Shown piece by piece: positions 1 to 64,000 of a stretch of DNA of 64,000 nt. Each line of letters begins with the position of its first letter. Within the stretch, counting starts at the first letter, position 1. Below the pieces are notes generated by a model, which worked only from the letters and a program-made list of their open reading frames with translations, did not search any database and was not told the DNA's origin. The stretch lies in the NCBI RefSeq assembly GCF_031456545.1, contig NZ_JAVDUV010000001.1, positions 1,116,001 to 1,180,000 of the forward strand, given 5' to 3'. This DNA comes from Agromyces sp. 3263. GTDB lineage: Bacteria > Actinomycetota > Actinomycetes > Actinomycetales > Microbacteriaceae. The position numbers were made by a program, and so were the translations under genes.

Positions 1-925
1 TGACGGCCGAGAGCGGCAGGCCGCCGGCGATGCCCTTCGCCGCGACGACGAGGTCGGGCACGATGCCCTCGTGCTCGCTCGCGAACCAGGCGCCGGTGCG
101 GGCGAAGCCGGTCTGCACCTCGTCGGCGATGAAGACGACGTCGTTCGCACGGCACCACTCGACGAGCGCGGGGAGGAAGCCCTGCGCGGGGACGATGAAG
201 CCGCCCTCGCCCTGGATGGGCTCGATGATGATCGCGGCGAGGTTCTCGGCGCCGACCTGCTTCTCGATGACCGAGATCGCACGCGCCGCGGCCTCGGCGC
301 CCGAGAGGCCGCCGTCGCGGAAGGGGTAGCTGAGCGGCGCGCGGTACACCTCGGATGCGAACGGGCCGAAGCCGCTCTTGTACGGGATGTTCTTCGCGGT
401 GAGGCCCATGGTGAGGTTCGTGCGGCCGTGGTAGGCGTGGTCGAACGCGACGACGGCCTGCTTCTTCGTGAAGTGCCGCGCGATCTTCACGGCGTTCTCG
501 ACGGCCTCGGCACCCGAGTTGAAGAGCGCCGAGCGCTTGGCGTGGTCGCCGGGGGTGAGGGCGTTGAGCTTCTCGGCGACGGCGACGTAGCCCTCGTAGG
601 GCGCCACGGTGAAGCACGTGTGGGTGAAGGCGTTGAGCTGGGCGGTGACGGCCTCGACGACGCGGGGATTGGCGTTGCCGACGCCGGTGACGGCGATGCC
701 CGAGCCGAGGTCGATGAGCGAGTTGCCGTCGGCGTCGAGGATGACGCCGCCGCCGGCGGCGACGACCGAGACGGGCACGGTGTGGCCCACTCCGGCGGCG
801 ACGGCCTCGGCCTTGCGGGCGAGGAGCTCCTGCGAGCGCGGGCCCGGGATCGCGGTGACGAGGCGGCGCTCCTGCGCGAGCGTCGGTCCTCCGGTGGCGG
901 TGGCCGTGGTGTCGACGAGGGTCAT
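1..925 (-). CDS. gabT: 4-aminobutyrate aminotransferase, 3' part outside window
   Basis: A class-III PLP-dependent aminotransferase that would transfer the amino group of 4-aminobutyrate to 2-oxoglutarate, giving succinate semialdehyde and glutamate in the cytosol. About 308 N-terminal residues are visible. The start is ATG at 925. The glycine-rich cofactor region (NSGAEAVENAVK), the aspartate motif (IADEVQTGFARTG) and the Schiff-base lysine region (AAKGIAGGLPL) are all readable. The 3' end lies beyond base 1, so the open end is a window limit and not a defect. It is divergent from a PucR-family regulator, the arrangement seen for GABA catabolism in Corynebacterium; control by that regulator is inferred. 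Related aminotransferases (ornithine, acetylornithine) are less likely because of the GabT-like motifs and context. Confidence 0.9.
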   Translation of the reverse strand, partial: MTLVDTTATATGGPTLAQERRLVTAIPGPRSQELLARKAEAVAAGVGHTVPVSVVAAGGGVILDADGNSLIDLGSGIAVTGVGNANPRVVEAVTAQLNAFTHTCFTVAPYEGYVAVAEKLNALTPGDHAKRSALFNSGAEAVENAVKIARHFTKKQAVVAFDHAYHGRTNLTMGLTAKNIPYKSGFGPFASEVYRAPLSYPFRDGGLSGAEAAARAISVIEKQVGAENLAAIIIEPIQGEGGFIVPAQGFLPALVEWCRANDVVFIADEVQTGFARTGAWFASEHEGIVPDLVVAAKGIAGGLPLSAV

Positions 926-1089
926 GGTCTGCTCCGATGCAAGTGACGACGGTGACGGATGCCCGCAATGCTAGGTCGGGGCCGACGGATGCCGCAGCGC
1001 CCGCGTGTACACTCAGGTGCATCCTGTTGGACATCGCGTACAGGCGCCGCGTCGCGGCATCCGTCGCTCGAATCCCCCGCGGAGCACCA
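926..1089. promoter_or_regulatory. Divergent gabT / PucR promoter region
   Basis: This 164-bp gap separates two divergent genes. On the minus strand TAGCAT (complement of 968-973) lies 43 bp ahead of the gabT ATG and is a plausible -10 box. On the plus strand TACACT (1008-1013) is a plausible -10 for the regulator and overlaps the palindrome GTGTACAC (1005-1012), a possible operator. No experimental evidence; the -35 boxes are not clear. Confidence 0.35.
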
Positions 1090-2661
1090 ATGCAGCCGAC
1101 CGTGCAGACCCTGCTCGACCGATCCGAGCTCGCTCTCACGCTGCTCACTCCCGCGAGCGACCTGCCTCCAGGTGCGCTCGACGCCCCGGTCCTGTGGGCG
1201 CACACGTCCGACCTCGCCGATCCCACCCCGTTCCTCGACGCGGGGCACATGCTGCTCACCACGGGCACGCAGTTCGAGGCGGGCGAAGCGGGTGGTGGCG
1301 CGGGCGGCGTCGGCCAGGCCGACTTCGCCGAGGCCTACGTGCGGCGCCTGCGCGAGGCCGGCATCGCCGCGCTCGGGTTCGGCGCCGGGGTGGTGCGAGC
1401 CGGAACGCCCGAGGCGCTCGTCGACGCGTGCACGCGTCAGGGCCTGCCGCTCGTCGAGGTGCCCTACCGGGTGCCGTTCATCGCGATCGCCCGGCTCGTG
1501 GCCGACCTGCTCGCCGAGGACGCGTACGCCCGCCAGGCGTGGGCGCTCGCCGCACAGCGCGCCATCTCGCTCGCCGCGCTGCGCCCCGACGGGCTCTCGG
1601 CCACGCTCGCCGAGCTGTCGCACCGCCTCGGCGCGTGGGTCGGCCTCGTCGACGCGTCGGGATCGCTCGACCGCGAGGCGCCGTCGGACGGACTCGGACA
1701 GCCGGCGCTCGGCGAGGTCGTCGGCGAGGCGCGCTCGATGCTGCGGCGCGGGCAGCGAGCCAGCCGCACCCTGGTCGCGGGCGACGCCGTGGGCGAGCCG
1801 CAGCGCCTCACCCTGCAGACCCTCGGCGCAGGCGGCGCCCTGCGCGGGGTGCTCGCCATCGGCGACTCCCCCCAGCTCGACGCGGCGGGTCGCGAGGTGG
1901 TGAACGCCGTCATCGCCCTCGCCGGGCTGGCGCTCGAGCAGAACCGCACGCTCGACCGGGCGCGAGGGCACCTGCGAACCGGCCTGCTGCGCGGCATCCT
2001 CGCCGGCGACACCGAGCTCGCCGCGCGCGTGGCCGTCGAGATGTGGGGCCCGCTTCCCGCTGCGCCGTTGCGCGTCGCGGTGACGGATGCCGCTGCCGCC
2101 CACGTCGATCGCCTCACCGACCTGCTCGAGCTGCGGGTCGAGGAGCGCGGCGGGCAACTCTTCTTCGGCCGCGACGAGGACACCGTGGTGGTCGTGCTCG
2201 AGGAGGCCGACGCCGGCCTCGCCGACGAGCTCGCGACCGAGTTCGGCCTGCCGGTCGGCGTCTCCGACGCGGTAGCCGCCGACGGCACGGCCATGGCGCA
2301 CGAGCAGGCGATGCGCGCGCTGGAGCGTGCCCGCGAGACCGGCTCGGGCGTCGTGGCGTTCGACGAGATCAGCCGCCAGGGCGTGCTCGCGTTCCTCGCC
2401 CGCACCGACGCGCGAGCGGTCGCGTTCGCCACGCTCGCGCCGCTGACCTCGCACGACGAGGGGAACGGCACCGCCCTCGTCGCCACGATGCGGGCCTGGC
2501 TCGAGCACGGCGGACAGTTCGACGCGACCGCGCAGGCGCTGGGCGTGCACCGGCACACGGTGCGCAGCCGGGTCGCCCTCGCCGAGCGGCTGCTCGGGCG
2601 CGACCTCTCGGGGTTCCACGCCCGCGCCGACCTCTGGGCGGCACTGCTCGCGGTCGGCTGA
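1090..2661 (+). CDS. PucR-family transcriptional regulator
   Basis: A 523-aa cytosolic transcription factor. The N-terminal part (about residues 1-125, with LWAHTSDLADPTPFLDAGH) is a PucR purine-catabolism-type ligand domain. The C-terminus (about 470-520, with GVHRHTVRSRVALAERLLG) is the PucR helix-turn-helix. ATG at 1090 is preceded by GGAG, and the PucR domain begins directly after it, so the longer reading frame upstream was rejected. Divergence from gabT suggests it activates GABA catabolism, as the PucR-type GabR does in Corynebacterium glutamicum; that role is inferred from family and context. Confidence 0.85.
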   Translation: MQPTVQTLLDRSELALTLLTPASDLPPGALDAPVLWAHTSDLADPTPFLDAGHMLLTTGTQFEAGEAGGGAGGVGQADFAEAYVRRLREAGIAALGFGAGVVRAGTPEALVDACTRQGLPLVEVPYRVPFIAIARLVADLLAEDAYARQAWALAAQRAISLAALRPDGLSATLAELSHRLGAWVGLVDASGSLDREAPSDGLGQPALGEVVGEARSMLRRGQRASRTLVAGDAVGEPQRLTLQTLGAGGALRGVLAIGDSPQLDAAGREVVNAVIALAGLALEQNRTLDRARGHLRTGLLRGILAGDTELAARVAVEMWGPLPAAPLRVAVTDAAAAHVDRLTDLLELRVEERGGQLFFGRDEDTVVVVLEEADAGLADELATEFGLPVGVSDAVAADGTAMAHEQAMRALERARETGSGVVAFDEISRQGVLAFLARTDARAVAFATLAPLTSHDEGNGTALVATMRAWLEHGGQFDATAQALGVHRHTVRSRVALAERLLGRDLSGFHARADLWAALLAVG

Positions 2662-2701
2662 CGGCACCGTCTCCCGCCCCCGCCGCGCCCCGCGCGCCGC
2701 G

Positions 2702-2772
2702 ACACGCTTCGCCGTGTGCCGACTGGTCGCGAACGGCTGCCTCGGTGGCGCCGGAGGCGGCCGTTCGCGACC
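2702..2772. terminator. Double hairpin between convergent pucR-like and padR-like genes
   Basis: Two stem-loops lie between converging genes. The first is ACACG/CGTGT (2702-2717) closed by a CUUCGC loop. The second has perfect 12-bp arms, GGTCGCGAACGG (2725-2736) and CCGTTCGCGACC (2761-2772), with seven further base pairs inside (one a U-G wobble). No U-tract follows, so it is probably a bidirectional hairpin terminator. The remaining gap sequence shows no gene. Confidence 0.55.
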
Positions 2773-2855
2773 GCTCGATGCACGTGGCGGCGCGCGGAGG
2801 GGGGCAGGGAGGCTGCGCGGGAGTCCGCCGCTGGTGGCGGGATCCGGGCGCTGGG

Positions 2856-3464
2856 TCAGCGCGGGGGTGGCGGGGGCAGCTCGTCGAGGTCGTCGGGCCA
2901 GGCCAGCTCGCCCGACTCCAGCTCGGCGAGGAGCCCGGCCGTCCAGTCGCGCTCGGCGGCGAGGCGTGCGCGCTCGTACTCCGCCTCGACGAGGAGGATC
3001 CGCGGCACGCCGGCCGCCTCGGCGAGGTCGCCCTCGAGCCGGGCGCGCTGCAGGTCGAGGCCGGCCACCCGCGCGCGCAGCGCCGCCAGTGCCTCCTCGC
3101 CGCCGAGCACCCCCATGAAGGAGAGCGCCGCGGAGAACAGGGTCGCGTCGGACTCGGGCGTCGCGAGCAGCAGCGAGACGCGGCGGCGCAGCTCGGCGGT
3201 GCCCGCCTCGGTCAGCGCGTACCGTACGCGTTCGGGCCGACCCGACGACTGCTCGGTGCCGGCCTGCACGACGAATCCCGCGCGTTCGAGCTTGTCCACC
3301 GCGTGGTAGAGGCTGCGCGGCAGGCCCACCACGAAGTCCTTGCGAGTGTCGACGATGAACCGATGCATGTCGTAGGTGTGGCGCGGCCCCCGGGTCAGCA
3401 GGGCCAGCACGGCGAGCGCGGGCAGGTCGCGGTCGGCACGCTGCAGCCGGGTTCCGGAGGTCAC
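2856..3464 (-). CDS. PadR-family transcriptional repressor
   Basis: A 202-aa regulator. The N-terminal winged helix (LAVLALLTRGPRHTYDMHRF, then VGLPRSLYHAVDKLERAGFV and SGRPERVRYALTEAG) is typical of PadR proteins. A charged helical C-terminal half follows, the dimerisation region of the longer PadR type. The protein ends in a proline-rich tail. It is divergent from a SnoaL-like gene; a perfect inverted repeat at 3487-3513 is centred between the two starts and is almost certainly its operator. The inducer is unknown. Confidence 0.88.
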   Translation of the reverse strand: MTSGTRLQRADRDLPALAVLALLTRGPRHTYDMHRFIVDTRKDFVVGLPRSLYHAVDKLERAGFVVQAGTEQSSGRPERVRYALTEAGTAELRRRVSLLLATPESDATLFSAALSFMGVLGGEEALAALRARVAGLDLQRARLEGDLAEAAGVPRILLVEAEYERARLAAERDWTAGLLAELESGELAWPDDLDELPPPPPR

Positions 3465-3486
3465 CGGCTCAGTCTACGGCGCAGCC

Positions 3487-3513
3487 TGCATTAGTGCACA
3501 TTGCACTAATGCA
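3487..3513. promoter_or_regulatory. Perfect palindromic operator for the adjacent PadR regulator
   Basis: TGCATTAGTGCA (3487-3498), spacer CAT, then TGCACTAATGCA (3502-3513): perfect 12-bp arms. The site lies 22 bp from both flanking start codons (3464 minus, 3536 plus), so one bound dimer could control both genes. PadR-like repressors are known to bind TGCAT/ATGCA or ATGT/ACAT-type dyads. It also rules out the upstream GTG at 3494 as a translation start, since that would lie inside the operator. Confidence 0.8.
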
Positions 3514-3535
3514 GCCTGCATGTCACGATGGAGGC

Positions 3536-4018
3536 ATGAACGAGACCACCGAACCCCTGGACCCCGCAACGCCGCCCGACCAAGCCGGCCGCGACGCGGC
3601 ATCCGACCGCTCTGCGGTGCTCGCCGCACTCGACCGCGTGCGCGCCGCCTGGGACGCGGGCGACGCGACCGCCCTCGCCGCCGAGTTCACCGACGACGCG
3701 TCGTACGTGATCTTCGTCGGCCTGCACTACCTGGGCCGCGACGCGATCCGCCGTTCCCACGTGCCCGTCTTCGAGAAGTGGCAGCGTGGCAGCCGCATGT
3801 CGATGCGGGTGGTGGACCTCCGCTTCCCGACGCCCGACGTGGCCGTCGTGCTCACCGAGGGCGGCATCGGCACGCGGGCCCGCATCCCGCCCGACAAGGT
3901 GCAGACCTTCGTCATGGTGCGCGACGGCGATGTCTGGCGCTGCACGGCGTTCCAGAACACGAGGAAGCAGCGTCTGTTCATGGCGGTCAACCGGCTCGCC
4001 GACCGCGGCGACCGCTGA
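3536..4018 (+). CDS. SnoaL/NTF2-like protein, SgcJ/EcaC family
   Basis: A 160-aa cytosolic protein with the SgcJ/EcaC-type NTF2 fold: helical start (AVLAALDRVRAAWDAGDATA), then DASYVIFVGLHYLGRDAI, DVAVVLTEGGIGT and a C-terminal strand pair. Members include small-molecule isomerases and oxidoreductase-like proteins, but most have no known substrate. ATG at 3536 has GGAGG immediately upstream with unusually short spacing. The gene is divergent from a PadR repressor and probably under its control, which suggests an inducible role in handling a phenolic or other small ligand; that is inference. Confidence 0.75.
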   Translation: MNETTEPLDPATPPDQAGRDAASDRSAVLAALDRVRAAWDAGDATALAAEFTDDASYVIFVGLHYLGRDAIRRSHVPVFEKWQRGSRMSMRVVDLRFPTPDVAVVLTEGGIGTRARIPPDKVQTFVMVRDGDVWRCTAFQNTRKQRLFMAVNRLADRGDR

Positions 4019-4101
4019 GCGGGGCCGCCGCGGCATCCGCCACCCCTACCGCGCCCCGTGGGCCCCGGCGTACGCTGGAACGAGCGCGGGAGGGAGACCC
4101 C

Positions 4102-4296
4102 ATGCAAGCGGTCAAGGGCGATCGACTGGTCATCCACGGCAAGCAGGTCGGGCAGACCGACAGGCACGGCGAGGTGCTCGAGGTGCGCGGCTCCGACGGC
4201 GGCCCGCCCTACCTCGTGCGGTTCGACGACGGGCACGAGACGCTGCTCTACCCCGGCGCCGACTGCGAACTCGAGCACGAGCACCAGGCGCACTGA
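4102..4296 (+). CDS. DUF1918 domain protein
   Basis: A 64-aa protein with the compact beta-barrel-like DUF1918 pattern: KGDRLVIHGKQVGQTDRHGEV, then GGPPYLVRFDDGHETLLYPG and an acidic-histidine tail. These single-domain proteins are widespread in actinobacteria; their function is unknown. GGGAGGGAGA is the ribosome-binding site 3-12 bp upstream. It lies 83 bp after the SnoaL-like gene on the same strand and may be co-transcribed with it or with the hydrolase downstream. Confidence 0.85.
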   Translation: MQAVKGDRLVIHGKQVGQTDRHGEVLEVRGSDGGPPYLVRFDDGHETLLYPGADCELEHEHQAH

Positions 4297-4361
4297 GCCG
4301 GCGCGGGCGCAGCACCCGACGGCGAGGGGATGCCGCGGCACCGCGCGCTACCGTTGAACCC

Positions 4362-5132
4362 ATGTTCCACTCCTATGCGGCCATCGGCGACAGCTTCACC
4401 GAGGGCGTCGGCGACGAGCTTCCCGACGGATCGGTGCGCGGTTGGGCCGACTTCGTGGCGATGGGGCTCGCGCTCGCGGCGCAGGAGCCGATCGGCTACG
4501 CCAATCTCGCCATCCGCGGCCGCAAGCTCGGCCCGATCGTCGACGAGCAGCTCGAGGCGGCGATCGCCCTCCGCCCCGAGGTGATCAGCTTCAACGGCGG
4601 CGGCAACGACATGCTGCGCCCGCGCATGCCCGAGGAGCGGGTCGCCGGCCGGTTCCGCCAGGCGGTGCACCGCATCCGCGACGAGGGCATCCACGTGCTC
4701 ATGCTGAGCGGCGCGAACCCCACCGAGCACCTGCCGCTCGGCAAGGTGTTCGACGCCCGTGGCGTGCGCCTCACGGCCGCGCTCCAGGACCTCGCCGAGC
4801 TGCCCGGCGTGACGTTCGTCGACAACTTCAACGACCGCGGGCTCCGCGACATCCGCTACTGGTCGGCCGACAAGCTGCACCTCAACTCGCTGGGGCACGC
4901 ACGCGTGGCGAGCAACGTGCTCACCGCCATCGGCGTTCCGGTGCCCGAGGAGTGGGGCGTGGCCGAGGTCGCCGCGGCGCCGGCCGGACCCCGCAGCCGC
5001 AACACGGCCGCCTACTACCGCGAGTTCGTGCTGCCGTGGATCGGTCGGCGGCTCACGGGCCGCTCGTCGGGCGACGGTCGCACCGCGAAGCGCGCCACGC
5101 TCGAGCCGCTGACCCCGGATGCCGCGCGCTGA
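4362..5132 (+). CDS. SGNH/GDSL-family hydrolase
   Basis: A 256-aa esterase/lipase-like hydrolase of the SGNH fold. Block I is GDS at 9-11 with nucleophile Ser11, block III is GGGND at 79-83, and block V is the D170-x-x-H173 pair in SADKLHLN. No signal peptide or transmembrane segment is visible, so it is predicted cytosolic. The C-terminal 60 residues (about 200-256) are charged and resemble a membrane-proximal or protein-binding tail. Substrate unknown; deacetylase or lysophospholipase activity is possible. Confidence 0.88.
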   Translation: MFHSYAAIGDSFTEGVGDELPDGSVRGWADFVAMGLALAAQEPIGYANLAIRGRKLGPIVDEQLEAAIALRPEVISFNGGGNDMLRPRMPEERVAGRFRQAVHRIRDEGIHVLMLSGANPTEHLPLGKVFDARGVRLTAALQDLAELPGVTFVDNFNDRGLRDIRYWSADKLHLNSLGHARVASNVLTAIGVPVPEEWGVAEVAAAPAGPRSRNTAAYYREFVLPWIGRRLTGRSSGDGRTAKRATLEPLTPDAAR

Positions 5133-5150
5133 CGGGCGCCACCGGCATCC
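5117..5150. terminator. Inverted GGATGCC pair between convergent genes
   Basis: GGATGCC (5117-5123) and GGCATCC (5144-5150) form a hairpin with inner GCGC pairing. It overlaps the end of the SGNH gene and faces the convergent FBP gene. It belongs to a set of hairpins in this window built from the same over-represented word. Confidence 0.45.
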
Positions 5151-5193
5151 CTCGCCCGGACGAGCATCCGCGGCGTCCTCGCCGTGACCGGTC

Positions 5194-5691
5194 CTACGCG
5201 GTGCTGAGCACGTCGGCGACGAACGCGCGCGTGCGGCGCGCGAGACCCTCGATGCGCTCGAGCTCCTGCACGCTCGGCAGCACCTCCGAGGGCGCGGCCG
5301 GACGCCCGAGCCGCACGGTCTCCTGGCACGCGAGATCGCTGCACATGTAGGTGCCGACGCTGTCGCCCCGCTCCCCCGGTGCACCCGCGCGCCGCGCCGA
5401 GAACATCACGACCTGGTCGGCGGGCTGCTGCGTGTGGCAGAGGTTGCAGATCGCGGCGCGGTGGTGCGAGCCGTTCGCGACGGCGACCCGCAGCACGATG
5501 CCGCGCGCCGCCCCGTCGAGCTCGGTGACGAGGTAGCCGCGGGTCGCGATGCGGGGGTCACGCCACGCGAACGCATCGAGGTGCGCCCATTCCGTGAGCA
5601 CGAAGTCGTGCGGCAGCGAGAGCTGCGCCAGCTCCGCGTCGCTCGCATTGCCGAACGACTCGCGGATGTCGCTCTCGACCAGCGCCTGCAT
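5194..5691 (-). CDS. FBP-domain zinc-finger protein (FusB-like C-terminal domain)
   Basis: A 165-aa protein related to the C-terminal treble-clef zinc finger of FusB/FBP proteins. Those bind elongation factor G and rescue it from stalled ribosomes. Zinc ligands are visible as CNLCH and CSDLAC in the C-terminal half. The actinobacterial proteins are stand-alone and mostly uncharacterised, so EF-G binding is inferred from the family. The N-terminal part (residues 1-60) is helical and acidic. It converges with the SGNH gene. Confidence 0.78.
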   Translation of the reverse strand: MQALVESDIRESFGNASDAELAQLSLPHDFVLTEWAHLDAFAWRDPRIATRGYLVTELDGAARGIVLRVAVANGSHHRAAICNLCHTQQPADQVVMFSARRAGAPGERGDSVGTYMCSDLACQETVRLGRPAAPSEVLPSVQELERIEGLARRTRAFVADVLSTA

Positions 5692-5733
5692 GCGTCCCCT
5701 CCCGTGCGTGACCTCCAGTCTACGAACGGCCGC

Positions 5734-6483
5734 TCAGCGTTCCACCGTCCACTCCAGGTCGATCGACTCGGGCCCCCACGTCATGACGACCACGTCGCCC
5801 GGGCCGATGCGCCTCGGCCGCGCTCCGTCGCGGATGTCGTCGGCGACGATGCGACGGCTCAGCCCGTGCTCGGCGAACCCGTCGACCGACGTGCAGCTCG
5901 TCACCCACGAGAAGAAGAACTGGCGCCGCACGAGCAGGCAGACCCGGTCGTCGTCGCGGAACGCCCAGAAGTCGTGGCCGAAGGCCCGGCCGAGGCTGCG
6001 CAGGGTGGCCGCCTCCGACGGCTGGAGCTCGGCGGCGGTGGCGATCTCGTCCGTGCGCCCGCGTTCCTCGGGGGTCTGCGCGCGCTCGAAGACGGCGAGG
6101 CCGCGCGGCGGCGACAGCGCCTCGCGGGCGGGGGCGAGCACGGCGAGCGCGATCGCGACGAGGGCGAGGATCCCAACGGCGGCCGCGATCGCCCGGCCCC
6201 TGCCGAGGGGGCGGCGACCGGATGCCGCAACGGGGGCCGGAGGTCCAGATCCGTCGCTCGGGTCGTCGGCCGACGTGTCGCCGTACGTGGGCCCGGCGTC
6301 CGCCGGCCCGGTGACCGCCGGTCCGAGCCGTTCGGCGAGCTCCGCCTCGACCGCGGCGAGCTCGGCCGCCGCATCGCCGGGCGGCCCCTCGGGCGTCCCG
6401 TAGACGAGCCGCAGCAGTTCCTCGTGGCGGCGCTCCAGCCGGTCGCCCACATGCGGTTCCATGGGTGTCGACATCGATCCCAT
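5734..6483 (-). CDS. Membrane protein of unknown function, one transmembrane helix
   Basis: A 249-aa protein I cannot assign to a known family. The N-terminal 100 residues are acidic, helical and then Gly/Pro/Asp-rich. A basic stretch (SGRRPLGRGR) leads into one hydrophobic helix (about 97-117). The C-terminal domain carries FGHDFWAFRDDDRVCLLVRR and two cysteines that could pair outside the cell. Topology is probably N-in, C-out. In-frame ATGs at 6483, 6474 and 6462 are all possible starts. The 150-bp gap upstream (6484-6633) is a GC-rich run of GCGCTGC-like repeats with no gene. Confidence 0.6.
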   Translation of the reverse strand: MGSMSTPMEPHVGDRLERRHEELLRLVYGTPEGPPGDAAAELAAVEAELAERLGPAVTGPADAGPTYGDTSADDPSDGSGPPAPVAASGRRPLGRGRAIAAAVGILALVAIALAVLAPAREALSPPRGLAVFERAQTPEERGRTDEIATAAELQPSEAATLRSLGRAFGHDFWAFRDDDRVCLLVRRQFFFSWVTSCTSVDGFAEHGLSRRIVADDIRDGARPRRIGPGDVVVMTWGPESIDLEWTVER

Positions 6484-6633
6484 GCGCCCAGTGTGCGCCT
6501 CTTCCGCCGCAGACGGAATGGGGTCGCGGACGCCTGCCGTGGCGGCGCACGACGCCGCGGGTCACGGCGCTGCTGGGCACGCCGCTGCTGCGCACGGCGC
6601 TGCGGGGCGCGGCGCCGGGCGCCGACGCGCGGG

Positions 6634-7977
6634 TCAGCCGATGACGGGCAGCGGGCGGTCGTCGACCCGCGGACACCACCCGGCGGGCGTGCGCTCGTAC
6701 GCGTGCGCGGGTCCGTCGGCCACGAGCCCGGCGAGCGCTGAGAGGAACCGGTCGACGTCGTCAGCCGAGGATCCGGCCCCGAGGCTCGCGCGCAGCCCGT
6801 TCGCCCGCGACGCGACGCGGTCGAAGAACGGGTGCGCGCAGAAGCGCCCGGCCCGCACCGAGATGCCGTGCTCCGCGGCGAGCGCGGCGGCGATGAGTCC
6901 CACCGAGCCGCGCTCGAGCTCGATCGTGGCGATCCCGAGGCGGTCGTCGGCGTCGTCGAAGCCGCGGATGACCCGGATGCCCGGGATGTCCGCGAGCCCC
7001 TCGTGCAGCCGCGCGGTGAGCGCCGCCTCGTGCTCACGGCGAGGCCCGTCGCCCAGCCGGTCGAGCTCGTCGAGCGCGCGGGCGAGTGCCGCGATGCCGA
7101 TCACGTTGGGCGTGCCGGCCTCGTGCCGGTCGGCGCCGGTCTTCCACTCCACGGCCTCGAGTCGCACGGCCTCGACGGCCCCGCCGCCCGCGAGGTGCGC
7201 GGGCGCCACGTCGAGCCAGTCGGCCCGCCCGACGAGCGCGCCCGTTCCGAACGGCGCGTAGGCCTTGTGCCCCGAGAACGCGAGGTAGTCGATGCCGGCT
7301 GCCGCGAGGTCGACGCGCCGGTGCGGCAGCAGCTGCGCGGCATCCACGGCCAGGCGCGCGCCGTGCTCGTGGGCGAGCGCAGCCAGCTCGGCGATCGGCA
7401 GCACCTCGCCGGTGACGTTCGAGGCGCCGGTCACCGAGAGGAGTGCGACAGGCGCGGCGCCGAGCTCGTCGCGGAGCGCGTCGATGGTCTCGGCGATCGT
7501 CGTCCGGCCGACGACGACGCGGCGCGACCGCCAGGGCAGCAGGTTGGCGTGGTGCTCGAGGTCGAGCACCACGGTGTCGCCGGGCACGGCCGATGCGAGC
7601 AGGTTGAGCGCGTCGGTCGTGTTGCGCGTGAAGATCACGAGGTCGTCGTCGCGGGCGCCGACATGGCGCGCCACCGTGACGCGAGCATCCTCGACGAGGG
7701 CCGTGCTCGCCTGCGACGCGTACCCGCTGCCCCGATGCACGCTCGAGTAGTAGGGGATGACTCGGGCCACGTGCTGCACCACCGCATCCAGGGCGGGCGC
7801 GGATGCCGCGACGTCGAGGTTCACGTGCCGCACCGTGCCGCCGCCGAGCACGGGCACCCGAAGGCCGGCGTCGGCGAGGGCCGCGAGTGACGCAGGGCCG
7901 GTCGCCGCGGCATCCGCTCGCTCGCCCGCGACAGCGCGCACGCGCGTCGGCGAGGTGCGCAGGTCGGTGGCGATCAC
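6634..7977 (-). CDS. Class-V aminotransferase, cysteine-desulfurase-like
   Basis: A 447-aa PLP enzyme of the SufS/CsdA/NifS group. Visible elements are the N-terminal LDVAASAP signature, the EHHANLLPW region, LAVDAAQLLPH with the cofactor aspartate, and SGHKAYAPFG with the Schiff-base lysine. It is not next to suf genes, so a role in general Fe-S assembly is doubtful. It lies just downstream of a flavin monooxygenase on the same strand, which might point to sulfur salvage; that link is inferred only. Alternative: selenocysteine lyase or another class-V lyase. Confidence 0.8.
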   Translation of the reverse strand: MIATDLRTSPTRVRAVAGERADAAATGPASLAALADAGLRVPVLGGGTVRHVNLDVAASAPALDAVVQHVARVIPYYSSVHRGSGYASQASTALVEDARVTVARHVGARDDDLVIFTRNTTDALNLLASAVPGDTVVLDLEHHANLLPWRSRRVVVGRTTIAETIDALRDELGAAPVALLSVTGASNVTGEVLPIAELAALAHEHGARLAVDAAQLLPHRRVDLAAAGIDYLAFSGHKAYAPFGTGALVGRADWLDVAPAHLAGGGAVEAVRLEAVEWKTGADRHEAGTPNVIGIAALARALDELDRLGDGPRREHEAALTARLHEGLADIPGIRVIRGFDDADDRLGIATIELERGSVGLIAAALAAEHGISVRAGRFCAHPFFDRVASRANGLRASLGAGSSADDVDRFLSALAGLVADGPAHAYERTPAGWCPRVDDRPLPVIG

Positions 7978-8081
7978 GGGGACTCCTCGGTTGGGTTGGC
8001 GTCGAACCTACGGCCGACCGCCGAACGCCTCAACCGTCGCCGTCGCACGGTGTCACGTCGCGCAACATCGAGTAACGGAGC

Positions 8082-9488
8082 TCAGCGCAGGAGCCGCTCC
8101 TCCAGCCGGACCCGGTCGGCCGTGTGCACGTTGGCGGGGCGCTCGAGGCCGAGGTGGTCCCGCAGCGTCTCGCCCTCGTACTCGAGCGGGAAGACCCCGA
8201 GCCGCTGGAGCTCGGGCACCACGCCGAGCGCGAACGCCTCGAACTGGGCGGGCTGCACGGCCGAGAGCACGTTGAATCCGTCGACGGCGCCCGAGTCGCC
8301 CCACGCGGCGAACTCCGCGGCGATCTCGGCGGCGGTGCCGACGACGATGGACGCGTTGACGGATGCCGCGACGACGAGGTGCCGCAGGGTCGGCGGTCGG
8401 TCGCCCGACGGGGCTCGGCCGGTGCGCTCGGCGACGATCTCGACGAGCAGCTGGCCCGCGTCGGAGAACGAGGACGCGAGCGTCGGGGTCACCGCGCGGT
8501 CGGGCGAGAGGCCGGTCAGGTCGACGCCGACGAGGGTCGAGAGCTGCGCGAGCGAGCGAGCGGCGGGGAACGCCGGCGGAGCGCCGCCCGGCCAGTCCTC
8601 GGCGATCTGCACGAGCTCGCTGAGCTCGTCGGCGATGGCCTGTGCGTGCTCGCGGGTCTCGCCGATGATCGGCAGCACCGGGGCGATGACCTTCAGCGTG
8701 CGGTCGTCGCGGCCCGACTCGAACGCCAGCGAGCGCAGCTCCTCGCGCACCGCGATCGCCTGGTCGTGGCCTGACACGGCGACGAGCGCGAGGTCGGCGT
8801 GCTGCGCCGCGAAGAGCTTCGAGCTCGGCGAGAGGCCCGCGTGCAGGACGGGCAGGTGCCCCTGCACGGGGCGCACCGCGTTGAGCGGCCCGGCCACGCG
8901 CAGGTGCTCGCCGTGGAACGCGGTGGCGTGCAAGCGGTCGGGGTCGAGGAACACGCCCGACGCGGCATCCGCCACGATCGCGTCGTCGTCGAACGAGTCC
9001 CAGAGCCGGCGCAGCACCTCCTGGAACTCCACCGCACGGTCGTAGCGGACGGTGCTGACGTGCGTGAAGTCGACGCCGTGGTTCGCCGCCGAGCGGGCGT
9101 CGGAGCCGGTGACGAGGTTGAGCGCCGCACGCCCGCCCGAGAGCAGGTCGGCCGAGGCGCTCGCCCGCGCCACCGTGAAGGGGTCCGCGTAGGTCGTGTT
9201 CACGGTGGCCACGAGCCCGATGCGCTCGGTCACGCCGGCGAGGTAGGTGATGGCGCTGAGCGGATCCACCCGGGCGACGAGGTGCGGGTCCCGGTACTCG
9301 AGGTCGTGCCCGGTGGCGAGCCAGTCGCCGAAGAACAGGAAGTCCAGGCGCGCCCGCTCGGCGACCTCGGCGGCGCGGCGCAGCACGGCGGCGTCGCCCC
9401 GGGGGTCTCGATGCGCCCCCGGATACCGCCAGCCCGACGGATACGCGCCGATCGCCCGCACCATGGCGCCGATGATGAGTCTCGTCAT
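8082..9488 (-). CDS. LLM-class flavin-dependent monooxygenase (NtaA/SnaA/DmoA type)
   Basis: A 468-aa bacterial-luciferase-like monooxygenase. The NtaA/DmoA signature is present: FLFFGDWLATG, then RIGLVATVNTTYADPFTVAR, NLVTGSDARSAANHG and YDRAVEFQEVLRRLWDS. These enzymes use FMNH2 from a partner reductase to oxidise sulfur compounds or chelates. No reductase is adjacent. The start is ATG at 9488, chosen because GGGAGGTGG lies just upstream; the longer reading frame has no support. The 104-bp gap to the PLP enzyme suggests possible co-transcription. Confidence 0.85.
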   Translation of the reverse strand: MTRLIIGAMVRAIGAYPSGWRYPGAHRDPRGDAAVLRRAAEVAERARLDFLFFGDWLATGHDLEYRDPHLVARVDPLSAITYLAGVTERIGLVATVNTTYADPFTVARASASADLLSGGRAALNLVTGSDARSAANHGVDFTHVSTVRYDRAVEFQEVLRRLWDSFDDDAIVADAASGVFLDPDRLHATAFHGEHLRVAGPLNAVRPVQGHLPVLHAGLSPSSKLFAAQHADLALVAVSGHDQAIAVREELRSLAFESGRDDRTLKVIAPVLPIIGETREHAQAIADELSELVQIAEDWPGGAPPAFPAARSLAQLSTLVGVDLTGLSPDRAVTPTLASSFSDAGQLLVEIVAERTGRAPSGDRPPTLRHLVVAASVNASIVVGTAAEIAAEFAAWGDSGAVDGFNVLSAVQPAQFEAFALGVVPELQRLGVFPLEYEGETLRDHLGLERPANVHTADRVRLEERLLR

Positions 9489-9600
9489 GCGTCCACCTCC
9501 CGGATGCGACGTTAGGCAGGCCGCGCGCACGCCGCGAGGGGTGCCGTCACACGGCGGAACGGGGTGCCACACGCCGCAACCCGGCGTCATCGGGGGTCAT

Positions 9601-9701
9601 CGGATGCCGCGGGCGGGCGCCGCGGCATCCGTCACCGACGTGCGTCGCGCGGCATCCGTCCCCCGACGTGCGCCGCGCGGCATCCGTCCCGCGGCATCCG
9701 C
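9601..9701. repeat. Cluster of GGATGCCGC-type motifs including one hairpin
   Basis: CGGATGCCGCGG (9601-9612) and CCGCGGCATCCG (9620-9631) are perfect 12-bp arms around a 7-nt loop. Three more CGGCATCCG copies follow near 9651, 9679 and 9693. The cluster fills the gap between two minus-strand genes, just downstream of the desaturase stop. The hairpin could terminate transcripts; the extra single copies have no obvious use in termination. Confidence 0.6.
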
Positions 9702-10751
9702 TCAGATGCTCGCCCGCTGCTCCACGAGCGGGCACATGAAGGGATCGCGCTCGCCGAGCCCGACGCGGTTGATGTAGCGCAGCACGATCGCGTACGACTG
9801 CCACAGCCCGGTCTGCGTGTACGGCACGCCGAGCTCGCGGCAGTACGCGGCGATCATGGGTGCGGCCCGGCGCAGGTGCGGCCTGGCCATCGACGGGAAG
9901 AGGTGGTGCTCGATCTGGTAGTTGAGGCCGCCCATCATGAAGTCGAGGAACGGGGTGCCCCGGATGTCGCGGCTCATGAGCACCTGGCGGCGCAGGAAGT
10001 CGAGCCGCAGGGCCTTCGGCACGAGCGGCATGCCCTTGTGGTTCGGCGCGAACGAGGCGCCCATGTAGAGGCCGAAGAGGCCGAGCTGCACGGCGAGGAA
10101 CACGGCCGCGATGCCGGGCGAGAGCACGAGGAAGACGAGCGCGAGGAACCCGACGAGCCGCACCGCGAGCACCGCGATCTCGGCGGGGCGGTGCGCGAGG
10201 TGCTCGCGCATGACGACGCGATGCACACTCGACGCGTGCAGCGAGAGCCCCTCGAGCAGGAGGATCGGGAAGAAGAACGCCCCCTGGTGCGCCATCACCC
10301 ACCGCATGAACCGCGACCGGTGCCGGCCGGCCTGCTCGGGCGTGAACGCGACGACCGGCAGCTCGATGTCGGGGTCGACGCCGAGCTGGTTCGGATTCGC
10401 ATGGTGGCGGGTGTGCTTGTGCTGCCACCATCCGTAGCTCATGCCGACGAAGCCACCCAGCACGAGGCTGGTCCAGTCGTTCCACCGCCCCGACCGGAAG
10501 ATCTGCCGATGCGCGGCGTCGTGGCCGAGGAACGCGGTCTGCGTGAACAGGAACGCGAACCACACGGCCATGAACAGCTGCCACCACGAGTCGCCGATCC
10601 AGACGAACGCGACGATGGTGGCCGCGAAGAGCACGGGGACGAGCGCCAGCTTCGTCCAGTAGTAGCCGTAGCGGCGGCGCATGAGGCCGGCCTCACGCAC
10701 CTGACGCGCGAGTTCGGTGAAGTCACTGGCTGGTGCCGTGTGCGTGGTCAT
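9702..10751 (-). CDS. Membrane fatty-acid (acyl-lipid/acyl-CoA) desaturase
   Basis: A 349-aa integral-membrane di-iron desaturase. The three histidine boxes are HDAAH (77-81), HKHTRHH (111-117) and QIEHH (279-283), with about four transmembrane helices between them. The QxxHH third box is typical of front-end or mycobacterial DesA3-like desaturases. It introduces a double bond into membrane acyl chains using an external electron donor. The start is ATG at 10751, followed by a hydrophilic N-terminus; the longer reading frame upstream is not supported. Regulation by temperature is common in the family but not visible here. Confidence 0.9.
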   Translation of the reverse strand: MTTHTAPASDFTELARQVREAGLMRRRYGYYWTKLALVPVLFAATIVAFVWIGDSWWQLFMAVWFAFLFTQTAFLGHDAAHRQIFRSGRWNDWTSLVLGGFVGMSYGWWQHKHTRHHANPNQLGVDPDIELPVVAFTPEQAGRHRSRFMRWVMAHQGAFFFPILLLEGLSLHASSVHRVVMREHLAHRPAEIAVLAVRLVGFLALVFLVLSPGIAAVFLAVQLGLFGLYMGASFAPNHKGMPLVPKALRLDFLRRQVLMSRDIRGTPFLDFMMGGLNYQIEHHLFPSMARPHLRRAAPMIAAYCRELGVPYTQTGLWQSYAIVLRYINRVGLGERDPFMCPLVEQRASI

Positions 10752-10938
10752 GGCGACTCGCTCTCGAGGTCGCCGCACGCGGGGTCCCGGCACGCGGAAT
10801 GGTTCATTCGAGGCTACGCCTGCGGCGCGGCATCCGCCATCCGTCAAGCCGTGGGATTGCCGGCCCGCGCTCGGTAGAATCGTTCCATCCCCGCGCGAAT
10901 TCCTGCGCGATCCGCCGACCCCTGGAGGCCACCCTTCC

Positions 10939-12657
10939 GTGACGAGTTCCCGACGCGATCGACCTGCCGACCCGCACCAGCACGACGGGCATGCGTTCGC
11001 GAGGAAGGAACCGTCGTCCGCGCCGCCGATGCGGCTCTCGGATGCTTCGGAGCTGGTGCTGGTGGCGTCGGCCCCGCGCACCGCGCGGTTCGATCGTGAC
11101 GACCTCGTCGTGCGCAAGGGCCAGTACGCGCTGCGCAACGGCCACGCGACGCCGCAGGAGTCGATGGTGGAGGACCTGCTCGCCGTGCGCGACGCCCTCG
11201 ACGCGGCCGCCATCTCGTACCTCCTCGTGCGCGGCAACGACGACCGCCTCGTGCTCGCCGTCGACCGCGCCGACCGCAAGGCCGTCGCCCACGCCTTCGC
11301 CGAGGCCTTCGCGAACGAGCCGTTCTATGCGGCGACCCTCGCCCCCGAGCGGGCCGCCGACTCGCACCCCGTGCTCCTCGCCGACGGACGACTCTCGGGC
11401 CACCGCAAGGCCACCGTGCTGCGCCTCTACCGGCCGCGTGTGGAGCCCGTCGGGCGCCTGCGCTACGGCAGCGAGACGGCCGTGCAGCTGGAGTTCTGGC
11501 GCTTCGGCGAGGACACGATCGAGGCGCCCGTCGAGAACGCGCTCATGCGGCGCACGCTGCCGCGCTCCGAGGCGATCGACGACACGGTGCACCTGCACGG
11601 CCGCGACTGGCCGACCCTCGAGCACATGTTCGCGCCGCTCGCGAGCGACGTCGACTTCGACATCGACATGGTGTTCTCGTGGGTCGACGGCTCCAGCGAC
11701 GAGTTCGTGCGCGAGCGCGCCAAGCGCATGCAGAGCTACGTGGTCGGCGAGGGCGACGACTCCGAGGCCCGCTACCGGCAGATCGACGAGCTGAAGTACG
11801 CGCTGCGATCGGTGTACCTGTTCGCCCCATGGGTGCGGCGCATCTTCATCGCGACCGACTCCCCGGCGCCGGCGTGGCTGGCGAAGCATCCGAAGGTCAC
11901 CATCGTGCGCAGCGAGGAGATGTTCGCCGACACGTCGGTGCTGCCCACGCACAACTCGCACGCCGTCGAGAGCCAGCTGCACCACATCGAGGGCCTCGCC
12001 GAGCACTTCCTCTACTCGAACGACGACATGTTCTTCGGTCGGGCGGTGAGCCCGTCGCTGTTCTTCTCCCCCGGAGGCATCACGAAGTTCGTCGAGGCGT
12101 CGACGCGCATCGGCCTCGGCGACACGCATCCCGGCCGCAGCGGGTTCGAGAACGCCGCGCGCGTCAACCGGGCGCTGCTGCGCGAGCGGTTCGGGAAGGT
12201 GACCACGCGCCACCTCGAGCACTGCGCGGCGCCGCTCCGCAAGAGCGTGATGGCCGACCTCGAGGCGGCGTTCCCCGAGGAGTTCCGCCGCACGGCGGCG
12301 AGCCGCTTCCGCTCCGCGACCGACATCTCGGTGACGAACTCGCTGTACCACTACTACGCGCTGCTCACGGGCCGCGCCGTGGTGCAGACCGACGCCAAGG
12401 TGAAGTACGTCGAGACGACGCTGCGCAAGGCGCTGCCCGCCATGAAGCAGCTGCTCAAGCGCCGCGACCACGACATGTTCTGCCTCAACGACGGCAGCTT
12501 CCCCGAGATCTCGGTCGAGCAGCGCACGGCCGCGGTCATCGAGTTCCTCGACCGCTACTTCCCGTTCCCTGCGCCGTGGGAGAAGGCGACGGATGCCGCG
12601 GCCGACCTCCCTGCGGCGGCCGCAGCCGGCGGCGGCACCCCCGACCTCACGGCGTAG
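10939..12657 (+). CDS. Stealth-family sugar-phosphate transferase
   Basis: A 572-aa protein of the Stealth family (hexose-1-phosphoryl transferases that build phosphodiester-linked capsular or cell-wall glycans). Conserved blocks are visible: DIDMVFSWVDGSS (CR1), YALRSVYLFAPWVRRIFIATD (CR2), HHIEGLAEHFLYSNDDMFFG (CR3 with the acidic cluster) and a C-terminal CR4-like NDGSFPE. The GTG at 10939 has TGGAGG 11 bp upstream; ATG at 11029 is a possible alternative. No transmembrane segments. The acceptor glycan cannot be told from the sequence. Confidence 0.88.
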   Translation: MTSSRRDRPADPHQHDGHAFARKEPSSAPPMRLSDASELVLVASAPRTARFDRDDLVVRKGQYALRNGHATPQESMVEDLLAVRDALDAAAISYLLVRGNDDRLVLAVDRADRKAVAHAFAEAFANEPFYAATLAPERAADSHPVLLADGRLSGHRKATVLRLYRPRVEPVGRLRYGSETAVQLEFWRFGEDTIEAPVENALMRRTLPRSEAIDDTVHLHGRDWPTLEHMFAPLASDVDFDIDMVFSWVDGSSDEFVRERAKRMQSYVVGEGDDSEARYRQIDELKYALRSVYLFAPWVRRIFIATDSPAPAWLAKHPKVTIVRSEEMFADTSVLPTHNSHAVESQLHHIEGLAEHFLYSNDDMFFGRAVSPSLFFSPGGITKFVEASTRIGLGDTHPGRSGFENAARVNRALLRERFGKVTTRHLEHCAAPLRKSVMADLEAAFPEEFRRTAASRFRSATDISVTNSLYHYYALLTGRAVVQTDAKVKYVETTLRKALPAMKQLLKRRDHDMFCLNDGSFPEISVEQRTAAVIEFLDRYFPFPAPWEKATDAAADLPAAAAAGGGTPDLTA

Positions 12658-12710
12658 CCGCACCCGCGCGCGCCGCGCTGACGGCCACTCCCAGCGCCGA
12701 CCCGGCCCAC

Positions 12711-12774
12711 TGGAATCCCGTTCGAGCGGCGGAATCCTCCACGTCGGGGATTCTCCTGCGCGAACGGGATTCCA
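12711..12774. repeat. Upstream hairpin of element A
   Basis: Outer arms TGGAATCCCGTTCG (12711-12724) and CGAACGGGATTCCA (12761-12774) are perfect over 14 bp. Inside them a second, imperfect pair runs GGCGGAATCC against GGATTCTCC. The outer arms match those of the downstream hairpin at 13969-14030 almost exactly, while the inner bases differ by compensated and uncompensated changes. The downstream half faces the nuclease gene. Confidence 0.85.
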
Positions 12775-12876
12775 CCGAAGCGTCGACTGCCCCTCCACAG
12801 CGCGGAGCCGACGGCCGCCACTCCCCCGCCACGCGCGGCGGCCCTCGGGGGCGGTCGATGAGGCGACGCTCATCCC

Positions 12877-13944
12877 ATGCCGCATTCCCTCCCACTCGAC
12901 CAGCACGGGTTCATCCGCTCGGCCGCCGTCAGGGCGATCGGCGCCGACGCCGAGTTGCGTGCCGCCCTGGCACGCGGAGAGCTCGAGCGTGCCCGGCGAG
13001 GGCTTTACCGAGCTGCGTCGATGCACGACGAGCACGACTTGGCGATGGCCGAGCGAGCGCGGCTCGCCTACCTGTCGAAGGTCCATGCGGTCGCCGCCAC
13101 CTTCCACGCGCCGGTCTTCACGAGCTACTCGGCCGTGGCCCTGCTGGGCCTTCCCATCTTCGGCGCGTGGCCGGCCGACGTCTTCATCATGTCGCGAAGC
13201 GAGCACGGCCGGCGCAGGTCGGGGGTGGTCGAAGTGGCGCGGACGCGAGACATAGACGTCACCGCGGTCGAAGGCATGCTCGTGACCTCGATCGAGTTCA
13301 CCCTGCTGCAGCTCGCGCGCCATGCACCGCTCGTCGCGGCATTGACGGCGACGGATGCGGCGTTGCACGTGCCGCGATTCGGTGGCGGTCAGCCGATGAC
13401 CACGCTCGAGTGCCTCAGGTCCGAGCACGATCGCCTGAAGCCGCATCCGCGGAGCCGCCGCGCCGACGCCGTCCTCGATCGCGCCACGCCGCTCGCGGAC
13501 ACACCGATCGAGAGCGGGAGCCGGCTCCTCATCGAGGAACTCGGATTCGCCCCTCCCGTGCTGCAGCACGAGTTGTGGCTCCCCGAGGCCGGCCGGCGGG
13601 CGTTCCTGGACTTCTACTGGCCCGAGATCCACGCTGGCGCCGAGGCGGACGGGCGCGGGAAGTACCTGGGAGGGAACATGGCATCGCCAGTCCGTGGTGC
13701 GCCGACTGCGCCCGATGCGATGGGTGCGGGCGGTCGGAACGACGCGTCCCGAGCGGCGGCTGCAGCGGCGGAGTTCGCGGCGGCCGCCGTCATCGCCGAG
13801 AAGGACCGCGAGAATGCGATCCGCCGGCAGCTCTCGGGGTTCGATCGTTGGGACTGGAACGACATGATGCGGAAGCGCCCCGTCGAGGCGCGCCTTGCAC
13901 GGCTCGGAGTGCCGCGCACCCGGCGACCGCTGACGTTGATCTGA
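12877..13944 (+). CDS. AbiEi-like N-terminal domain fused to a PD-(D/E)XK nuclease-like domain
   Basis: A 355-aa protein of a family abundant in Microbacteriaceae. Residues 8-45 resemble the AbiEi antitoxin winged helix ending in RRGLYR. A central domain (FTSYSAVALLGLP at 81-93) follows. The C-terminus has a nuclease-like core with D245, E256, D258 and K262 (pattern DFYWPE...EADGRGKY) and a closing helix EKDRENAIRRQL (308-319). An Ala/Gly-rich insert (about 265-305) sits inside the core. No toxin partner is adjacent, so a toxin-antitoxin role is unlikely as it stands. Both ends are bracketed by related hairpins (element A). Confidence 0.7.
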   Translation: MPHSLPLDQHGFIRSAAVRAIGADAELRAALARGELERARRGLYRAASMHDEHDLAMAERARLAYLSKVHAVAATFHAPVFTSYSAVALLGLPIFGAWPADVFIMSRSEHGRRRSGVVEVARTRDIDVTAVEGMLVTSIEFTLLQLARHAPLVAALTATDAALHVPRFGGGQPMTTLECLRSEHDRLKPHPRSRRADAVLDRATPLADTPIESGSRLLIEELGFAPPVLQHELWLPEAGRRAFLDFYWPEIHAGAEADGRGKYLGGNMASPVRGAPTAPDAMGAGGRNDASRAAAAAAEFAAAAVIAEKDRENAIRRQLSGFDRWDWNDMMRKRPVEARLARLGVPRTRRPLTLI

Positions 13945-13968
13945 GCGCTGGCACGAGGTGCAGCGCGG

Positions 13969-14030
13969 TGGAATCCCGTTCGCGCCGGGGAATCCCCAAC
14001 GCATGGATTCTCCCGCCCGAACGGGATTCC
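13969..14030. repeat. Downstream hairpin of element A
   Basis: GGAATCCCGTTCG (13970-13982) pairs perfectly with CGAACGGGATTCC (14018-14030). Between them GGGGAATCC and GGATTCTCC form the inner pair. The outer 13 bp are identical to the upstream hairpin of element A, 1.2 kb away. It begins 24 bp after the nuclease stop codon, so it could also act as its terminator. Confidence 0.85.
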
Positions 14031-14128
14031 GGCGGAGAGGAGCAGGGGCGGGCGGGCGGGTCGACGCGCGTGGCAGGGGCGGGCGGGCGTGAGAGGGTCG
14101 GCGCGCGACCGCGGCCGCGCGGGCGCCG

Positions 14129-15073
14129 TCAGCCGGCGAGCACCGGGATCGGCATGGTGAACGGGGGCTCCTTCGGCACACGCGGCGTCGCGGCATCCGC
14201 GATGCTGACGCCCGACTCGCCGAGCCTGCGCGCGCTCTCGTCGGCGGGGATGAAGTCGAGCGCCGGGAACGAGCCGAGCGGCACGACCGAGTGCAGCACG
14301 GTCGAGGGATACACGTGCACGAGGTTGAACGCACGGGCACCGTCGCGACCGCGGGTGCCCCCGACGGGCACGTTGAGGTCCTGGGTGTAGCAGCTCGCCG
14401 ACGCGACCGACACGGGCACGCCCGCGAACGTCGCCGTCGACGAGTAGTGCAGGTGCCCCGCGATGATCGAGCGGATGTCGCTGCCGTCGACGACCTCGGC
14501 GAGGCCCGACTGGTCGCGCAGCTCCACCGACACCGCGAGGTCGAGCACGCTCGGCACCGGCGGGTGATGCATGGCGAGGATCGTGCCGTGCGGAGCGGGG
14601 ATCGAGAGCTCCTCGGCGAGCCAGTCGAGCTGGGCGGGCGCCACCTCGCCGTGGTGGTGGCCCGGCACGGTGGAGTCGAGCGTGATGACGCGCAGCCCGT
14701 TCACGTCGTCGACGCGATCGACCGGGCGCGACCCGCCGAGCCGCTCGCCGAGCAGGCCGCGGCGGAACGCCCCGCGGTCGTCGTGGTTGCCCATGACCCA
14801 GATGACCTGGGCGCTCAGCCGCTCGGCCACGGGATCGACGATGCGGCGGATGCGGTCGTACGCGTCGGCCTCGCCGCGGTCGGCCAGGTCGCCGGTGAAG
14901 ACGATCGCCTCTGGCCGGGCACCGGATGCCTCGAACTCGTCGAACAGCGTCCGCAGGTGCTGTTCGCTCGACACCCGGTCGTAGAGCTTGCCGCCACCAG
15001 CGAGCAGGTGCGTGTCGCTGATGTGGAGCAGGAAGTGATCCGGCCTGGGGTACTCGGCCGTTCGAATGGTCAC
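14129..15073 (-). CDS. Metallophosphoesterase, CpdA-like
   Basis: A 314-aa calcineurin-like phosphoesterase. All metal-binding motifs of the fold are present: ISDTHL near residue 18, FTGDLADRGEAD, VMGNHDDRG, AMHHPP and GHLHYSS. The class III cyclic-nucleotide phosphodiesterase CpdA/Rv0805 is the closest recognisable group, so hydrolysis of cAMP or of phospholipid headgroups is plausible. No signal peptide. It faces element A with its 3' end; the 185 bp upstream hold its promoter and that of the small ORF. Confidence 0.87.
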   Translation of the reverse strand: MTIRTAEYPRPDHFLLHISDTHLLAGGGKLYDRVSSEQHLRTLFDEFEASGARPEAIVFTGDLADRGEADAYDRIRRIVDPVAERLSAQVIWVMGNHDDRGAFRRGLLGERLGGSRPVDRVDDVNGLRVITLDSTVPGHHHGEVAPAQLDWLAEELSIPAPHGTILAMHHPPVPSVLDLAVSVELRDQSGLAEVVDGSDIRSIIAGHLHYSSTATFAGVPVSVASASCYTQDLNVPVGGTRGRDGARAFNLVHVYPSTVLHSVVPLGSFPALDFIPADESARRLGESGVSIADAATPRVPKEPPFTMPIPVLAG

Positions 15074-15258
15074 TGGGGGTTCCCATCGGTTCGGTGGTGG
15101 CGCGCGGCGGTGGGCGTCGCGCTCAACCTAGCCGACCATGCGAATCTGAACGCTGAATGAATCCGGAATGTGACGAACCCGAACGCGACGACACGGATTC
15201 CGGCGAATCGCGTCACGATCCGGCATCCGTGGCGTCTCTCTGGTGAGGGAGGTCGATC

Positions 15259-15423
15259 ATGGCGTGGTGGGGGCGGACGAAGTCGGCGGAGTTCGTCGAG
15301 CACGTGGAGTTCGTGCGGCTCGAGCTCGCGGTGATCGCGGTGCCATGCGCCTGCCCCAGGGATCACGACCACCCGCGGCCGACCTCGGTGATGCTGCACG
15401 ACGCCCACGCGCTGGCGGCCTGA
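15259..15423 (+). CDS. Small Cys/His-containing protein, 54 aa
   Basis: A short reading frame with ATG at 15259 and a strong ribosome-binding site (GAGGGAGG, six bases upstream). The product begins MAWWGRTKSAEFVEHVEF and has a CxC...HDHP cluster at 30-39 that could bind a metal. I do not recognise the family. It is divergent from the metallophosphoesterase gene and ends 40 bp before the MBL gene of the opposite strand. Coding status rests on the ribosome-binding site and a non-random composition. Confidence 0.5.
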   Translation: MAWWGRTKSAEFVEHVEFVRLELAVIAVPCACPRDHDHPRPTSVMLHDAHALAA

Positions 15424-15462
15424 TCGCCGGTGCGTCCCTGAACCTGCCCGCCCGCCCCGGAC

Positions 15463-16203
15463 TCACGACGGCCCGGCAGACCTCGCCATCGCCGCCGCGG
15501 CCCCGGCGCCAGCGCGCCAGACGGGACCGTGACCGGGCAGGAGCACGGATGCGCGAGTCGCTGCGAGCGCCGTCAGCGAGGCCAGCGCCTGCTCGCTGTC
15601 GGCTGTCGCGGCGCCTGACACGATCTGCGGTCCGTCACCGCCCGTGTACGGGTTGAAGGTGACGAGCGCGTCACCGCTCAGCACCGCGTCGGAGTCGGGC
15701 AGGTGCAGCGCGCAGTGCCCGAACGTGTGTCCGGGCGTGAACACCACCCGCGGACGTCCCGGCACGTCGAGCACCTCGTCCGCGGCGAGGAAGGTGATCC
15801 CCGACACCCCCTTCACGCGCAGGGCGCCGGCGCGCACCATGGCGAAGAGCGGCGGCACCGCCCGGGGGTGCGCGATCGGGTAGACGGCCCGCGGATTCTC
15901 GTGCGCGTAGCGGTACGGATGCGCCGCGAGGTACTCCTCCTCGGGGTGGGCGATGATCGGCACGCCCCACTCCTGCTGCGCTCGCAGGGCGAACCCGAGA
16001 TGGTCGAAGTGCGCGTGGGTGAGCACGCAGGCTCGCACGTCACCGGGCTCCCGGCCCAGGGCGCGGATGGCGTGGCCGATCACCGGCCAGGTCGCGGGGT
16101 GCGCCGTGTCGACGATCGTGAGCGCGCCGCCCTGCTCGAGGAGGTAGCAGTTCACGTAGGCGTGCTCGAGGCGATGCACCCCGGGGACCACGTTGCAGGT
16201 CAA
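15463..16203 (-). CDS. MBL-fold metallo-hydrolase (glyoxalase II-like)
   Basis: A 246-aa metallo-beta-lactamase-fold enzyme. HAHFDHLG is the HxHxDH zinc site; GHTFGHCALH, LSGDALV and LLPGHGPVW supply the other ligands. TTG at 16203 is proposed as start because GGAG lies seven bases upstream and the fold begins directly (VVPGVHRLEHAYVNCYLLEQ). The frame stays open to 16368, where another TTG exists, but the extra 55 residues are basic and low in structure. Substrate is unknown; thioester or lactone hydrolysis is typical. Confidence 0.8.
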   Translation of the reverse strand: MTCNVVPGVHRLEHAYVNCYLLEQGGALTIVDTAHPATWPVIGHAIRALGREPGDVRACVLTHAHFDHLGFALRAQQEWGVPIIAHPEEEYLAAHPYRYAHENPRAVYPIAHPRAVPPLFAMVRAGALRVKGVSGITFLAADEVLDVPGRPRVVFTPGHTFGHCALHLPDSDAVLSGDALVTFNPYTGGDGPQIVSGAATADSEQALASLTALAATRASVLLPGHGPVWRAGAGAAAAMARSAGPS

Positions 16204-16411
16204 TCGGGGTCTCCGGCTGCGTCGCGGCGGCGCGGATGCCTCGTGTCCCGGAGCTCGCACCTCGCGCCGTTCGTCGGTGATGTGTCGATCCTGCACGGCA
16301 GCCGCCTTCCGTCGGACCACCGCCTCCCCGGGTGCATCCACGTTCGGCCATGCCGGAACGCCGGACAACCCCCTTGACCCGGCCGGGGGGCGGATGCGCC
16401 GACGCGCGGAC

Positions 16412-17194
16412 TCAGCGCCGGGGCGCGGCGTCCGCCGTTCGGCGCTCGACCCGCTCGGCCAGGCGCACGAGCTCGCGCGCCACCGCGTCGGGTGCCGTGC
16501 GGGGCACCACGTGGCGCCTCCCGGGCACGCTCACGGCCTCGGTGTGTCCTCCGCTCGCGGCCGCAAGGAGTTCGCACCACGCTTCGCGGGCGATGGGGTC
16601 GCGTTCGCCGCGGATCACGACGGTGTCCGCAACGCACTCGGCGATGCGCTCGAGCATCGGGTACCGCATCATCGCCCCGAGCTCCTTCAGGTACCACCGG
16701 ATGCCGCCGCGGAAGTAGTCGCGCAGCACCAGTGCGTTGACGGAAGGCGGTTCGCCCACGGTGTCCCTGGCGAGGTCGAGCGCCTGCTGGCGCACGGTGC
16801 CCCGCGCCGGATCGACCACCGGCCCGATGAGCGCGATGCCGAGCACGTCCCGCGGCCGGATCCTCGCCAGCTCGACGGCGAACTGGGTGCCCATGGAATG
16901 CCCCGCGACGATCGCCGGCCACGCGCCGCGCCGCGCGAGGACCTCGGCGAGATCGCGCCCGTACTCCTCCACGCTGAGCCCGTGTCGTGGCGCGGGGTTG
17001 GGCCCGAAGCCGGCGAGGTCGATGTTCAGCACCCGCCGGGTCGCGGGCATCGCCTCCTGCACCTTCGCGAGCGATCGGTGCGTCATGCCGATGCCGTGCA
17101 GCAGGACCGTCGTCACCTCGCCGGCGCGGCCGATGCCCGTCTCGTGCGCTCGGTAGCGGTGCGCACCCACGACGACTTCGCTGACGGTCTCCAT
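16412..17194 (-). CDS. Alpha/beta-fold hydrolase
   Basis: A 260-aa cytosolic serine hydrolase. The oxyanion region is LLHGIGMTHRSL, the nucleophile elbow GHSMGTQF, the acid lies in VIRGERDPIAR, and the catalytic histidine in VPGRRHVVPR. Length and motifs fit the epoxide-hydrolase/haloperoxidase-like branch, but the substrate cannot be assigned. The 208 bp between its stop and the MBL start hold no recognisable gene; a GGCCGGGGGG stretch is the only feature. Confidence 0.85.
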   Translation of the reverse strand: METVSEVVVGAHRYRAHETGIGRAGEVTTVLLHGIGMTHRSLAKVQEAMPATRRVLNIDLAGFGPNPAPRHGLSVEEYGRDLAEVLARRGAWPAIVAGHSMGTQFAVELARIRPRDVLGIALIGPVVDPARGTVRQQALDLARDTVGEPPSVNALVLRDYFRGGIRWYLKELGAMMRYPMLERIAECVADTVVIRGERDPIAREAWCELLAAASGGHTEAVSVPGRRHVVPRTAPDAVARELVRLAERVERRTADAAPRR

Positions 17195-17264
17195 GCGCGG
17201 GAACCTATCGGCTGGGCGGCGCGTGCGCAGCCCCTTGTGCTGCTCGGGATTCCCGGGAGCCGGG

Positions 17265-17807
17265 TCAGCCGCCGGGCTTGTCGAGCTTCTTCGTCTGGCC
17301 CGGCGCGGTGTCGCGACCGTTGCCGTCGGGTGCGGTCGTCGGTTCGGGCTCGGGCGACGGCGCGCCGTCGGTCGGCGTGGCGTCGTCGGCGTCGGGTTCC
17401 GGGGTCTCGGGGAGCGGCGGCAGCGTGGTCGGCGCGCCGGGCGACGGCAGGATCGGGCCGAACGTGCTGGGCTCCTCGCGCTCGGTGGAGGTCGGCCGCA
17501 CGGTGCTCACCGCCGGGGCGGCGTCGTCGGCCTGGTGCGGCGGCGCGGTGGACTGCAGCACCGCGATCGTGCCACCGAGCATCGCCACCGTCGCGAACGT
17601 GGCGGCGACCACGAACACGGGCAGCCGCCGCTTGGAGACCCAGGCGAGCGCCGCGGCGCGGCGCGGCTCGAGCCACGCGGCAGCCCGCGCGAACGCCGTT
17701 CGGAGGCCGACCGCGAGGCCGTCGACCGCCGGCGTCGCGTCCGCCGGTGCGGCGTGGCGTCCCCGGCGTCGCCCGGACCGGCCCGCGGACTCGTGGTGCT
17801 CGGACAT
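17265..17807 (-). CDS. Single-pass membrane protein with Pro/Asp/Thr-rich exterior
   Basis: A 180-aa protein of unknown family. A basic, cytosolic N-terminus (RSGRRRGRH) precedes a hydrophobic helix (about 61-82, VFVVAATFATVAMLGGTIAV). The rest is low-complexity, rich in Pro, Asp, Thr and Glu, likely extracellular and disordered. ATG at 17807 has GGAGG at about ten bases. The 238 bp upstream (17808-18045) contain the promoters shared with the divergent alcohol dehydrogenase. Confidence 0.65.
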   Translation of the reverse strand: MSEHHESAGRSGRRRGRHAAPADATPAVDGLAVGLRTAFARAAAWLEPRRAAALAWVSKRRLPVFVVAATFATVAMLGGTIAVLQSTAPPHQADDAAPAVSTVRPTSTEREEPSTFGPILPSPGAPTTLPPLPETPEPDADDATPTDGAPSPEPEPTTAPDGNGRDTAPGQTKKLDKPGG

Positions 17808-18045
17808 CGCCGTCGTCACCTCCGCCTGCTCGCTCCGCCGGCACCCCCGAATGGGGCGCACAGTCCGTATCGAGGATAGGCGGTGTGAGGATGCCTCGCA
17901 CACACGGGCAGGAGGCGACCGTGCCTCGGCGACGCCCTGCGGCATCCGCCGACCGAACCCCGGGCGCAACCCCCTTGCCTCGCCGAACGGCGGATGGTTT
18001 CGTGGCCGACCTGGATGCGCGACCGATCACGAGGAGCAGGAACCC

Positions 18046-19194
18046 ATGAAGGCCATGGTGTACCGCGGACCGTACAAGGTGCGCGTCGAGGAGAAGGACA
18101 TCCCCAGGATCGAGCATCCGAACGATGCGATCGTTCGCGTGCGACTCGCGGCGATCTGCGGATCCGACCTGCACCTGTACCACGGCATGATGCCCGACAC
18201 GAGGGTGGGCCACACGTTCGGGCACGAGTTCGTGGGCGAGGTCGTCGAGGTCGGGTCCTCCGTCGAGCGGCTCACGGCAGGCGACCGGGTGATGGTGCCC
18301 TTCAACATCTACTGCGGATCGTGCTACTTCTGTTCGCGCGGCCTCTACTCGAACTGCCACAACGTGAACCCGAACGCGACCGCGGTGGGCGGCATCTACG
18401 GCTACTCGCACACCTGCGGCGGCTACGACGGCGCGCAGTCTGAGTACGTGCGCGTACCGTTCGCCGACGTCGGCCCCGGCCTGATCCCCGACTGGCTCGA
18501 CGAGGAGGACGCGCTGCTCATGACCGACGCCCTGTCGACGGGGTACTTCGGCGCGCAGCTCGGCGACATCGAGGAGGGCGACACCGTCGTGGTCTTCGGC
18601 GCGGGCCCCGTCGGCCTCTTCGCGGCGAAGTCGTCGTGGCTCATGGGCGCCGGGCGCGTGATCGTGGTCGACCACCTCGAGTACCGGCTCGCGAAGGCCC
18701 GGGACTTCGCGGACGCCGAGACGGTGAACTTCGCCGAGGTCGACGACGTGGTCGTGCACCTGAAGAAGCTCACCGACGGCCTGGGCGCGGATGTCGGGAT
18801 CGACGCCGTGGGCGCGGAGGCCGACGGCAACTTCACCCAGCACGTCACGTCGGCCAAGCTCAAGCTCCAGGGCGGCTCCCCCATCGCCCTCAACTGGGCG
18901 ATCGACTCCGTGCGCAAGGGCGCCACCGTCTCGGTCATGGGCGCCTACGGACCCATGTTCAGCGCCGTGAAGTTCGGCGATGCCATGAACAAGGGGCTCA
19001 CGCTCCGGATGAACCAGTGCCCCGTCAAGCGGCAGTGGCCACGGCTGCTCGAGCACATCCGCAACGGCTACCTGAAGCCGCGCGACATCGTCACCCACCG
19101 CATCCCGCTCGAGCACATCGCCGAGGGGTACCACATGTTCTCGGCCAAGCTCGATGACTGCATCAAGCCGATCATCGTGCCGAGCGCCGCCTGA
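18046..19194 (+). CDS. Zinc-dependent alcohol/formaldehyde dehydrogenase
   Basis: A 382-aa medium-chain dehydrogenase. Catalytic zinc ligands C38, H60 and E61 and the structural zinc quartet C90, C93, C96 and C104 are present. The Rossmann motif GAGPVG follows in the middle. Length and sequence resemble glutathione-independent formaldehyde dehydrogenase-like enzymes common in soil bacteria. GAGGAG precedes the ATG. The stop codon (TGA) runs into GGAGGAG, the ribosome-binding site of the next gene, so the two are co-transcribed. True substrate unproven. Confidence 0.88.
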   Translation: MKAMVYRGPYKVRVEEKDIPRIEHPNDAIVRVRLAAICGSDLHLYHGMMPDTRVGHTFGHEFVGEVVEVGSSVERLTAGDRVMVPFNIYCGSCYFCSRGLYSNCHNVNPNATAVGGIYGYSHTCGGYDGAQSEYVRVPFADVGPGLIPDWLDEEDALLMTDALSTGYFGAQLGDIEEGDTVVVFGAGPVGLFAAKSSWLMGAGRVIVVDHLEYRLAKARDFADAETVNFAEVDDVVVHLKKLTDGLGADVGIDAVGAEADGNFTQHVTSAKLKLQGGSPIALNWAIDSVRKGATVSVMGAYGPMFSAVKFGDAMNKGLTLRMNQCPVKRQWPRLLEHIRNGYLKPRDIVTHRIPLEHIAEGYHMFSAKLDDCIKPIIVPSAA

Positions 19195-19207
19195 GGAGGA
19201 GATCACC

Positions 19208-19780
19208 ATGCCGTACACGCCGACCCAGCACGACTACCACGTCGACCGCGAAGCCCTGCGCGCCCGCATCGCCGGGTGGGGCGCCGACCTCGACCCCGCC
19301 GACCGCCCGGCCGTGCCGCGCGAGTGGCACGACCCCGCCGGCACGGGTGCGCACTGGACCTTCCCCGACCGCCAGCCCGAGCACGGCAGCCGCGAGCGCT
19401 CCATCGAGCACGAGCAGTTGACCCCCGTCTTCGGCACCGCGCAGCCGCTGCACGGCGTGTCGGGCGCGATCCGCCGGTACGCCTACGACCGGTACAGCGA
19501 GGGACGCGCCGCGCACTGGCTGCTGCTCATCCTCGGCGACCGCGTCGACTCCGTCGGAGCCCACGTGCGGTCGTTCGCGTCGCTGCGCCCCGACAACCCG
19601 ATCACCGAGACGGGCGTGCTGAGCGAGTTCCGCCGGCACGGCCTGCGCTCGAGGTTCGGCGTCACCCGGGTCGACCGGTCGCACACCTGGATCGACCCGA
19701 TCCTCATCGCCGGCCCGTGGGTGCTGGCCGCCGTGGGCGCCGTCACGATCGTGCGGGGGGCCGTGCGGGCGCTCCGCTGA
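19208..19780 (+). CDS. Conserved partner of the zinc dehydrogenase, unknown function
   Basis: A 190-aa protein starting 13 bp after the dehydrogenase stop, with GAGGAGGAG as ribosome-binding site. The N-terminal 80 residues are soluble and hydrophilic (PAVPREWHDPAGTGAHWTFP). The C-terminal end has a hydrophobic helix (IAGPWVLAAVGAVTIV) ending in RGAVRALR, suggesting a membrane-tethered protein with the tail inside. I do not know a named function; co-transcription suggests a role with the dehydrogenase. Confidence 0.65.
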   Translation: MPYTPTQHDYHVDREALRARIAGWGADLDPADRPAVPREWHDPAGTGAHWTFPDRQPEHGSRERSIEHEQLTPVFGTAQPLHGVSGAIRRYAYDRYSEGRAAHWLLLILGDRVDSVGAHVRSFASLRPDNPITETGVLSEFRRHGLRSRFGVTRVDRSHTWIDPILIAGPWVLAAVGAVTIVRGAVRALR

Positions 19781-19791
19781 CACGAGAGACG

Positions 19792-19824
19792 ACGGATGCC
19801 GCGGCGAAGCGCCGGGGCATCCGT
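19792..19824. terminator. GGATGCC hairpin between convergent genes
   Basis: ACGGATGCC (19792-19800) pairs with GGCATCCGT (19816-19824), followed inside by one mismatch and CGGCG/CGCCG around an AAG loop. It lies 12 bp after the plus-strand stop and partly adjoins the stop of the minus-strand helicase gene, so it can serve both directions. Confidence 0.6.
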
Positions 19825-19825
19825 G

Positions 19826-21766
19826 TCAGTCGGTCGTGGTGGCCCCGGCCGTCTTGTGCCGCGGCTTGCGGGCGGGTGCATCGTCGCCGCCGTGCTCGGA
19901 GGACGCATCGCCGCCTGCGCTGCGGTCGCGGCTCTCCCGGTCGTCCCAGCGCGGACGCGCGTCGCGGGTGTCGCGCCGGGGGCGGCTGCTCCGGTCGCCG
20001 CGATCGCCACGGTCGTCGCGACGGCGAGGCCCGCCGGTATCGGGTCGCAGCTCGATGAGCCGTCCCGAGATGCGCGTGCCCGTCAGCCGGTCGAGGGTGT
20101 CGGGCGACAGGTCGGCGGGAAGCTCGACGAGCGAGAACTCGGGCCGGATCTGGATGGCGCCGAAGTCGTCGCGCTGCAGGCCGCCCTCGTTCGCGAGCGC
20201 CCCGACGATCTGGCGAGGCTCGACCTTGTGACGCCGGCCCACGGCGATGCGGTAGGTGGTCATCGGCTTCGCGCCGGGACGCGGGCGCCGCTCGGGTCGG
20301 TCGCCCGCGCCGCGATACCGCTCTGCGCCGCGGCCATCACCGCGCTCGCCCCGTCCGGGGCGGTCGCGGTCGTCGCGGTCGAACCGCTGCGGCGGGCGCA
20401 CGGGCTCGGGCTCGAGCAGCAGCGGCGAGTCGCCCTGCGCGACGACGGCGAGCGCCGCCGCGACATCCGCCTCGGGCACGTCGTGGTTGCGCACGTAGTG
20501 GGCGATGATGTCGCGGAACCCGTCGATGCGCTCGGCCTGGCCGAGTGCGGCGCTGATGCGGTCGTCGAAGCGCGCGAGGCGGGTGACGTTGACGTCGTCG
20601 ACGCTCGGCAGCTGCATCTGCGTGATGGGCTGCTTGGTCGCCTTCTCGATGCGGGTGAGCAGGCCGCGCTCGCGCGGGGTCACGAAGCTGATCGCATCGC
20701 CGGTGCGGCCCGCGCGGCCGGTGCGGCCGATGCGGTGCACGTAGGGCTCGCTGTCGCTCGGGATGTCGAAGTTCACCACGTGGCTGATGCGCTCGACGTC
20801 GAGGCCGCGCGCGGCGACATCCGTCGCCACCAGGATGTCGAGCTTGCCCGACTTCAACTGGTTCACCGTGCGCTCGCGCTGCACCTGGGCGATGTCGCCG
20901 TTGATCGCCGCGGCCGAGTAGCCGCGGGCCCGCAGCTTCTCCGCGAGCTCCTCGGTGACGCTCTTCGTGCGCACGAACACGATCATGCCCTCGAAGTTCT
21001 CGACCTCGAGGATGCGCGTGAGGGCGTCGATCTTCTGCTGGTACGACACGACGAGGTAGCGCTGCGTGATGTTCGCCGAGGTCTGGGTCTTGGTCTTGAC
21101 CGTGATCTCCTCGGGGTCGTGCAGGTACTGCTTCGACATGCGCCGGATCGCGGCCGGCATGGTCGCGGAGAACAACGCCACCTGCTTGTCGTCGGGGGTG
21201 TCGGCGAGGATCGTCTCGACGTCCTCGGCGAAGCCCATCTTCAGCATCTCGTCGGCCTCGTCGAGCACGAGGTACTTGAGCTCCGACAGGTCGAGCGTGC
21301 GCTTGTCGAGGTGGTCCATGATGCGGCCCGGCGTGCCGACGATGATGTGCACGCCGCGTCGCAGCGCCGAGAGCTGCACCCCGTACCCCTGGCCGCCGTA
21401 GACCGGGAGGATGTGCACGCCCTTGAGGTGCGCCGCGTAGCGCTCGAACGCCTCGCAGACCTGCAGGGCGAGCTCGCGGGTGGGCGCCAGCACGAGCGCC
21501 TGCGGGGTCTTCTGGTGCAGGTCGAGGCGCGCCAGGATCGGCAGCGCGAACGCCGCCGTCTTGCCCGTGCCGGTCTGCGCGAGGCCGACGACGTCGCGGC
21601 CCGCGAGCAGGGTGGGAATGGTCGCCGCCTGGATCGCCGACGGGGTCTCGTAGCCCACGTCGTCGAGCGCCTTGAGCACCGGCCCGTCGAGGCCGAGGTC
21701 GGCGAACGTGATCGCGGCGGGCTCGTCAGGAGCCTCGACCTCGACCGGAGCATCGCTGGAAGTCAC
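19826..21766 (-). CDS. deaD: DEAD-box ATP-dependent RNA helicase
   Basis: A 646-aa cytosolic RNA helicase of the DeaD/CsdA group. Motifs in order: Q-motif near 44, AQTGTGKT (63-70), PTRELA, TPGR, DEAD, SAT, then VATDVAARGLDV and HRIGRTGRAGR. A DbpA-type RNA-binding domain (TTYRIAVGRRHKVEPRQIVG) and a long Arg/Asp/Gly-rich tail follow. The role would be unwinding of rRNA and structured mRNA, often at low temperature. GTG at 21766 is the start. It converges with the dehydrogenase operon. Confidence 0.93.
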   Translation of the reverse strand: MTSSDAPVEVEAPDEPAAITFADLGLDGPVLKALDDVGYETPSAIQAATIPTLLAGRDVVGLAQTGTGKTAAFALPILARLDLHQKTPQALVLAPTRELALQVCEAFERYAAHLKGVHILPVYGGQGYGVQLSALRRGVHIIVGTPGRIMDHLDKRTLDLSELKYLVLDEADEMLKMGFAEDVETILADTPDDKQVALFSATMPAAIRRMSKQYLHDPEEITVKTKTQTSANITQRYLVVSYQQKIDALTRILEVENFEGMIVFVRTKSVTEELAEKLRARGYSAAAINGDIAQVQRERTVNQLKSGKLDILVATDVAARGLDVERISHVVNFDIPSDSEPYVHRIGRTGRAGRTGDAISFVTPRERGLLTRIEKATKQPITQMQLPSVDDVNVTRLARFDDRISAALGQAERIDGFRDIIAHYVRNHDVPEADVAAALAVVAQGDSPLLLEPEPVRPPQRFDRDDRDRPGRGERGDGRGAERYRGAGDRPERRPRPGAKPMTTYRIAVGRRHKVEPRQIVGALANEGGLQRDDFGAIQIRPEFSLVELPADLSPDTLDRLTGTRISGRLIELRPDTGGPRRRDDRGDRGDRSSRPRRDTRDARPRWDDRESRDRSAGGDASSEHGGDDAPARKPRHKTAGATTTD

Positions 21767-21881
21767 GCTTCAGGGTAGTCCGTCGGGCTGTGAGGCGGTG
21801 GGATGCCGCGGAAGGGCCGGCCCATGCGGACCGACCCTTCCTCGCTTCACCCCGAGCGCGCCAGTGCCCGGAGCGCTGCCG

Positions 21882-24800
21882 TCACTCGACCAGCGTGAAG
21901 GTCACCGTCGTGACGTTGCCCGCGACGTCGAACACCTGCAGCTCGTTGGCACCGAGCCGAGCGCCGTGGGTGCCCGGCCTCAGGTTGTTCAGGTTGGCGT
22001 GGGTGCGGTCCGCCAGGTCCTGCTCCACGCCGTTCACGGTGACGCGGTCGATCTTGCCCGCGTCGAAGATCGTGAACGAGACCTTGGTGTAGACCCCGTC
22101 CTTCCCCTTCGAGTCGGGCTTCACCGAGACATCCGGAGCCGTCGTGTCAGGGGCGGCGGGCACGGCGATGTCGGTCCGCTCCGCGGGCAGCTCCGCCTCG
22201 TCGCCGAGGTAGAAGCTCGCGAACCCGACCTGGTCGTAGCCGGTGTTCTTGTTGGCCACGCCGTTGCGGTACATCGGGTCGTGCATCAGCGTGCGGATGC
22301 CGTACTCGGTCGGTGCCAGCGACGTGACGATGCCGAGGCGGTTGCCGCTCGCCCGCAGCACGAGCTCCTCGCGCCAGTCGCCGAGCAGGTCCGCCTTGAG
22401 GGTCGGCGTGCTCTTGTTGCCGGTCGACGTCAGGCCGGTCGCGAGGTACGAGGACGCCGCGAACGTCAGGTCGTCGATGCGGTTCACCGTCGAGCCGTTG
22501 ACCGCCATGTGCGTCAGGCCGCCGCCGAACCAGATGGCGTTCTGGCCCTGCGCGATGCCCCGAGGGCTCGCCGTGGTCGTCAGGATCTCGCCCGTGACCA
22601 TGCTGCGCACCTCATTCGTGGCACCCGCCGAACCGGCCTCGGCGCCGGGCCAGCGGTTGGAGTAGTTGCCCGCCACGCTGCCCTCGTCGTCGCTCGCCGC
22701 GTACACGCCGTAGATCAGCGAGTTCTCGACCACGACGTCGCCGTGCTCGTCGAGCCGCTTGCCCTTCATCGGGTCGTAGCCGGCTGGACCCGGGAGCCAG
22801 CCCGTGTGCACGCCGGTGCGCAGGTCGTCGAGGAGGTGCTCCTCCATGCCCGACCACTCCCTGATGTGGTTCTCCTTGTCGACCGGCAGCAGTGCGCTGC
22901 GGTCGCCGTGCCGGAGCGGAGCCCACACGTTCTCGGGGTTGTTCCGCACCTCGTCGGTCGCGAACTGGAACGCGCCGGCGACCGGCGGGACGCCGTCCTG
23001 CCCCTCGATCGTGGGCATGACGTCGCCGTTCAGCACCTTCGGCAGGATCTTGGTCTTGTCGGTGTTCAGGCCGAGGACCATCGCCTTCAGCACCACCTCG
23101 TCCCAGCCGTCGCCGTCGAGGTCGGCCGACGTGGTGAAGTGGTTGCCGCGGTTCTGGTAGTCGTAGGCGCTGCCGCCCAGCGACCAGTACTGCGGGTCGG
23201 CCGAGTCGAAGCTCGCCTGCAGGTTCACCTGGCCGTCGACGAGGTTGAAGGCGGCGAGCGTGGTGCGGTGGTAGTAGCCGCGTTGCGACACGGCGTACTT
23301 GTTCACGCCGTCGAGCGCCGCGACGACGCCCACGTAGCGGTTGGCGCGGTTGCCCTGGGCGTCACCGAACGAAGCGGCCTTCCACGGATGCTGCAGCCAG
23401 TACGCCTCGCTCTCGGCCATGATCTGCGCCTTGTAGTCGTTCGCCGACGTGCCCGCGCCGGGGCCCGGGAACGCCAGGTACGAGTAGTTGCCGCGCTGCG
23501 TGGCCGGGGTCATCGCCCAGTTCTCGCCGTCGACGCTCGCCCGGTAGGGGAAGGGGTAGGTCTCGCTGTCGACGAGCTCGCCCTGCCCGGCGTCGGCGTT
23601 CCACTCGAACGCGGAGAAGAACTCCTGGTCGTCCTTCGCGGGGCCGATCGGGCCGACGTGGTACGTCTTGATCCATCGCTTGATGTTCGGATCGTTGGGT
23701 CCGTCATTCCCGCCTCCCGCCGTCGGGCTCCGGTAGGAGATGCTGAAGCTGTTGAGGAGCGACCAGTAGGTGTCGAGCGCCTGCTCGTCGCCGGTGGCGA
23801 AGTACTCCGTGAACCTCTCGGTGGTGGAGTTCAGGCCGTCCTCGCCGCCGACGACGCCCGAGTCGGGGTAGACGACGGACTGCGAGGCCTCGTCCCAGTT
23901 GCCGATGCGCGTCCCCAGTGCGGTCTTCAGCATGAGCTCGGACTTGCCGTCGCCGTCGAAGTCCTCGGCGAACAGGGTGGTCTCGTGGTCGTTGGCCGCC
24001 CGCACGTTGTAGCCCATGTCCACGCGGAACAGCAGGGTGCCGTCCTGCTTGTACACGTCGATGTACTCGGGTGCCGTCGTGGTGTTCGCGCCGCCGAAGA
24101 TCGGCTCCGAGTACATCGGGTCGACCTGGGTGCTCCGCCACTTGACGACGATCTCGTACTCGCCATCGCCGTCGAAGTCGCCCACGGTCATGTCGTGGGT
24201 GGAGTAGGCGCCGCTCTGCGACGTCTCGATGGCTCCCGTGGCCGTCTCCGCGTACGGAAGCGAGGTGCCCGAGTCGAGGTTCTCGACGTAGGCGATGAAC
24301 TCGCCCTCGAGCTCGTCGTACAGCGCCTTCGTGACCTTGCCGTCGACGAGGGAGTTCGTCAGCGGCCGGGGAGCGGCGTAGGTCGCCACGCCGAGCGCGT
24401 TCGGGGTCGTGTTGTGCGCGTTGAGCGCGGCGACCCATGCGTCGAGCTGCTCCTGCGTCACCGTCGCCTGCTCCTCGTACGCCACGCGGAAGCCCTTGAG
24501 CAGGTCCATGTCGACGACGTACCAGTTCTGGCCGCCCGTGCCGGGGATGACCATGCCGGCGGCGTTCAGGTTGACGTTCGGGCCTCCGAACCGGTTGCCG
24601 GAGCCGCGGTAGGTGAAGTGCGCGAGCGGCACGGGCGCCGGCGCGGGCTTCAGCGGGATGTAGTGCACCGCACCGCGATCGGCCTGGCCCGACCCGCCCG
24701 GGAGCGCCGAGAGCATCGGCACGCTCATGCCCTGCCGTGCGCCCTCGACGCCGTCGACCACGGGGGCGACCTCGTAGACGGACGTGAGCGCGCCGTCGGG

Positions 24801-25238
24801 GTCGGTGTAGTTCGACGGGGTGACGTCCTCCTTCACGACGCCGGGGTTCGTGTCGTAGTCGCTCTCGGGCTGCACGTCGCGCGGCGCGATGGTGGTGATC
24901 TTCGCGAAGTCCGCGTCGCCGTCCTTGCGGTAGACGTTCCACGACAGGCCGTCGGGCTCGTCGCCGAGGAAGCGCCAGCTGAGGAAGATGCCTCCGGCGG
25001 TCTGGGCGCCGACCAGCCCCCGGGTGAGGTATTCGACGGGACGGAGGTCGGATTTGGGCGCGGCGGTCGCGGCGCCCGCGGCTCCTGGGAGCAGGGCGCC
25101 GCCGGCGACCAGGGCCGCGGCCGTCGCGACGGCCACGAGCGGGCGCGACCAGCGGAAGGCGCGCGAAGGGGTGGGTGATGCGAGAGCCGGACCGCGCGGT
25201 GAGCGCGCCGAACTGCGTGGTGAGGTGGACGAGACCAT
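21882..25238 (-). CDS. Secreted rhamnogalacturonan lyase (PL11-like), enlarged
   Basis: A 1118-aa exported polysaccharide lyase acting on the pectin backbone rhamnogalacturonan I. After a signal peptide (about 1-58, ending AAGAATA) come an FN3-like region (LVGAQTAGGIFLSWRFLGDE) and the beta-propeller with calcium-site repeats DFDGDGEYEIVVK, DFDGDGKSELMLK and DLDGDGWDEVVLK. The last 80 residues form an Ig-like module. The Bacillus enzymes are about 600 residues, so this copy has large inserts, notably near 460-560. ATG at 25238 was chosen from the signal peptide. A sigma70-like promoter lies at 25379-25408. Plant-biomass degradation fits a soil or plant lifestyle. Confidence 0.85.
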   Translation of the reverse strand: MVSSTSPRSSARSPRGPALASPTPSRAFRWSRPLVAVATAAALVAGGALLPGAAGAATAAPKSDLRPVEYLTRGLVGAQTAGGIFLSWRFLGDEPDGLSWNVYRKDGDADFAKITTIAPRDVQPESDYDTNPGVVKEDVTPSNYTDPDGALTSVYEVAPVVDGVEGARQGMSVPMLSALPGGSGQADRGAVHYIPLKPAPAPVPLAHFTYRGSGNRFGGPNVNLNAAGMVIPGTGGQNWYVVDMDLLKGFRVAYEEQATVTQEQLDAWVAALNAHNTTPNALGVATYAAPRPLTNSLVDGKVTKALYDELEGEFIAYVENLDSGTSLPYAETATGAIETSQSGAYSTHDMTVGDFDGDGEYEIVVKWRSTQVDPMYSEPIFGGANTTTAPEYIDVYKQDGTLLFRVDMGYNVRAANDHETTLFAEDFDGDGKSELMLKTALGTRIGNWDEASQSVVYPDSGVVGGEDGLNSTTERFTEYFATGDEQALDTYWSLLNSFSISYRSPTAGGGNDGPNDPNIKRWIKTYHVGPIGPAKDDQEFFSAFEWNADAGQGELVDSETYPFPYRASVDGENWAMTPATQRGNYSYLAFPGPGAGTSANDYKAQIMAESEAYWLQHPWKAASFGDAQGNRANRYVGVVAALDGVNKYAVSQRGYYHRTTLAAFNLVDGQVNLQASFDSADPQYWSLGGSAYDYQNRGNHFTTSADLDGDGWDEVVLKAMVLGLNTDKTKILPKVLNGDVMPTIEGQDGVPPVAGAFQFATDEVRNNPENVWAPLRHGDRSALLPVDKENHIREWSGMEEHLLDDLRTGVHTGWLPGPAGYDPMKGKRLDEHGDVVVENSLIYGVYAASDDEGSVAGNYSNRWPGAEAGSAGATNEVRSMVTGEILTTTASPRGIAQGQNAIWFGGGLTHMAVNGSTVNRIDDLTFAASSYLATGLTSTGNKSTPTLKADLLGDWREELVLRASGNRLGIVTSLAPTEYGIRTLMHDPMYRNGVANKNTGYDQVGFASFYLGDEAELPAERTDIAVPAAPDTTAPDVSVKPDSKGKDGVYTKVSFTIFDAGKIDRVTVNGVEQDLADRTHANLNNLRPGTHGARLGANELQVFDVAGNVTTVTFTLVE

Positions 25239-25378
25239 GCCTGCCTTCTTCGTTGAAAGGGTCTGACGAGGCTTCCGTGCCCAGCGCGTTCCCGGCATGG
25301 TCGATCGCCCGTCGTGCGCGTCGTGCCGACCGTCGCTCGCCGTCGAGGACTTGCTGAGGAATACGCTTTCCACCCTCC

Positions 25379-25430
25379 ACGCTATGCCGCAGTTTCCGAG
25401 TCTGTCAAGGATTCATCGAATCGATTCATC
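25379..25430 (-). promoter_or_regulatory. Promoter and possible operator of the rhamnogalacturonan lyase gene
   Basis: Reading the minus strand: -35 TTGACA (complement of 25403-25408), 18-bp spacer, -10 TAGCGT (complement of 25379-25384). Immediately upstream lie the palindrome GAATCGATTC (25418-25427) and two direct GATTCATC copies (25410-25417 and 25423-25430), 13 bp apart. The palindrome has the central CG of LacI-type operators. Its position upstream of -35 would also suit an activator. Confidence 0.55.
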
Positions 25431-25562
25431 CGGTGCGGCGCGTTGAGTTCACCACGCCTTCGTCCGGGGTTCACACTGCGGACGACCGGGGCTGGTGCGC
25501 TGGCTGCGGTCGCCCGATCGACCGGCCTTCCGGCCATCAACCCCACTCCCAGGAGGAACCGA

Positions 25563-27077
25563 ATGCCCATCCGTGTCACAAAGCTGCGGGCCGCGTCGGC
25601 CGCTGCCGCGCTCCTCGGCGCCGGCGCGATCGTCGCCGCGTCGAGCCTCTCCGCGACCGCCGCGCCGGAGCCGTCGCCCGACCAGCCCGGCGGCGCCATC
25701 CGCCACAGCGCGGCAGGCTTCGGCGACGCCGCCGCCCTGGCGCGCTCGCTGCTGCCCACGCCCGCGCGCAACGTCATCCTCCTCATCGGCGACGGCATGG
25801 GCGACAGCGAGATCACGATCGCCCGCGACTACCTCGTCGGGGCCGGCGGCGAGCTGCCCGGCATCGATGCCCTCCCGGTGACGGGCCAGTACACCACCTA
25901 CTCGCTCTACAAGGACGGCGACCCGCTCGCGGGCAAGCCCGACTACACGCCCGACTCCGCGTCGACCGGCACCGGCTGGGCGACCGGCACGAAGACGTAC
26001 GACAACGCGGTCTCGGTCGACATCCACGGCACCGCGCAGAAGACGCTGCTCGAGCTCGCCAAGGCGAACGGCCTGCGCACGGGCGACGTGACCACCTCGG
26101 AGATCCAGGACGCGACGCCCGCCGTGCAGGTCGCCCACGTGGCGGCTCGCAGCTGCTACGGACCCGACAGCCCCAGCTGCGGTGCGGACGCCCTGGCGAA
26201 CGGCGGCGCCGGCTCGATCTCGGAGCAGCTGCTCGACACGCGCCCCGACGTGACGCTCGGCGGCGGCGCGGCGACGTTCGCGCAGACCGCCAAGGCGGGC
26301 GAATGGGCGGGCATGACCCTGCTCGACCAGGCCGAGGACCGCGGCTACGAGGTCGTCACCGACGGCGCCGGCCTCGCGGGACTGTCGAAGGCGAATCAGG
26401 ATGCCCCGGTGCTGGGCCTGTTCGCGGGCGGCAACCTCCCCACCCGCTTCGCCCCGAACACGCCGACCGTCGGCGGCTCGGGCGCGGCCACGGGAGTCGA
26501 GTGCCAGCCGAACCCCGACTACCTCGGGGCATCCGGTGTCACGCTGAAGGCGATGACCGAGAAGTCGATCCAGCTCCTCGACGACAAGAAGTCCAAGAAG
26601 GGCTTCTTCCTGCAGGTCGAGGGCGCCTCCATCGACAAGCGCGACCACGCCGCCGACGCCTGCGGACAGATCGGCGAGACGCAGGACTTCGACGAGGCGG
26701 TGCAGGCGGCGCTCGCGTTCGCCAAGGCCGACAAGAACACCCTCGTGATCGTCACGGCCGACCACGCGCACTCCTCGCAGATCGTCGACGGCCCCACGCC
26801 CGGTCTCGGCACGACGCTCACGACGGTCGAGGGTGCGCCGCTGCGCATCTCCTATGGCACCGCGGCCGCGGGCGGTTCGCAGCAGCACACCGGATCGCAG
26901 CTGCGCATCGCCGCCTACGGCCCGAGCGCGATCGGCGTGCTCGGCCTCACCGACCAGACCGACACGTTCTTCACCATCGCGAACGCGCTGAAGCTGAACA
27001 CGGGCGTGAAGGTGAGCTGGCCGCTGCCGAAGGGACCGCAGGCCACCAAGCCGTGGGACACGCGCCGCGCCGGGTGA
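25563..27077 (+). CDS. phoA: Secreted alkaline phosphatase
   Basis: A 504-aa PhoA-family phosphomonoesterase exported by an N-terminal signal peptide (about 1-34, ending SATAA). Metal site D77 lies in [10 protein letters not shown]; the nucleophile is Ser132 in [26 protein letters not shown] and TADHAHSS hold further metal ligands. It releases phosphate from organic esters outside the cell. AGGAGGAAC precedes ATG at 25563. A Pho box was not recognised. It is divergent from the lyase gene. Confidence 0.92.
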
Positions 27078-27098
27078 GTGCGAGCACGTGAGTGAGCG

Positions 27099-27130
27099 AG
27101 TGCCCCGTCTGCTGAGGCAGGCGGGGCACT
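27099..27130 (+). terminator. Terminator of the alkaline phosphatase gene
   Basis: AGTGCCCCGTCTGC (27099-27112) pairs with GCAGGCGGGGCACT (27117-27130) through 14 positions with one mismatch, around a short TGAG loop. It starts 22 bp after the stop codon. There is no long T-tract, as usual in high-GC actinobacteria. Confidence 0.7.
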
Positions 27131-27171
27131 CCGTCGTCGCGGCTGCCGTGCCCCGGCATCCGCAGTGCGGG

Positions 27172-27735
27172 TCAGCGCCTCGTCTCGTACCGGTTCATCA
27201 CCACCCCGCCGGGAAACGTTCGCGTCTCCAGGAGGTTCAGGTTCACCCAGCTGTCCAGTGCTGCGAAGAACGGCCTGCCGCCCCCCACCAGGACCGGGTG
27301 GGTCACGATCGTGTACTCGTCGACCAGCCCGGCCCGCATCGCCGTCGCGGCGAGCGTGGCACCGCCGACCCGCATCGGCTCGCCGTCCTCGGCCTTCAGG
27401 CGGGTGATCTCGGCGACCGCGTCGCCCTTGACGAGGCGGGCGTTCCAGTCGACCTCGTCGATCGTCGAGGAGAACACCAGCTTGGGTGTGTCCCGCCAGT
27501 TCCGCGCGAACTCGATCTGCGCAGGGGTGGCGTCGGGCTGCTGGTCGCCGGTCGGCCAGTGGGAACTCATCGTCTCCCACAGCTTGCGCCCGTACATCAA
27601 CAGCCCGATCGCCACCTCCTGGTCGAGCCACCATTGGAACAGCTCGTCGCTCGGCGCCCCCCAGCCGATGTCGTCGCCGGACGCGGCGACGTAGCCGTCC
27701 AGCGTCACGTTCATGCCGTAGATCACTTTGCGCAT
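27172..27735 (-). CDS. Dihydrofolate-reductase-family protein (RibD C-terminal-like)
   Basis: A 187-aa NADPH-binding reductase-fold protein. KVIYGMNVTLDGYVAASGDD is the typical N-terminus; LLMYGRKLWETM, then VGGATLAATAMRAGLVDEY and PVLVGGGRPFF follow. These stand-alone homologues are common in actinobacteria, and their substrate is usually unknown; true folate reduction is unlikely. It lies 75 bp downstream of the XRE regulator on the same strand and may be transcribed with it. Confidence 0.82.
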   Translation of the reverse strand: MRKVIYGMNVTLDGYVAASGDDIGWGAPSDELFQWWLDQEVAIGLLMYGRKLWETMSSHWPTGDQQPDATPAQIEFARNWRDTPKLVFSSTIDEVDWNARLVKGDAVAEITRLKAEDGEPMRVGGATLAATAMRAGLVDEYTIVTHPVLVGGGRPFFAALDSWVNLNLLETRTFPGGVVMNRYETRR

Positions 27736-27810
27736 GGCGCCAGCCTGCCGTCATTCGGCCCCCACCGTAAAGGCCGTGCGGCCGAGGGATGTCACCAGGC
27801 GGACGGACGG

Positions 27811-28671
27811 TCACCGAACGGCGGTCTCGGCCACGTTGGCGAGGAGTTGGAGGCGTTCGTGGGTCGGCGAACCTCGTTCCGCGGAGAAGACGACCATCTG
27901 GAGTCCGCGGTCGGATGCGAGGTCCATCGCCTGGAAGGTGAGGTCGAGGTCGCCGACGACGGGATGGTGGACGAGTTTGAGGCCGGTGCGGTGTTCGCGG
28001 ACGTCGTGGGCCCCCCAAAGCCTTCGGAACAGATCGCTGCGGGTGGAGAGTTCGCCGACGAGGTCGGTCAGCTGACGGTCGTAGGGCGACCGGCCGGCTT
28101 CGGCGCGAAGGACGGCCACGATCTGGCGGGCCTGCGCGTCCCATTCACGGTAGAAGGCCTGGGCGCGCGGTTCGAGGAAGATGAATCGGGCGGCGTTGGC
28201 CGGCGGTCGGGCGCCGTCGAGCATTTCTGAGAAGAGGGCCGCCCCGAGCCGGTTGGTGGCGATGGCGTCGAGACGGCCGTTCTGTATGAAGACCGGTACC
28301 GTCGACATGGCGTCGATGGTCTGCCTCATACCGGACGTGAGCTGCGTCTGGCGGATGGTCCGTGCTCGCTGCTGCGGATGAGCCCCCGCGTTGGCGGCGC
28401 GGACCAGGTCATGCAGATGGGCGTGTTCGGCGTCGTCGAGTTGCAGGGCACGGCTGACGCCGTCGATGACGGCTTCGGAGACCCCGGCCGCGTTGCCCCG
28501 CTCGAGGCGTTTGTAGTACTCCGCGCTCATTCCGGCCACCAGCGCGACCTCTTCGCGGCGGAGCCCGGGAACGCGGCGTCGACCGCCGAAGTCGGGCAGC
28601 CCTACCTGCGAGGGCGTGAGCTTCGCGCGGCGCGTGGTGAGAAACTCGCTGATCGCGTCGGAGGCGTCCAT
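27811..28671 (-). CDS. XRE-type regulator with MmyB-like ligand domain
   Basis: A 286-aa transcription factor. The helix-turn-helix (about 31-75, RRVPGLRREEVALVAGMSAEYYKRLERG) and the MmyB-like C-terminal ligand domain (VPVFIQNGRLDAIATNRLGAALF onward) are the standard pair in this family. ATG at 28671 starts the protein just before the helix-turn-helix; the longer frame adds only 11 unsupported residues. It is divergent from an SDR gene, and members of the family often control such neighbouring oxidoreductases. The effector may be a fatty acid-like molecule but is not known. Confidence 0.87.
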   Translation of the reverse strand: MDASDAISEFLTTRRAKLTPSQVGLPDFGGRRRVPGLRREEVALVAGMSAEYYKRLERGNAAGVSEAVIDGVSRALQLDDAEHAHLHDLVRAANAGAHPQQRARTIRQTQLTSGMRQTIDAMSTVPVFIQNGRLDAIATNRLGAALFSEMLDGARPPANAARFIFLEPRAQAFYREWDAQARQIVAVLRAEAGRSPYDRQLTDLVGELSTRSDLFRRLWGAHDVREHRTGLKLVHHPVVGDLDLTFQAMDLASDRGLQMVVFSAERGSPTHERLQLLANVAETAVR

Positions 28672-28701
28672 GCCATCGAAGCTACGCCGACTCAGGGCGC
28701 G

Positions 28702-28728
28702 CATGGGGTCCCTGCCGGGGCACCCATG
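28702..28728. promoter_or_regulatory. Interrupted palindrome between XRE regulator and SDR gene
   Basis: CATGGG (28702-28707) and CCCATG (28723-28728) are 6-bp arms, continued inside by CCC (28709-28711 region) against GGG. The site sits 31 bp from the regulator start and 80 bp from the SDR start, a fitting place for autoregulation and control of the SDR-AKR pair. Confidence 0.45.
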
Positions 28729-28808
28729 GGTAGGGCCACGCTCATTCCGGCGAACTCGCGTTGACTCGGACCATGAGCCGCCGAACGAGCGGCCAACTCG
28801 AGAAGGAC

Positions 28809-29654
28809 ATGAACGTGAGCAGCAACGTGTGGTTCATCACCGGAGCAGGACGAGGGCTCGGGCTCGATATCGCCCAGGCAGCGCTCTCCGCCGGACATTC
28901 GGTCGTCGCAACCGGCCGCGACGCAGCCCGCGTCGAGGCGGCGATCGGTGCCCATGAGCACCTCTTCAGCGTCGCGCTCGACGTGACCGACCCTGCCGGC
29001 GCCGAGCGTGCCACTGCCGCTGCAGTCGACCGCTTCGGGCGCATCGATGTGCTCGTGAACAATGCGGGCAATTTCTACGCGGGCTACTTCGAGAACCTCA
29101 GCCCCGATCAGTTCCGTGCACAGATGGAGACGAACTTCTTCGGCCCGCTCAACGTCACCCGCGCGGTCCTGCCCGTGATGCGCGCACAGCGGGCGGGGCA
29201 GGTCATCACCGTCACGTCCACAGCCGGGCTCGTGGGGGGCGAGTTCACTTCTGCGTACGCCGCATCGAAGTTCGCCCTCGAGGGGTGGATGGAATCCCTT
29301 CGCTTCGAGGTCGAACCGTTCGGCATCACGACGATGTCGGTCGAGCCCGGGTTCTTCCGCACTGAACTCCTCGTCGAGGGCGCCTCCACCATCTGGCCCG
29401 AGCTCGACATCCCCGACTACGCCGAACGCACCGCGCAGACGATCGGGGCGTGGAGGAGCATGAACGGGCAGCAGGTCGGCGATCCCGGGAAGCTCGGCCG
29501 TGCATTGGTCACGCTCTCCGGCTCGGGCCGGCTCCCGCTTCGCTTCGTGGCCGGGGCGGACGCGATGGGCGCGGTCGAACGCAACCTCGCCACCATCCAC
29601 GGTCAGGTCGATGCGAACCGCGACCTGTCGGCTTCGCTCTCCTACAGCGCGTAA
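28809..29654 (+). CDS. Short-chain dehydrogenase/reductase
   Basis: A 281-aa NAD(P)-dependent oxidoreductase of the classical SDR type. TGAGRGLG (11-18) binds the cofactor, NNAG follows, and the catalytic SxnYxxxK is seen in VTSTAGL...AYAASKFALEG. The substrate is unknown. ATG at 28809 has AGAAGGA upstream; the earlier in-frame start lacks this. The aldo-keto reductase gene follows after 24 bp, so the two form an operon divergent from the XRE regulator. Confidence 0.88.
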   Translation: MNVSSNVWFITGAGRGLGLDIAQAALSAGHSVVATGRDAARVEAAIGAHEHLFSVALDVTDPAGAERATAAAVDRFGRIDVLVNNAGNFYAGYFENLSPDQFRAQMETNFFGPLNVTRAVLPVMRAQRAGQVITVTSTAGLVGGEFTSAYAASKFALEGWMESLRFEVEPFGITTMSVEPGFFRTELLVEGASTIWPELDIPDYAERTAQTIGAWRSMNGQQVGDPGKLGRALVTLSGSGRLPLRFVAGADAMGAVERNLATIHGQVDANRDLSASLSYSA

Positions 29655-29678
29655 CCCGACCCGGACCGGAGAACACGG

Positions 29679-30659
<981 letters not shown>

Positions 30660-30733
30660 GTGTGTTCGCGGCAGGGACAGCGCGTCGAGCGATTGAGGGG
30701 AACCGAACTCGGGTTCGCGGAGTCCTGCTGTTG

Positions 30734-30807
30734 TAGCGAGGGCGGGACTCGAACCCGCGACACCACGATTATGAGCCGTGTGCTCTAACCACCTGAGCTA
30801 CCCCGCC
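30734..30807 (-). tRNA. tRNA-Met (CAT), elongator type
   Basis: The complement folds as a 74-nt cloverleaf. Acceptor GGCGGGG pairs with CCTCGCT through two G-U pairs, the D arm has GCTC/GAGC, the anticodon loop is CTCATAA, the T arm GCGGG-TTCGAGT-CCCGC, and the discriminator is A. CCA is not encoded. The acceptor and D arm are not those of initiator tRNA. A lysidine-modified tRNA-Ile2 is the alternative reading of a CAT anticodon. Confidence 0.9.
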
Positions 30808-30842
30808 GGGTAGGCCTCGTCGGTCGAACCGAAGAGAACCAG

Positions 30843-30914
<72 letters not shown>

Positions 30915-31035
30915 GTGTGCCGCAATCGGCAACCGTACGAGGATATCACCTCGGAGGGCGTGGTCCGAACCGCGGCGGCGACGTCCACGGCGGCCACTCC
31001 GAAGGGGCTTCCGCGGCACTGCATTGCACCTCCCT

Positions 31036-31055
31036 GCACCCCCGTATTGGGGTGC
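31036..31055. other. Short hairpin in the gap before the CIS regulator
   Basis: GCACCCC (31036-31042) and GGGGTGC (31049-31055) frame a CGTATT loop. The 242-bp gap 30915-31156 contains no other recognisable feature apart from the tRNA promoter region on the minus strand. Function unclear; a weak terminator or operator is possible. Confidence 0.3.
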
Positions 31056-31156
31056 GGAGTGGGCGTGCCATCCGTGCTGACCCTCATGCGGCGCGGCAGG
31101 GGCGAGCGTAGCGTGAGCGCGTTCGGGTGGGTTCGACCGTCTTGGGGTGACGGGTC

Positions 31157-33784
31157 ATGGGGTGCAGTGCGGGGTCGACGGCGTCGTCAGCCGGGGGCGT
31201 CCGGCGCGTGCGCCTGCACGCCCGGCTTCAGGCACCGGTCGTCTTCGTCGTCGGCGCGACGGGAGCGGGGAAGTCGACCCTCGTGCGTCACGCACTGGAC
31301 GAGGACGGGGCATCCGCTCGCATCGTCACGGCCGGACGCGACTGGCAACGGCCGGAGGTCGCCGCCCGGATGCTGGCCGAGGCCACGCGGGGCCGGCCCG
31401 CATCGCTGGCGATCGACGACGCCCACCACCTGATCGGCTCGGCATCGGAACGGGTGCTCGAGGGCTTCCTCGACGAGGGCCGCGTGCCGCGGGTCGTCGT
31501 CGCCTCCCGCACCATGCCGTCCTTCGAGGTCAAGGGCGACGCGCTCGTGACCGCACCCGAGTTGGCCTTCCGGCTCGACGAGGTGGTAGCCCTGGTGCGC
31601 GCGCACGGCGGCCCTCGGATCGAGCTCGAGACGGCGTCGCGCCTCCGGGCCGAGACGGCAGGGTGGGCCGAGCCGATCCGCCTGCTCGCGCGCGTGGCCG
31701 AGCGCGTCGATCCGGACTCGCTCGACCGCGAGATGGCCGCGACGCTCGGCGGCGACTTCGCCGCGGTGTGGCTCGAGCGGATGCTGGCCGAACTCCAGCC
31801 GCGCGTGGAGGCCGCGCTCGCCGCCTCGAGCGGGCTCCCCTCTCTCGACCTCGCCCGGTGCTCGCGACTGCTCGGCGAGACAGACGGCGCCGCGCTGATC
31901 CGCGCGCTCGACGACGGCGAGGTCATGCACGGCCGCACGCAGGGTGGCCGGCGGGCGCTGCCGCCGGTGCTCCGACGGCACCTCCTCGCACGGATGTCCC
32001 CGTCGGCACGCGTGGCGGCGGGGGAGGCCGCCGCGCGGGTGCTCCTCGAGGACGAGGCGATGACGGATGCCGCGGACGCGCTCGCGCACGGCGGCGCGTG
32101 GCCGTCACTCGGGCACCTGCTCGTGGCCGACCCGGCGGCAGGGCGCTCCCCCGGACGATGGGCGGCACGGGTCCCCGCGCACGTGGGGCAGCGGACTCCG
32201 GCGATCGGCGACGCGGTCGAGCGTGCGCGTGCCGGGGAACGGCTGACGCTCGTCGGCACCCGCTCGGGCCGCGCCGCGCTCACCGCGCGGGGGCCGGTCC
32301 CCATCGCGACGCTCGACCGCGGTTCCGAGCTGCTGGCCTCCGCCGGCGCCCGCTTGCGGCGAGGCGACGCGACCGGCGCCGTGCCGCTGCTCCGCCGCGC
32401 GCTCCGATCCGCCGAGGCGCCCGAGGAGTCCATCGCCGCACGGCTCGCGCTCGCCGTGCTCCGCGTTCCCCTGGCCTCGGCGACGACGACCATGCAGGCG
32501 CTCTGCGCCCTCGAGGGCGACGCCGTCGAGCTCGGGCTCTCCGGCTTGGCCCGGGTCATCCGCGGGGCCATTGCGGCGAACTGCCTCGGCGCACCGAGAC
32601 GCGCGGTGCGCGAGGTCGTCGAACGGTGCGAGCTGTACGACGACGACCTCGGCGCCGCGATCGTCGAGGGCATCGATGTGCTGGCGCAGCTGCGGCGCGG
32701 CGCGGTCGACGTCGACGAGGCCATCGCCTTCGCGGAACGCTGCGATCGGCTCGGAGAAGCCGAAGCCGCTGTCTGGGCTCGCGCCGCAGCGGTGCTCGGA
32801 GCCGCGGCGGCGCGATCGCCCAGGTTGCCCGACCTCGTCTCCACCGCCGAGGCCTCCGCGGTCGCGACCGACCTCGAGGGCCCGCGTGCCCTGCTCGACG
32901 CAGCGGCCGCGCTCACGTGCGGCGGGGAGGACGCGGTGCGGCACGCGGCATCCGCTCATCGGATCGCCCGGCTGTCGGGACTCCCGCGCGTGCCCCTCGT
33001 GCCGTCGCTGGTGCCGCGCGTGCCCACCGACGTCGTCATCGCACGACCGGCCACGCAGGAACGGCCGCACGACCCGGCGCTCGCGGTGTCGTGCTTCGGC
33101 GGATTCCGCGTGCGCATCGACGGCGCCGACGCCGACCTGCGGGGGCTCCGGCCCCAGGCGCGCAGCCTGTTGCGGATGCTCGCGCTCAACGCGGGCGCGC
33201 CCCTGCACCGCGAGCTCATCGCCGACGCGCTCTGGGGCGAGCTCGGCACGGAATCGGCGCTGCATGCCCTGCACGTCAGCATCTCGAGCCTGCGCCGGGT
33301 GCTGCCGATCGACGACGGCTCGTCGCGGTTCGTCGTCGAGCGCGACGGGGAGGCCTACCGACTCGGCATCGCCGACCGGGCGCACTGCGACCTGTCGGAC
33401 TTCGACGACCACCTCGCCGCAGCCGCGACCGCGAAGTCGCGTGGCGACCTCGCCTCGGCGGCGTCGGGCCTGCGGCACGCGCTCGGCCTCTACACCGGCG
33501 ACGTGCTGCCCGAGGACGGCCCCGCGGAGTGGGCGATCGGCGCCCGCGAGCGGTACCGGCTCCGGGCGGCGGAGGCCGCGAACTCGCTCTCCCACCTCGA
33601 GGCGCACCTCGGCGACACGCGAGCCGCCGTGGCCGCGGCGAGCCGCGCGGTCGAGATCGACCCGTGGCTCGACGAGTCGTGGCGCACGCTCGTTCGGATG
33701 CACCGGCACGCGGGCGACGATGTCGCCGCTCTGCGCGCGCGCGACGGATACCACCGCATGCGCGAGGCGCTCGGCATCGAGTGA
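31157..33784 (+). CDS. SARP-like ATPase transcriptional regulator at the CIS locus edge
   Basis: An 875-aa regulator. The N-terminal P-loop ATPase has Walker A GATGAGKST (33-41) and Walker B SLAIDDAHH. The long middle is helical and TPR-like. A winged helix starts near 640 (CFGGFRVRIDGADADLRGLRPQ removed of detail: pattern FGGFRV...LRPQARSLLRML), then a BTAD domain runs from about 745 to the end, as in AfsR/SARP activators. The domain order is reversed relative to AfsR. It lies tail-to-tail with the CIS operon, 40 bp from its last gene, and is the likely pathway regulator. The ATG at 31157 has only a weak ribosome-binding site. Confidence 0.82.
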   Translation: MGCSAGSTASSAGGVRRVRLHARLQAPVVFVVGATGAGKSTLVRHALDEDGASARIVTAGRDWQRPEVAARMLAEATRGRPASLAIDDAHHLIGSASERVLEGFLDEGRVPRVVVASRTMPSFEVKGDALVTAPELAFRLDEVVALVRAHGGPRIELETASRLRAETAGWAEPIRLLARVAERVDPDSLDREMAATLGGDFAAVWLERMLAELQPRVEAALAASSGLPSLDLARCSRLLGETDGAALIRALDDGEVMHGRTQGGRRALPPVLRRHLLARMSPSARVAAGEAAARVLLEDEAMTDAADALAHGGAWPSLGHLLVADPAAGRSPGRWAARVPAHVGQRTPAIGDAVERARAGERLTLVGTRSGRAALTARGPVPIATLDRGSELLASAGARLRRGDATGAVPLLRRALRSAEAPEESIAARLALAVLRVPLASATTTMQALCALEGDAVELGLSGLARVIRGAIAANCLGAPRRAVREVVERCELYDDDLGAAIVEGIDVLAQLRRGAVDVDEAIAFAERCDRLGEAEAAVWARAAAVLGAAAARSPRLPDLVSTAEASAVATDLEGPRALLDAAAALTCGGEDAVRHAASAHRIARLSGLPRVPLVPSLVPRVPTDVVIARPATQERPHDPALAVSCFGGFRVRIDGADADLRGLRPQARSLLRMLALNAGAPLHRELIADALWGELGTESALHALHVSISSLRRVLPIDDGSSRFVVERDGEAYRLGIADRAHCDLSDFDDHLAAAATAKSRGDLASAASGLRHALGLYTGDVLPEDGPAEWAIGARERYRLRAAEAANSLSHLEAHLGDTRAAVAAASRAVEIDPWLDESWRTLVRMHRHAGDDVAALRARDGYHRMREALGIE

Positions 33785-33824
33785 GCCCGGTCGGCCGCGG
33801 ACCCGACGGCTCGCGGAGCCCGCG

Positions 33825-35084
33825 TCACCGCCCGAGGAACTCGACCTCGGCGACCGCCACGTGCGTGGCGTCGGTCGCGCCGTGGGCGCCCTCGAGGGTC
33901 AGGCGCACGGCGGTCACGTCATCGATTCCGAGCTCGAAGCGCTGGGGCCCCGGCTCATCGGCGAGGGTGAGGTCGACCTCGTGCGGCACCCCGGCCGAGT
34001 CGATCGCCGTCACGCCGAGCACGGCCGGGCGCCCCTCGGCGAGGAAGACGGCCTGGTCGGCGGATGCCCCGGGCGACACCTGCACCGCCACGAGCCGGAA
34101 CGGCTGGGCGAAGCTGGCCTCGAGGTACTCGCCGTCGGCGGGGCCGGTGGGCGCGGGCGCCCAGGAGCGGTCTGCGAAGCCGTCGTGCGCGAGCTCGGCG
34201 CCCCGGCCGTCGGCGGCACTCGACGCGACGAGCGCGACGGGATTCTGCGCACTCGAGTCGACCACCCGGTCGCCGATCGCCGCCACGAACCCGGCGATGG
34301 GGCCGCGCGCGAACCAGGCCACGGCACCGAGCACGACGATGATCGCCGGCACCACGATCCAAGCGGGGCGGATGCGGCGCCGCTTCGTCTTCGGCCGGGT
34401 CCCGGCGGCGGCCTGCTGCGACCTCGGCTGCGTGCGATTCGCGGTCGCGCCGAGCGGCGCCGCGCAGTGGCGGCAGAAGTGTCGGCCCGGGGCGTTGCCC
34501 GTTCCGCAGCGCCAGCAGACGATGTCGCCCGGCTTGACCGTCTCCCCCACCGGTCGCGGCGCTCGCTTCGGAGCATGCTGCGGCACCGCGGCGGGCTTGC
34601 GTGCGGCGGGTGCGGTCGGCGCGACCGGGCCCGGCACGGCGGGTGCGGGCGCTGCGGGGGCGGGCGGAGTGGCCACGGGGTCCTCTGGGCTCGGCGCCGC
34701 CACCACCGCCGCCGGTTTCGCGAGGTGCGGAGTGGCCAGCATTGCCTCGAGCCGCGGGTCGGGTCGAGGTTCGGGTTCGGGTTCGGGTTCCGGCGCGAGC
34801 TCGGGGTCGGGCGCGGGCTCGGGCTCCGGCGCCGTCTCCGCCTGCGGCTCCGGTTCCGGCACCGCCGGGGGCTCGGGGTCGGACGCGGGCTCGGGCGTGG
34901 CGTCGGGATCGGGCTCCGGCTCCGCCTCGGGCTCGCGGAGCGCGGCAGCCGCCTCGTCGATCGGCTGCGACGCGGCATCCGTCGCCCCACCGCGATCCCA
35001 GGCCAGGTACGAGCCGCACTGCCCGCAGAAGTCGTCGCCGTCGTCGTTCATCGCGCCGCACTCGGCGCAGCGGATGCCGCTCAC
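33825..35084 (-). CDS. Zinc-ribbon membrane protein of the CIS locus, CisA-like
   Basis: A 419-aa bitopic membrane protein. Zinc ribbon 1 uses C6, C9, C20 and C23. A Glu-Pro repeat region (50-110) and a Pro/Ala-rich linker follow. Zinc ribbon 2 uses C190, C193, C204 and C207. A basic stretch (231-240) leads into one transmembrane helix (241-259). The outer domain (260-419) looks like a discoidin-type carbohydrate-binding fold. Position beside the baseplate genes and this topology recall Streptomyces CisA, the membrane factor needed for CIS firing; homology was not tested. GTG at 35084 overlaps the Cis12 stop by four bases. Confidence 0.72.
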
Positions 35085-35638
35085 GTCGCACCCCCGCCCG
35101 TGACCTCGATGACCGTGCGGATGTGCGCGGGCACGACCCGGCGCGCGGCCCGCTCGAGCCGGCGCCGCGCCTCGGCCTCGTCGCCAGAGGCGAGCTTCAC
35201 CGCGATGCGCACCTCGGCCGCGGGCGTGCCGGGGAGCGCGCCGTGCGGCGTGCCCGACCACGCCGACGCACCCGACTCGGTGACGGCGACCTCGGCCTCG
35301 GGGCCGGCGGCGAGCAGCATCGCGTCGCGGATCCCGGCGGCGGTTCCTGCACGTCGGTGCAGGGCCGCCGCCCCCGCGACGATGCGGCGCCGATGCTCGA
35401 CCGACCACGCGGCATCCAGCTCGACGTCGACCCAGCCGGCGAGCCAGTCGAGGAAGTCGGGCGGGGTGGTCTGCGGGCGCAGGTAGGAGTCGAGGTTGTC
35501 GAGCACGGCGAAGACCGGCGCGAGTGAGGTGTCGAACGCGCCCAGGAACCGCTGGAGGAACTCGTCCTCCTGCAGCACCGCGGGCAGCCGGTCGATGACG
35601 GGGACCGGGCTGTCGAGACCGCCGATGACGCCGCGCAC
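35081..35638 (-). CDS. cis12: CIS baseplate protein, phage tail protein I-like (Cis12)
   Basis: A 185-aa protein of the P2 gpI/TIGR02242-like group found in CIS clusters. [22 protein letters not shown], then [17 protein letters not shown] and [16 protein letters not shown] are the diagnostic blocks. It joins the wedge of the baseplate together with the J-like protein. The start is GTG at 35638, one base past the Cis11 stop, so translation is coupled. Confidence 0.87.
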
Positions 35639-35639
35639 C

Positions 35640-37589
35640 TCACACCCCCGCCGTCACGCGCACGCGGTGCTCGAAGCCGAAGACGAGGGCGTCGGGGTCG
35701 AGGTCGATGCGCTGGGTGGGCTCGCCGCGCTTGCCGGTGACCGGGTCGGCGCCGAAGAGCAGCACCTCGTCGACGAGCTCGGTGCCGGGCAGCGACTGCA
35801 GCACCGAGTAGACCTCGCCGGCGAGCACGGGCCGCCCGAACGGCCAGCCGCCGCCGTCGGCGCCGCCCCGGGCCGCGTCGAAGTACCGGTAGAGGGTCGC
35901 GAGCGCCTGCTCGCGCAGCGGCTCGACCGCCACCCGCGGTCGGGCGATGAGCTTCGCGACCACGGTGATGCCCTGGTAGAGCGGCGGTTCGATCGAGAGG
36001 CGGGCACCGACGGTGCGCCGCGGCTCGAGGTCGTCGGCGATGACCTGCAGCACCTCGTCGGCGGGGATGAGGTCGGCGAACTCCACCCGTCCGTCGGGCC
36101 CGATCGCCGCGGCCGGCACCACCAGGAGCCGCACCCCCTGCCCTTCGCCGTCGCCTTTGGCGGCGACCGCCCGGACCCTGGCCACACCCGGCGCCGCACG
36201 CCGGGCAAGCTGCTCGTAGTCGTCGAGGGTCACCGCCCGGTCGAGGGTGCGCAGCGTGAGCGGCCCGCGCGCCTTCGCCTCCTCGATGCGCTCGCCGTCG
36301 ACGCCGTCGTGCGCCGCCCCGCGATTGACCACGCCCCGCACGAACGGAACGGTGGTGCGCAGCACCGAGAGCGTGCCCGGCGCCACGTTGCCGCGGGCTC
36401 CCCCGCCCACGCGATAGCGGCGCACGCGCAGGGGCGCGCCCTTCGGCGGCACCGCACCGAAGTGGCGCAGCGACCCGTCGGGCTCGCGCACGGCGGGGGG
36501 GAACGACACGACTCCGCGGGTGCGGTCCACCCGCACGACCTTCGCGTCGGGCGCCTGGTCGGCGAAGTCGTCGACCTCGGTCCACTCGTCCCACCCGCCA
36601 CCGGCGCCCACGTCGACGGTGAACGGCGCGCCGTCATCGACGATGGGCCGCACGGCGAGGGTGAACTCCTGCCCGGGCACGCCCTCCGACAGGCCGAGGA
36701 TCTCGTCGTCGACGGTCGACGCGTGGATGGCGGCGGCGACCCCGCCGACCGTCCGTGCCTCCGCCGCCCGCACGACTGGCGACGCGCTGTACGTCGGCAC
36801 GTCGGGGTCGCGCTCGACGAGCCGGGTGCGGATCCATCCGGCGCGCACGTCGGCGATGACGGATGCCACGTGCCCACGCGGCACGATGAGCACGACCTCC
36901 CCGGGCTTGTTGAGGCCGCCGGTGCCGTCGGCGACGACGTCGCAGGCCTGCCAGCCGGACGCCGTCCTCGCCTCCCAGACGATCGGCGGATCGTCGGGGT
37001 CGACGCCGACGCCGCGCACGGCGCAGTCGAGCCGGAGCGACACGGCGAGCGCGCCCGACGCGTCGTCGAGCCCGAACAGGAGCGCGTCGCCGGGCGTCGG
37101 CGACGAGGCGAACGCGTCGATGGTCTCGTCGCCGAGCCGTGCGTCGCCGACCCAGGGCTCGCCGCCCTCGGGGTGCGTGCCGACGGCGATGAGCGAGCGC
37201 GGCGGGATCGCGAGCTCCTCGATCGTGGTGAAGATGATCGGCTCGGCGAGCTCGGTGCGCGGCGTGCCCGCGTCGCTCCGCGCGGGCACGATCACCGTCT
37301 CGGGACGGGGGGCGGCGAGCCAGAACACGAGGTCGACGGTCGCGCTCGTCGGCGGGAACAGCGACACCCCGAGCAGGTCGAGGAAGGCGAGGTACATGCG
37401 GTCGGGCACGCGGTTCAGCCGGTAGAGCAGCTCGTCGGTCATGAACGCGAACGCCTCGATGAGCGTGACCCCGGGGTCGGAGACGTTGTGGTCGGTCCAT
37501 TCGGGGCAGCGCAGGGCGACGAGCCGCTTGGCGTCGTCGACCAGGTCCTGGAAGCGACGGTCGTCGAGGTTCGGGGCGGGCAGGGTCAT
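35640..37589 (-). CDS. cis11: CIS baseplate wedge protein, baseplate J-like (Cis11)
   Basis: A 649-aa baseplate assembly protein (gpJ/Afp11-like; TIGR02243 type). The N-terminus has LVALRCPEWTDHNVSDPGVTLIEAFAFM trimmed here to its key words: PEWTDHNVSDPG. The middle contains the beta-rich insert, and the C-terminus has VTLDDYEQLARRAAPGVARV, typical of the J domain. It links sheath contraction to the spike complex. ATG at 37589 overlaps the gp25 stop by four bases. Confidence 0.92.
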   Translation of the reverse strand: MTLPAPNLDDRRFQDLVDDAKRLVALRCPEWTDHNVSDPGVTLIEAFAFMTDELLYRLNRVPDRMYLAFLDLLGVSLFPPTSATVDLVFWLAAPRPETVIVPARSDAGTPRTELAEPIIFTTIEELAIPPRSLIAVGTHPEGGEPWVGDARLGDETIDAFASSPTPGDALLFGLDDASGALAVSLRLDCAVRGVGVDPDDPPIVWEARTASGWQACDVVADGTGGLNKPGEVVLIVPRGHVASVIADVRAGWIRTRLVERDPDVPTYSASPVVRAAEARTVGGVAAAIHASTVDDEILGLSEGVPGQEFTLAVRPIVDDGAPFTVDVGAGGGWDEWTEVDDFADQAPDAKVVRVDRTRGVVSFPPAVREPDGSLRHFGAVPPKGAPLRVRRYRVGGGARGNVAPGTLSVLRTTVPFVRGVVNRGAAHDGVDGERIEEAKARGPLTLRTLDRAVTLDDYEQLARRAAPGVARVRAVAAKGDGEGQGVRLLVVPAAAIGPDGRVEFADLIPADEVLQVIADDLEPRRTVGARLSIEPPLYQGITVVAKLIARPRVAVEPLREQALATLYRYFDAARGGADGGGWPFGRPVLAGEVYSVLQSLPGTELVDEVLLFGADPVTGKRGEPTQRIDLDPDALVFGFEHRVRVTAGV

Positions 37590-37987
37590 GAGGGCTCCCG
37601 TGGGATGACGTAGAAGGGGAACACGAGGTTCCTGGGGTCGTTCGTGCCGAGGATCGAGTACCCGACGTCGATGTAGAGCACGCCGTCGCCGGCGCCCTCG
37701 AGCGACACGGTCACGTCGCCGACCTCGATGCGAGGCTCCCAGTAGCGCAGGGCCGCCCGCACCGCAGCGCCGATCGCCCCGGCCGTCGACGCGTCGGCGG
37801 GCGCGAAGACGTACTCGTGCACCGCGCAGCCGAACTCCGGGCGCATGGGCCGCTCTCCGGGCGCGGTGGCCAGGATGAGCCGGATGCTCTCCTCGATCTC
37901 GCGCTCGTCCGAGGTGAGGGCGATGCGGCCGGTCGCATCGGCGTGCACGGGGAACGCCCAGCCGTGTCCGACGAACTCACGAGACAT
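37586..37987 (-). CDS. cis9: CIS baseplate protein, GPW/gp25-like (Cis9)
   Basis: A 133-aa gp25/Afp9-like baseplate protein. The family pattern GWAFPV, EREIEESIRLILATAPGER, then MRPEFGCAVHEYVF, with the EPR motif in YWEPRIEV, is complete. In T4 this protein starts sheath polymerisation by giving a handshake strand to the first sheath ring. ATG at 37987; it overlaps Cis11 by four bases and lies 25 bp after the spike gene. Confidence 0.93.
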   Translation of the reverse strand: MSREFVGHGWAFPVHADATGRIALTSDEREIEESIRLILATAPGERPMRPEFGCAVHEYVFAPADASTAGAIGAAVRAALRYWEPRIEVGDVTVSLEGAGDGVLYIDVGYSILGTNDPRNLVFPFYVIPREPS

Positions 37988-38012
37988 CCGTGCTCCCCCT
38001 GCCGCTTCGCAC

Positions 38013-39833
38013 TCAGTTGATCTTCACGACGGCGCCCCTGACCGTCGTGGCGCCGCTCGCCGACAGCTCGGCGGTGCCCTGCCCCTTGAGGCTGAGGGTG
38101 CCGCCCTCGACCTCCGTCGACCCCGTTCCCTTCAGGGCGAGCGAGGCGCCCTCGATCTTCACGCCGCCGGTCGCCTTCACCTCGACCGTGGACCCCGAGA
38201 GCTTCAGCGCGCCGTTGTCGGCCGACACCGTGGCATCCTGCTTCGCCGTGATCGTCACCGGCCCCTCGGCGATGATCTCGATGCCCTTCTGCGACGTCTG
38301 CGTGAGCGTGACCCGCTGCGCCCCGCCGTTCGTCGAGAGCTCGAGGGTCTCGGTGCCGGATTTCTCGGTGAAGCGGACCGCCATACCCGTGCGCGACGTG
38401 AAGGAACGGTGCACGACCTCGCCGTTCTCCACAACCCCGGCCCACGGCTCGGCCGGCTCGTCGACCCCGTTGTAGAGCCCGCCGACCACGAACGGCCGAT
38501 CGAAGCGTCCGCCCTCGAACGCGACGAGCACCTCGTCGCCCACCTCCGGCAGCACCAGGCTGCCGCGCTTGCCGCCGGCCCCGAGCTGCACGGTGCGGGC
38601 CCAGCCGCTGACGTAGTCGGCCGAGAGGAAGGGGAACGCGAGCTTCACCCGACCACGCGCCTCGGGATCGCCGTTGTCGCTCACGAGGGCCGGCACCACG
38701 CCGGCCATGCGCGCGTCCTCCCCCGCCGACCACCCGCCGTTCGCCACGCCGTAGAGCGAGCGGTCGGAGGCGTTGCTCACGACCGCGGTGGTGACGTAGC
38801 CCTGGTCGGACGAGAACTCGTGCGTTGCCTCGGTGACCGTGTAGCGGCCGTCGAACGGCGACCCGAAGCCCTTCAACGTGACCGCGGTGCCCGAGTGGAT
38901 GTGCGAGTTGCCCCGGATCCGCGCCTCGACCTCGGCGAAGCCCCCCGCGATGCGGTCGGCCACGGAGGTCGCGAGCTTGTCCTGTGCCGTCGCGACGCCG
39001 TCGCCGTCGGAGCTGACGTACTTCGGGCTCGTGAACGCCTGCGCCACCTTCGCCGGCTGCACGTTCGGCAGCTCGACCGAGCGGGTCTTCGGCGGCGCGG
39101 TGGACACCACCGCCTCCTTGCGCACGGGATCCCATCCGCGGACCTCGACCTCGGGCACCTGGCTCGCCGAGGTCACCGTGGCCTGCATCGACAGTGTGTT
39201 CATGCCGTGCTCGATGACGACGGGGTCATCGCGCGCGCTCTCAGCGCCGGCGGGCGCCTCGTCGGCCTTCGAGGGCGGGCCGAACACGAGGCCGCCCTGC
39301 ACGACGGAGAACGTCGAGCCCGTGGCATCCGCGAGCCGCTTCAGGAACACCCAGTCGCTGACGTTGTCCTGCGTGACGTGCTTCATGACGCTGCCGGCGA
39401 CCTCGATGCGCGTGATCGGCACGTTCGCGCGCCCCGCCACCGTGCGCACGATGTCGGCCGGCGTCGAGTCGAGGTAGGCAGCGACGCGACGGCCGCGGAA
39501 CAGACGGTGCGACGCGTCGAGCCCTCGCACCCGCGTGCGCAGCGCTCCGGCCACGTCCTCACGGTCGATCGCCGTGACCTCGCCGTCGAGGAGCCGCACG
39601 GGGCCCTGCGGGCCGTTCTCCGAGACGGTGAGCACGACGGACGCGCCGATCGTGAAGTGCCCGTCGGTGAGCACGGTGCCCGCGGTGTCGGTGAACTCCA
39701 GCTCGAAGCCGTCGGGGAGGTTCGCGGTGTCGGTGATGCGTCCGGTCAGGAGCTGCCTCGCCACCTGCGGCGGCAGTGGGCTGCCGTCGACTGCGACGAG
39801 CAGGAGGCTCGTGTAGGTGTCAACCGACGACAC
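38013..39833 (-). CDS. cis8: CIS spike protein, VgrG-like (Cis8)
   Basis: A 606-aa VgrG/gpD-gp5-type protein that trimerises into the spike carrying the PAAR tip. The N-terminal half is the gp27-like hub fold (RLFRGRRVAAYLDSTPADIV region). The gp5 OB-fold follows (GRVKLAFPFLSADYVSGWAR, VLPEVGDEVLVAFEGG). The last 120 residues are the triple-strand beta-helix with repeats such as GGVKIEGASLALKGTGSTEV. No extra effector domain is fused. GTG at 39833 lies inside the end of the LysM gene (14-bp overlap). Confidence 0.92.
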   Translation of the reverse strand: MSSVDTYTSLLLVAVDGSPLPPQVARQLLTGRITDTANLPDGFELEFTDTAGTVLTDGHFTIGASVVLTVSENGPQGPVRLLDGEVTAIDREDVAGALRTRVRGLDASHRLFRGRRVAAYLDSTPADIVRTVAGRANVPITRIEVAGSVMKHVTQDNVSDWVFLKRLADATGSTFSVVQGGLVFGPPSKADEAPAGAESARDDPVVIEHGMNTLSMQATVTSASQVPEVEVRGWDPVRKEAVVSTAPPKTRSVELPNVQPAKVAQAFTSPKYVSSDGDGVATAQDKLATSVADRIAGGFAEVEARIRGNSHIHSGTAVTLKGFGSPFDGRYTVTEATHEFSSDQGYVTTAVVSNASDRSLYGVANGGWSAGEDARMAGVVPALVSDNGDPEARGRVKLAFPFLSADYVSGWARTVQLGAGGKRGSLVLPEVGDEVLVAFEGGRFDRPFVVGGLYNGVDEPAEPWAGVVENGEVVHRSFTSRTGMAVRFTEKSGTETLELSTNGGAQRVTLTQTSQKGIEIIAEGPVTITAKQDATVSADNGALKLSGSTVEVKATGGVKIEGASLALKGTGSTEVEGGTLSLKGQGTAELSASGATTVRGAVVKIN

Positions 39834-40584
39834 GGGCCACCTCCTGCCGCACCACGTCGCGCTTCGACGGCCCCGAGAGTTCCTCGGCCGCGGGGAGGAA
39901 GACGCTGCGCCCGGGCACCAGCCGCATCGGGTCGTCGATGCCGTTCACGTCGGCCACCTGCCGCCAGAGCGCCGCGTTCCCGTACTCGCGGTAGGCGATG
40001 GCGGCGAGGGTGTCGCCCTCCCGGATGGTGTGCACCCGTCGGGGTCGCAGGCCACCCGAGGTGGGGTTCTGCTTTCCCGGGTCCGCGGCGATCTCCTCGA
40101 GGGCGACCGTGCAGACCGCGCGGAGGGGCGTGCCGCTCGGCGAGAACAGCGTGTACTTCGCCGAGACCGACTTGATGTAGCCGATGAACCCGACGAGCAC
40201 GCCCCACTTGAACTGCACCCACGGGGCCGACGGGGTGTCGCCGCGCTGCGAGTCCTTCGTCGGCGCGCAGGCGGTGAAGAGCTTGTCGACGCGCGTCACG
40301 ACCGAGTCGCCGCCGCCCCCGCGCGTGTCGTCGAAGAACATCTCGACGCTGAGCTTCTGCGCCTCGGGGCCCTGATAGGTCGCCGGCGGAGCGGAGGTCG
40401 CCTTCTTCTGCTTCTCCGACTTCCAGCTCGCCGTCTTCGTCATCGTGAGCTCTTTGGGGTTGAGCTGGAACGCGATCGTGCCGATGGGCGCGCCCGGCAC
40501 GCCGGGGGTCTTCCCGGGCTCGCGCAGCTCGAGCTCCGCGTGCGTGAGGGTCTCGCTCGCGGCCTCGGTCTTGGTGACGGGCAT
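39820..40584 (-). CDS. cis7: CIS LysM protein (Cis7)
   Basis: A 254-aa Afp7/Pvc7-like protein. The N-terminal part has the CIS-specific IAFQLNPKELTMTK...WKSEKQK pattern, and the C-terminus a LysM module (about 185-232, VHTIREGDTLAAIAYREYG). It bridges the tube and the hub of the baseplate; in this family LysM is thought to be structural and not to bind wall glycan. It follows the tube gene after 10 bp. Confidence 0.9.
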   Translation of the reverse strand: MPVTKTEAASETLTHAELELREPGKTPGVPGAPIGTIAFQLNPKELTMTKTASWKSEKQKKATSAPPATYQGPEAQKLSVEMFFDDTRGGGGDSVVTRVDKLFTACAPTKDSQRGDTPSAPWVQFKWGVLVGFIGYIKSVSAKYTLFSPSGTPLRAVCTVALEEIAADPGKQNPTSGGLRPRRVHTIREGDTLAAIAYREYGNAALWRQVADVNGIDDPMRLVPGRSVFLPAAEELSGPSKRDVVRQEVARVVG

Positions 40585-40594
40585 GTCGGCTCCT

Positions 40595-41035
40595 TCAGTT
40601 CCCCGGCGGGTCGGCCTTGATGCCGTGGTGGGCGAGCTCGAGGGTCTCGGTGAGCACCTTGGGCTGGTCGTTCGTGAGGGAGGGGCCGGTCCAGCGCACC
40701 GGGATGACCTGCTCGAGGTGCCAGGTGGCGATCGGCTTGCCCTCGGCGTTGCGCGCCTGGATCTCGGCCTGGCTGGGCGCGATCCGCGGTGCCTTCGCGA
40801 TCCACCCGAGGATCGGCTGCGAGCTCCCCTTGCCGAGCGGCCGCGACAGCTTCACGTTCGAGAACTTCAGCCGGGTGGGCAGTTGCCAGACGTAGGCGTT
40901 GTTGCCGCCCTCCTCGCGCGACTCGAGCACGACCTCGACGCCGAGCCCGTCGCAGCTCGCGAACTCGCCGAGCGACTCCCCGTCGATCTTCACGACGTAG
41001 CTCACCCCGACGGCGATATCGGTGTCCTCGATCAT
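40595..41035 (-). CDS. cis5: CIS tube-initiator-type protein (Cis5)
   Basis: A 146-aa gp19-like tube protein. SYVVKIDGESLGEFASCDGLGVEVV is the typical start (key pattern: F-x-V-x-I-DG...CDGL), and the C-terminus has the TETLELAHHG strand. Compared with Cis1 it lies among the baseplate genes, where the tube protein touching the hub (Afp5) is expected. The exact role of the two copies is inferred from gene order. Confidence 0.87.
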   Translation of the reverse strand: MIEDTDIAVGVSYVVKIDGESLGEFASCDGLGVEVVLESREEGGNNAYVWQLPTRLKFSNVKLSRPLGKGSSQPILGWIAKAPRIAPSQAEIQARNAEGKPIATWHLEQVIPVRWTGPSLTNDQPKVLTETLELAHHGIKADPPGN

Positions 41036-41050
41036 CGCTCCCCCTCTCGT

Positions 41051-43477
41051 CTAGATTCCGTCGATCCGGATGCCGCGGCGTTCCCGATCGAGCAGCAGCT
41101 CGGCCTTCAGTCGTCGCACGAGTGGGCCGTAGAGCCGTTGCGCGAGCTTCTCGATCGCCTCGGGCGATGAGGCATCGACGGATGCCGCGCCGCCGGCGGC
41201 GGACGGTGCGGTGACGGATGCCGCGGCGGTGCCGTTGCCTGCAGGGTCGCCGGATGCCGCGGGGCCCGCCTCGGACGGCGACGCCGGGACGTCGGGCGCC
41301 TCGTCGACGACCTCGGCCCGCTGCACGACGGCGTCGGCGGGCGGCTGGGCGGCGACCGGCATCGGCGACGGCGCGGCCGCGCGAGCGGCCGCGATGAGCA
41401 CCGGCGCGGCGCCGGCGGTGGCCGGTACGTCGTGGGCACGTTGGGGAGTGGATCGCTGCAGGACGGTCGTGGCGGTGGTGGCGCCGACAGCGCTCGTGCT
41501 CCCGGTGGATCCGGAGGCCGTACGCACGGAGGCGGGTGGCGCCGGGAATCGCATCGCGCTCGACGGTGCGAGCCCTGACGGTGCGGGCCCTGACGGTTCC
41601 AGGCCAGACGGTGCGAGCCCTGACGGTGCGGACGCGACGCGAGCGACGACCGGGAGTGCGGCCGCGGAGTTCCCGCCGGATGCGGCCCCCGTCGCCGCGG
41701 CGAGCGCGGACGCCGCGCCGGCTTCGGACGCCGCGCCGGCTTCGGCCTCGGGCAGCGCGCCCGCTTCGGTCCCAGTGGCAGGCGTCTCGCCGCCGTCGGC
41801 CGAGTCGCCGAAGCCCGGTCCGGCACCGGGATCGACGGGGCCGAGCGTGCCCGCCGGTTCCCGCGAGAGACCAGGCGCGAAGAGTCGCTGCAGCCAACCG
41901 CGACGCGGGATGCGCTCCGGCGCCTCCGAGGCGACGGCGGCCGCAGTTGCGTTCCAGGTCGTGGCTGCGGCCGAGGTCGACCCAGGTGACGGGCTCGCTG
42001 CGGTCACGGCGGCCCACGCGGGCGGAGCGCCGGCGGTGGTGCGCTGCACCGCGCGCGCGGCGCCGGGCGCGTCGGCCGCGGCGGCCCGCGAGCCGGCTCC
42101 GGCTGGGTCGGCATCCGACTGACTCGGGAACGGCATGGGCGCCAGCGCGATCGCCTGCACGGCCGGCGGGCGTGGTCGCGCGGCCGGGGCCGACACGGGG
42201 GCGAGCGCCGGAGCGAGCGCCCGCTGCGCGATGAGGGGCACGGTGAGGCGGGCTGGGGCGGCCGGCGGTGCCGGCCGGACGAGCGGATGGTCGATCGTGG
42301 GGATCCCCTCGTCGGTGCGACGCTGCACCAAGGACGCCGCGTCGGCGCCGAGTCGAGCGACGGGCATCGCAGGCGCGGGCGGCGGCGCGTCGACCGTGCC
42401 CGCGGACGAGACTCCCGGCTCGCGCCCCACCGCCGGCTCGGTGCCGGCGCCAGAACCGGTCGCGCCGAGCACCGTGCGCACCGTCTGCGCCGGGCCGTCG
42501 ACGACGGCCGACGCGGAGGGCTCGTCCGGCTCCGAGACGGCGGGCGTCGCGGCGAGCGCGTCGCCGATCGCCGGGGCCGCCGAGTTCGGGCTCGCGGCCC
42601 GCTGCAGCGGGAGCGCGCCTCCTGCGGGCATCCCCGACGGCAGTGGAGCGCCGAGCCCGAAGCGCCTCGGCACGGCCTCGGACAGCGCGGCGGGCGGGCC
42701 ACCGAGCGTCGGCCCCGACGTGCTCGGATGCGCCTGGGGAGGAACCGCGGCGGTGAGCGAGGGCGGTTCGACAGGCGCCGCGTCAGGCGTCAGAAGGTCG
42801 ATCGGCGTGGCAACGCGCTCGATCCGCTGCACCGACGGGGGCGCGGCCGAGAGCCGGAGTGCCGGGGTGCCGGCGCTGGGAGCCATGGTGGGCGCAGAGT
42901 CGGCCGCCCGGTCGCCCGCCCGGTCGCCCACCTCGGCCGTCGTCCCGATCGACGCCGACGCGCCGAGCGCCGGAACGATCGGTGCGGCGACATCCTGACT
43001 CGCCTCCTCCGCCGGCGCCGACCCGGGGGCGGGTTCGGGTTCGGATGGCGCGGGCTCGTCGTCGTGGTCGACGGATGCCGCGGCATCCGGTGCCTCGACC
43101 GGGCCCGCCGTCGCCCCGGCTCGATGCCCCGGCCCCGACAGCGGCGGCCGCAGCGTGAGGTCCGCGACGACCGACCGCTGCACCGGCGCGCCGAACCCCG
43201 ATGCGCTGCCGGCCACCGTGCCCGACGGTGCCGTGGCGTCCACGAGGTGTCCCATCGCGCCGAGGCTGCTCGGCACGACCCGCGTGGGCAGCGACGCGAC
43301 GAACCCGGTCGAGAGCGTCGCCGGCGCGGCATCCGACACCTGGCGCTGCAGCGGCGGGAGGAACGCCCAGCCCGCGGGCGGGATGGGCGACGGCGACGGC
43401 GACGGCGGGCGCGACGGATCGGACGTCGCCGTCGGCGGTGCCGGCGACGGGTCGTCCCGCTGCCACGGCCAGCGCAT
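41051..43477 (-). CDS. Large disordered CIS-locus protein with repeated [VL]QR motifs
   Basis: An 808-aa protein, rich in Ala, Pro, Ser and Gly and predicted mostly disordered. About ten short [VLI]xQR/[VL]QR motifs (PLQRQ, PVQRS, SVQRI, PLQRA, LVQRR, AVQRT, WLQRL, VLQRS, VVQRA) are spread along it. A tandem PSGLA repeat is encoded at 41565-41632. Only the last 35 residues look folded: a basic helix (EKLAQRLYGPLVRRLKAELL). No signal peptide. It sits where small Afp6-like or tape-measure genes might be expected, and starts one base inside the preceding stop, so it belongs to the operon. Possible scaffold, tape measure or cargo adaptor; unproven. Confidence 0.7.
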   Translation of the reverse strand: MRWPWQRDDPSPAPPTATSDPSRPPSPSPSPIPPAGWAFLPPLQRQVSDAAPATLSTGFVASLPTRVVPSSLGAMGHLVDATAPSGTVAGSASGFGAPVQRSVVADLTLRPPLSGPGHRAGATAGPVEAPDAAASVDHDDEPAPSEPEPAPGSAPAEEASQDVAAPIVPALGASASIGTTAEVGDRAGDRAADSAPTMAPSAGTPALRLSAAPPSVQRIERVATPIDLLTPDAAPVEPPSLTAAVPPQAHPSTSGPTLGGPPAALSEAVPRRFGLGAPLPSGMPAGGALPLQRAASPNSAAPAIGDALAATPAVSEPDEPSASAVVDGPAQTVRTVLGATGSGAGTEPAVGREPGVSSAGTVDAPPPAPAMPVARLGADAASLVQRRTDEGIPTIDHPLVRPAPPAAPARLTVPLIAQRALAPALAPVSAPAARPRPPAVQAIALAPMPFPSQSDADPAGAGSRAAAADAPGAARAVQRTTAGAPPAWAAVTAASPSPGSTSAAATTWNATAAAVASEAPERIPRRGWLQRLFAPGLSREPAGTLGPVDPGAGPGFGDSADGGETPATGTEAGALPEAEAGAASEAGAASALAAATGAASGGNSAAALPVVARVASAPSGLAPSGLEPSGPAPSGLAPSSAMRFPAPPASVRTASGSTGSTSAVGATTATTVLQRSTPQRAHDVPATAGAAPVLIAAARAAAPSPMPVAAQPPADAVVQRAEVVDEAPDVPASPSEAGPAASGDPAGNGTAAASVTAPSAAGGAASVDASSPEAIEKLAQRLYGPLVRRLKAELLLDRERRGIRIDGI
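41565..41632. repeat. 15-bp tandem repeat inside the disordered CIS gene
   Basis: About four tandem 15-bp units with core GAGCCCTGACGGTGC run through this stretch, encoding the pentapeptide PSGLA with variants (PSGLE, PSGPA). The repeat keeps the reading frame, so copy-number changes would lengthen or shorten the protein without truncating it. Confidence 0.75.
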
Positions 43478-43635
43478 CAGCGCTCCTCGGAGAGCCTCGT
43501 GTTGATCGACGCGATCTCGTGCACGTAGCGCAGGCGCTCCGCGTGCTCCATGTCGAGGATGTCGTCGAGCGACCAGTGGAAGTGGTAGGCGACGTACGCG
43601 ACCTCCTCATGGATGCGGTCGGCCGAGTACGTCAT
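43477..43635 (-). CDS. Small CIS-locus protein (DUF6760-like), 52 aa
   Basis: A 52-aa acidic helical protein (MTYSADRIHEEVAYVAYHFH..., then WSLDDILDMEHAERLRYV). The FHWSLDDILDMEHAERLRY-type pattern matches the small proteins found after tube genes in phage tails and CIS clusters (tail-assembly chaperone-like). ATG at 43635 overlaps the upstream stop by four bases, and its own stop overlaps the next ATG by one. Coupled translation is strong support that it is real despite its size. Confidence 0.8.
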   Translation of the reverse strand: MTYSADRIHEEVAYVAYHFHWSLDDILDMEHAERLRYVHEIASINTRLSEER

Positions 43636-44078
43636 GATTCCCCCAGGCGACCGCCCGCGAGATCGGCCGTGAACCGGTGCGAGCACTCGGGGCAGGTCAC
43701 CGCGATGCGCGTGTGGCCCTCGGCGTTCACCCGCCGGTAGAAGTCCTGCAGGAACGCGACATCCGACGCGAACATGTTCTCGATCACCGACGAGTCGATC
43801 GAGCCGAGCGAGCCGAGCGACGTGATCACCCGGCCGAGCAGCACGACCGTCGTGTAGGCGGCGTTCTCCTGCACGCGGGCGTCGTAGAGCGGCAGCAGCT
43901 CGTCGCGCGCCGTCGCGAGCCGCATCACCCCGCGGCGATGCACCGTGCCGTCGGGACCGACGTAGCCGCGCGGGAGCTCGAAGGCGAACTCGGTGCGCAT
44001 GGCGCCGTCATCCACGAGACCCGCCGACGCGGCATCCGTCGATTCGATCCCGGGCCGCGTCGCGATGACGCGCTGCAT
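43632..44078 (-). CDS. CIS-locus protein with C-terminal zinc-knuckle-like motif
   Basis: A 148-aa protein resembling the T4-baseplate-like or tail-assembly proteins encoded just after the tube in actinobacterial CIS. It starts with EFAFELPRGYVGPDGTVHRRG and has a central helical region. The C-terminal CPECSHRFTADL holds two cysteines and a histidine that could bind zinc. ATG at 44078 overlaps the tube stop (TGATG). GTG at 44081 is an alternative start. It may chaperone tube or sheath assembly. Confidence 0.75.
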   Translation of the reverse strand: MQRVIATRPGIESTDAASAGLVDDGAMRTEFAFELPRGYVGPDGTVHRRGVMRLATARDELLPLYDARVQENAAYTTVVLLGRVITSLGSLGSIDSSVIENMFASDVAFLQDFYRRVNAEGHTRIAVTCPECSHRFTADLAGGRLGES

Positions 44079-44524
44079 CACTTCACCTCTGACTCGTCGA
44101 AGCAGATCGTGAACTTCTCGGTGGCCTGCTCGGTCGCGCCCGCCTTGAGCGAGTTGACCTCGACGCTGCGCACCCAGCAGTTGCGGAACTCGTACTTCTT
44201 GATGGTGCCGCCCTCGTAGTCGAGGAGCTCGACCGACGCGGTCTTGCGTGCGCCCTTCACGTCGCCCTTCATGACGACGCCGAGCCAGTCGGTGACCGTC
44301 TTCGAGTCGGTGAGGCCGCGGGTGACGGTGAACTCCCCCGTCTTCGCGCGACCGATCAGCTGCCTCGCGACGTACTTCCCGTCGGCCAGTTGCTGCTTGA
44401 GTTCGATCTTGTCGACCTCGTTCTTCAGCCCCGAGACCTCCGTCACCTTCGGCAGCTCGATGCCGTCGATGATGACCTTGAAGGCGTAGGCGGGTGAGGA
44501 ATCGAAGGTATCGGCCAGTGGCAT
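44078..44524 (-). CDS. cis1: CIS inner tube protein (Cis1)
   Basis: A 148-aa gp19/Hcp-like tube subunit. It starts ADTFDSSPAYAFKVIIDGIE and shows EVSGLKNEVDKIEL, then EFTVTRGLTDSKTVTDWL and the C-terminal EKFTICFDESEVK strand. Stacked hexamers form the rigid tube inside the sheath. It lies 26 bp downstream of the sheath gene, the order seen in most contractile tails. Confidence 0.93.
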   Translation of the reverse strand: MPLADTFDSSPAYAFKVIIDGIELPKVTEVSGLKNEVDKIELKQQLADGKYVARQLIGRAKTGEFTVTRGLTDSKTVTDWLGVVMKGDVKGARKTASVELLDYEGGTIKKYEFRNCWVRSVEVNSLKAGATEQATEKFTICFDESEVK

Positions 44525-44550
44525 GTCAGTCTCCTACTCGTGTCGTGCGG

Positions 44551-46119
44551 TCACTCGGCGACCAGGCTCGTGCCGCCCGAGAACTGCGAGAGCTCGAACA
44601 CCACGAACTCCGCGGGCTTCACCGGGGCGACGCCGATCTGGCAGACGACCTGGCCGACGTCGATGAGCTCGGCGGGGTTCGTCTCCTCGTCGCACTTGAC
44701 GAAGAAGGCCTCGTCGGCGGTGTTGCCGAACAGGGCGCCCTTGCGCCACTCGTTGATGAGGAACGCCGAGATCGAGCGACGCAGCTTGCCCCAGAGGGCG
44801 GGGTCGTTCGGCTCGAACACCGCGAACTGCGTGGCGCCCAGGATCGACTTCTCCAGGTAGTTGAAGAGGCGGCGGATGTTCACGTACCGCCAGGCCGGGT
44901 CGCTCGAGAGGGTGCGGGCACCCCAGACCCGGATGCCGCGGCCGGGGAACGCGCGGATGGCGTTCACGCCGATCGGGTTGAGCAGCTCCTGCTCGGTGCG
45001 CGTCAGCTGCGTCTGCAGCTCGATCGCGCCGCGCACGACCTCGTTCGCCGGCGCCTTGTGCACGCCGCGCTCGCTGTCGTTGCGCGCCCAGATGCCCGCG
45101 AGGTACCCCGACGGCGGCACGAAGCGGTTGCTTCCGGTCGCCGGGTCGAGCACCTTGATCCACGGGTAGTAGAGGGTCGCGAACTTCGAGTCGTAGCCGG
45201 CGCCGGTGCGGCGCCACGCGACGATCTCCTGCGCGTTCAGGGCCGGCGGCGGGTCGAGGATGGCGACGCGGTCGCCCATGAGCTCGCAGTGCGCGATGAC
45301 CGCGAGCTGCACGGCCTTGACGGTCTCGAGGTCGATGGCGCCCTGCTCGTAGGCCGCCATGAGGTCGGGGACGACCACCATGGTGACCTCCTCGATCTCC
45401 TCGAGGCCGCTGAAGCCCGTGCGGTCGGCGGCGTTGCCGATGTAGTTCGCCGCCGAGACGCCCTCGAGCACGATGGGCTGCTCCTCGGGCTCCGGCACGG
45501 CCAGGTCGAACCGGCCCGGCTTCGGGAGGACGCCGGCGGATGCCGCATCCACCTCCTCGACCGTGACCAGCTTCGACTCCGTGGCGACCTTGGTCACGAC
45601 GTAGGCGGCGTGATCGGGTTTCGGCGAGACCTGCTCCCACACTTCGGGCGCGCGGCCCTCGGCCGTGACGACGACCTTGAAGACGCCGTCCTCCGGCTCC
45701 TCGCCGCCCGGATCGGCGATCTCCACCGAGATCGGCTTCGCATTCGGCGAGGCGTTCTTCGCCGTGAACACGTAGTTGCCGATGGTCGCGGTCTGCGGTC
45801 CCGACGCGATGGCCTTCTGCTCCCGCTTGCCGCCCTTGCCGCCCGAGCTCTGCTGGCCCGTGCCGACGCGGACGACGTAGCAGTTGCCGCCGCCGTTCAG
45901 GAAGTAGCCGTACACCGAGTACGCGAGATAGGCGCCCGGATAGAGCCCGCCGAACTGGTCGACGAACTGCGTCCAATTGGACACGAGCGTCGGCGAGTTC
46001 TCAGGCCCTTTCGGTGCCATCCCGATGAATGCTGCGACCGCGGTGCCGACGCCCTCGATCGGGCGCGTCGCGGCCTCGATCTCCTGCACGTACACACCGG
46101 GTGAGAGATAGGTGGGCAT
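44551..46119 (-). CDS. cis2: CIS contractile sheath protein (Cis2)
   Basis: A 522-aa tail sheath protein. MPTYLSPGVYVQEIE is the classic sheath N-terminus. The C-terminal domain (RAFPGRGIRVWGARTLSSDPAWRYVNIRRLFNYLEKSI pattern; keyed on RGIRVWGART and NIRRL) carries the extended strands that link subunits. The middle domain (about 80-330) is surface-exposed and variable. AAGGAG precedes ATG at 46119. It is the only sheath gene in the locus, where Afp-type systems have three. Confidence 0.95.
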   Translation of the reverse strand: MPTYLSPGVYVQEIEAATRPIEGVGTAVAAFIGMAPKGPENSPTLVSNWTQFVDQFGGLYPGAYLAYSVYGYFLNGGGNCYVVRVGTGQQSSGGKGGKREQKAIASGPQTATIGNYVFTAKNASPNAKPISVEIADPGGEEPEDGVFKVVVTAEGRAPEVWEQVSPKPDHAAYVVTKVATESKLVTVEEVDAASAGVLPKPGRFDLAVPEPEEQPIVLEGVSAANYIGNAADRTGFSGLEEIEEVTMVVVPDLMAAYEQGAIDLETVKAVQLAVIAHCELMGDRVAILDPPPALNAQEIVAWRRTGAGYDSKFATLYYPWIKVLDPATGSNRFVPPSGYLAGIWARNDSERGVHKAPANEVVRGAIELQTQLTRTEQELLNPIGVNAIRAFPGRGIRVWGARTLSSDPAWRYVNIRRLFNYLEKSILGATQFAVFEPNDPALWGKLRRSISAFLINEWRKGALFGNTADEAFFVKCDEETNPAELIDVGQVVCQIGVAPVKPAEFVVFELSQFSGGTSLVAE

Positions 46120-46245
46120 CCCCGACTCCTTCGCTGGATTGCGTGATCCAAGCGTCGGTCCGCGGATGCCGCGGCGGGGGGTCCAACCGGACGGGCGAGG
46201 GGGTGAGAAGGGCTGCTCGATGGGGCAGGGGGAACAGGCGTCGGC

Positions 46246-46956
46246 CTAACCGGCCGACTCCTCCTGCTCCTCCTCGGCCTCTTCGCGCTGCACCCAGAGC
46301 CCCTGCACGGGCTCCTCCTCCTCGTCGCCCTCGCGCTGCACGGTCGGTGCTCCGGCGCCGGAGCCGTCGTCGATCCGCTGCACGGGCGCCGGTTCGCTCA
46401 TGACCCTGGCCGCGTTGTCGGCGGCGGCGCGTTCGAAGCGGTCGCCGGGATCGCTGACGCTGACGCCGCTGCCGGTCGGGGTGCCCTCGACGGGGCCCGA
46501 CCGCTGCTGCACGACGTGGGTGAGCTCGTGGGCGATGGTCGTCCGACCCGCCTGCGACGACGGATCGTACGCGTCGCGCTGGAAGACGACATTGCTGCCC
46601 ACCGTGTAGGCGTGCGCGCCGACCGACCTCGCGGACTCGTGCGCCGCGGCATCCGTGTGCACCCGCACGTCGCCGAAGTCGTGGCCGAGGCGCGACTCCA
46701 TGTCCGTTCGCACCGCCGGTTCGAGCGGCGAGCCGCCCGACGACACGACGTCGAGCACCGGCGAGCGCTGCTCCTCGACGAGGTCGCTCACGGCCGCGTT
46801 GCCCGCCTCTCGCTGCAGGCGCAGCATCGTCGCCGGGCCGAGCACGTCGGCTCGGCGCTCGGCGAGCCCGTGCGTCGTCGCCTGGCCCTCGCGGGCGGCA
46901 TCCGTTCCCCGGCGTCCGACCTCGAGGTCGACGCCGTCGTAGTCATGTGCGTGCAT
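46246..46956 (-). CDS. DUF4157 (eCIS-core) protein with HExxH motif
   Basis: A 236-aa protein. The eCIS-core domain spans about 45-155: MLRLQREAGNAAV, then DMESRLGHDFGDVRVHTD, AHAYTVGSNVVF and the zinc-protease motif HELTH (143-147). A flexible acidic tail with three VQR copies (192-194, 206-208, 222-224) follows. DUF4157 proteins mark eCIS loci and often precede effector domains; here no toxin domain follows. GGAGGTG precedes ATG at 46956. It might be an effector, a maturation protease or a structural part. The 126 bp downstream to the sheath hold only its ribosome-binding site and motif copies. Confidence 0.9.
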   Translation of the reverse strand: MHAHDYDGVDLEVGRRGTDAAREGQATTHGLAERRADVLGPATMLRLQREAGNAAVSDLVEEQRSPVLDVVSSGGSPLEPAVRTDMESRLGHDFGDVRVHTDAAAHESARSVGAHAYTVGSNVVFQRDAYDPSSQAGRTTIAHELTHVVQQRSGPVEGTPTGSGVSVSDPGDRFERAAADNAARVMSEPAPVQRIDDGSGAGAPTVQREGDEEEEPVQGLWVQREEAEEEQEESAG

Positions 46957-47067
46957 GGTGCACCTCCACGATCGACCGCTTCCATTTCACCGCGGGCGGG
47001 CCCGGCGCGGGCGAGTTGTGCCCGATCGGGAAGGCGCGCGTTCGCGAACGCGCAGCGCGACGCCCGG

Positions 47068-49119
47068 TCATCCGCCCGCCACCTCGGCCCAGTACCGGCC
47101 GAACTCGCGCTCGACGACGAGGCGGCCGAGCTTGCGGTACTCCCGGTGCACGCCGAGCACGAGGTGTCGCATCGAGACGCCGCCGCGTTCGGATGCCGCG
47201 AGGTAGGCCGCCGTGACGGCCGCGGCCCTGATGGCGCCGCCCGCGAGCTCGAACGACCGCCCGAGGAACTCCAGGTCGAGGTCGTCGGCGCGCCGCACGC
47301 GGGAGCCCAGGCTCTGGTCCCAGAGCCGGCTGCGGTGCGCAGCGTCGGGCATCGGGAAGTCGACGATCACGTCGAGGCGTCGCGTGAACGCCTCGTCGAT
47401 GTTCGCGCGAAGGTTCGTCGCGAGGATCGCGAGGCCGTCGAACGTCTCCATGCGCTGCAGCAGGTAGGCGCTCTCGACGTTCGCGTAGCGGTCGTGCGCG
47501 TCCTTCACGTCGCTGCGCTTGCCGAACACCGCGTCGGCCTCGTCGAAGAGCAGCACCGCATTGGTGCCCGCGGCCGCGCGGAAGATGCGCTCGAGGTTCT
47601 TCTCGGTCTCGCCGATGTACTTGTCGACGACGGTCGAGAGGTCGATGACGTAGAGGTCGAGGCCGAGCCCGCCCGCGACGACCTCGGCCGACATGGTCTT
47701 GCCGGTGCCCGAGTCGCCGGCGAAGAGCGCCACGACGCCGTGGCCGCGGCCGCCGCCGGGCCGCATGCCCCAGTCGCCGAGCACCTGCTCGCGGTGCCGG
47801 GCGCGCAGCTCGATCTCGCGCAGGGCGTTCATCGGCGCCGCCGGCAGCACCAGGTCGGACCAGCCCACCCGCGGGGCGACGCGCCGGGCGAGCCGGTCGA
47901 GCGCCGAGGCGTTCTCCGCCCTGGCCCCTGCGGCGAGGTCGGCGGCGGTGATCGTGCCCGACGTCGACAGTGCGGCCTGCGCACGGGCCGTCGACGCGGC
48001 CCGCTGCACCTGCTCGGGGCGCAACCGGAACTGCGCCGTCGCCGTCGACACGTCGAGCCCGTCGGCCATCGGGCCGAGCGACCGTCGCCAGAGCCGCGTG
48101 CGCTCGTCGATCGTCGTCGCCTCGACCTCCGCCATCGCGGGCAGGTCGCGATGCCAGGCCGGATCCCAGGTGGACTCGCCGACGAAGACCGTCGGCTGGG
48201 TCGAGTCGGCGAGCGCCTCGATGAGCGCGCGGCCCGTGTCCGTGGTCACCGGCGAGGCGATGAGGCCGAACCCGCGCAGTCGCGCCTCGCGCGCCACGAG
48301 CCGGGCCAGCGGCACGGCGTCGGCATCGCCGCCGAGCCGCTCGAGGTCGACGAGCAGGGCGCCCGGCGCTTCGGCGTGCAGCGCGCGCACGGCGACGGCC
48401 TCGCCCGATCCGGTGGCCGGCTCGCGGAGGTACACCAGGCGGATGCCGGAGGCGAGCGCCTGGCGCACGCGCGCGTCATCGCCCCACTCGAGGTCGACGG
48501 GCTCGCGCAACACGCCGTCGAGCGCACGGTCGGCGGTGTCGTCGCCGAGGAGGTGCCCGACGATGCGGTCGGGGACGCGCACGGCCCGCCCCGGCAGCGG
48601 CCGGTCGGGGTCCTCGACGATCACCAGCCCGCCCGTCACGAGCGGCCCCGAGATGAGCCGTGCGCGGTCGGCGGCGCTCGTGAGCGGCACCCCGCAGAGC
48701 TCGAGCGCGACCGAGACGGAGGGCCGACGGCGCCCGACGTCGTCGTTCAGGTAGCCGAAGAACCGCTCGAACCGCGGATCGAGGTCGGCGGCCAGCGCGA
48801 TGACGAGCAGGTCGACGTCGATGGGCCCGAGGCCGAACGCCGCCGCGAGCGTACGAAGCCGGATCGGATGCCCGGCGGCCTCCGCCACGTCGGCGCCCTG
48901 CTCGCATGCCGCGAGGCGGGCCGAGGCATCCGACCAGTCGGGCACGCCGGGCGCGCCGTCGAGCAGCCGGTCGACCATCTCGTCGCTGAGGTACAGCCCG
49001 CGGAAGGGGTCGTCGGGCTGGGGATCGGCCGCGCGACGGGCGGCGACCAGGCGCCGGATGCGGTCCTCGATCGCGCCGAGCCGCCCCAGCAGGTGCACGA
49101 TGCTGGGGTCGTCGATCAT
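47068..49119 (-). CDS. cis15: CIS AAA+ ATPase (Cis15)
   Basis: A 683-aa AAA+ protein like Afp15/Pvc15. The N-terminal half (1-430) is a winged, degenerate AAA-like region. The C-terminal ATPase has Walker A AGDSGTGKT (about 466-474), Walker B LLFDEADAVFGKR (about 520) and the sensor ATNLR followed by an arginine finger RRLDVIVDFP. In CIS it is thought to assist assembly or cargo loading. ATG at 49119 is one base from the cap-gene stop. Confidence 0.93.
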   Translation of the reverse strand: MIDDPSIVHLLGRLGAIEDRIRRLVAARRAADPQPDDPFRGLYLSDEMVDRLLDGAPGVPDWSDASARLAACEQGADVAEAAGHPIRLRTLAAAFGLGPIDVDLLVIALAADLDPRFERFFGYLNDDVGRRRPSVSVALELCGVPLTSAADRARLISGPLVTGGLVIVEDPDRPLPGRAVRVPDRIVGHLLGDDTADRALDGVLREPVDLEWGDDARVRQALASGIRLVYLREPATGSGEAVAVRALHAEAPGALLVDLERLGGDADAVPLARLVAREARLRGFGLIASPVTTDTGRALIEALADSTQPTVFVGESTWDPAWHRDLPAMAEVEATTIDERTRLWRRSLGPMADGLDVSTATAQFRLRPEQVQRAASTARAQAALSTSGTITAADLAAGARAENASALDRLARRVAPRVGWSDLVLPAAPMNALREIELRARHREQVLGDWGMRPGGGRGHGVVALFAGDSGTGKTMSAEVVAGGLGLDLYVIDLSTVVDKYIGETEKNLERIFRAAAGTNAVLLFDEADAVFGKRSDVKDAHDRYANVESAYLLQRMETFDGLAILATNLRANIDEAFTRRLDVIVDFPMPDAAHRSRLWDQSLGSRVRRADDLDLEFLGRSFELAGGAIRAAAVTAAYLAASERGGVSMRHLVLGVHREYRKLGRLVVEREFGRYWAEVAGG

Positions 49120-49120
49120 C

Positions 49121-49741
49121 TCAGTCTCCCGTCGGAGCGGCACGGAACGCGGCATCCTCGATCCCCAGTCCCGCCGCTTCGAGCTGGGCGGTGACGCCGC
49201 CGGTGACGGGCGGTCCGGCGGGGTACAGGATCGACCGGCTGAGCGGTGCGGTGACGACGACGTCGAGCGAGGGCTTCAGCTCGCCGCCGAGCGACGACCA
49301 GACGTCGGCGAACGCCCGGTCCTCGGGCGGCGGCTGGGCGATGGTGATCGAGCACCGCAAGCCCGTCTCGGCGAGGGTCTCGATGATGAACGCGTCGGGA
49401 ATGGCGTCGAAGCGGATGAAGCAGCGCAGCAGCGCGTCGAGGAGGCGGTGCTCGTCGTCGGGCCGTTGCGTCCACGCCGTGACGAGGTACGACAGCTTGT
49501 AGTACCGGGGCGCGGGCGCGCGGTGCGTGACGATGCCGCGGTCGTCGCGCTGCTCCGAGAAGCCGTACTCGCGCCGTCGTACGTCCTCACGGATGTCGTA
49601 GAGGAAGAGGTCGACCGTCGGTGCGTTTCTCCGGGCCGCCCAGTCCTTCGTGGGGGCGTCGAGCGCCACGTCGACGTCGGCGGCGATGCCGTCCGACTCC
49701 TTGACGAGCGTGCGCAGCGCGTCGTCGATCTCGCCGATCAT
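49121..49741 (-). CDS. cis16: CIS cap protein, DUF4255/Pvc16-like (Cis16)
   Basis: A 206-aa DUF4255 protein: IGEIDDALRTLVK, then PTVDLFLYDIREDVRRREYG, RYYKLSYLVTAWTQRPDDEH and LLDALLRCFIRFDAIP. Afp16/Pvc16 caps the distal end of sheath and tube and sets termination of assembly. ATG at 49741 overlaps the stop of the large exported protein by four bases, so the two are translationally coupled. Confidence 0.93.
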   Translation of the reverse strand: MIGEIDDALRTLVKESDGIAADVDVALDAPTKDWAARRNAPTVDLFLYDIREDVRRREYGFSEQRDDRGIVTHRAPAPRYYKLSYLVTAWTQRPDDEHRLLDALLRCFIRFDAIPDAFIIETLAETGLRCSITIAQPPPEDRAFADVWSSLGGELKPSLDVVVTAPLSRSILYPAGPPVTGGVTAQLEAAGLGIEDAAFRAAPTGD

Positions 49742-52700
49742 CCGCCCCTCCCGAGCAGGTTGGGCGCCATCGCGGAGCGTGGCGCGACGAGCAGGCGGTT
49801 GCTCGACGGGATGTCGCCGAACAGGCCGTCGACGCTGTGCATGACGAGCGTGCGGATGCCGGGCAGCTCCCACCTGAGCACGAGCAGGGCCCAGCGCGCC
49901 GACGTCGGGTCGCCCGAGCCGGGCCAGCGCACGCTCGGCGTGTCGGTCGGCACGCCGTCCCAGTGGAACGTGACGGCGGCGTTCGGCGGCAGCGACGTGC
50001 CGATCGCACCGATCACCTCGCCGGGCGTCGTCACCGCCGGCGACATGCGCAGGTTGGGCTGGAGCACCGTGAACGGCTCGCGGTCCTCGCCGATCCACGA
50101 CGGCGGCAGGGCGGCGGGGAGCGGCTCCGGCGCGAGGGTCGGCGACGGCAGTTCGACCACCGGTGCGTCGAACGACAGTGCGACGCCGTCGACGACGAGA
50201 TCGTCGGTTCGGGGCGCCACCGGGGGCACCGGCGGCAGGGTCGGTGCGGGCATCGAGAAGGTCAGGGTCACCACGGCGGATGCCCCGGGCTGGTCGAGTC
50301 CCGTCACGACGCAGGTCGTGCCCGAGAAGCTCGCGCATCCGGCGTCGGACGTCTTCGTGAGGTATCCCGCCCACGTGTAGTCCAAGCCGATCTCGAGCCC
50401 CGGCAGCACGGCGCCGGGCGTCTCCCGGGTGACGACGGTGGTGAGGACCAGCTGCTTGCCGCCGGTGTACCCGGGGTCGTGGTCGTCCGCGAGGTCGAGG
50501 GTGATGGCCGGGCGCACGCGGGTCACCGGCGCTTCGTCGGGGGCGACCCAGTCGACCGGGAGGTCGGGAACCAGGTCGGAGTCCGCCCCGCCGAGCGAGT
50601 CGGCCTCGGCGCGCACGACGCCCGGGAGGACGCTGCCATCGGGCGAACCGGCGACCGAGAACTCGAGGCCGACCTGCGCCACGGAGCCCGGCTTCGACAG
50701 CAGCACGTCGCAGATCGCGCCGTCCCAGGACTCGCACCCGGTCGGGGGCACGTTCGGATGCAGGAACGCCGGCCAGGTGATCGCCACGCCCACGATGAGC
50801 TCGCCGAACGGGTCGCGTCGCGCGCCGGCGAACGCCTCCCGCGTGACGGTGATCGTCGCCGCGACGTCGTGGCCGCCCTGCCACACGAGCTCGCGGTCGA
50901 GTGCCACGTCGAGGGTGATGAACGGATCGACGCCCGCGACCGGGGCCTCGCCGGGTACCACCCACTCGACGGGCAGGTCGCGGTCCTCGCCCTCGTCGCG
51001 GTCCTCGAGGAGGTACGCCCCCTCGGCGCGGACCACCCCGTCGACGACGCCCGGCCCGATCGCGAAGGTCAGGGTGATCATGACGGCGCCCTCCGGTCCC
51101 GGGTCGGGCAGGACCACCTCGCACACGAGTCCGTCCCACGAGACGCAGCCGCTCGGATCGGCGACCGGCGTCAGGTAGGCGGGCCAGGTGATCGCCACGC
51201 CCACCACGAGCTCGTCGTAGAGATCGCCGTCGTCGCCGCGTTCCGCACGGGTGACCGTCACCCGCGCACCCAGGTAGGGGCCGTCCTCCCAGACGTAGTC
51301 GTTCGTGAGGTCCACGTCGAGCGTCACGAGCTCGGCGTCGGTGATCTGCGAGTCGTAGGCGTGCTCGAGCCACCCGTCTGGTGCGGTGAGCGGGGCGCCG
51401 TCGAAGTCGAACCGGGCCGCGTCCTGGTCGGCGTCGAGGTATCCGACGCCGATCTCCGCGGGCGGTGCGAACTCCACCGTGATCACGGCCTCGGACCCGG
51501 GTTCGTCGAGGCCGGTGATGGTGCAGACGCCCCCGATGTAGGTCGCGCACCCCACCGGATCGCCGGTCGGTACCAGCGCTGCATCGAATTCGAGCGCGAC
51601 GTCGAGCTCGAGCCCGAAGAGCGTGACCGCGGCGGCGGCAGCGTGCGAGACCCGGATGACGCCCTCGATGCCCTGCTCGTCGCCGAGGGTCGACAGCTTG
51701 GGTCGCAGCTCCACCTCCATCGGGAACGGCCGGTCCAATGCCACGACGGATGCCGCATCCACGCCGGTCCACGTGCCCGGGATGTCCAGGGCGCCCTCCG
51801 GTCGCGGCGTCGGGGCCGCCTTCACGATGGCCGGGTGCACGTCGGACGCGGCGACGACCCGGATCGCCGAAGGCTGCTCCGACCGCGGCGCCAGCGCGAT
51901 GACCGGCCCCGGCGGCGTGTACCAGCCCCCCTGGCCGATGATCGAGATCGCGCCCTGGCCGCCGTTGCCGGGGGGCACGTTGAACGCCATGGTGAACACG
52001 GTCGTCCTGCGCACGTTCGTCGGCTCGGTGATGGCGCAGAGTCCGGCCACCAGCCCGCCGTCGCAGGCGTCGGCCGGGGTCGTGCCGCCGACGGGCGCGA
52101 GGAACGCCGGCCAGTTGATCGCGAAGAGCACCTGTGAGGAGGCCGTGCGCGGTGCGGCATCCGGTTCGTGGGTCACGGTGAAGGTCGCGACGATCGTGTC
52201 GCCGATCCCCGTGGTGGCCGCTCGCCGGTCGACGGTCACCCCCGCCGAGAAGACCGGCGCGAGCTCGAGGTAGTCCTCGTCCGAGGTGAGGTCGGCGGCG
52301 TCGAAGTCGACCCGGCTGAACAGCTCCACGTCCTGGAGGTAGCCGCCGGTGACCTGCGCCGTCACGACGGGCAGGGCGGGCGGCACCCCCAGCAGTTGGA
52401 ACCAGTAGGTGAAGACGGCCGGCGTCAGCGGATCCCTCGGCACGTCGAGCACGCACTCGTCACCGGGCGTCGGCGTCGCGGCCGACACCATGGTCACCGG
52501 GTCCATGACGAGGAGGCACCCGCTCACGCCGTGCTCCGAGCCGGTGCCGACCGAGAGCCGGGTCGTGTCCCAGTCCATCGCCACCGAGACGAGCGCGTCG
52601 GGGTAGACCTCGGCGTCGCGGGCCGTCACCGTGACGGTCGCGCGCACCCACGTTCCGCCCGGGGCGGTGCGCGGGGCGGTCTGCACATCGACCGAGAAGG

Positions 52701-52818
52701 CGGGAACCGGTTCGTCCGCCGCGACAGCGGGCGACGCGGCGACGATCGTCGACGCGCCGAGGAGCACGGCCAGCGTCATGGCGACGCTCGCCCAGGCGAT
52801 CCGGCTCCGGCTCGTCAC
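49738..52818 (-). CDS. Exported Cys-pair repeat protein in the CIS operon
   Basis: A 1026-aa exported protein. A signal peptide (about 1-33, ASVAMTLAVLLGASTIVA core, cleavage near VAA) is followed by about six beta-rich repeats of 120-170 residues. Each has a C-x6-12-C pair such as GCVSWDGLVC, GCESWDGAIC and GCASFSGTTC, plus ITWPAYL or ITWPAFL. An Ig-like C-terminal domain ends the protein. No wall anchor or transmembrane helix is visible. GTG at 52818 was chosen from GGAGGAGG and the signal peptide. Export contrasts with the other CIS parts. Candidate surface receptor or adhesin for the system; unproven. Confidence 0.78.
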   Translation of the reverse strand: MTSRSRIAWASVAMTLAVLLGASTIVAASPAVAADEPVPAFSVDVQTAPRTAPGGTWVRATVTVTARDAEVYPDALVSVAMDWDTTRLSVGTGSEHGVSGCLLVMDPVTMVSAATPTPGDECVLDVPRDPLTPAVFTYWFQLLGVPPALPVVTAQVTGGYLQDVELFSRVDFDAADLTSDEDYLELAPVFSAGVTVDRRAATTGIGDTIVATFTVTHEPDAAPRTASSQVLFAINWPAFLAPVGGTTPADACDGGLVAGLCAITEPTNVRRTTVFTMAFNVPPGNGGQGAISIIGQGGWYTPPGPVIALAPRSEQPSAIRVVAASDVHPAIVKAAPTPRPEGALDIPGTWTGVDAASVVALDRPFPMEVELRPKLSTLGDEQGIEGVIRVSHAAAAAVTLFGLELDVALEFDAALVPTGDPVGCATYIGGVCTITGLDEPGSEAVITVEFAPPAEIGVGYLDADQDAARFDFDGAPLTAPDGWLEHAYDSQITDAELVTLDVDLTNDYVWEDGPYLGARVTVTRAERGDDGDLYDELVVGVAITWPAYLTPVADPSGCVSWDGLVCEVVLPDPGPEGAVMITLTFAIGPGVVDGVVRAEGAYLLEDRDEGEDRDLPVEWVVPGEAPVAGVDPFITLDVALDRELVWQGGHDVAATITVTREAFAGARRDPFGELIVGVAITWPAFLHPNVPPTGCESWDGAICDVLLSKPGSVAQVGLEFSVAGSPDGSVLPGVVRAEADSLGGADSDLVPDLPVDWVAPDEAPVTRVRPAITLDLADDHDPGYTGGKQLVLTTVVTRETPGAVLPGLEIGLDYTWAGYLTKTSDAGCASFSGTTCVVTGLDQPGASAVVTLTFSMPAPTLPPVPPVAPRTDDLVVDGVALSFDAPVVELPSPTLAPEPLPAALPPSWIGEDREPFTVLQPNLRMSPAVTTPGEVIGAIGTSLPPNAAVTFHWDGVPTDTPSVRWPGSGDPTSARWALLVLRWELPGIRTLVMHSVDGLFGDIPSSNRLLVAPRSAMAPNLLGRGG

Positions 52819-52958
52819 GATCCTCCTCCGACCTCTCCACCTTCGAGGCAGTGCGCGTGTGCGGCAGCCGAGGCCGGGCACCCTTCGGTGCAGCCGGGAT
52901 TACCCCCTCGGGCAGCCGCCCGCGGCGACCCTCACGAGCGGCCGCCCGCGGCATCCGC

Positions 52959-53582
52959 TCAGATGAGTCCCTCGCGCACCGCGTACGCCACCGCGTGCGA
53001 GCGGTTGCGCAGCTGCAGGCGCGTGGTCACGTCGTGGAGCACGTTCTTCACCGTGCGCTCGGAGTACGAGAGCTTCGTGGCGATCTGCGCGGTGTCCCAG
53101 CCCTCGGCGACGAGTCGCAGCACGTCCACCTCTCGGGCGGCGAGGCCCGTGAAGGTGATGCCGCGCGGGTCGAGCACGGTGCGCTGCAACCGGCCGACCT
53201 GGTCGAGGAGGCGGCCGAGCAGGTCGGGCGGCACCGCGCCCTCGCCGGCGGCCGCCGTGAGGATCACCGAGACGAGGCGGTCGGTCGTGGCATCCGCTCG
53301 CCGTACCAACCCGACGACGCCGCTCTCGACGGCGCGCACGAGGTCCTTGTCGTCGAGGTGCGACGAGATGAGCACGACACGGCTCGAGCCGTTGCGGCGC
53401 AGGAACCGCAGGGTGTTGAGGGTCTCGTCGTCGACCTCGTCGGAGATGACGAGCACCACGTCGGGCGCCTCCTCCTCCTGCGGGCCGACGACGCGCACCT
53501 CGGGGCGGGGGCGGAGCGCACTCGCGACGCCCGCCTCGGAGATGGGGTCGCGCGCATAGACCCGCACGGTCGTTCTGGTCAT
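52959..53582 (-). CDS. LuxR-type regulator with atypical receiver domain
   Basis: A 207-aa regulator. Residues 1-115 follow a receiver fold, but the acidic pair is reduced to RD (YARDPIS) and the last-strand lysine is Arg (GLVRRAD), so phosphotransfer is doubtful. The C-terminal LuxR helix-turn-helix (about 143-205) is intact: LAAREVDVLRLVAEGWDTAQIATKLSYSERTVK pattern, keyed on LSYSERTVKN. ATG at 53582 has GAAGGAA upstream. As first gene of the minus-strand CIS run, divergent from the membrane protein gene, it likely controls the locus. Confidence 0.85.
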   Translation of the reverse strand: MTRTTVRVYARDPISEAGVASALRPRPEVRVVGPQEEEAPDVVLVISDEVDDETLNTLRFLRRNGSSRVVLISSHLDDKDLVRAVESGVVGLVRRADATTDRLVSVILTAAAGEGAVPPDLLGRLLDQVGRLQRTVLDPRGITFTGLAAREVDVLRLVAEGWDTAQIATKLSYSERTVKNVLHDVTTRLQLRNRSHAVAYAVREGLI

Positions 53583-53629
53583 GGTCGTTCCTTCGCAAGT
53601 GCGGGTTGCGGGTCGTGCGGGGTGCTCGG

Positions 53630-53642
53630 GGACAGTATGTCC
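53630..53642. promoter_or_regulatory. Small palindrome in the divergent CIS promoter gap
   Basis: GGACA-GTA-TGTCC lies in the 168-bp gap between the LuxR-type gene and the membrane-protein gene. It is a possible operator for the LuxR-type regulator; the arms are only 5 bp, so chance is not excluded. Confidence 0.3.
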
Positions 53643-53750
53643 GGGCATCCTCTTCGCGCACTCAACACCCGCTCAACGGGCAACTTCGTTGCGCGAGCGG
53701 CAGGCCGCGCGGGCTCCGCGGTCGCTTCCAGCCGGCCGTAGCGTGACGCC

Positions 53751-55115
53751 ATGGCCACCACCGCGACCATCACGCCGGCGTCCGCGTCGGTCGACCCGGG
53801 CACACCCGTCTCGTTCACGCTCACCGTGCTCAACGACACGCTGCTCGTGGAGTCGTTCGAGCTCGCGCCGGTCGGGCAGGTCGCGGCGTGGGCGACGGTC
53901 GAGCCCGGCACCCTCACGATCTACCCGGGCAAGTCCGAGACGGCGACCGTCACGGTGCTGGCCCCGCGCTCGCCCGAGTCGATGATCGGCGAGGTGGCGC
54001 TCGGCGTGCGCGCCAGGGCGGTCGAGCAGCCGGATGCGATGGCCGTGGCCGAGACGGTGCTGACGGTGCTGCCCTTCGCGCAGACCGAGGCGGAGCTCGT
54101 GCCTCGGATCGCCCGCGGACGCGGACGCCACCGGGTGCGCGTCGCCGTCGACAACGGCGGCAACACGCAGCTCATCGCGGCGATCGCGGCGACGAGCTCC
54201 GACCGGCTCGGGCTCTCGACGCCTTCCCCCGAGGTGATCATCGATCCCGGGCACACCGAGTTCGTCGACATCGACCTGCGGCCGGTCGCCCGCATCTGGC
54301 GCGGCGACCCGGTCACCCACCAGTACTCCGTGTCGGTCGTGCCCGAGGGACCGCCGCCCGCGTCCGATGCGGCCTGGGCGGCGGCGCTGGCCACCGGCGC
54401 CGGCACGCCCGGCACCGCGACGGCCACCGCGACCGCGACGGCCACCGCGGTCGAGCCGATCGTGCTGCCGGGCAGCTACGTGCAGGAGCGGGTGTTCCCC
54501 AAGTGGCTGTGGAAGCTCCTGCTCGCCCTGCTGCTCCTCCTGCTCCTCCTGCTCGCGCTCTGGTTCCTGCTGCTGAAGCCGGCGATCGAGTCGGCCGCGC
54601 GCAACGCCGTCGAGGAGCCGCTCGCGCAGGCCAATGACAAGTCGGATGCCGCGGCGCAGCAGGCCGACAGCGCCGCCCAGAAGGCGAACGAGGCCCTCGA
54701 GGCCGTGGGCGAGACCCCGGCACCCGTCGTGCCGGTCTCGACGACGACGAGCTCCGACATCGACCTCCGGTTCGAGCTCGTCGATCCGACCGGCGGGGCC
54801 GCCGACGAGAGCGACCGCTGGGAGGTGCCGCCGAACTCGGTCCTGCGCATCACCGACATCCTCGTGAGCAACCCCTTCGGCGACGCGGGCACGATCACGC
54901 TCGAGAACCAGGACGTGCTCGCGCCGATCTTCACGAGCGGCCTCGAGAACTTCCGCGACCTCGACTTCCACTTCGTCACCCCGGTGCAGCTGGGCGACGG
55001 CGACCAGCTCTTCGCCTCGATGACCTGCGCGGCGGCGAGCGGCGCCGGGCCGAACCCCGGACAGTGCACGGCCTCGGTGCTGGTCACCGCGCAGGTCGTG
55101 ACGACGACGGGCTGA
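53751..55115 (+). CDS. Bitopic membrane protein of the CIS locus
   Basis: A 454-aa protein without a signal peptide. The N-terminal 230 residues hold two Ig-like beta domains (SVDPGTPVSFTLTVLNDTLL; DPGHTEFVDIDLRPV). An Ala-Thr repeat (ATATATATATA) precedes one very Leu-rich transmembrane helix (about 252-274). A short coiled coil and an outer beta domain with two cysteines follow (320-454). The topology is N-in, C-out, as in the CisA-like protein at the other end of the locus. I do not recognise a named family. The PAAR gene follows after 10 bp. Confidence 0.75.
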   Translation: MATTATITPASASVDPGTPVSFTLTVLNDTLLVESFELAPVGQVAAWATVEPGTLTIYPGKSETATVTVLAPRSPESMIGEVALGVRARAVEQPDAMAVAETVLTVLPFAQTEAELVPRIARGRGRHRVRVAVDNGGNTQLIAAIAATSSDRLGLSTPSPEVIIDPGHTEFVDIDLRPVARIWRGDPVTHQYSVSVVPEGPPPASDAAWAAALATGAGTPGTATATATATATAVEPIVLPGSYVQERVFPKWLWKLLLALLLLLLLLLALWFLLLKPAIESAARNAVEEPLAQANDKSDAAAQQADSAAQKANEALEAVGETPAPVVPVSTTTSSDIDLRFELVDPTGGAADESDRWEVPPNSVLRITDILVSNPFGDAGTITLENQDVLAPIFTSGLENFRDLDFHFVTPVQLGDGDQLFASMTCAAASGAGPNPGQCTASVLVTAQVVTTTG

Positions 55116-55125
55116 GGCGAGCCGC

Positions 55126-55443
55126 ATGCCCACCGGGCCGGCCCTCCGCGCCGGCGACACCGCCCTCTGCGGGCTCTCCGACGGCCCCAAGCCGCACGTC
55201 GGCGGCCCGATCACGCCCGCGGCCTCGGTGCCGACCGTGCTGATCGGCGGCATGCCGGCCGCCGTCGCCAACGCGATGCCCGGCGGCATCGTGTGCGTGT
55301 CGCCCGCCCCGAACGGCATCGCGCAGGGCAGCATGACGGTGCTCATCGGCGGCTTCCCCGCGGCGCGGGTCGGCGACCTCAGCATGCACGGTCAGCCGAT
55401 CGCCCCCGGCCCCGGCGCTCCGACGGTGATCATCGGCGGATGA
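55126..55443 (+). CDS. cis10: PAAR-like spike tip (Cis10)
   Basis: A 105-aa PAAR-repeat protein. Repeats such as PTVLIGGMPAAV, GSMTVLIGGFPAARVGDLS and GAPTVIIGG form the cone that sharpens the VgrG-like spike. A short GDTALC entry loop replaces an effector domain. It is co-transcribed with the bitopic membrane protein and divergent from the rest of the CIS operon. The stop is followed by a GGATGCCGCG hairpin. Confidence 0.88.
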   Translation: MPTGPALRAGDTALCGLSDGPKPHVGGPITPAASVPTVLIGGMPAAVANAMPGGIVCVSPAPNGIAQGSMTVLIGGFPAARVGDLSMHGQPIAPGPGAPTVIIGG

Positions 55444-55449
55444 GCGCAG

Positions 55450-55484
55450 CGGATGCCGCGGCAGTGGCCTGCACGCGGCATCCG
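55450..55484. terminator. GGATGCCGCG hairpin between convergent PAAR and malG genes
   Basis: CGGATGCCGCG (55450-55460) pairs perfectly with CGCGGCATCCG (55474-55484). It lies 6 bp after the PAAR stop and 10 bp from the malG stop, so it probably ends both transcripts. Confidence 0.65.
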
Positions 55485-55494
55485 TCGCTTCGAC

Positions 55495-56492
55495 CTACTT
55501 GACGGCACCCGCCGTGAGGCCGCCGACGATGTACTTCTGCAGCCAGAGGAACAGTGCCACCACGGGCAGGGCCGCCATGACGGCGCCCGCCGAGAAGGCG
55601 CTCCAGTCCGCGTAGCGCGGGTTCGACACGAGCTTCGTGAGGCCGACGGCGAGCGTCTGCTTCTCGGTGTCGATGAGCAGCACGGATGCCACGACGAACT
55701 CGTTCACCGACGCGATGAACGAGAGCAGCGCGACGACCGCGAGGATCGGCGCAGCGAGCCGCAGGATGATCGTGAAGAAGATGCGCGCGTGGCCGGCGCC
55801 GTCGATCTTGGCCGCCTCGTCGATCGACGCGGGGATGGTGTTGAAGAACCCGTACATGAGGAAGGTGTTCACGCCGAGCGCGCCGCCGAGGTACACCATG
55901 ATCAGGCCGATCTGCGTGTTCAGGCCGATCGCCGGGAACCAGTCGGCGATCGAGCTCATGAGCAGGAAGATCGCGACGACGGCGAGCAGCTGCGGGAACA
56001 TCTGCACGATGACGATCGAGATGAGCCCGAACCGACGCCCGGTGAACCGCATGCGCGAGAACGAGTAGGCCGCGAGGCCGCCGAGGAACACGGTGCCGAC
56101 CGCCGTGATCGACGCGACGAGCAGCGTGTTCGCGAACCACTGCGGGTACGGCACCTGCGGGTCGGTGAGGATCCGGACGTAGCTGTCGAGGCCGATCTTC
56201 GAGAACAGCGCGTTCGACCCGGTCAGGGTGCCCTGCGGGTTCAGCGACGACGAGATCACGAAGACGATCGGGAAGAGCGAGAACAGCACCATGACGATGC
56301 CGACGATGTGGCGCCATCCGGTGGCCCGGAACCAGCGACCGAAGTTGAACGGCCGCTTCGGCAGGTCGTAGCCGGTGCCACCCGCGCCGCCGGCAGTCGA
56401 ATGGGCCCGGGTCGAGGCATCCGTCACTTCGGCGATCTCGCCCGCGATGAGCCCGGCCTGCGTGCCGGGGATCGGCTGCTCGTTGGTGGCCA

Positions 56493-56493
<1 letters not shown>
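55495..56493 (-). CDS. malG: Maltose-type ABC transporter permease MalG
   Basis: A 332-aa inner permease with six transmembrane helices. The ATPase-contact EAA loop is EAAKIDGAGHARIFFTIIL. The first 60 residues are a hydrophilic N-terminal extension. It pairs with MalF to import maltose or maltodextrins; the ATPase MsmK/MalK is not in the window, as often in actinobacteria where one shared ATPase serves many importers. Its ATG overlaps the malF stop by one base (TGATG). Confidence 0.9.
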
Positions 56494-58115
<1,622 letters not shown>

Positions 58116-58146
58116 CCTGCGGCTCTTCTCGTCGGAAACGTGAGCG

Positions 58147-58183
58147 CTCCGGGTCGGATGCCGCAGCGGCATCCGACCCGGAG
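58147..58183. terminator. Perfect 18-bp inverted repeat between malE and malF
   Basis: CTCCGGGTCGGATGCCGC (58147-58164), one A, then GCGGCATCCGACCCGGAG (58166-58183). The arms match at all 18 positions. It lies between the malE stop and the malF start. Such intercistronic hairpins partly terminate or protect the upstream mRNA and give more binding protein than permease, as known for malE-malF in enterobacteria. Confidence 0.8.
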
Positions 58184-58194
58184 TCTCTCGGTAC

Positions 58195-59424
58195 TTACTT
58201 GATGGCGGCCTGGACGTCGGACGTCAGCTTCTGCCACGTCGCGACCGGGTCGGCACCGTTGATGATGTCGGCCTCGGCGATGCCCCAGTACTGCCACACC
58301 GAACCCATGGCGGGGATGGCGGGCATCGGGACGGCCTCGTTGCCGACGGCGGCGAAGCCGGCGATGATCGGGTCCTCGGACGCGGTCTCAGCGGCGGCCG
58401 AGAGGGCGGGCAGCACGTGACCGGCCTCGAAGAGCTCCAGCTGCACGTCTTCGGTGCCGATGTAGTTCACGAGGAAGTCGTTCGCGGCGACCTTGTTCTT
58501 CGACTCGGCGGAGACGAAGAAGCCCTTCACGCCGGCGAACGGCGAGGCGACGTCGGCGGTCGGGCTGGGCACGCTGTCGATGGCGACGTTGACGCCGGCG
58601 TCGATGGCCGAGCCCACGTTCCACGGGCCGGTGAGCCAGAACGCGGCGGTGCCGTCGATGAACGCCTGCTTGGCGATGTCCCCGTCGATGTCGGTGTTGA
58701 AGACGCCGGTGCCGTTCTTGCCCTGGCTGCCGAGCCACGTGGCGAACTGCTCGCCGCCCGAGTTGCCGAGCTGCAGGTCGGTCGGGTCGTAGCCCTCAGC
58801 GCCGCTGCCGAAGACGGGCGAGCCGAATGCGGTCTGGAACGGGTACAGGTGGTAGGGGTTGCCCTCGGCGCCCTGCTCGACCACGAAGGGCTGCGTGAGG
58901 CCGGCGGCCTGGCCCTTGGCGATCATGTCGTCGAAGCTCGTGGCCGCCTCGGGGATGAGGTCGGCGTTGCGGAGCACCGCGATGTTCTCCACCGCGTAGG
59001 GGAGCATGTAGGTGGTGCCCTCGTAGGTCGACGCGTCGATCGCGACCGGGAGGTAGTCGCCCGCGGAGTCGCCGAGCTCGATCGGAGCCACGACGCCGTT
59101 GGTAGAGAGCTCGCCCAGCCAGTCGTGCGCGCCCATGGTGATGTCAGGGCCCTTGCCGGTGGGGACCTGCTGGATGAAGTCGTCCTTGATGTCGGCGTTG
59201 TCCTTGCCGACGAGGTCGACCTTGACACCGGTCTTGTCGGTGTAGGCCTCGGCCGCGCCCTTCAGCGCGTCGACGCGCTCGGCGTCGACCCAGACGGTCA
59301 GCGTGCCGTTCGACGAGGCCTCGCCCTCGGAACCGCTGTCGCCGGACGAGCAGCTCGCCAGGCCGAGCGTCGCGACGACCGCGACGGCCCCGGCAGCGAG
59401 GAGGCTCTTCGTGTTCACCCTCAT
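58195..59424 (-). CDS. malE: Maltose/maltodextrin-type binding lipoprotein MalE
   Basis: A 409-aa solute-binding lipoprotein. The lipobox LASC puts the lipidated Cys at 25. TLTVWVDAERVDALKGAAEAY is the typical start of MalE-like proteins; GAHDWLGELSTNGVVAPIEL and the C-terminal SVWQYWGIAEADIINGADP pattern also fit. It captures the sugar outside the membrane and hands it to MalF-MalG. Expression starts at the promoter 59570-59598 with a LacI-type operator over the start site. Confidence 0.92.
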   Translation of the reverse strand: MRVNTKSLLAAGAVAVVATLGLASCSSGDSGSEGEASSNGTLTVWVDAERVDALKGAAEAYTDKTGVKVDLVGKDNADIKDDFIQQVPTGKGPDITMGAHDWLGELSTNGVVAPIELGDSAGDYLPVAIDASTYEGTTYMLPYAVENIAVLRNADLIPEAATSFDDMIAKGQAAGLTQPFVVEQGAEGNPYHLYPFQTAFGSPVFGSGAEGYDPTDLQLGNSGGEQFATWLGSQGKNGTGVFNTDIDGDIAKQAFIDGTAAFWLTGPWNVGSAIDAGVNVAIDSVPSPTADVASPFAGVKGFFVSAESKNKVAANDFLVNYIGTEDVQLELFEAGHVLPALSAAAETASEDPIIAGFAAVGNEAVPMPAIPAMGSVWQYWGIAEADIINGADPVATWQKLTSDVQAAIK

Positions 59425-59555
59425 TGGTGTGCCCTTCTCAGTGTGCGTGGAGTCGGCGCCTTCGCCTGGTGAGGGAGCTGTGTTCCCCGTTCCGTTGCCG
59501 GAACCGCGCACCGTGCCCGAAAGGCCGTTCTTCCGTATGAATGTGCTCGCGTTTG

Positions 59556-59598
59556 TGCAAGCGATTACAGGTATACCTTGCGTGACGTTCATTACCAA
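59556..59598 (-). promoter_or_regulatory. malE promoter with LacI-type operator
   Basis: Reading the minus strand: -35 TTGGTA (complement of 59593-59598), 17-bp spacer, -10 TATACC (complement of 59570-59575). Directly downstream lies the operator TGTAATCGCTTGCA (complement of 59556-59569), covering the expected start site. The plus-strand form TGCAAGCGATTACA has the central CG of LacI/MalR operators. Repression in the absence of maltodextrin is inferred. No LacI gene lies in the window. Confidence 0.75.
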
Positions 59599-59652
59599 AC
59601 CCGGACGGGCCCATCGATACCGGTTCGTGACCATTCTGTGATCGGCTGGTAC

Positions 59653-59690
59653 TGCAAGCGTTTCCATGATGTATCGAGATGACGTACAGT
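59653..59690 (+). promoter_or_regulatory. GH13 gene promoter with second LacI-type operator
   Basis: TGCAAGCGTTTCCA (59653-59666) matches the malE operator at 11 of 14 positions in the same orientation. It overlaps the weak -35 TTCCAT (59662-59667); a 17-bp spacer leads to -10 TACAGT (59685-59690), seven bases before the ATG. The transcript is probably leaderless or nearly so, as no Shine-Dalgarno sequence precedes the start. Confidence 0.6.
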
Positions 59691-59697
59691 TTCCGTC

Positions 59698-61509
59698 ATG
59701 ACTTCCGAGTGGTGGCGCACTGCCGCGATCTACCAGATCTATCCCCGGTCCTTCGCCGACGCCAACGGCGACGGCATGGGCGACCTCGCCGGCATCACCA
59801 GCCGGCTCGGCGACCTGCAGGACCTCGGCATCGACGCCATCTGGCTCTCGCCCTTCTACACGTCGCCCCAGCGCGACGCCGGCTACGACGTCGCCGACTA
59901 CTGCGACGTCGACCCGCGGTTCGGCACGCTCGCCGACTTCGACGCGATGCTCGCCGAGGCGCACGCCCGCGGCATCCGCGTCATCATCGACCTCGTGCCC
60001 AACCACTCGTCGGACGAGCACGAGTGGTTCCAGGCCGCCCTCGCCGCGTCCGCCGGCAGCGCCGAGCGCGCCCGCTACCTCTTCCGAGACGGCCGTGGCC
60101 CGGCCGGCGACGAGCCGCCCAACAACTGGGAGTCGGTCTTCGGCGGCCCCGCGTGGACGCGCGTCGTCGAGCCCGACGGCACCGCCGGCCAGTGGTACCT
60201 CCACCTCTTCGACAGCTCGCAGCCCGACTTCGACTGGACGAACGAGGAGGTGCGCGAGGAGTTCCGCCGCATCCTGCGCTTCTGGCTCGACCGCGGGGTC
60301 GACGGGTTCCGCGTCGACGTCGCCCACGGCATGATCAAGGCCGACGGCCTCCCCGACTACACCCCGCCCACCGAGGGCGGCAGCATGGGCGGCGCCGGCG
60401 GCGTCGCGGTCGAGGCGGTCGACACGGCCGGCGAGCTCGTCGGTGCCGGGGTCGGCGCGAGCGCTTCGGTCGGCGGCTCGGCTGCGAGCGGCTCGGCTGC
60501 GAGCGGCTCCGCTGCCGGCGCGGCTGCCGCCGCGGCATCCGGCGTCACCCTCGAGCCCGCCATCAGCGACGACGCCGGCGACGGCGCGCCGTACTGGGGT
60601 CAGGACGGCGTCCACGAGATCTACCGCGACTGGCGCAAGGTCCTCGACGAGTACCCCGGCGAGCGCATCCTCGCCGCCGAGGCGTGGGTCGACCCGCTGC
60701 CCCGCGTGGCCAAGTGGGTGCGCCCCGACGAGATGCACCAGGCGTTCAACTTCGCGTACCTCGAGACCCCGTTCGACGCGGCCGCGTTGCGCACGGTCAT
60801 CGACGTCTCGCTCGCCGCCTTCGGCGCGGTCGGCGCGCCCTCGACGTGGGTGCTCTCCAACCACGACGTGGTGCGGCACGCCACCCGCCTGTCGGTGACC
60901 GAGGCGAACCCGCAGGGCCACGGCCTCGGCCCCCGTTCGAAGGGCCTGCCCGAGTACGCCACCGGCCTGCGCCGCGCCCGCGCCGCCACCGCGCTGATGC
61001 TCGCACTGCCCGGCTCGTCCTATCTGTACCAGGGCGAGGAGCTCGGCCTGCCCGAGGTCATCCACCTGCCCGACGACGCGCGCCAGGACCCGACCTGGTT
61101 CCGCACGAACGGCGAGCGCTACGGCCGCGACGGATGCCGCGTGCCCATCCCGTGGGAGGCCGACGCGCACGCCTACGGCTTCGGCCCCGACGGCGACCCA
61201 TGGCTCCCGCAGCCCGCGCAGTGGCGCGAGCTCGCGCGCGACCGCCAGCGCGGCGTGGCCGACTCGACGCTCACGCTCTACCAGGACGCGCTGCGCCTGC
61301 GCCGCGAGCACGACCTCGGCGCCGGATCGGTGGAGTGGCTGCCCGGCTTCCCGGCGACCGCGGTCGCGCTGCGCAACGGCGACGTCGTCGTCGTGGCGAA
61401 CACCGGCTCCGAGCCGGTCGAGCTGCCCGCCGGCGACGTGCTGCTCACGAGCGGCCCGCTCGACGGTCGGTCGCTCCCCCGCGACACGACGGCCTGGCTC
61501 CGCGCCTAG
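59698..61509 (+). CDS. GH13 alpha-glucosidase / oligo-1,6-glucosidase-like enzyme
   Basis: A 603-aa cytosolic glycoside hydrolase. WWRTAAIYQIYPRSFADANG is the classic start; D207 in FRVDVAH is the nucleophile, E328 in LAAEAW the acid-base, and SNHDVVRH holds the third carboxylate. A 60-residue Gly/Ala/Ser-rich insertion (about 227-285) splits the loop between strands 4 and 5, which is unusual. It is divergent from malE-malF-malG and shares LacI-type operators, so it likely cleaves imported maltodextrins. No signal peptide is present. Confidence 0.92.
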   Translation: MTSEWWRTAAIYQIYPRSFADANGDGMGDLAGITSRLGDLQDLGIDAIWLSPFYTSPQRDAGYDVADYCDVDPRFGTLADFDAMLAEAHARGIRVIIDLVPNHSSDEHEWFQAALAASAGSAERARYLFRDGRGPAGDEPPNNWESVFGGPAWTRVVEPDGTAGQWYLHLFDSSQPDFDWTNEEVREEFRRILRFWLDRGVDGFRVDVAHGMIKADGLPDYTPPTEGGSMGGAGGVAVEAVDTAGELVGAGVGASASVGGSAASGSAASGSAAGAAAAAASGVTLEPAISDDAGDGAPYWGQDGVHEIYRDWRKVLDEYPGERILAAEAWVDPLPRVAKWVRPDEMHQAFNFAYLETPFDAAALRTVIDVSLAAFGAVGAPSTWVLSNHDVVRHATRLSVTEANPQGHGLGPRSKGLPEYATGLRRARAATALMLALPGSSYLYQGEELGLPEVIHLPDDARQDPTWFRTNGERYGRDGCRVPIPWEADAHAYGFGPDGDPWLPQPAQWRELARDRQRGVADSTLTLYQDALRLRREHDLGAGSVEWLPGFPATAVALRNGDVVVVANTGSEPVELPAGDVLLTSGPLDGRSLPRDTTAWLRA

Positions 61510-61518
61510 CCCACACAC

Positions 61519-61645
61519 CGAGCGGATGCCGCGGGCCCGCGCCGCGGCATCCGCTCGCCGTGCGGCCCAAGGCTCGCCCCACGGCATCCGCCCGCCCCGC
61601 GGCATCCGCTCGTCCCGCGGCATCCACCCCCCGCGGCATCCGCTC
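61519..61645. repeat. GGATGCCGC hairpin followed by an array of single copies
   Basis: CGAGCGGATGCCGCGG (61519-61534) and CCGCGGCATCCGCTCG (61542-61557) are perfect 16-bp arms around a 7-nt loop, 9 bp after the GH13 stop. Four further CGGCATCC copies follow at about 18-bp spacing (near 61582, 61600, 61619 and 61636). The hairpin fits a terminator; the array does not. Confidence 0.75.
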
Positions 61646-61669
61646 GCGCCGCGGCAGCGCCCCTCCAGA

Positions 61670-61729
61670 ACGCATGAGAATCCGCCGTTCAGCGCGACAG
61701 CACGGCGTATCGAGCGGATTCTCATGCGT
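61670..61729. repeat. Downstream hairpin of element B
   Basis: ACGCATGAGAATCCGC (61670-61685) pairs with GCGGATTCTCATGCGT (61714-61729), perfect over 16 bp, with a 28-nt interior that is not obviously paired. The same outer 15 bp recur in the hairpin at 62737-62798. Confidence 0.9.
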
Positions 61730-61741
61730 CTCGCCGGCACC

Positions 61742-62646
61742 TCATGCCGGTGACGCCGGAACCGCTTCGTGCGGGCCGCGACCGGACCAGAGATGCTCGT
61801 TCCGCGCGACCAGCGCGAGAATTCCTGCGCACGTCCGATCCCAATCGTGAACGACCTGCCGGTAGCTGAGTCGGAGGACGAGGTACCCGCGAGTCACGAG
61901 CTCGAAGTCGCGGCGGCGGTCCTCGTCGAACGCGGTGCCGGTGTGGAACGCGCGTCCGTCGACCTCGATGACCAGCCGGTCGCTGACGAGAATGTCGACG
62001 CGGCCGGCCCCGTCGATGACGACTTGCACGCGGTGCCTGATCCTCCGCGACCGGAGGAACAATCGAACCGCGCCTCGAGACCCGACTGGGCTTCCGCGTC
62101 CGCGCGGTCGAGCAGGCCGCGCCTCGACGGCGGCATCCAGGCGCGGACGAGGTCGAGATGCTGCAGTGACAGGGTCCCGGCGGCGAGAGCGGAGTCCACC
62201 GAGGCGATCGCAGTCGCGACATCCGTGCATGCGAACATCTCGGCCAGGGCGACCGTGATCAGGTCCGCTGCTCGGTCGAACGGACCTCGTCGGCTGTAGT
62301 GCACGCAGACGCGGTCGCGCGTGCGATCGAGCGGCTGGCGACGGTCGTGTGGCGCGAAGAGCCGCCCCGTCGAGTACCGGACTCGCACGTGAAGCTGCGC
62401 GTCGTCGGCGACCCAGAGCCCCCGGACACGTGCGACGGTCGCTGCGGTCGCCACCCCGCCCACTCTCACCGCTCGCACCACATCCAGGGGCGCCTCGGGC
62501 GTCGCGAACCAGCCGTTTCGGATCCGAACGACGTCACCGCGTCGCAGCGCACGCTCGAGGTCGGCCGGATTGCATCCGGCCGCCACCAAGCTCGCACGCG
62601 CCGCGACCCCACCTTGTTGGCGGATGACCGCCGTCATCGATTCCAC
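61742..62646 (-). pseudogene. AbiEi-like/DUF559 nuclease-type gene with one frameshift
   Basis: The N-terminal frame runs from 62646 (MESMTAVIRQQGGVAARASL, with RNGWFATPEAPLDVVRAVR) through an AbiEi-like winged helix and central domain to about 62067. The C-terminal half continues in another frame to 61742 and holds a complete DUF559/Vsr-like PD-(D/E)XK core: GRVDILVSDRLVIEVDGRAFH, then DEDRRRDFELVTRGYLVLRL. One extra C at TTCGA (complement of 62063-62067) would restore EARFRLFLRSRR, the usual family sequence. So one base is missing by mutation or by sequencing error. Ribosomal frameshifting cannot be excluded. Confidence 0.75.
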
Positions 62647-62736
62647 GGGTCGAGTGTGGCGCCCCTCCGGCCTCCAGCCGGGTCGGTGCCCCGATCTGTG
62701 GAAAGCGGCGAGCCGGACCTCGGGCCTGCGGACGAC

Positions 62737-62798
62737 AACGCATGAGAATCCGTCGAATGCCCTGCATCAGCAGGACATCGGCAGGATTCTCATGCGTT
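62737..62798. repeat. Upstream hairpin of element B
   Basis: AACGCATGAGAATCC (62737-62751) pairs perfectly over 15 bp with GGATTCTCATGCGTT (62784-62798). Inside, CCTGC-ATCA-GCAGG (62761-62774) makes a second small hairpin. The outer arms repeat those at 61670-61729. Confidence 0.9.
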
Positions 62799-62831
62799 CT
62801 GCGGGGCAGATGGCGCGTTGCGCGCGCCGGG

Positions 62832-63998
62832 TCAGTTCGTGTTGGCGTAGAGCCACTCGAGCGGGTCGACCTTGGTGCCGTCGACGCCGCCGAGGCGGAT
62901 CTCGAAGTGCAGGTGCGGACCCGTCGACATGCCGGTGTTGCCCGTCTTGCCGATGACGTCGGCGACGTGCACGGTGTCGCCGACCTCGAAGCGCCGCGAT
63001 CCCTCGATCATGTGGGCGTACACGCTCGTCACGAGCTCGCCGTCGATGATGTGGTCGATCATCATGACGACGCCCAGCGACCCGCCGGAGTCGGTCGAGA
63101 CCGCGACGGTGCCGTCGGCGATCGCCTGGATCTCGGCGCCGTAGCCGGGGTTGAAGTCCTGGCCGCCGTGGTCCTCCGAGCAGCCGGCGCAGTTGCGGTA
63201 GCCGAAGTGGTCGCCGATGTGCACGCCGACCGCGAACGGCCACTGGATCGTGCCGGCCGGATTGTTGGTGAAGTCGGCCTCGGCGCGGATGCCGGCGGCC
63301 TGCGCGTACTCCTGGATGGTCTGGTGCTCGTAGCCCTCGCGCTCGACGGTCTGCGCGACCACGTTGCCGTCGATCGTCACGCTCTGCCCGCCACGATCGC
63401 CGCCGGTCGCGCTCGCCATGGCCATCGCCTGCACGTCGGCGGGCGAGAGCAGCGAGAGCGACGGGATCGTCGTCGCGACGGCGAGCATCGCCACGAAGCT
63501 CATCGCCACCACGCTCGCGATGCGCCGGCCGCCGCGCCGCTTCGGCGCAGATGCCGCGGCGCGCGCCGTGGGGTGCCCCGACGCCTGCGGTGCCGACCGC
63601 CGGGTGGGCGCGGCCGCGCGCACGACGTCACGACGCGAGACCGGGCCCGTCGATGCCGGTGAGGTGCCGGGAGCACTCCGGTCGGGCGCGGAGGCTGCAT
63701 CGGCGTCGACTCGCGGCGGGGCGCTCGGAGCGAATCCGAGCAGGTCGGACGCGGGCGTCACCTCGGCGGGCAGGCCACGCGATGCGCGGCGGGACGACGG
63801 GGTGGCGGCGGACGGTGCGGACAGGTCGAAGGCGAGTGGTGCGGGAGCGACGGATGCCGCTGCCCGGCCCGGCTCGTCGGCGGGCCGTGCCCCGGCCGCG
63901 GCCGAGATGGCGGCGGCGAAGCTGGAGGCCGCGCCCGCGACGGCGCCCGAACCCGCTCCGAGGGCTGCAGCATCGCCCGCTGGGAAACCCGGGCGCAC
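62832..63998 (-). CDS. M23-family peptidase, membrane-anchored (start possibly outside window)
   Basis: At least 388 aa. The N-terminal 170 residues are Ala/Pro/Arg-rich and presumably cytosolic. One transmembrane helix (about 164-186, ASVVAMSFVAMLAVATTI) leads to the outer part. The C-terminal LytM/M23 domain (about 240-388) has DHGGQDFNPG with His and Asp zinc ligands and the closing GPHLHFEIR. It cuts peptidoglycan cross-bridges or activates other hydrolases during growth. The GTG at 63998 may be the start, but the frame could continue beyond the window edge. Confidence 0.85.
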   Translation of the reverse strand: MRPGFPAGDAAALGAGSGAVAGAASSFAAAISAAAGARPADEPGRAAASVAPAPLAFDLSAPSAATPSSRRASRGLPAEVTPASDLLGFAPSAPPRVDADAASAPDRSAPGTSPASTGPVSRRDVVRAAAPTRRSAPQASGHPTARAAASAPKRRGGRRIASVVAMSFVAMLAVATTIPSLSLLSPADVQAMAMASATGGDRGGQSVTIDGNVVAQTVEREGYEHQTIQEYAQAAGIRAEADFTNNPAGTIQWPFAVGVHIGDHFGYRNCAGCSEDHGGQDFNPGYGAEIQAIADGTVAVSTDSGGSLGVVMMIDHIIDGELVTSVYAHMIEGSRRFEVGDTVHVADVIGKTGNTGMSTGPHLHFEIRLGGVDGTKVDPLEWLYANTN

Positions 63999-64000
63999 CG

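What the first reader, a model, noticed from the sequence alone, without database searches (positions are those of the whole stretch)
61670..62798. Second element with the same architecture and its own hairpin arms (element B)
Element B repeats the plan of A: hairpin, about 90-100 bp leader, AbiEi-like/DUF559 gene, 12-24 bp, hairpin. Both units sit in gaps between convergent genes, one in each orientation. The arms of B (ACGCATGAGAATCC) differ from those of A, but within each element the two hairpins match, and both families share a GAGAATCC/GGATTCTC core. Matched arms within a unit and different arms between units suggest that each protein recognises its own hairpin, a co-evolving pair. Two such units within 64 kb argue against chance.
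Basis: partly seen in the sequence, partly recalled or inferred. Interest (0 to 1): 0.88.

Follow-up and report, generated by a model that had tools for sequence, protein, structure and literature searches.

The report
Nuclease gene bracketed by its sites
A bacterial gene for a probable DNA-cutting protein sits between two copies of what looks like that protein's own DNA recognition site, more copies are scattered round the chromosome, and protein and sites appear to change together over evolution, which suggests an undescribed kind of DNA-cutter-and-site partnership.

Summary
Element B (61670-62798) is an AbiEi/DUF559 gene between two matched palindromes with 14-bp arms; element A (12711-14030) has the same plan. 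This copy of the B gene is frameshifted. The host is probably an Agromyces.

Matching palindromes flank 52 of 96 such genes in the genus and 37 of 61 in other genera (cross-pairing controls 1-3%; virtual genes 0 of 224). Arms track protein identity. Arms also recur as solo sites, mostly where the cognate gene is present (11 of 12 gene-bearing family-genome cases against 8 of 152 without).

The unit behaves like a resident locus, not a recent insertion: orthologues at one position keep matched flanks while the arm sequence changes.

The "hairpins" read better as double-stranded bipartite sites: outer span equal in 63 of 82 pairs, near-random centres, no within-genome covariation. A modelled B relative is an AbiEi antitoxin fold plus a Vsr/EDxHD-like nuclease domain.

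Best reading: a dimeric site-specific nuclease with dispersed cognate sites. It resembles REPIN/RAYT but shares neither its enzyme nor a demonstrable hairpin. Binding and cutting are inferred. No description was found in the open-access searches made.

The parts
61670..61729 (.). Element B, 3' bipartite palindromic site (arms ACGCATGAGAATCC; 60-bp outer span)
   Evidence: span equal to that of the 5' site (L001)
61742..62230 (-). Element B gene, second frame: DUF559 nuclease-like domain
   Evidence: PF04480 E=6.3e-8, 32.9 bits over the 20.6 cut-off
61894..62646 (-). Element B gene, first frame from GTG 62646: AbiEi-type DNA-binding part; the frame breaks at the start of the nuclease domain
   Evidence: AbiEi_4 E=1.6e-4, 22.2 bits, below the 25-bit cut-off
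62737..62798 (.). Element B, 5' bipartite palindromic site (same arms, different centre)
12711..12774 (.). Element A, 5' palindromic site (outer arm TGGAATCCCGTTCG)
   Evidence: one further solo copy in the genome at C1:809290
12877..13944 (+). Element A gene, 355 aa, AbiEi_4 N-terminus with a divergent C-terminal part
   Evidence: AbiEi_4 E=4.4e-6, 27.1 bits over cut-off, no PF04480 match; lacks the EDxHD-like pattern
13970..14030 (.). Element A, 3' palindromic site (same outer arm)

Best explanation
Element B is one member of a large family of chromosomal units in Actinomycetota: a single gene for a probable site-specific nuclease (AbiEi antitoxin fold followed by a Vsr/EDxHD-type nuclease domain) bracketed by two copies of its own recognition site, with further solo copies elsewhere in the same genome. 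Each site is two inverted half-sites of roughly 14-24 bp at a fixed distance across a centre whose sequence is free. Proposed mechanism: two AbiEi-type modules bind the inverted half-sites in double-stranded DNA and set two nuclease domains over the centre, where they nick or cut, much as a FokI-type fusion would; occupation of the 5' site may also autoregulate the gene. Recombination and selection then keep the gene's two sites and the solo sites matched to the protein as its specificity drifts. Shown: architecture, matching, equal spans, dispersal, arm-protein tracking, residence at orthologous loci, predicted fold. Inferred: binding, cutting, and how sites arise.
Against: No binding or cleavage data exist. 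The window's own B gene is frameshifted although six B sites remain in the genome. G037 has 8 B-type sites with no DUF559 match beside any of them; two genomes have A-type sites with no A-like gene within 1.5 kb. No matched pair was found for 44 of 96 loci, and of 12 B orthologues at one locus only 6 showed a palindrome on both sides at the threshold. Element A lacks a recognisable EDxHD pattern. Long-term survival of intact sites is hard to reconcile with efficient cutting. No copying event was caught with certainty: centres are near random (one pair of 136 in G035 shares 13 of 18) and no clean empty site was found.
Confidence: 0.6

Rival explanations
1. Dispersed operator network: the protein is a DNA-binding regulator or chromosome organiser, the scattered sites are bound but not cut, and the nuclease domain acts elsewhere or only under damage.
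For: AbiEi autoregulates through inverted repeats. Arms of three orthologous solo sites differ less than their centres, as expected of useful bound sites. Eight pairs of solo sites lie at matching positions in different species by long flank matches.
Against: EDxHD-like residues are present in 70 of 72 intact named relatives by pattern and, by eye, in the other two. An operator alone does not explain a site on both sides of the gene. Only 7 of 67 sites scored were between divergent genes, the place for promoters, by a rough frame test without a genome-wide control.
Confidence: 0.25
2. REPIN/RAYT-like single-strand hairpins: the palindromes fold on the lagging strand and are processed or copied in trans by the protein.
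For: Same population structure: one resident gene, own palindromes beside it, solo copies elsewhere, gene-palindrome co-evolution. REPINs are also two conserved inverted ends (PMC3116915, passages). One orthologous pair shows a two-sided change just outside the arms (L187/L205). Pooled over genomes, B inner positions covary (255 against 216.7, 0 of 5000) and the outer positions -8 to 0 of the GCGGATATACG family pair slightly more than shuffled (183 against 167.2, 251 of 5000).
Against: Within single genomes the B covariation is not significant (4 of 4 genomes, 5 to 11 copies each), and the outer positions within G035 pair less than shuffled (64 against 76.0). Inner arms of the GCGGATATACG family pair less than shuffled (324 against 343.0; 9 of 5000 as low). 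Pfam found no transposase in the B frames or in the 13 relatives scanned.
Confidence: 0.12
3. An active transposon or homing unit that moves gene plus both palindromes as one cassette.
For: Gene with matched ends on both sides; B locus empty in two genomes.
Against: Among pairs with matched sites and 55-99% protein identity, 126 of 246 share at least one flank. Different-locus pairs rarely share arms (3 of 91 at 55-65%, 3 of 28 at 65-75%). Only 1 of 72,556 plasmid and 1 of 50,697 phage records match the L224 protein at E 1e-5. No target duplication or clean junction seen.
Confidence: 0.05

Closest known systems
REPIN/RAYT (REP-associated tyrosine transposase) systems
   Same: Resident chromosomal gene with its own palindromes alongside, solo copies elsewhere, gene-palindrome co-evolution; REPIN also has conserved inverted ends (PMC3116915, passages seen).
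   Different: Enzyme has an AbiEi plus Vsr/EDxHD fold, not an HUH transposase (that RAYTs are HUH enzymes: PMC6006769 and PMC8266576 listings, and recall); 1 to 27 exact-arm places per genome that has any; fixed spacing, and arms not shown to be selected as a hairpin.
EDxHD homing endonuclease I-Bth0305I
   Different: Free-standing gene with an intact site on both sides, many sites in the same genome, different DNA-binding part.
AbiEi antitoxin / type IV AbiE toxin-antitoxin
   Same: N-terminal 185 residues resemble AbiEi (6y8q); AbiEi binds pairs of 23-bp inverted repeats (PMC7319586, passages).
   Different: Fused nuclease-like domain; no AbiEii partner inside unit B or beside it; sites on both sides of the gene and dispersed.
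Vsr very-short-patch repair endonuclease
   Different: Extra DNA-binding part and long cognate sites; nothing here suggests a mismatch role.

Membership tests
REPIN/RAYT | HUH single-tyrosine transposase | tested here: not met
   Pfam finds only DUF559, MTES_1575 and AbiEi families in 13 relatives; model matches AbiEi and Vsr/EDxHD structures
REPIN/RAYT | Palindromes beside the gene and dispersed in the genome | tested here: met
REPIN/RAYT | Palindrome acts as a folded hairpin | tested here: inconclusive
   No significant within-genome covariation and inner arms of one family pair less than shuffled, but pooled tests go the other way; outer arms are complementary and could still fold
EDxHD homing endonuclease | EDxHD catalytic residues and fold | tested here: met
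   Fold: 3r3p hits. E, D, H, D invariant in 13 of 13 and 40 of 40 aligned relatives (40 of 72 intact ones were aligned). The residue assignment is mine: in the 3r3p sequence as deposited the D and H positions align to A. Element A does not fit
EDxHD homing endonuclease | Gene interrupts and so protects its own target (recalled definition) | tested here: not met
   In B and the other matched loci both flanking sites keep both arms
EDxHD homing endonuclease | Cleaves its target | not testable with these tools
   needs biochemistry
AbiE toxin-antitoxin | Adjacent AbiEii toxin gene | tested here: not met
   For B only: the neighbours are Alpha-amylase (PF00128) and Peptidase_M23 (PF01551) genes. 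Neighbours of other units were not scanned
AbiE toxin-antitoxin | AbiEi fold | tested here: met
IS200/IS605 or other transposon | Transposase and recent mobility | tested here: not met
   No transposase domain; residence at shared loci

The most novel reading that the evidence does not exclude
A previously undescribed class of intragenomic system: dimeric AbiEi-EDxHD nucleases, each with a private set of bipartite double-stranded sites that bracket its gene and dot the chromosome, whose specificity drifts rapidly at a fixed locus while its sites follow, perhaps by cut-and-repair conversion. It would be a non-HUH counterpart of REPIN/RAYT and a natural catalogue of long-site nucleases.
Probability: 0.45. 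Interest if true: 0.93.

Novelty: categorically new. Interest (0 to 1): 0.85.

Why it matters
DUF559 proteins are common and of unassigned function here: 40 of 41 genomes of this genus have at least one DUF559 match, up to 7. Giving them cognate sites turns them into testable nucleases. Matched protein-site pairs would let the recognition code of an AbiEi-type domain be read from sequence, could supply natural nucleases with targets of roughly 30-90 bp (spans), and make an open question testable outside the REPIN/RAYT world: how a chromosomal DNA-processing enzyme and a set of its own sites persist together.

Tried and rejected
Hairpin reading: tested by covariation and set aside, not excluded. 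Recent cassette insertion: looked for empty sites of A, B, C and three solos in 40 genomes (own, 24 of the genus, 15 of the order) and of eight sites of G017 in G020. Loci without the site exist, but intergenic DNA is too diverged for a junction. A DUF559 remnant between the two close B sites of G037 (L175) and of G010 (L171): none found. A cognate A-like gene next to the A-type sites of G014 and G025: none within the fetched 1.5 kb flanks; these genomes were not searched whole for one. Clustering of solos near the gene: seen by eye in G010 only, not tested. A dimer on DNA was not modelled. VIA-align rows other than those quoted are mid-range and not interpreted. The primary I-Bth0305I paper is not held; I used a review's passages.

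Weak points of the counts. The gene-versus-no-gene table counts a genome as gene-bearing if a DUF559 match (for A, an A-like gene) lies between copies of the arm; no DUF559 match lies beside the sites of the exceptional genomes for the GCGGATATACG and B families, but not every DUF559 locus was fetched. G035's B orthologue (L011) has arms ACATGAGAATCCG that my pattern misses; G035 was counted as not gene-bearing for B (3 of 4 would otherwise be 3 of 5). Family A rests on one genome. The pair counts are not independent, some genomes enter twice (an unnamed and a named record), and only units with matched sites enter. The named loci are the best 80 of 175.

Literature searches: all listings only. 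Passages seen by find: PMC3943268, PMC7319586, PMC3116915, PMC12306157, PMC3733652. DUF559 occurs in 14 papers of the library, and none of their titles or abstract openings concerns this arrangement; I did not read them.

Full report
WHAT IS THERE. Element B lies between an alpha-amylase-family gene ending at 61509 and a Peptidase_M23 gene ending at 62832, which converge on it. Two palindromes, 61670-61729 and 62737-62798, carry the same 14-bp arm ACGCATGAGAATCC and different centres. Between them, on the minus strand, is an AbiEi/DUF559 gene split over two frames: the AbiEi-like part in 61894-62646 and the DUF559 part in 61742-62230. So the copy in this window is a pseudogene or carries a sequencing error. 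Element A (12711-14030) has the same plan on the other strand with other arms. A third unit, C, lies on another contig, with 22-24-bp arms. The ten best named relatives of the query alignment are all Agromyces, so the host is probably of that genus.

IS IT MORE THAN CHANCE. I took 96 loci of the gene family: 6 (one under Pfam's cut-off), element A, 29, and 60 more places fetched by position. The remaining places, mostly lower-scoring, were not fetched for this count, and L008, a duplicate of L004, was dropped. In 52 of 96 the gene lies between two palindromes sharing at least 9 nt of arm, and in 42 at least 10 nt; pairing the left flank of one locus with the right flank of another gives 20 and 11 of 1500. 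Virtual genes of 900 bp in 35 control loci gave 0 of 224. Outside the genus 37 of 61 named loci qualify, among them Microbacterium 20 of 28, against 59 of 2000 cross pairings; in the same call Agromyces had 10 of 19.

PROTEIN AND ARM GO TOGETHER. Among the 52 matched loci the share of protein pairs with at least 9 nt of common arm is 0.010-0.039 in each identity band below 50%, 0.075 at 50-60%, 0.703 at 60-80% (37 pairs) and 3 of 3 above. The Mantel rank correlation is 0.20, with 0 of 999 permutations reaching it. Pairs are not independent, and arms of close relatives are partly shared by descent. The more telling test is at one chromosomal position. For orthologues sharing both flanks, arms still shared (at least 9 nt) fall from 11 of 12 pairs (75-99% protein identity) to 19 of 26, 23 of 56 and 2 of 42 (45-55%), although each unit entered keeps two sites that match each other; having them was the condition for entry. 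Different-locus pairs share arms in 3 of 28, 3 of 91 and 21 of 322 in the bands from 65-75% down to 45-55%. So the two flanking sites change in step while the locus stays put.

RESIDENT, NOT FRESHLY INSERTED. The position beside the M23 gene holds a DUF559 gene in the 12 genomes (placement). At the threshold of that of the 12 show palindromes on both sides of the gene, 5 on one side only and 1 (L094) none, though a lower threshold had given L094 a matched pair. Arms differ from species to species: GCATGAGAATCC, AGGATGAG, GCAGGAAA and others. G008 and G022 lack the gene there, their flanks running through at 73-75% identity. Only 1 of 72,556 plasmid records and 1 of 50,697 phage records encode a relative of the L224 protein at E 1e-5.

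SOLO SITES. In the same 41 genomes, GCGGATATACGATCCG occurs in 8 and its reversed control in none. All five genomes with a gene flanked by these arms (G002, G017, G020, G026, G035) also have solo copies; three genomes without such a gene have copies too (G011, G018, G033). B-type palindromes occur in 7 of 41 genomes: G000 6, G009 6, G010 11, G026 2, G037 8, G011 1, G034 1. G026 has only its two flanking sites, and in G037, G011 and G034 no DUF559 match lies beside a site. C arms occur in 2 of 41, both with a DUF559 gene between copies of the arm. A palindromes occur in 3 of 41; an A-like gene was seen only in G000, the others not being searched whole. Counting solo copies over family-genome combinations gives 11 of 12 with the gene and 8 of 152 without (caveats under Tried and rejected).

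NATURE OF THE SITE. Outer spans of the 5' and 3' sites are exactly equal in 63 of 82 measurable pairs (89 in all), against a shuffled mean of 2.8 and maximum of 8; five more differ by 1. Within genome G035, 17 of the 20 copies fetched fit the full pattern; their arms are 92% identical on average and their centres 39%, near the 36% of random strings, though one pair of 136 shares 13 of 18 centre bases, which random strings do with frequency 0.0003. In three orthologous pairs of G017 and G020 the arms are 138/144 identical and the centres 39/54, consistent with selection on arms and free centres. If the structure were a hairpin, paired positions should covary. Within four genomes (5 to 11 copies each) the B inner positions do not do so significantly. 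In the GCGGATATACG family the inner arms pair less than shuffled (324 against 343.0; 9 of 5000 as low), the two halves of a site tending to differ at positions 17, 19 and 21. Three results point the other way: B positions covary when genomes are pooled (255 against 216.7, 0 of 5000), which genome-specific consensus can explain; positions just outside the GCGGATATACG arms pair slightly more than shuffled when pooled (183 against 167.2, 251 of 5000), though less within G035 (64 against 76.0); and one orthologous pair shows a two-sided change beside the arms. Double-stranded half-sites at a fixed distance fit best.

THE PROTEIN. All 13 aligned relatives of A1 keep E191, D218, H235 and D243 (numbering of L018), which I take as the E-D-x-H-D residues; the 40 named relatives aligned of 72 intact ones keep the equivalents. 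In 3r3p as deposited, the positions of D and H align to A, so this assignment rests on recall of the family motif and not on that alignment. A looser pattern is present in 91 of 96 genus loci; it is missing in L081, L006, L013, element A, and L001, of which only the first frame was read. A profile of 40 relatives hits 3hrl (7e-9) and the I-Bth0305I catalytic domain 3r3p (5.6e-7). The model of the L224 protein (mean pLDDT 92.0) matches AbiEi 6y8q over residues 1-185 and 3r3p, 3hrl and Vsr over 184-286. AbiEi binds two 23-bp inverted repeats in its promoter, and Rv2827c binds such repeats with a 13-bp gap (PMC7319586, passages). I-Bth0305I is described as dimerising on a target of nearly 60 bp (PMC3943268, passages). 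Two AbiEi-type half-sites around a free centre, with a nuclease domain fused behind, is therefore a coherent machine. That step is inference.

WHAT IT DOES. Most likely the protein binds its sites as a dimer and nicks or cuts in the centre, with repair and selection keeping gene-flanking and solo sites in step. One case fits sites following the protein: at the position of a G000 solo site, G012 has a palindrome with its own arms and the same 68-bp span as the one beside its own B orthologue. This is a single case, and independent gain is not excluded. Of 67 sites scored, 35 lie between tandem, 25 between convergent and 7 between divergent genes, by a rough frame test without a genome-wide control; at least three of the 67 (in L224, L225, L227) flank a gene and are not solo. 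Why cells tolerate the enzyme, and whether the system is selfish or useful, remains open.

NOVELTY. It works like REPIN/RAYT but fails its enzyme test. It has the catalytic fold of an EDxHD homing endonuclease but its gene does not disrupt its target. It has an AbiEi fold without, for B, a toxin partner. No description was found in the searches listed under Tried and rejected, which cover open-access papers only.

Noticed in passing
61742-62646: The B gene is interrupted by a frame change at the start of its nuclease domain, while six B-type sites persist in the genome.
   Followed up: partly
61519-61655: Run of GCGGCATCCG/CGGATGCCGC palindromes beside element B; a stretch with the same motif gave many short hits in G020, so it seems to be a separate, very abundant repeat.
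   Followed up: no
matched sites in L023, L035, L038, L039, L290, L301 and others: An inner motif GACACGCC/GGCGTGTC recurs inside sites with unrelated outer arms: 23 of 178 sites (15 loci), shuffled mean 0.66, outer control segments 1 of 172.
   Followed up: partly
L270, L283, L292, L293, L298, L268, L097: Of 19 pairs whose two sites differ in span, 7 differ by exactly 19 or 38 bp, as if half-sites were stacked in steps of about 19 bp.
   Followed up: no
L018:1139-1407: Three B-type sites in tandem about 106 bp apart beside one gene, with similar intervening sequence: a local tandem duplication.
   Followed up: no
L114-L133 and relatives: Outside the arms of the GCGGATATACG family a G at script position -9 (69 of 86 arms) and a C at -6 (71 of 86) are conserved; inside, alternate bases (15, 17, 19, 21) are the variable ones.
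   Followed up: partly
L239, L257, L275, L278, L281, L290, L293, L300: 8 of 80 named relatives have stops within the matched coding stretch, so decay of the gene may be common.
   Followed up: no
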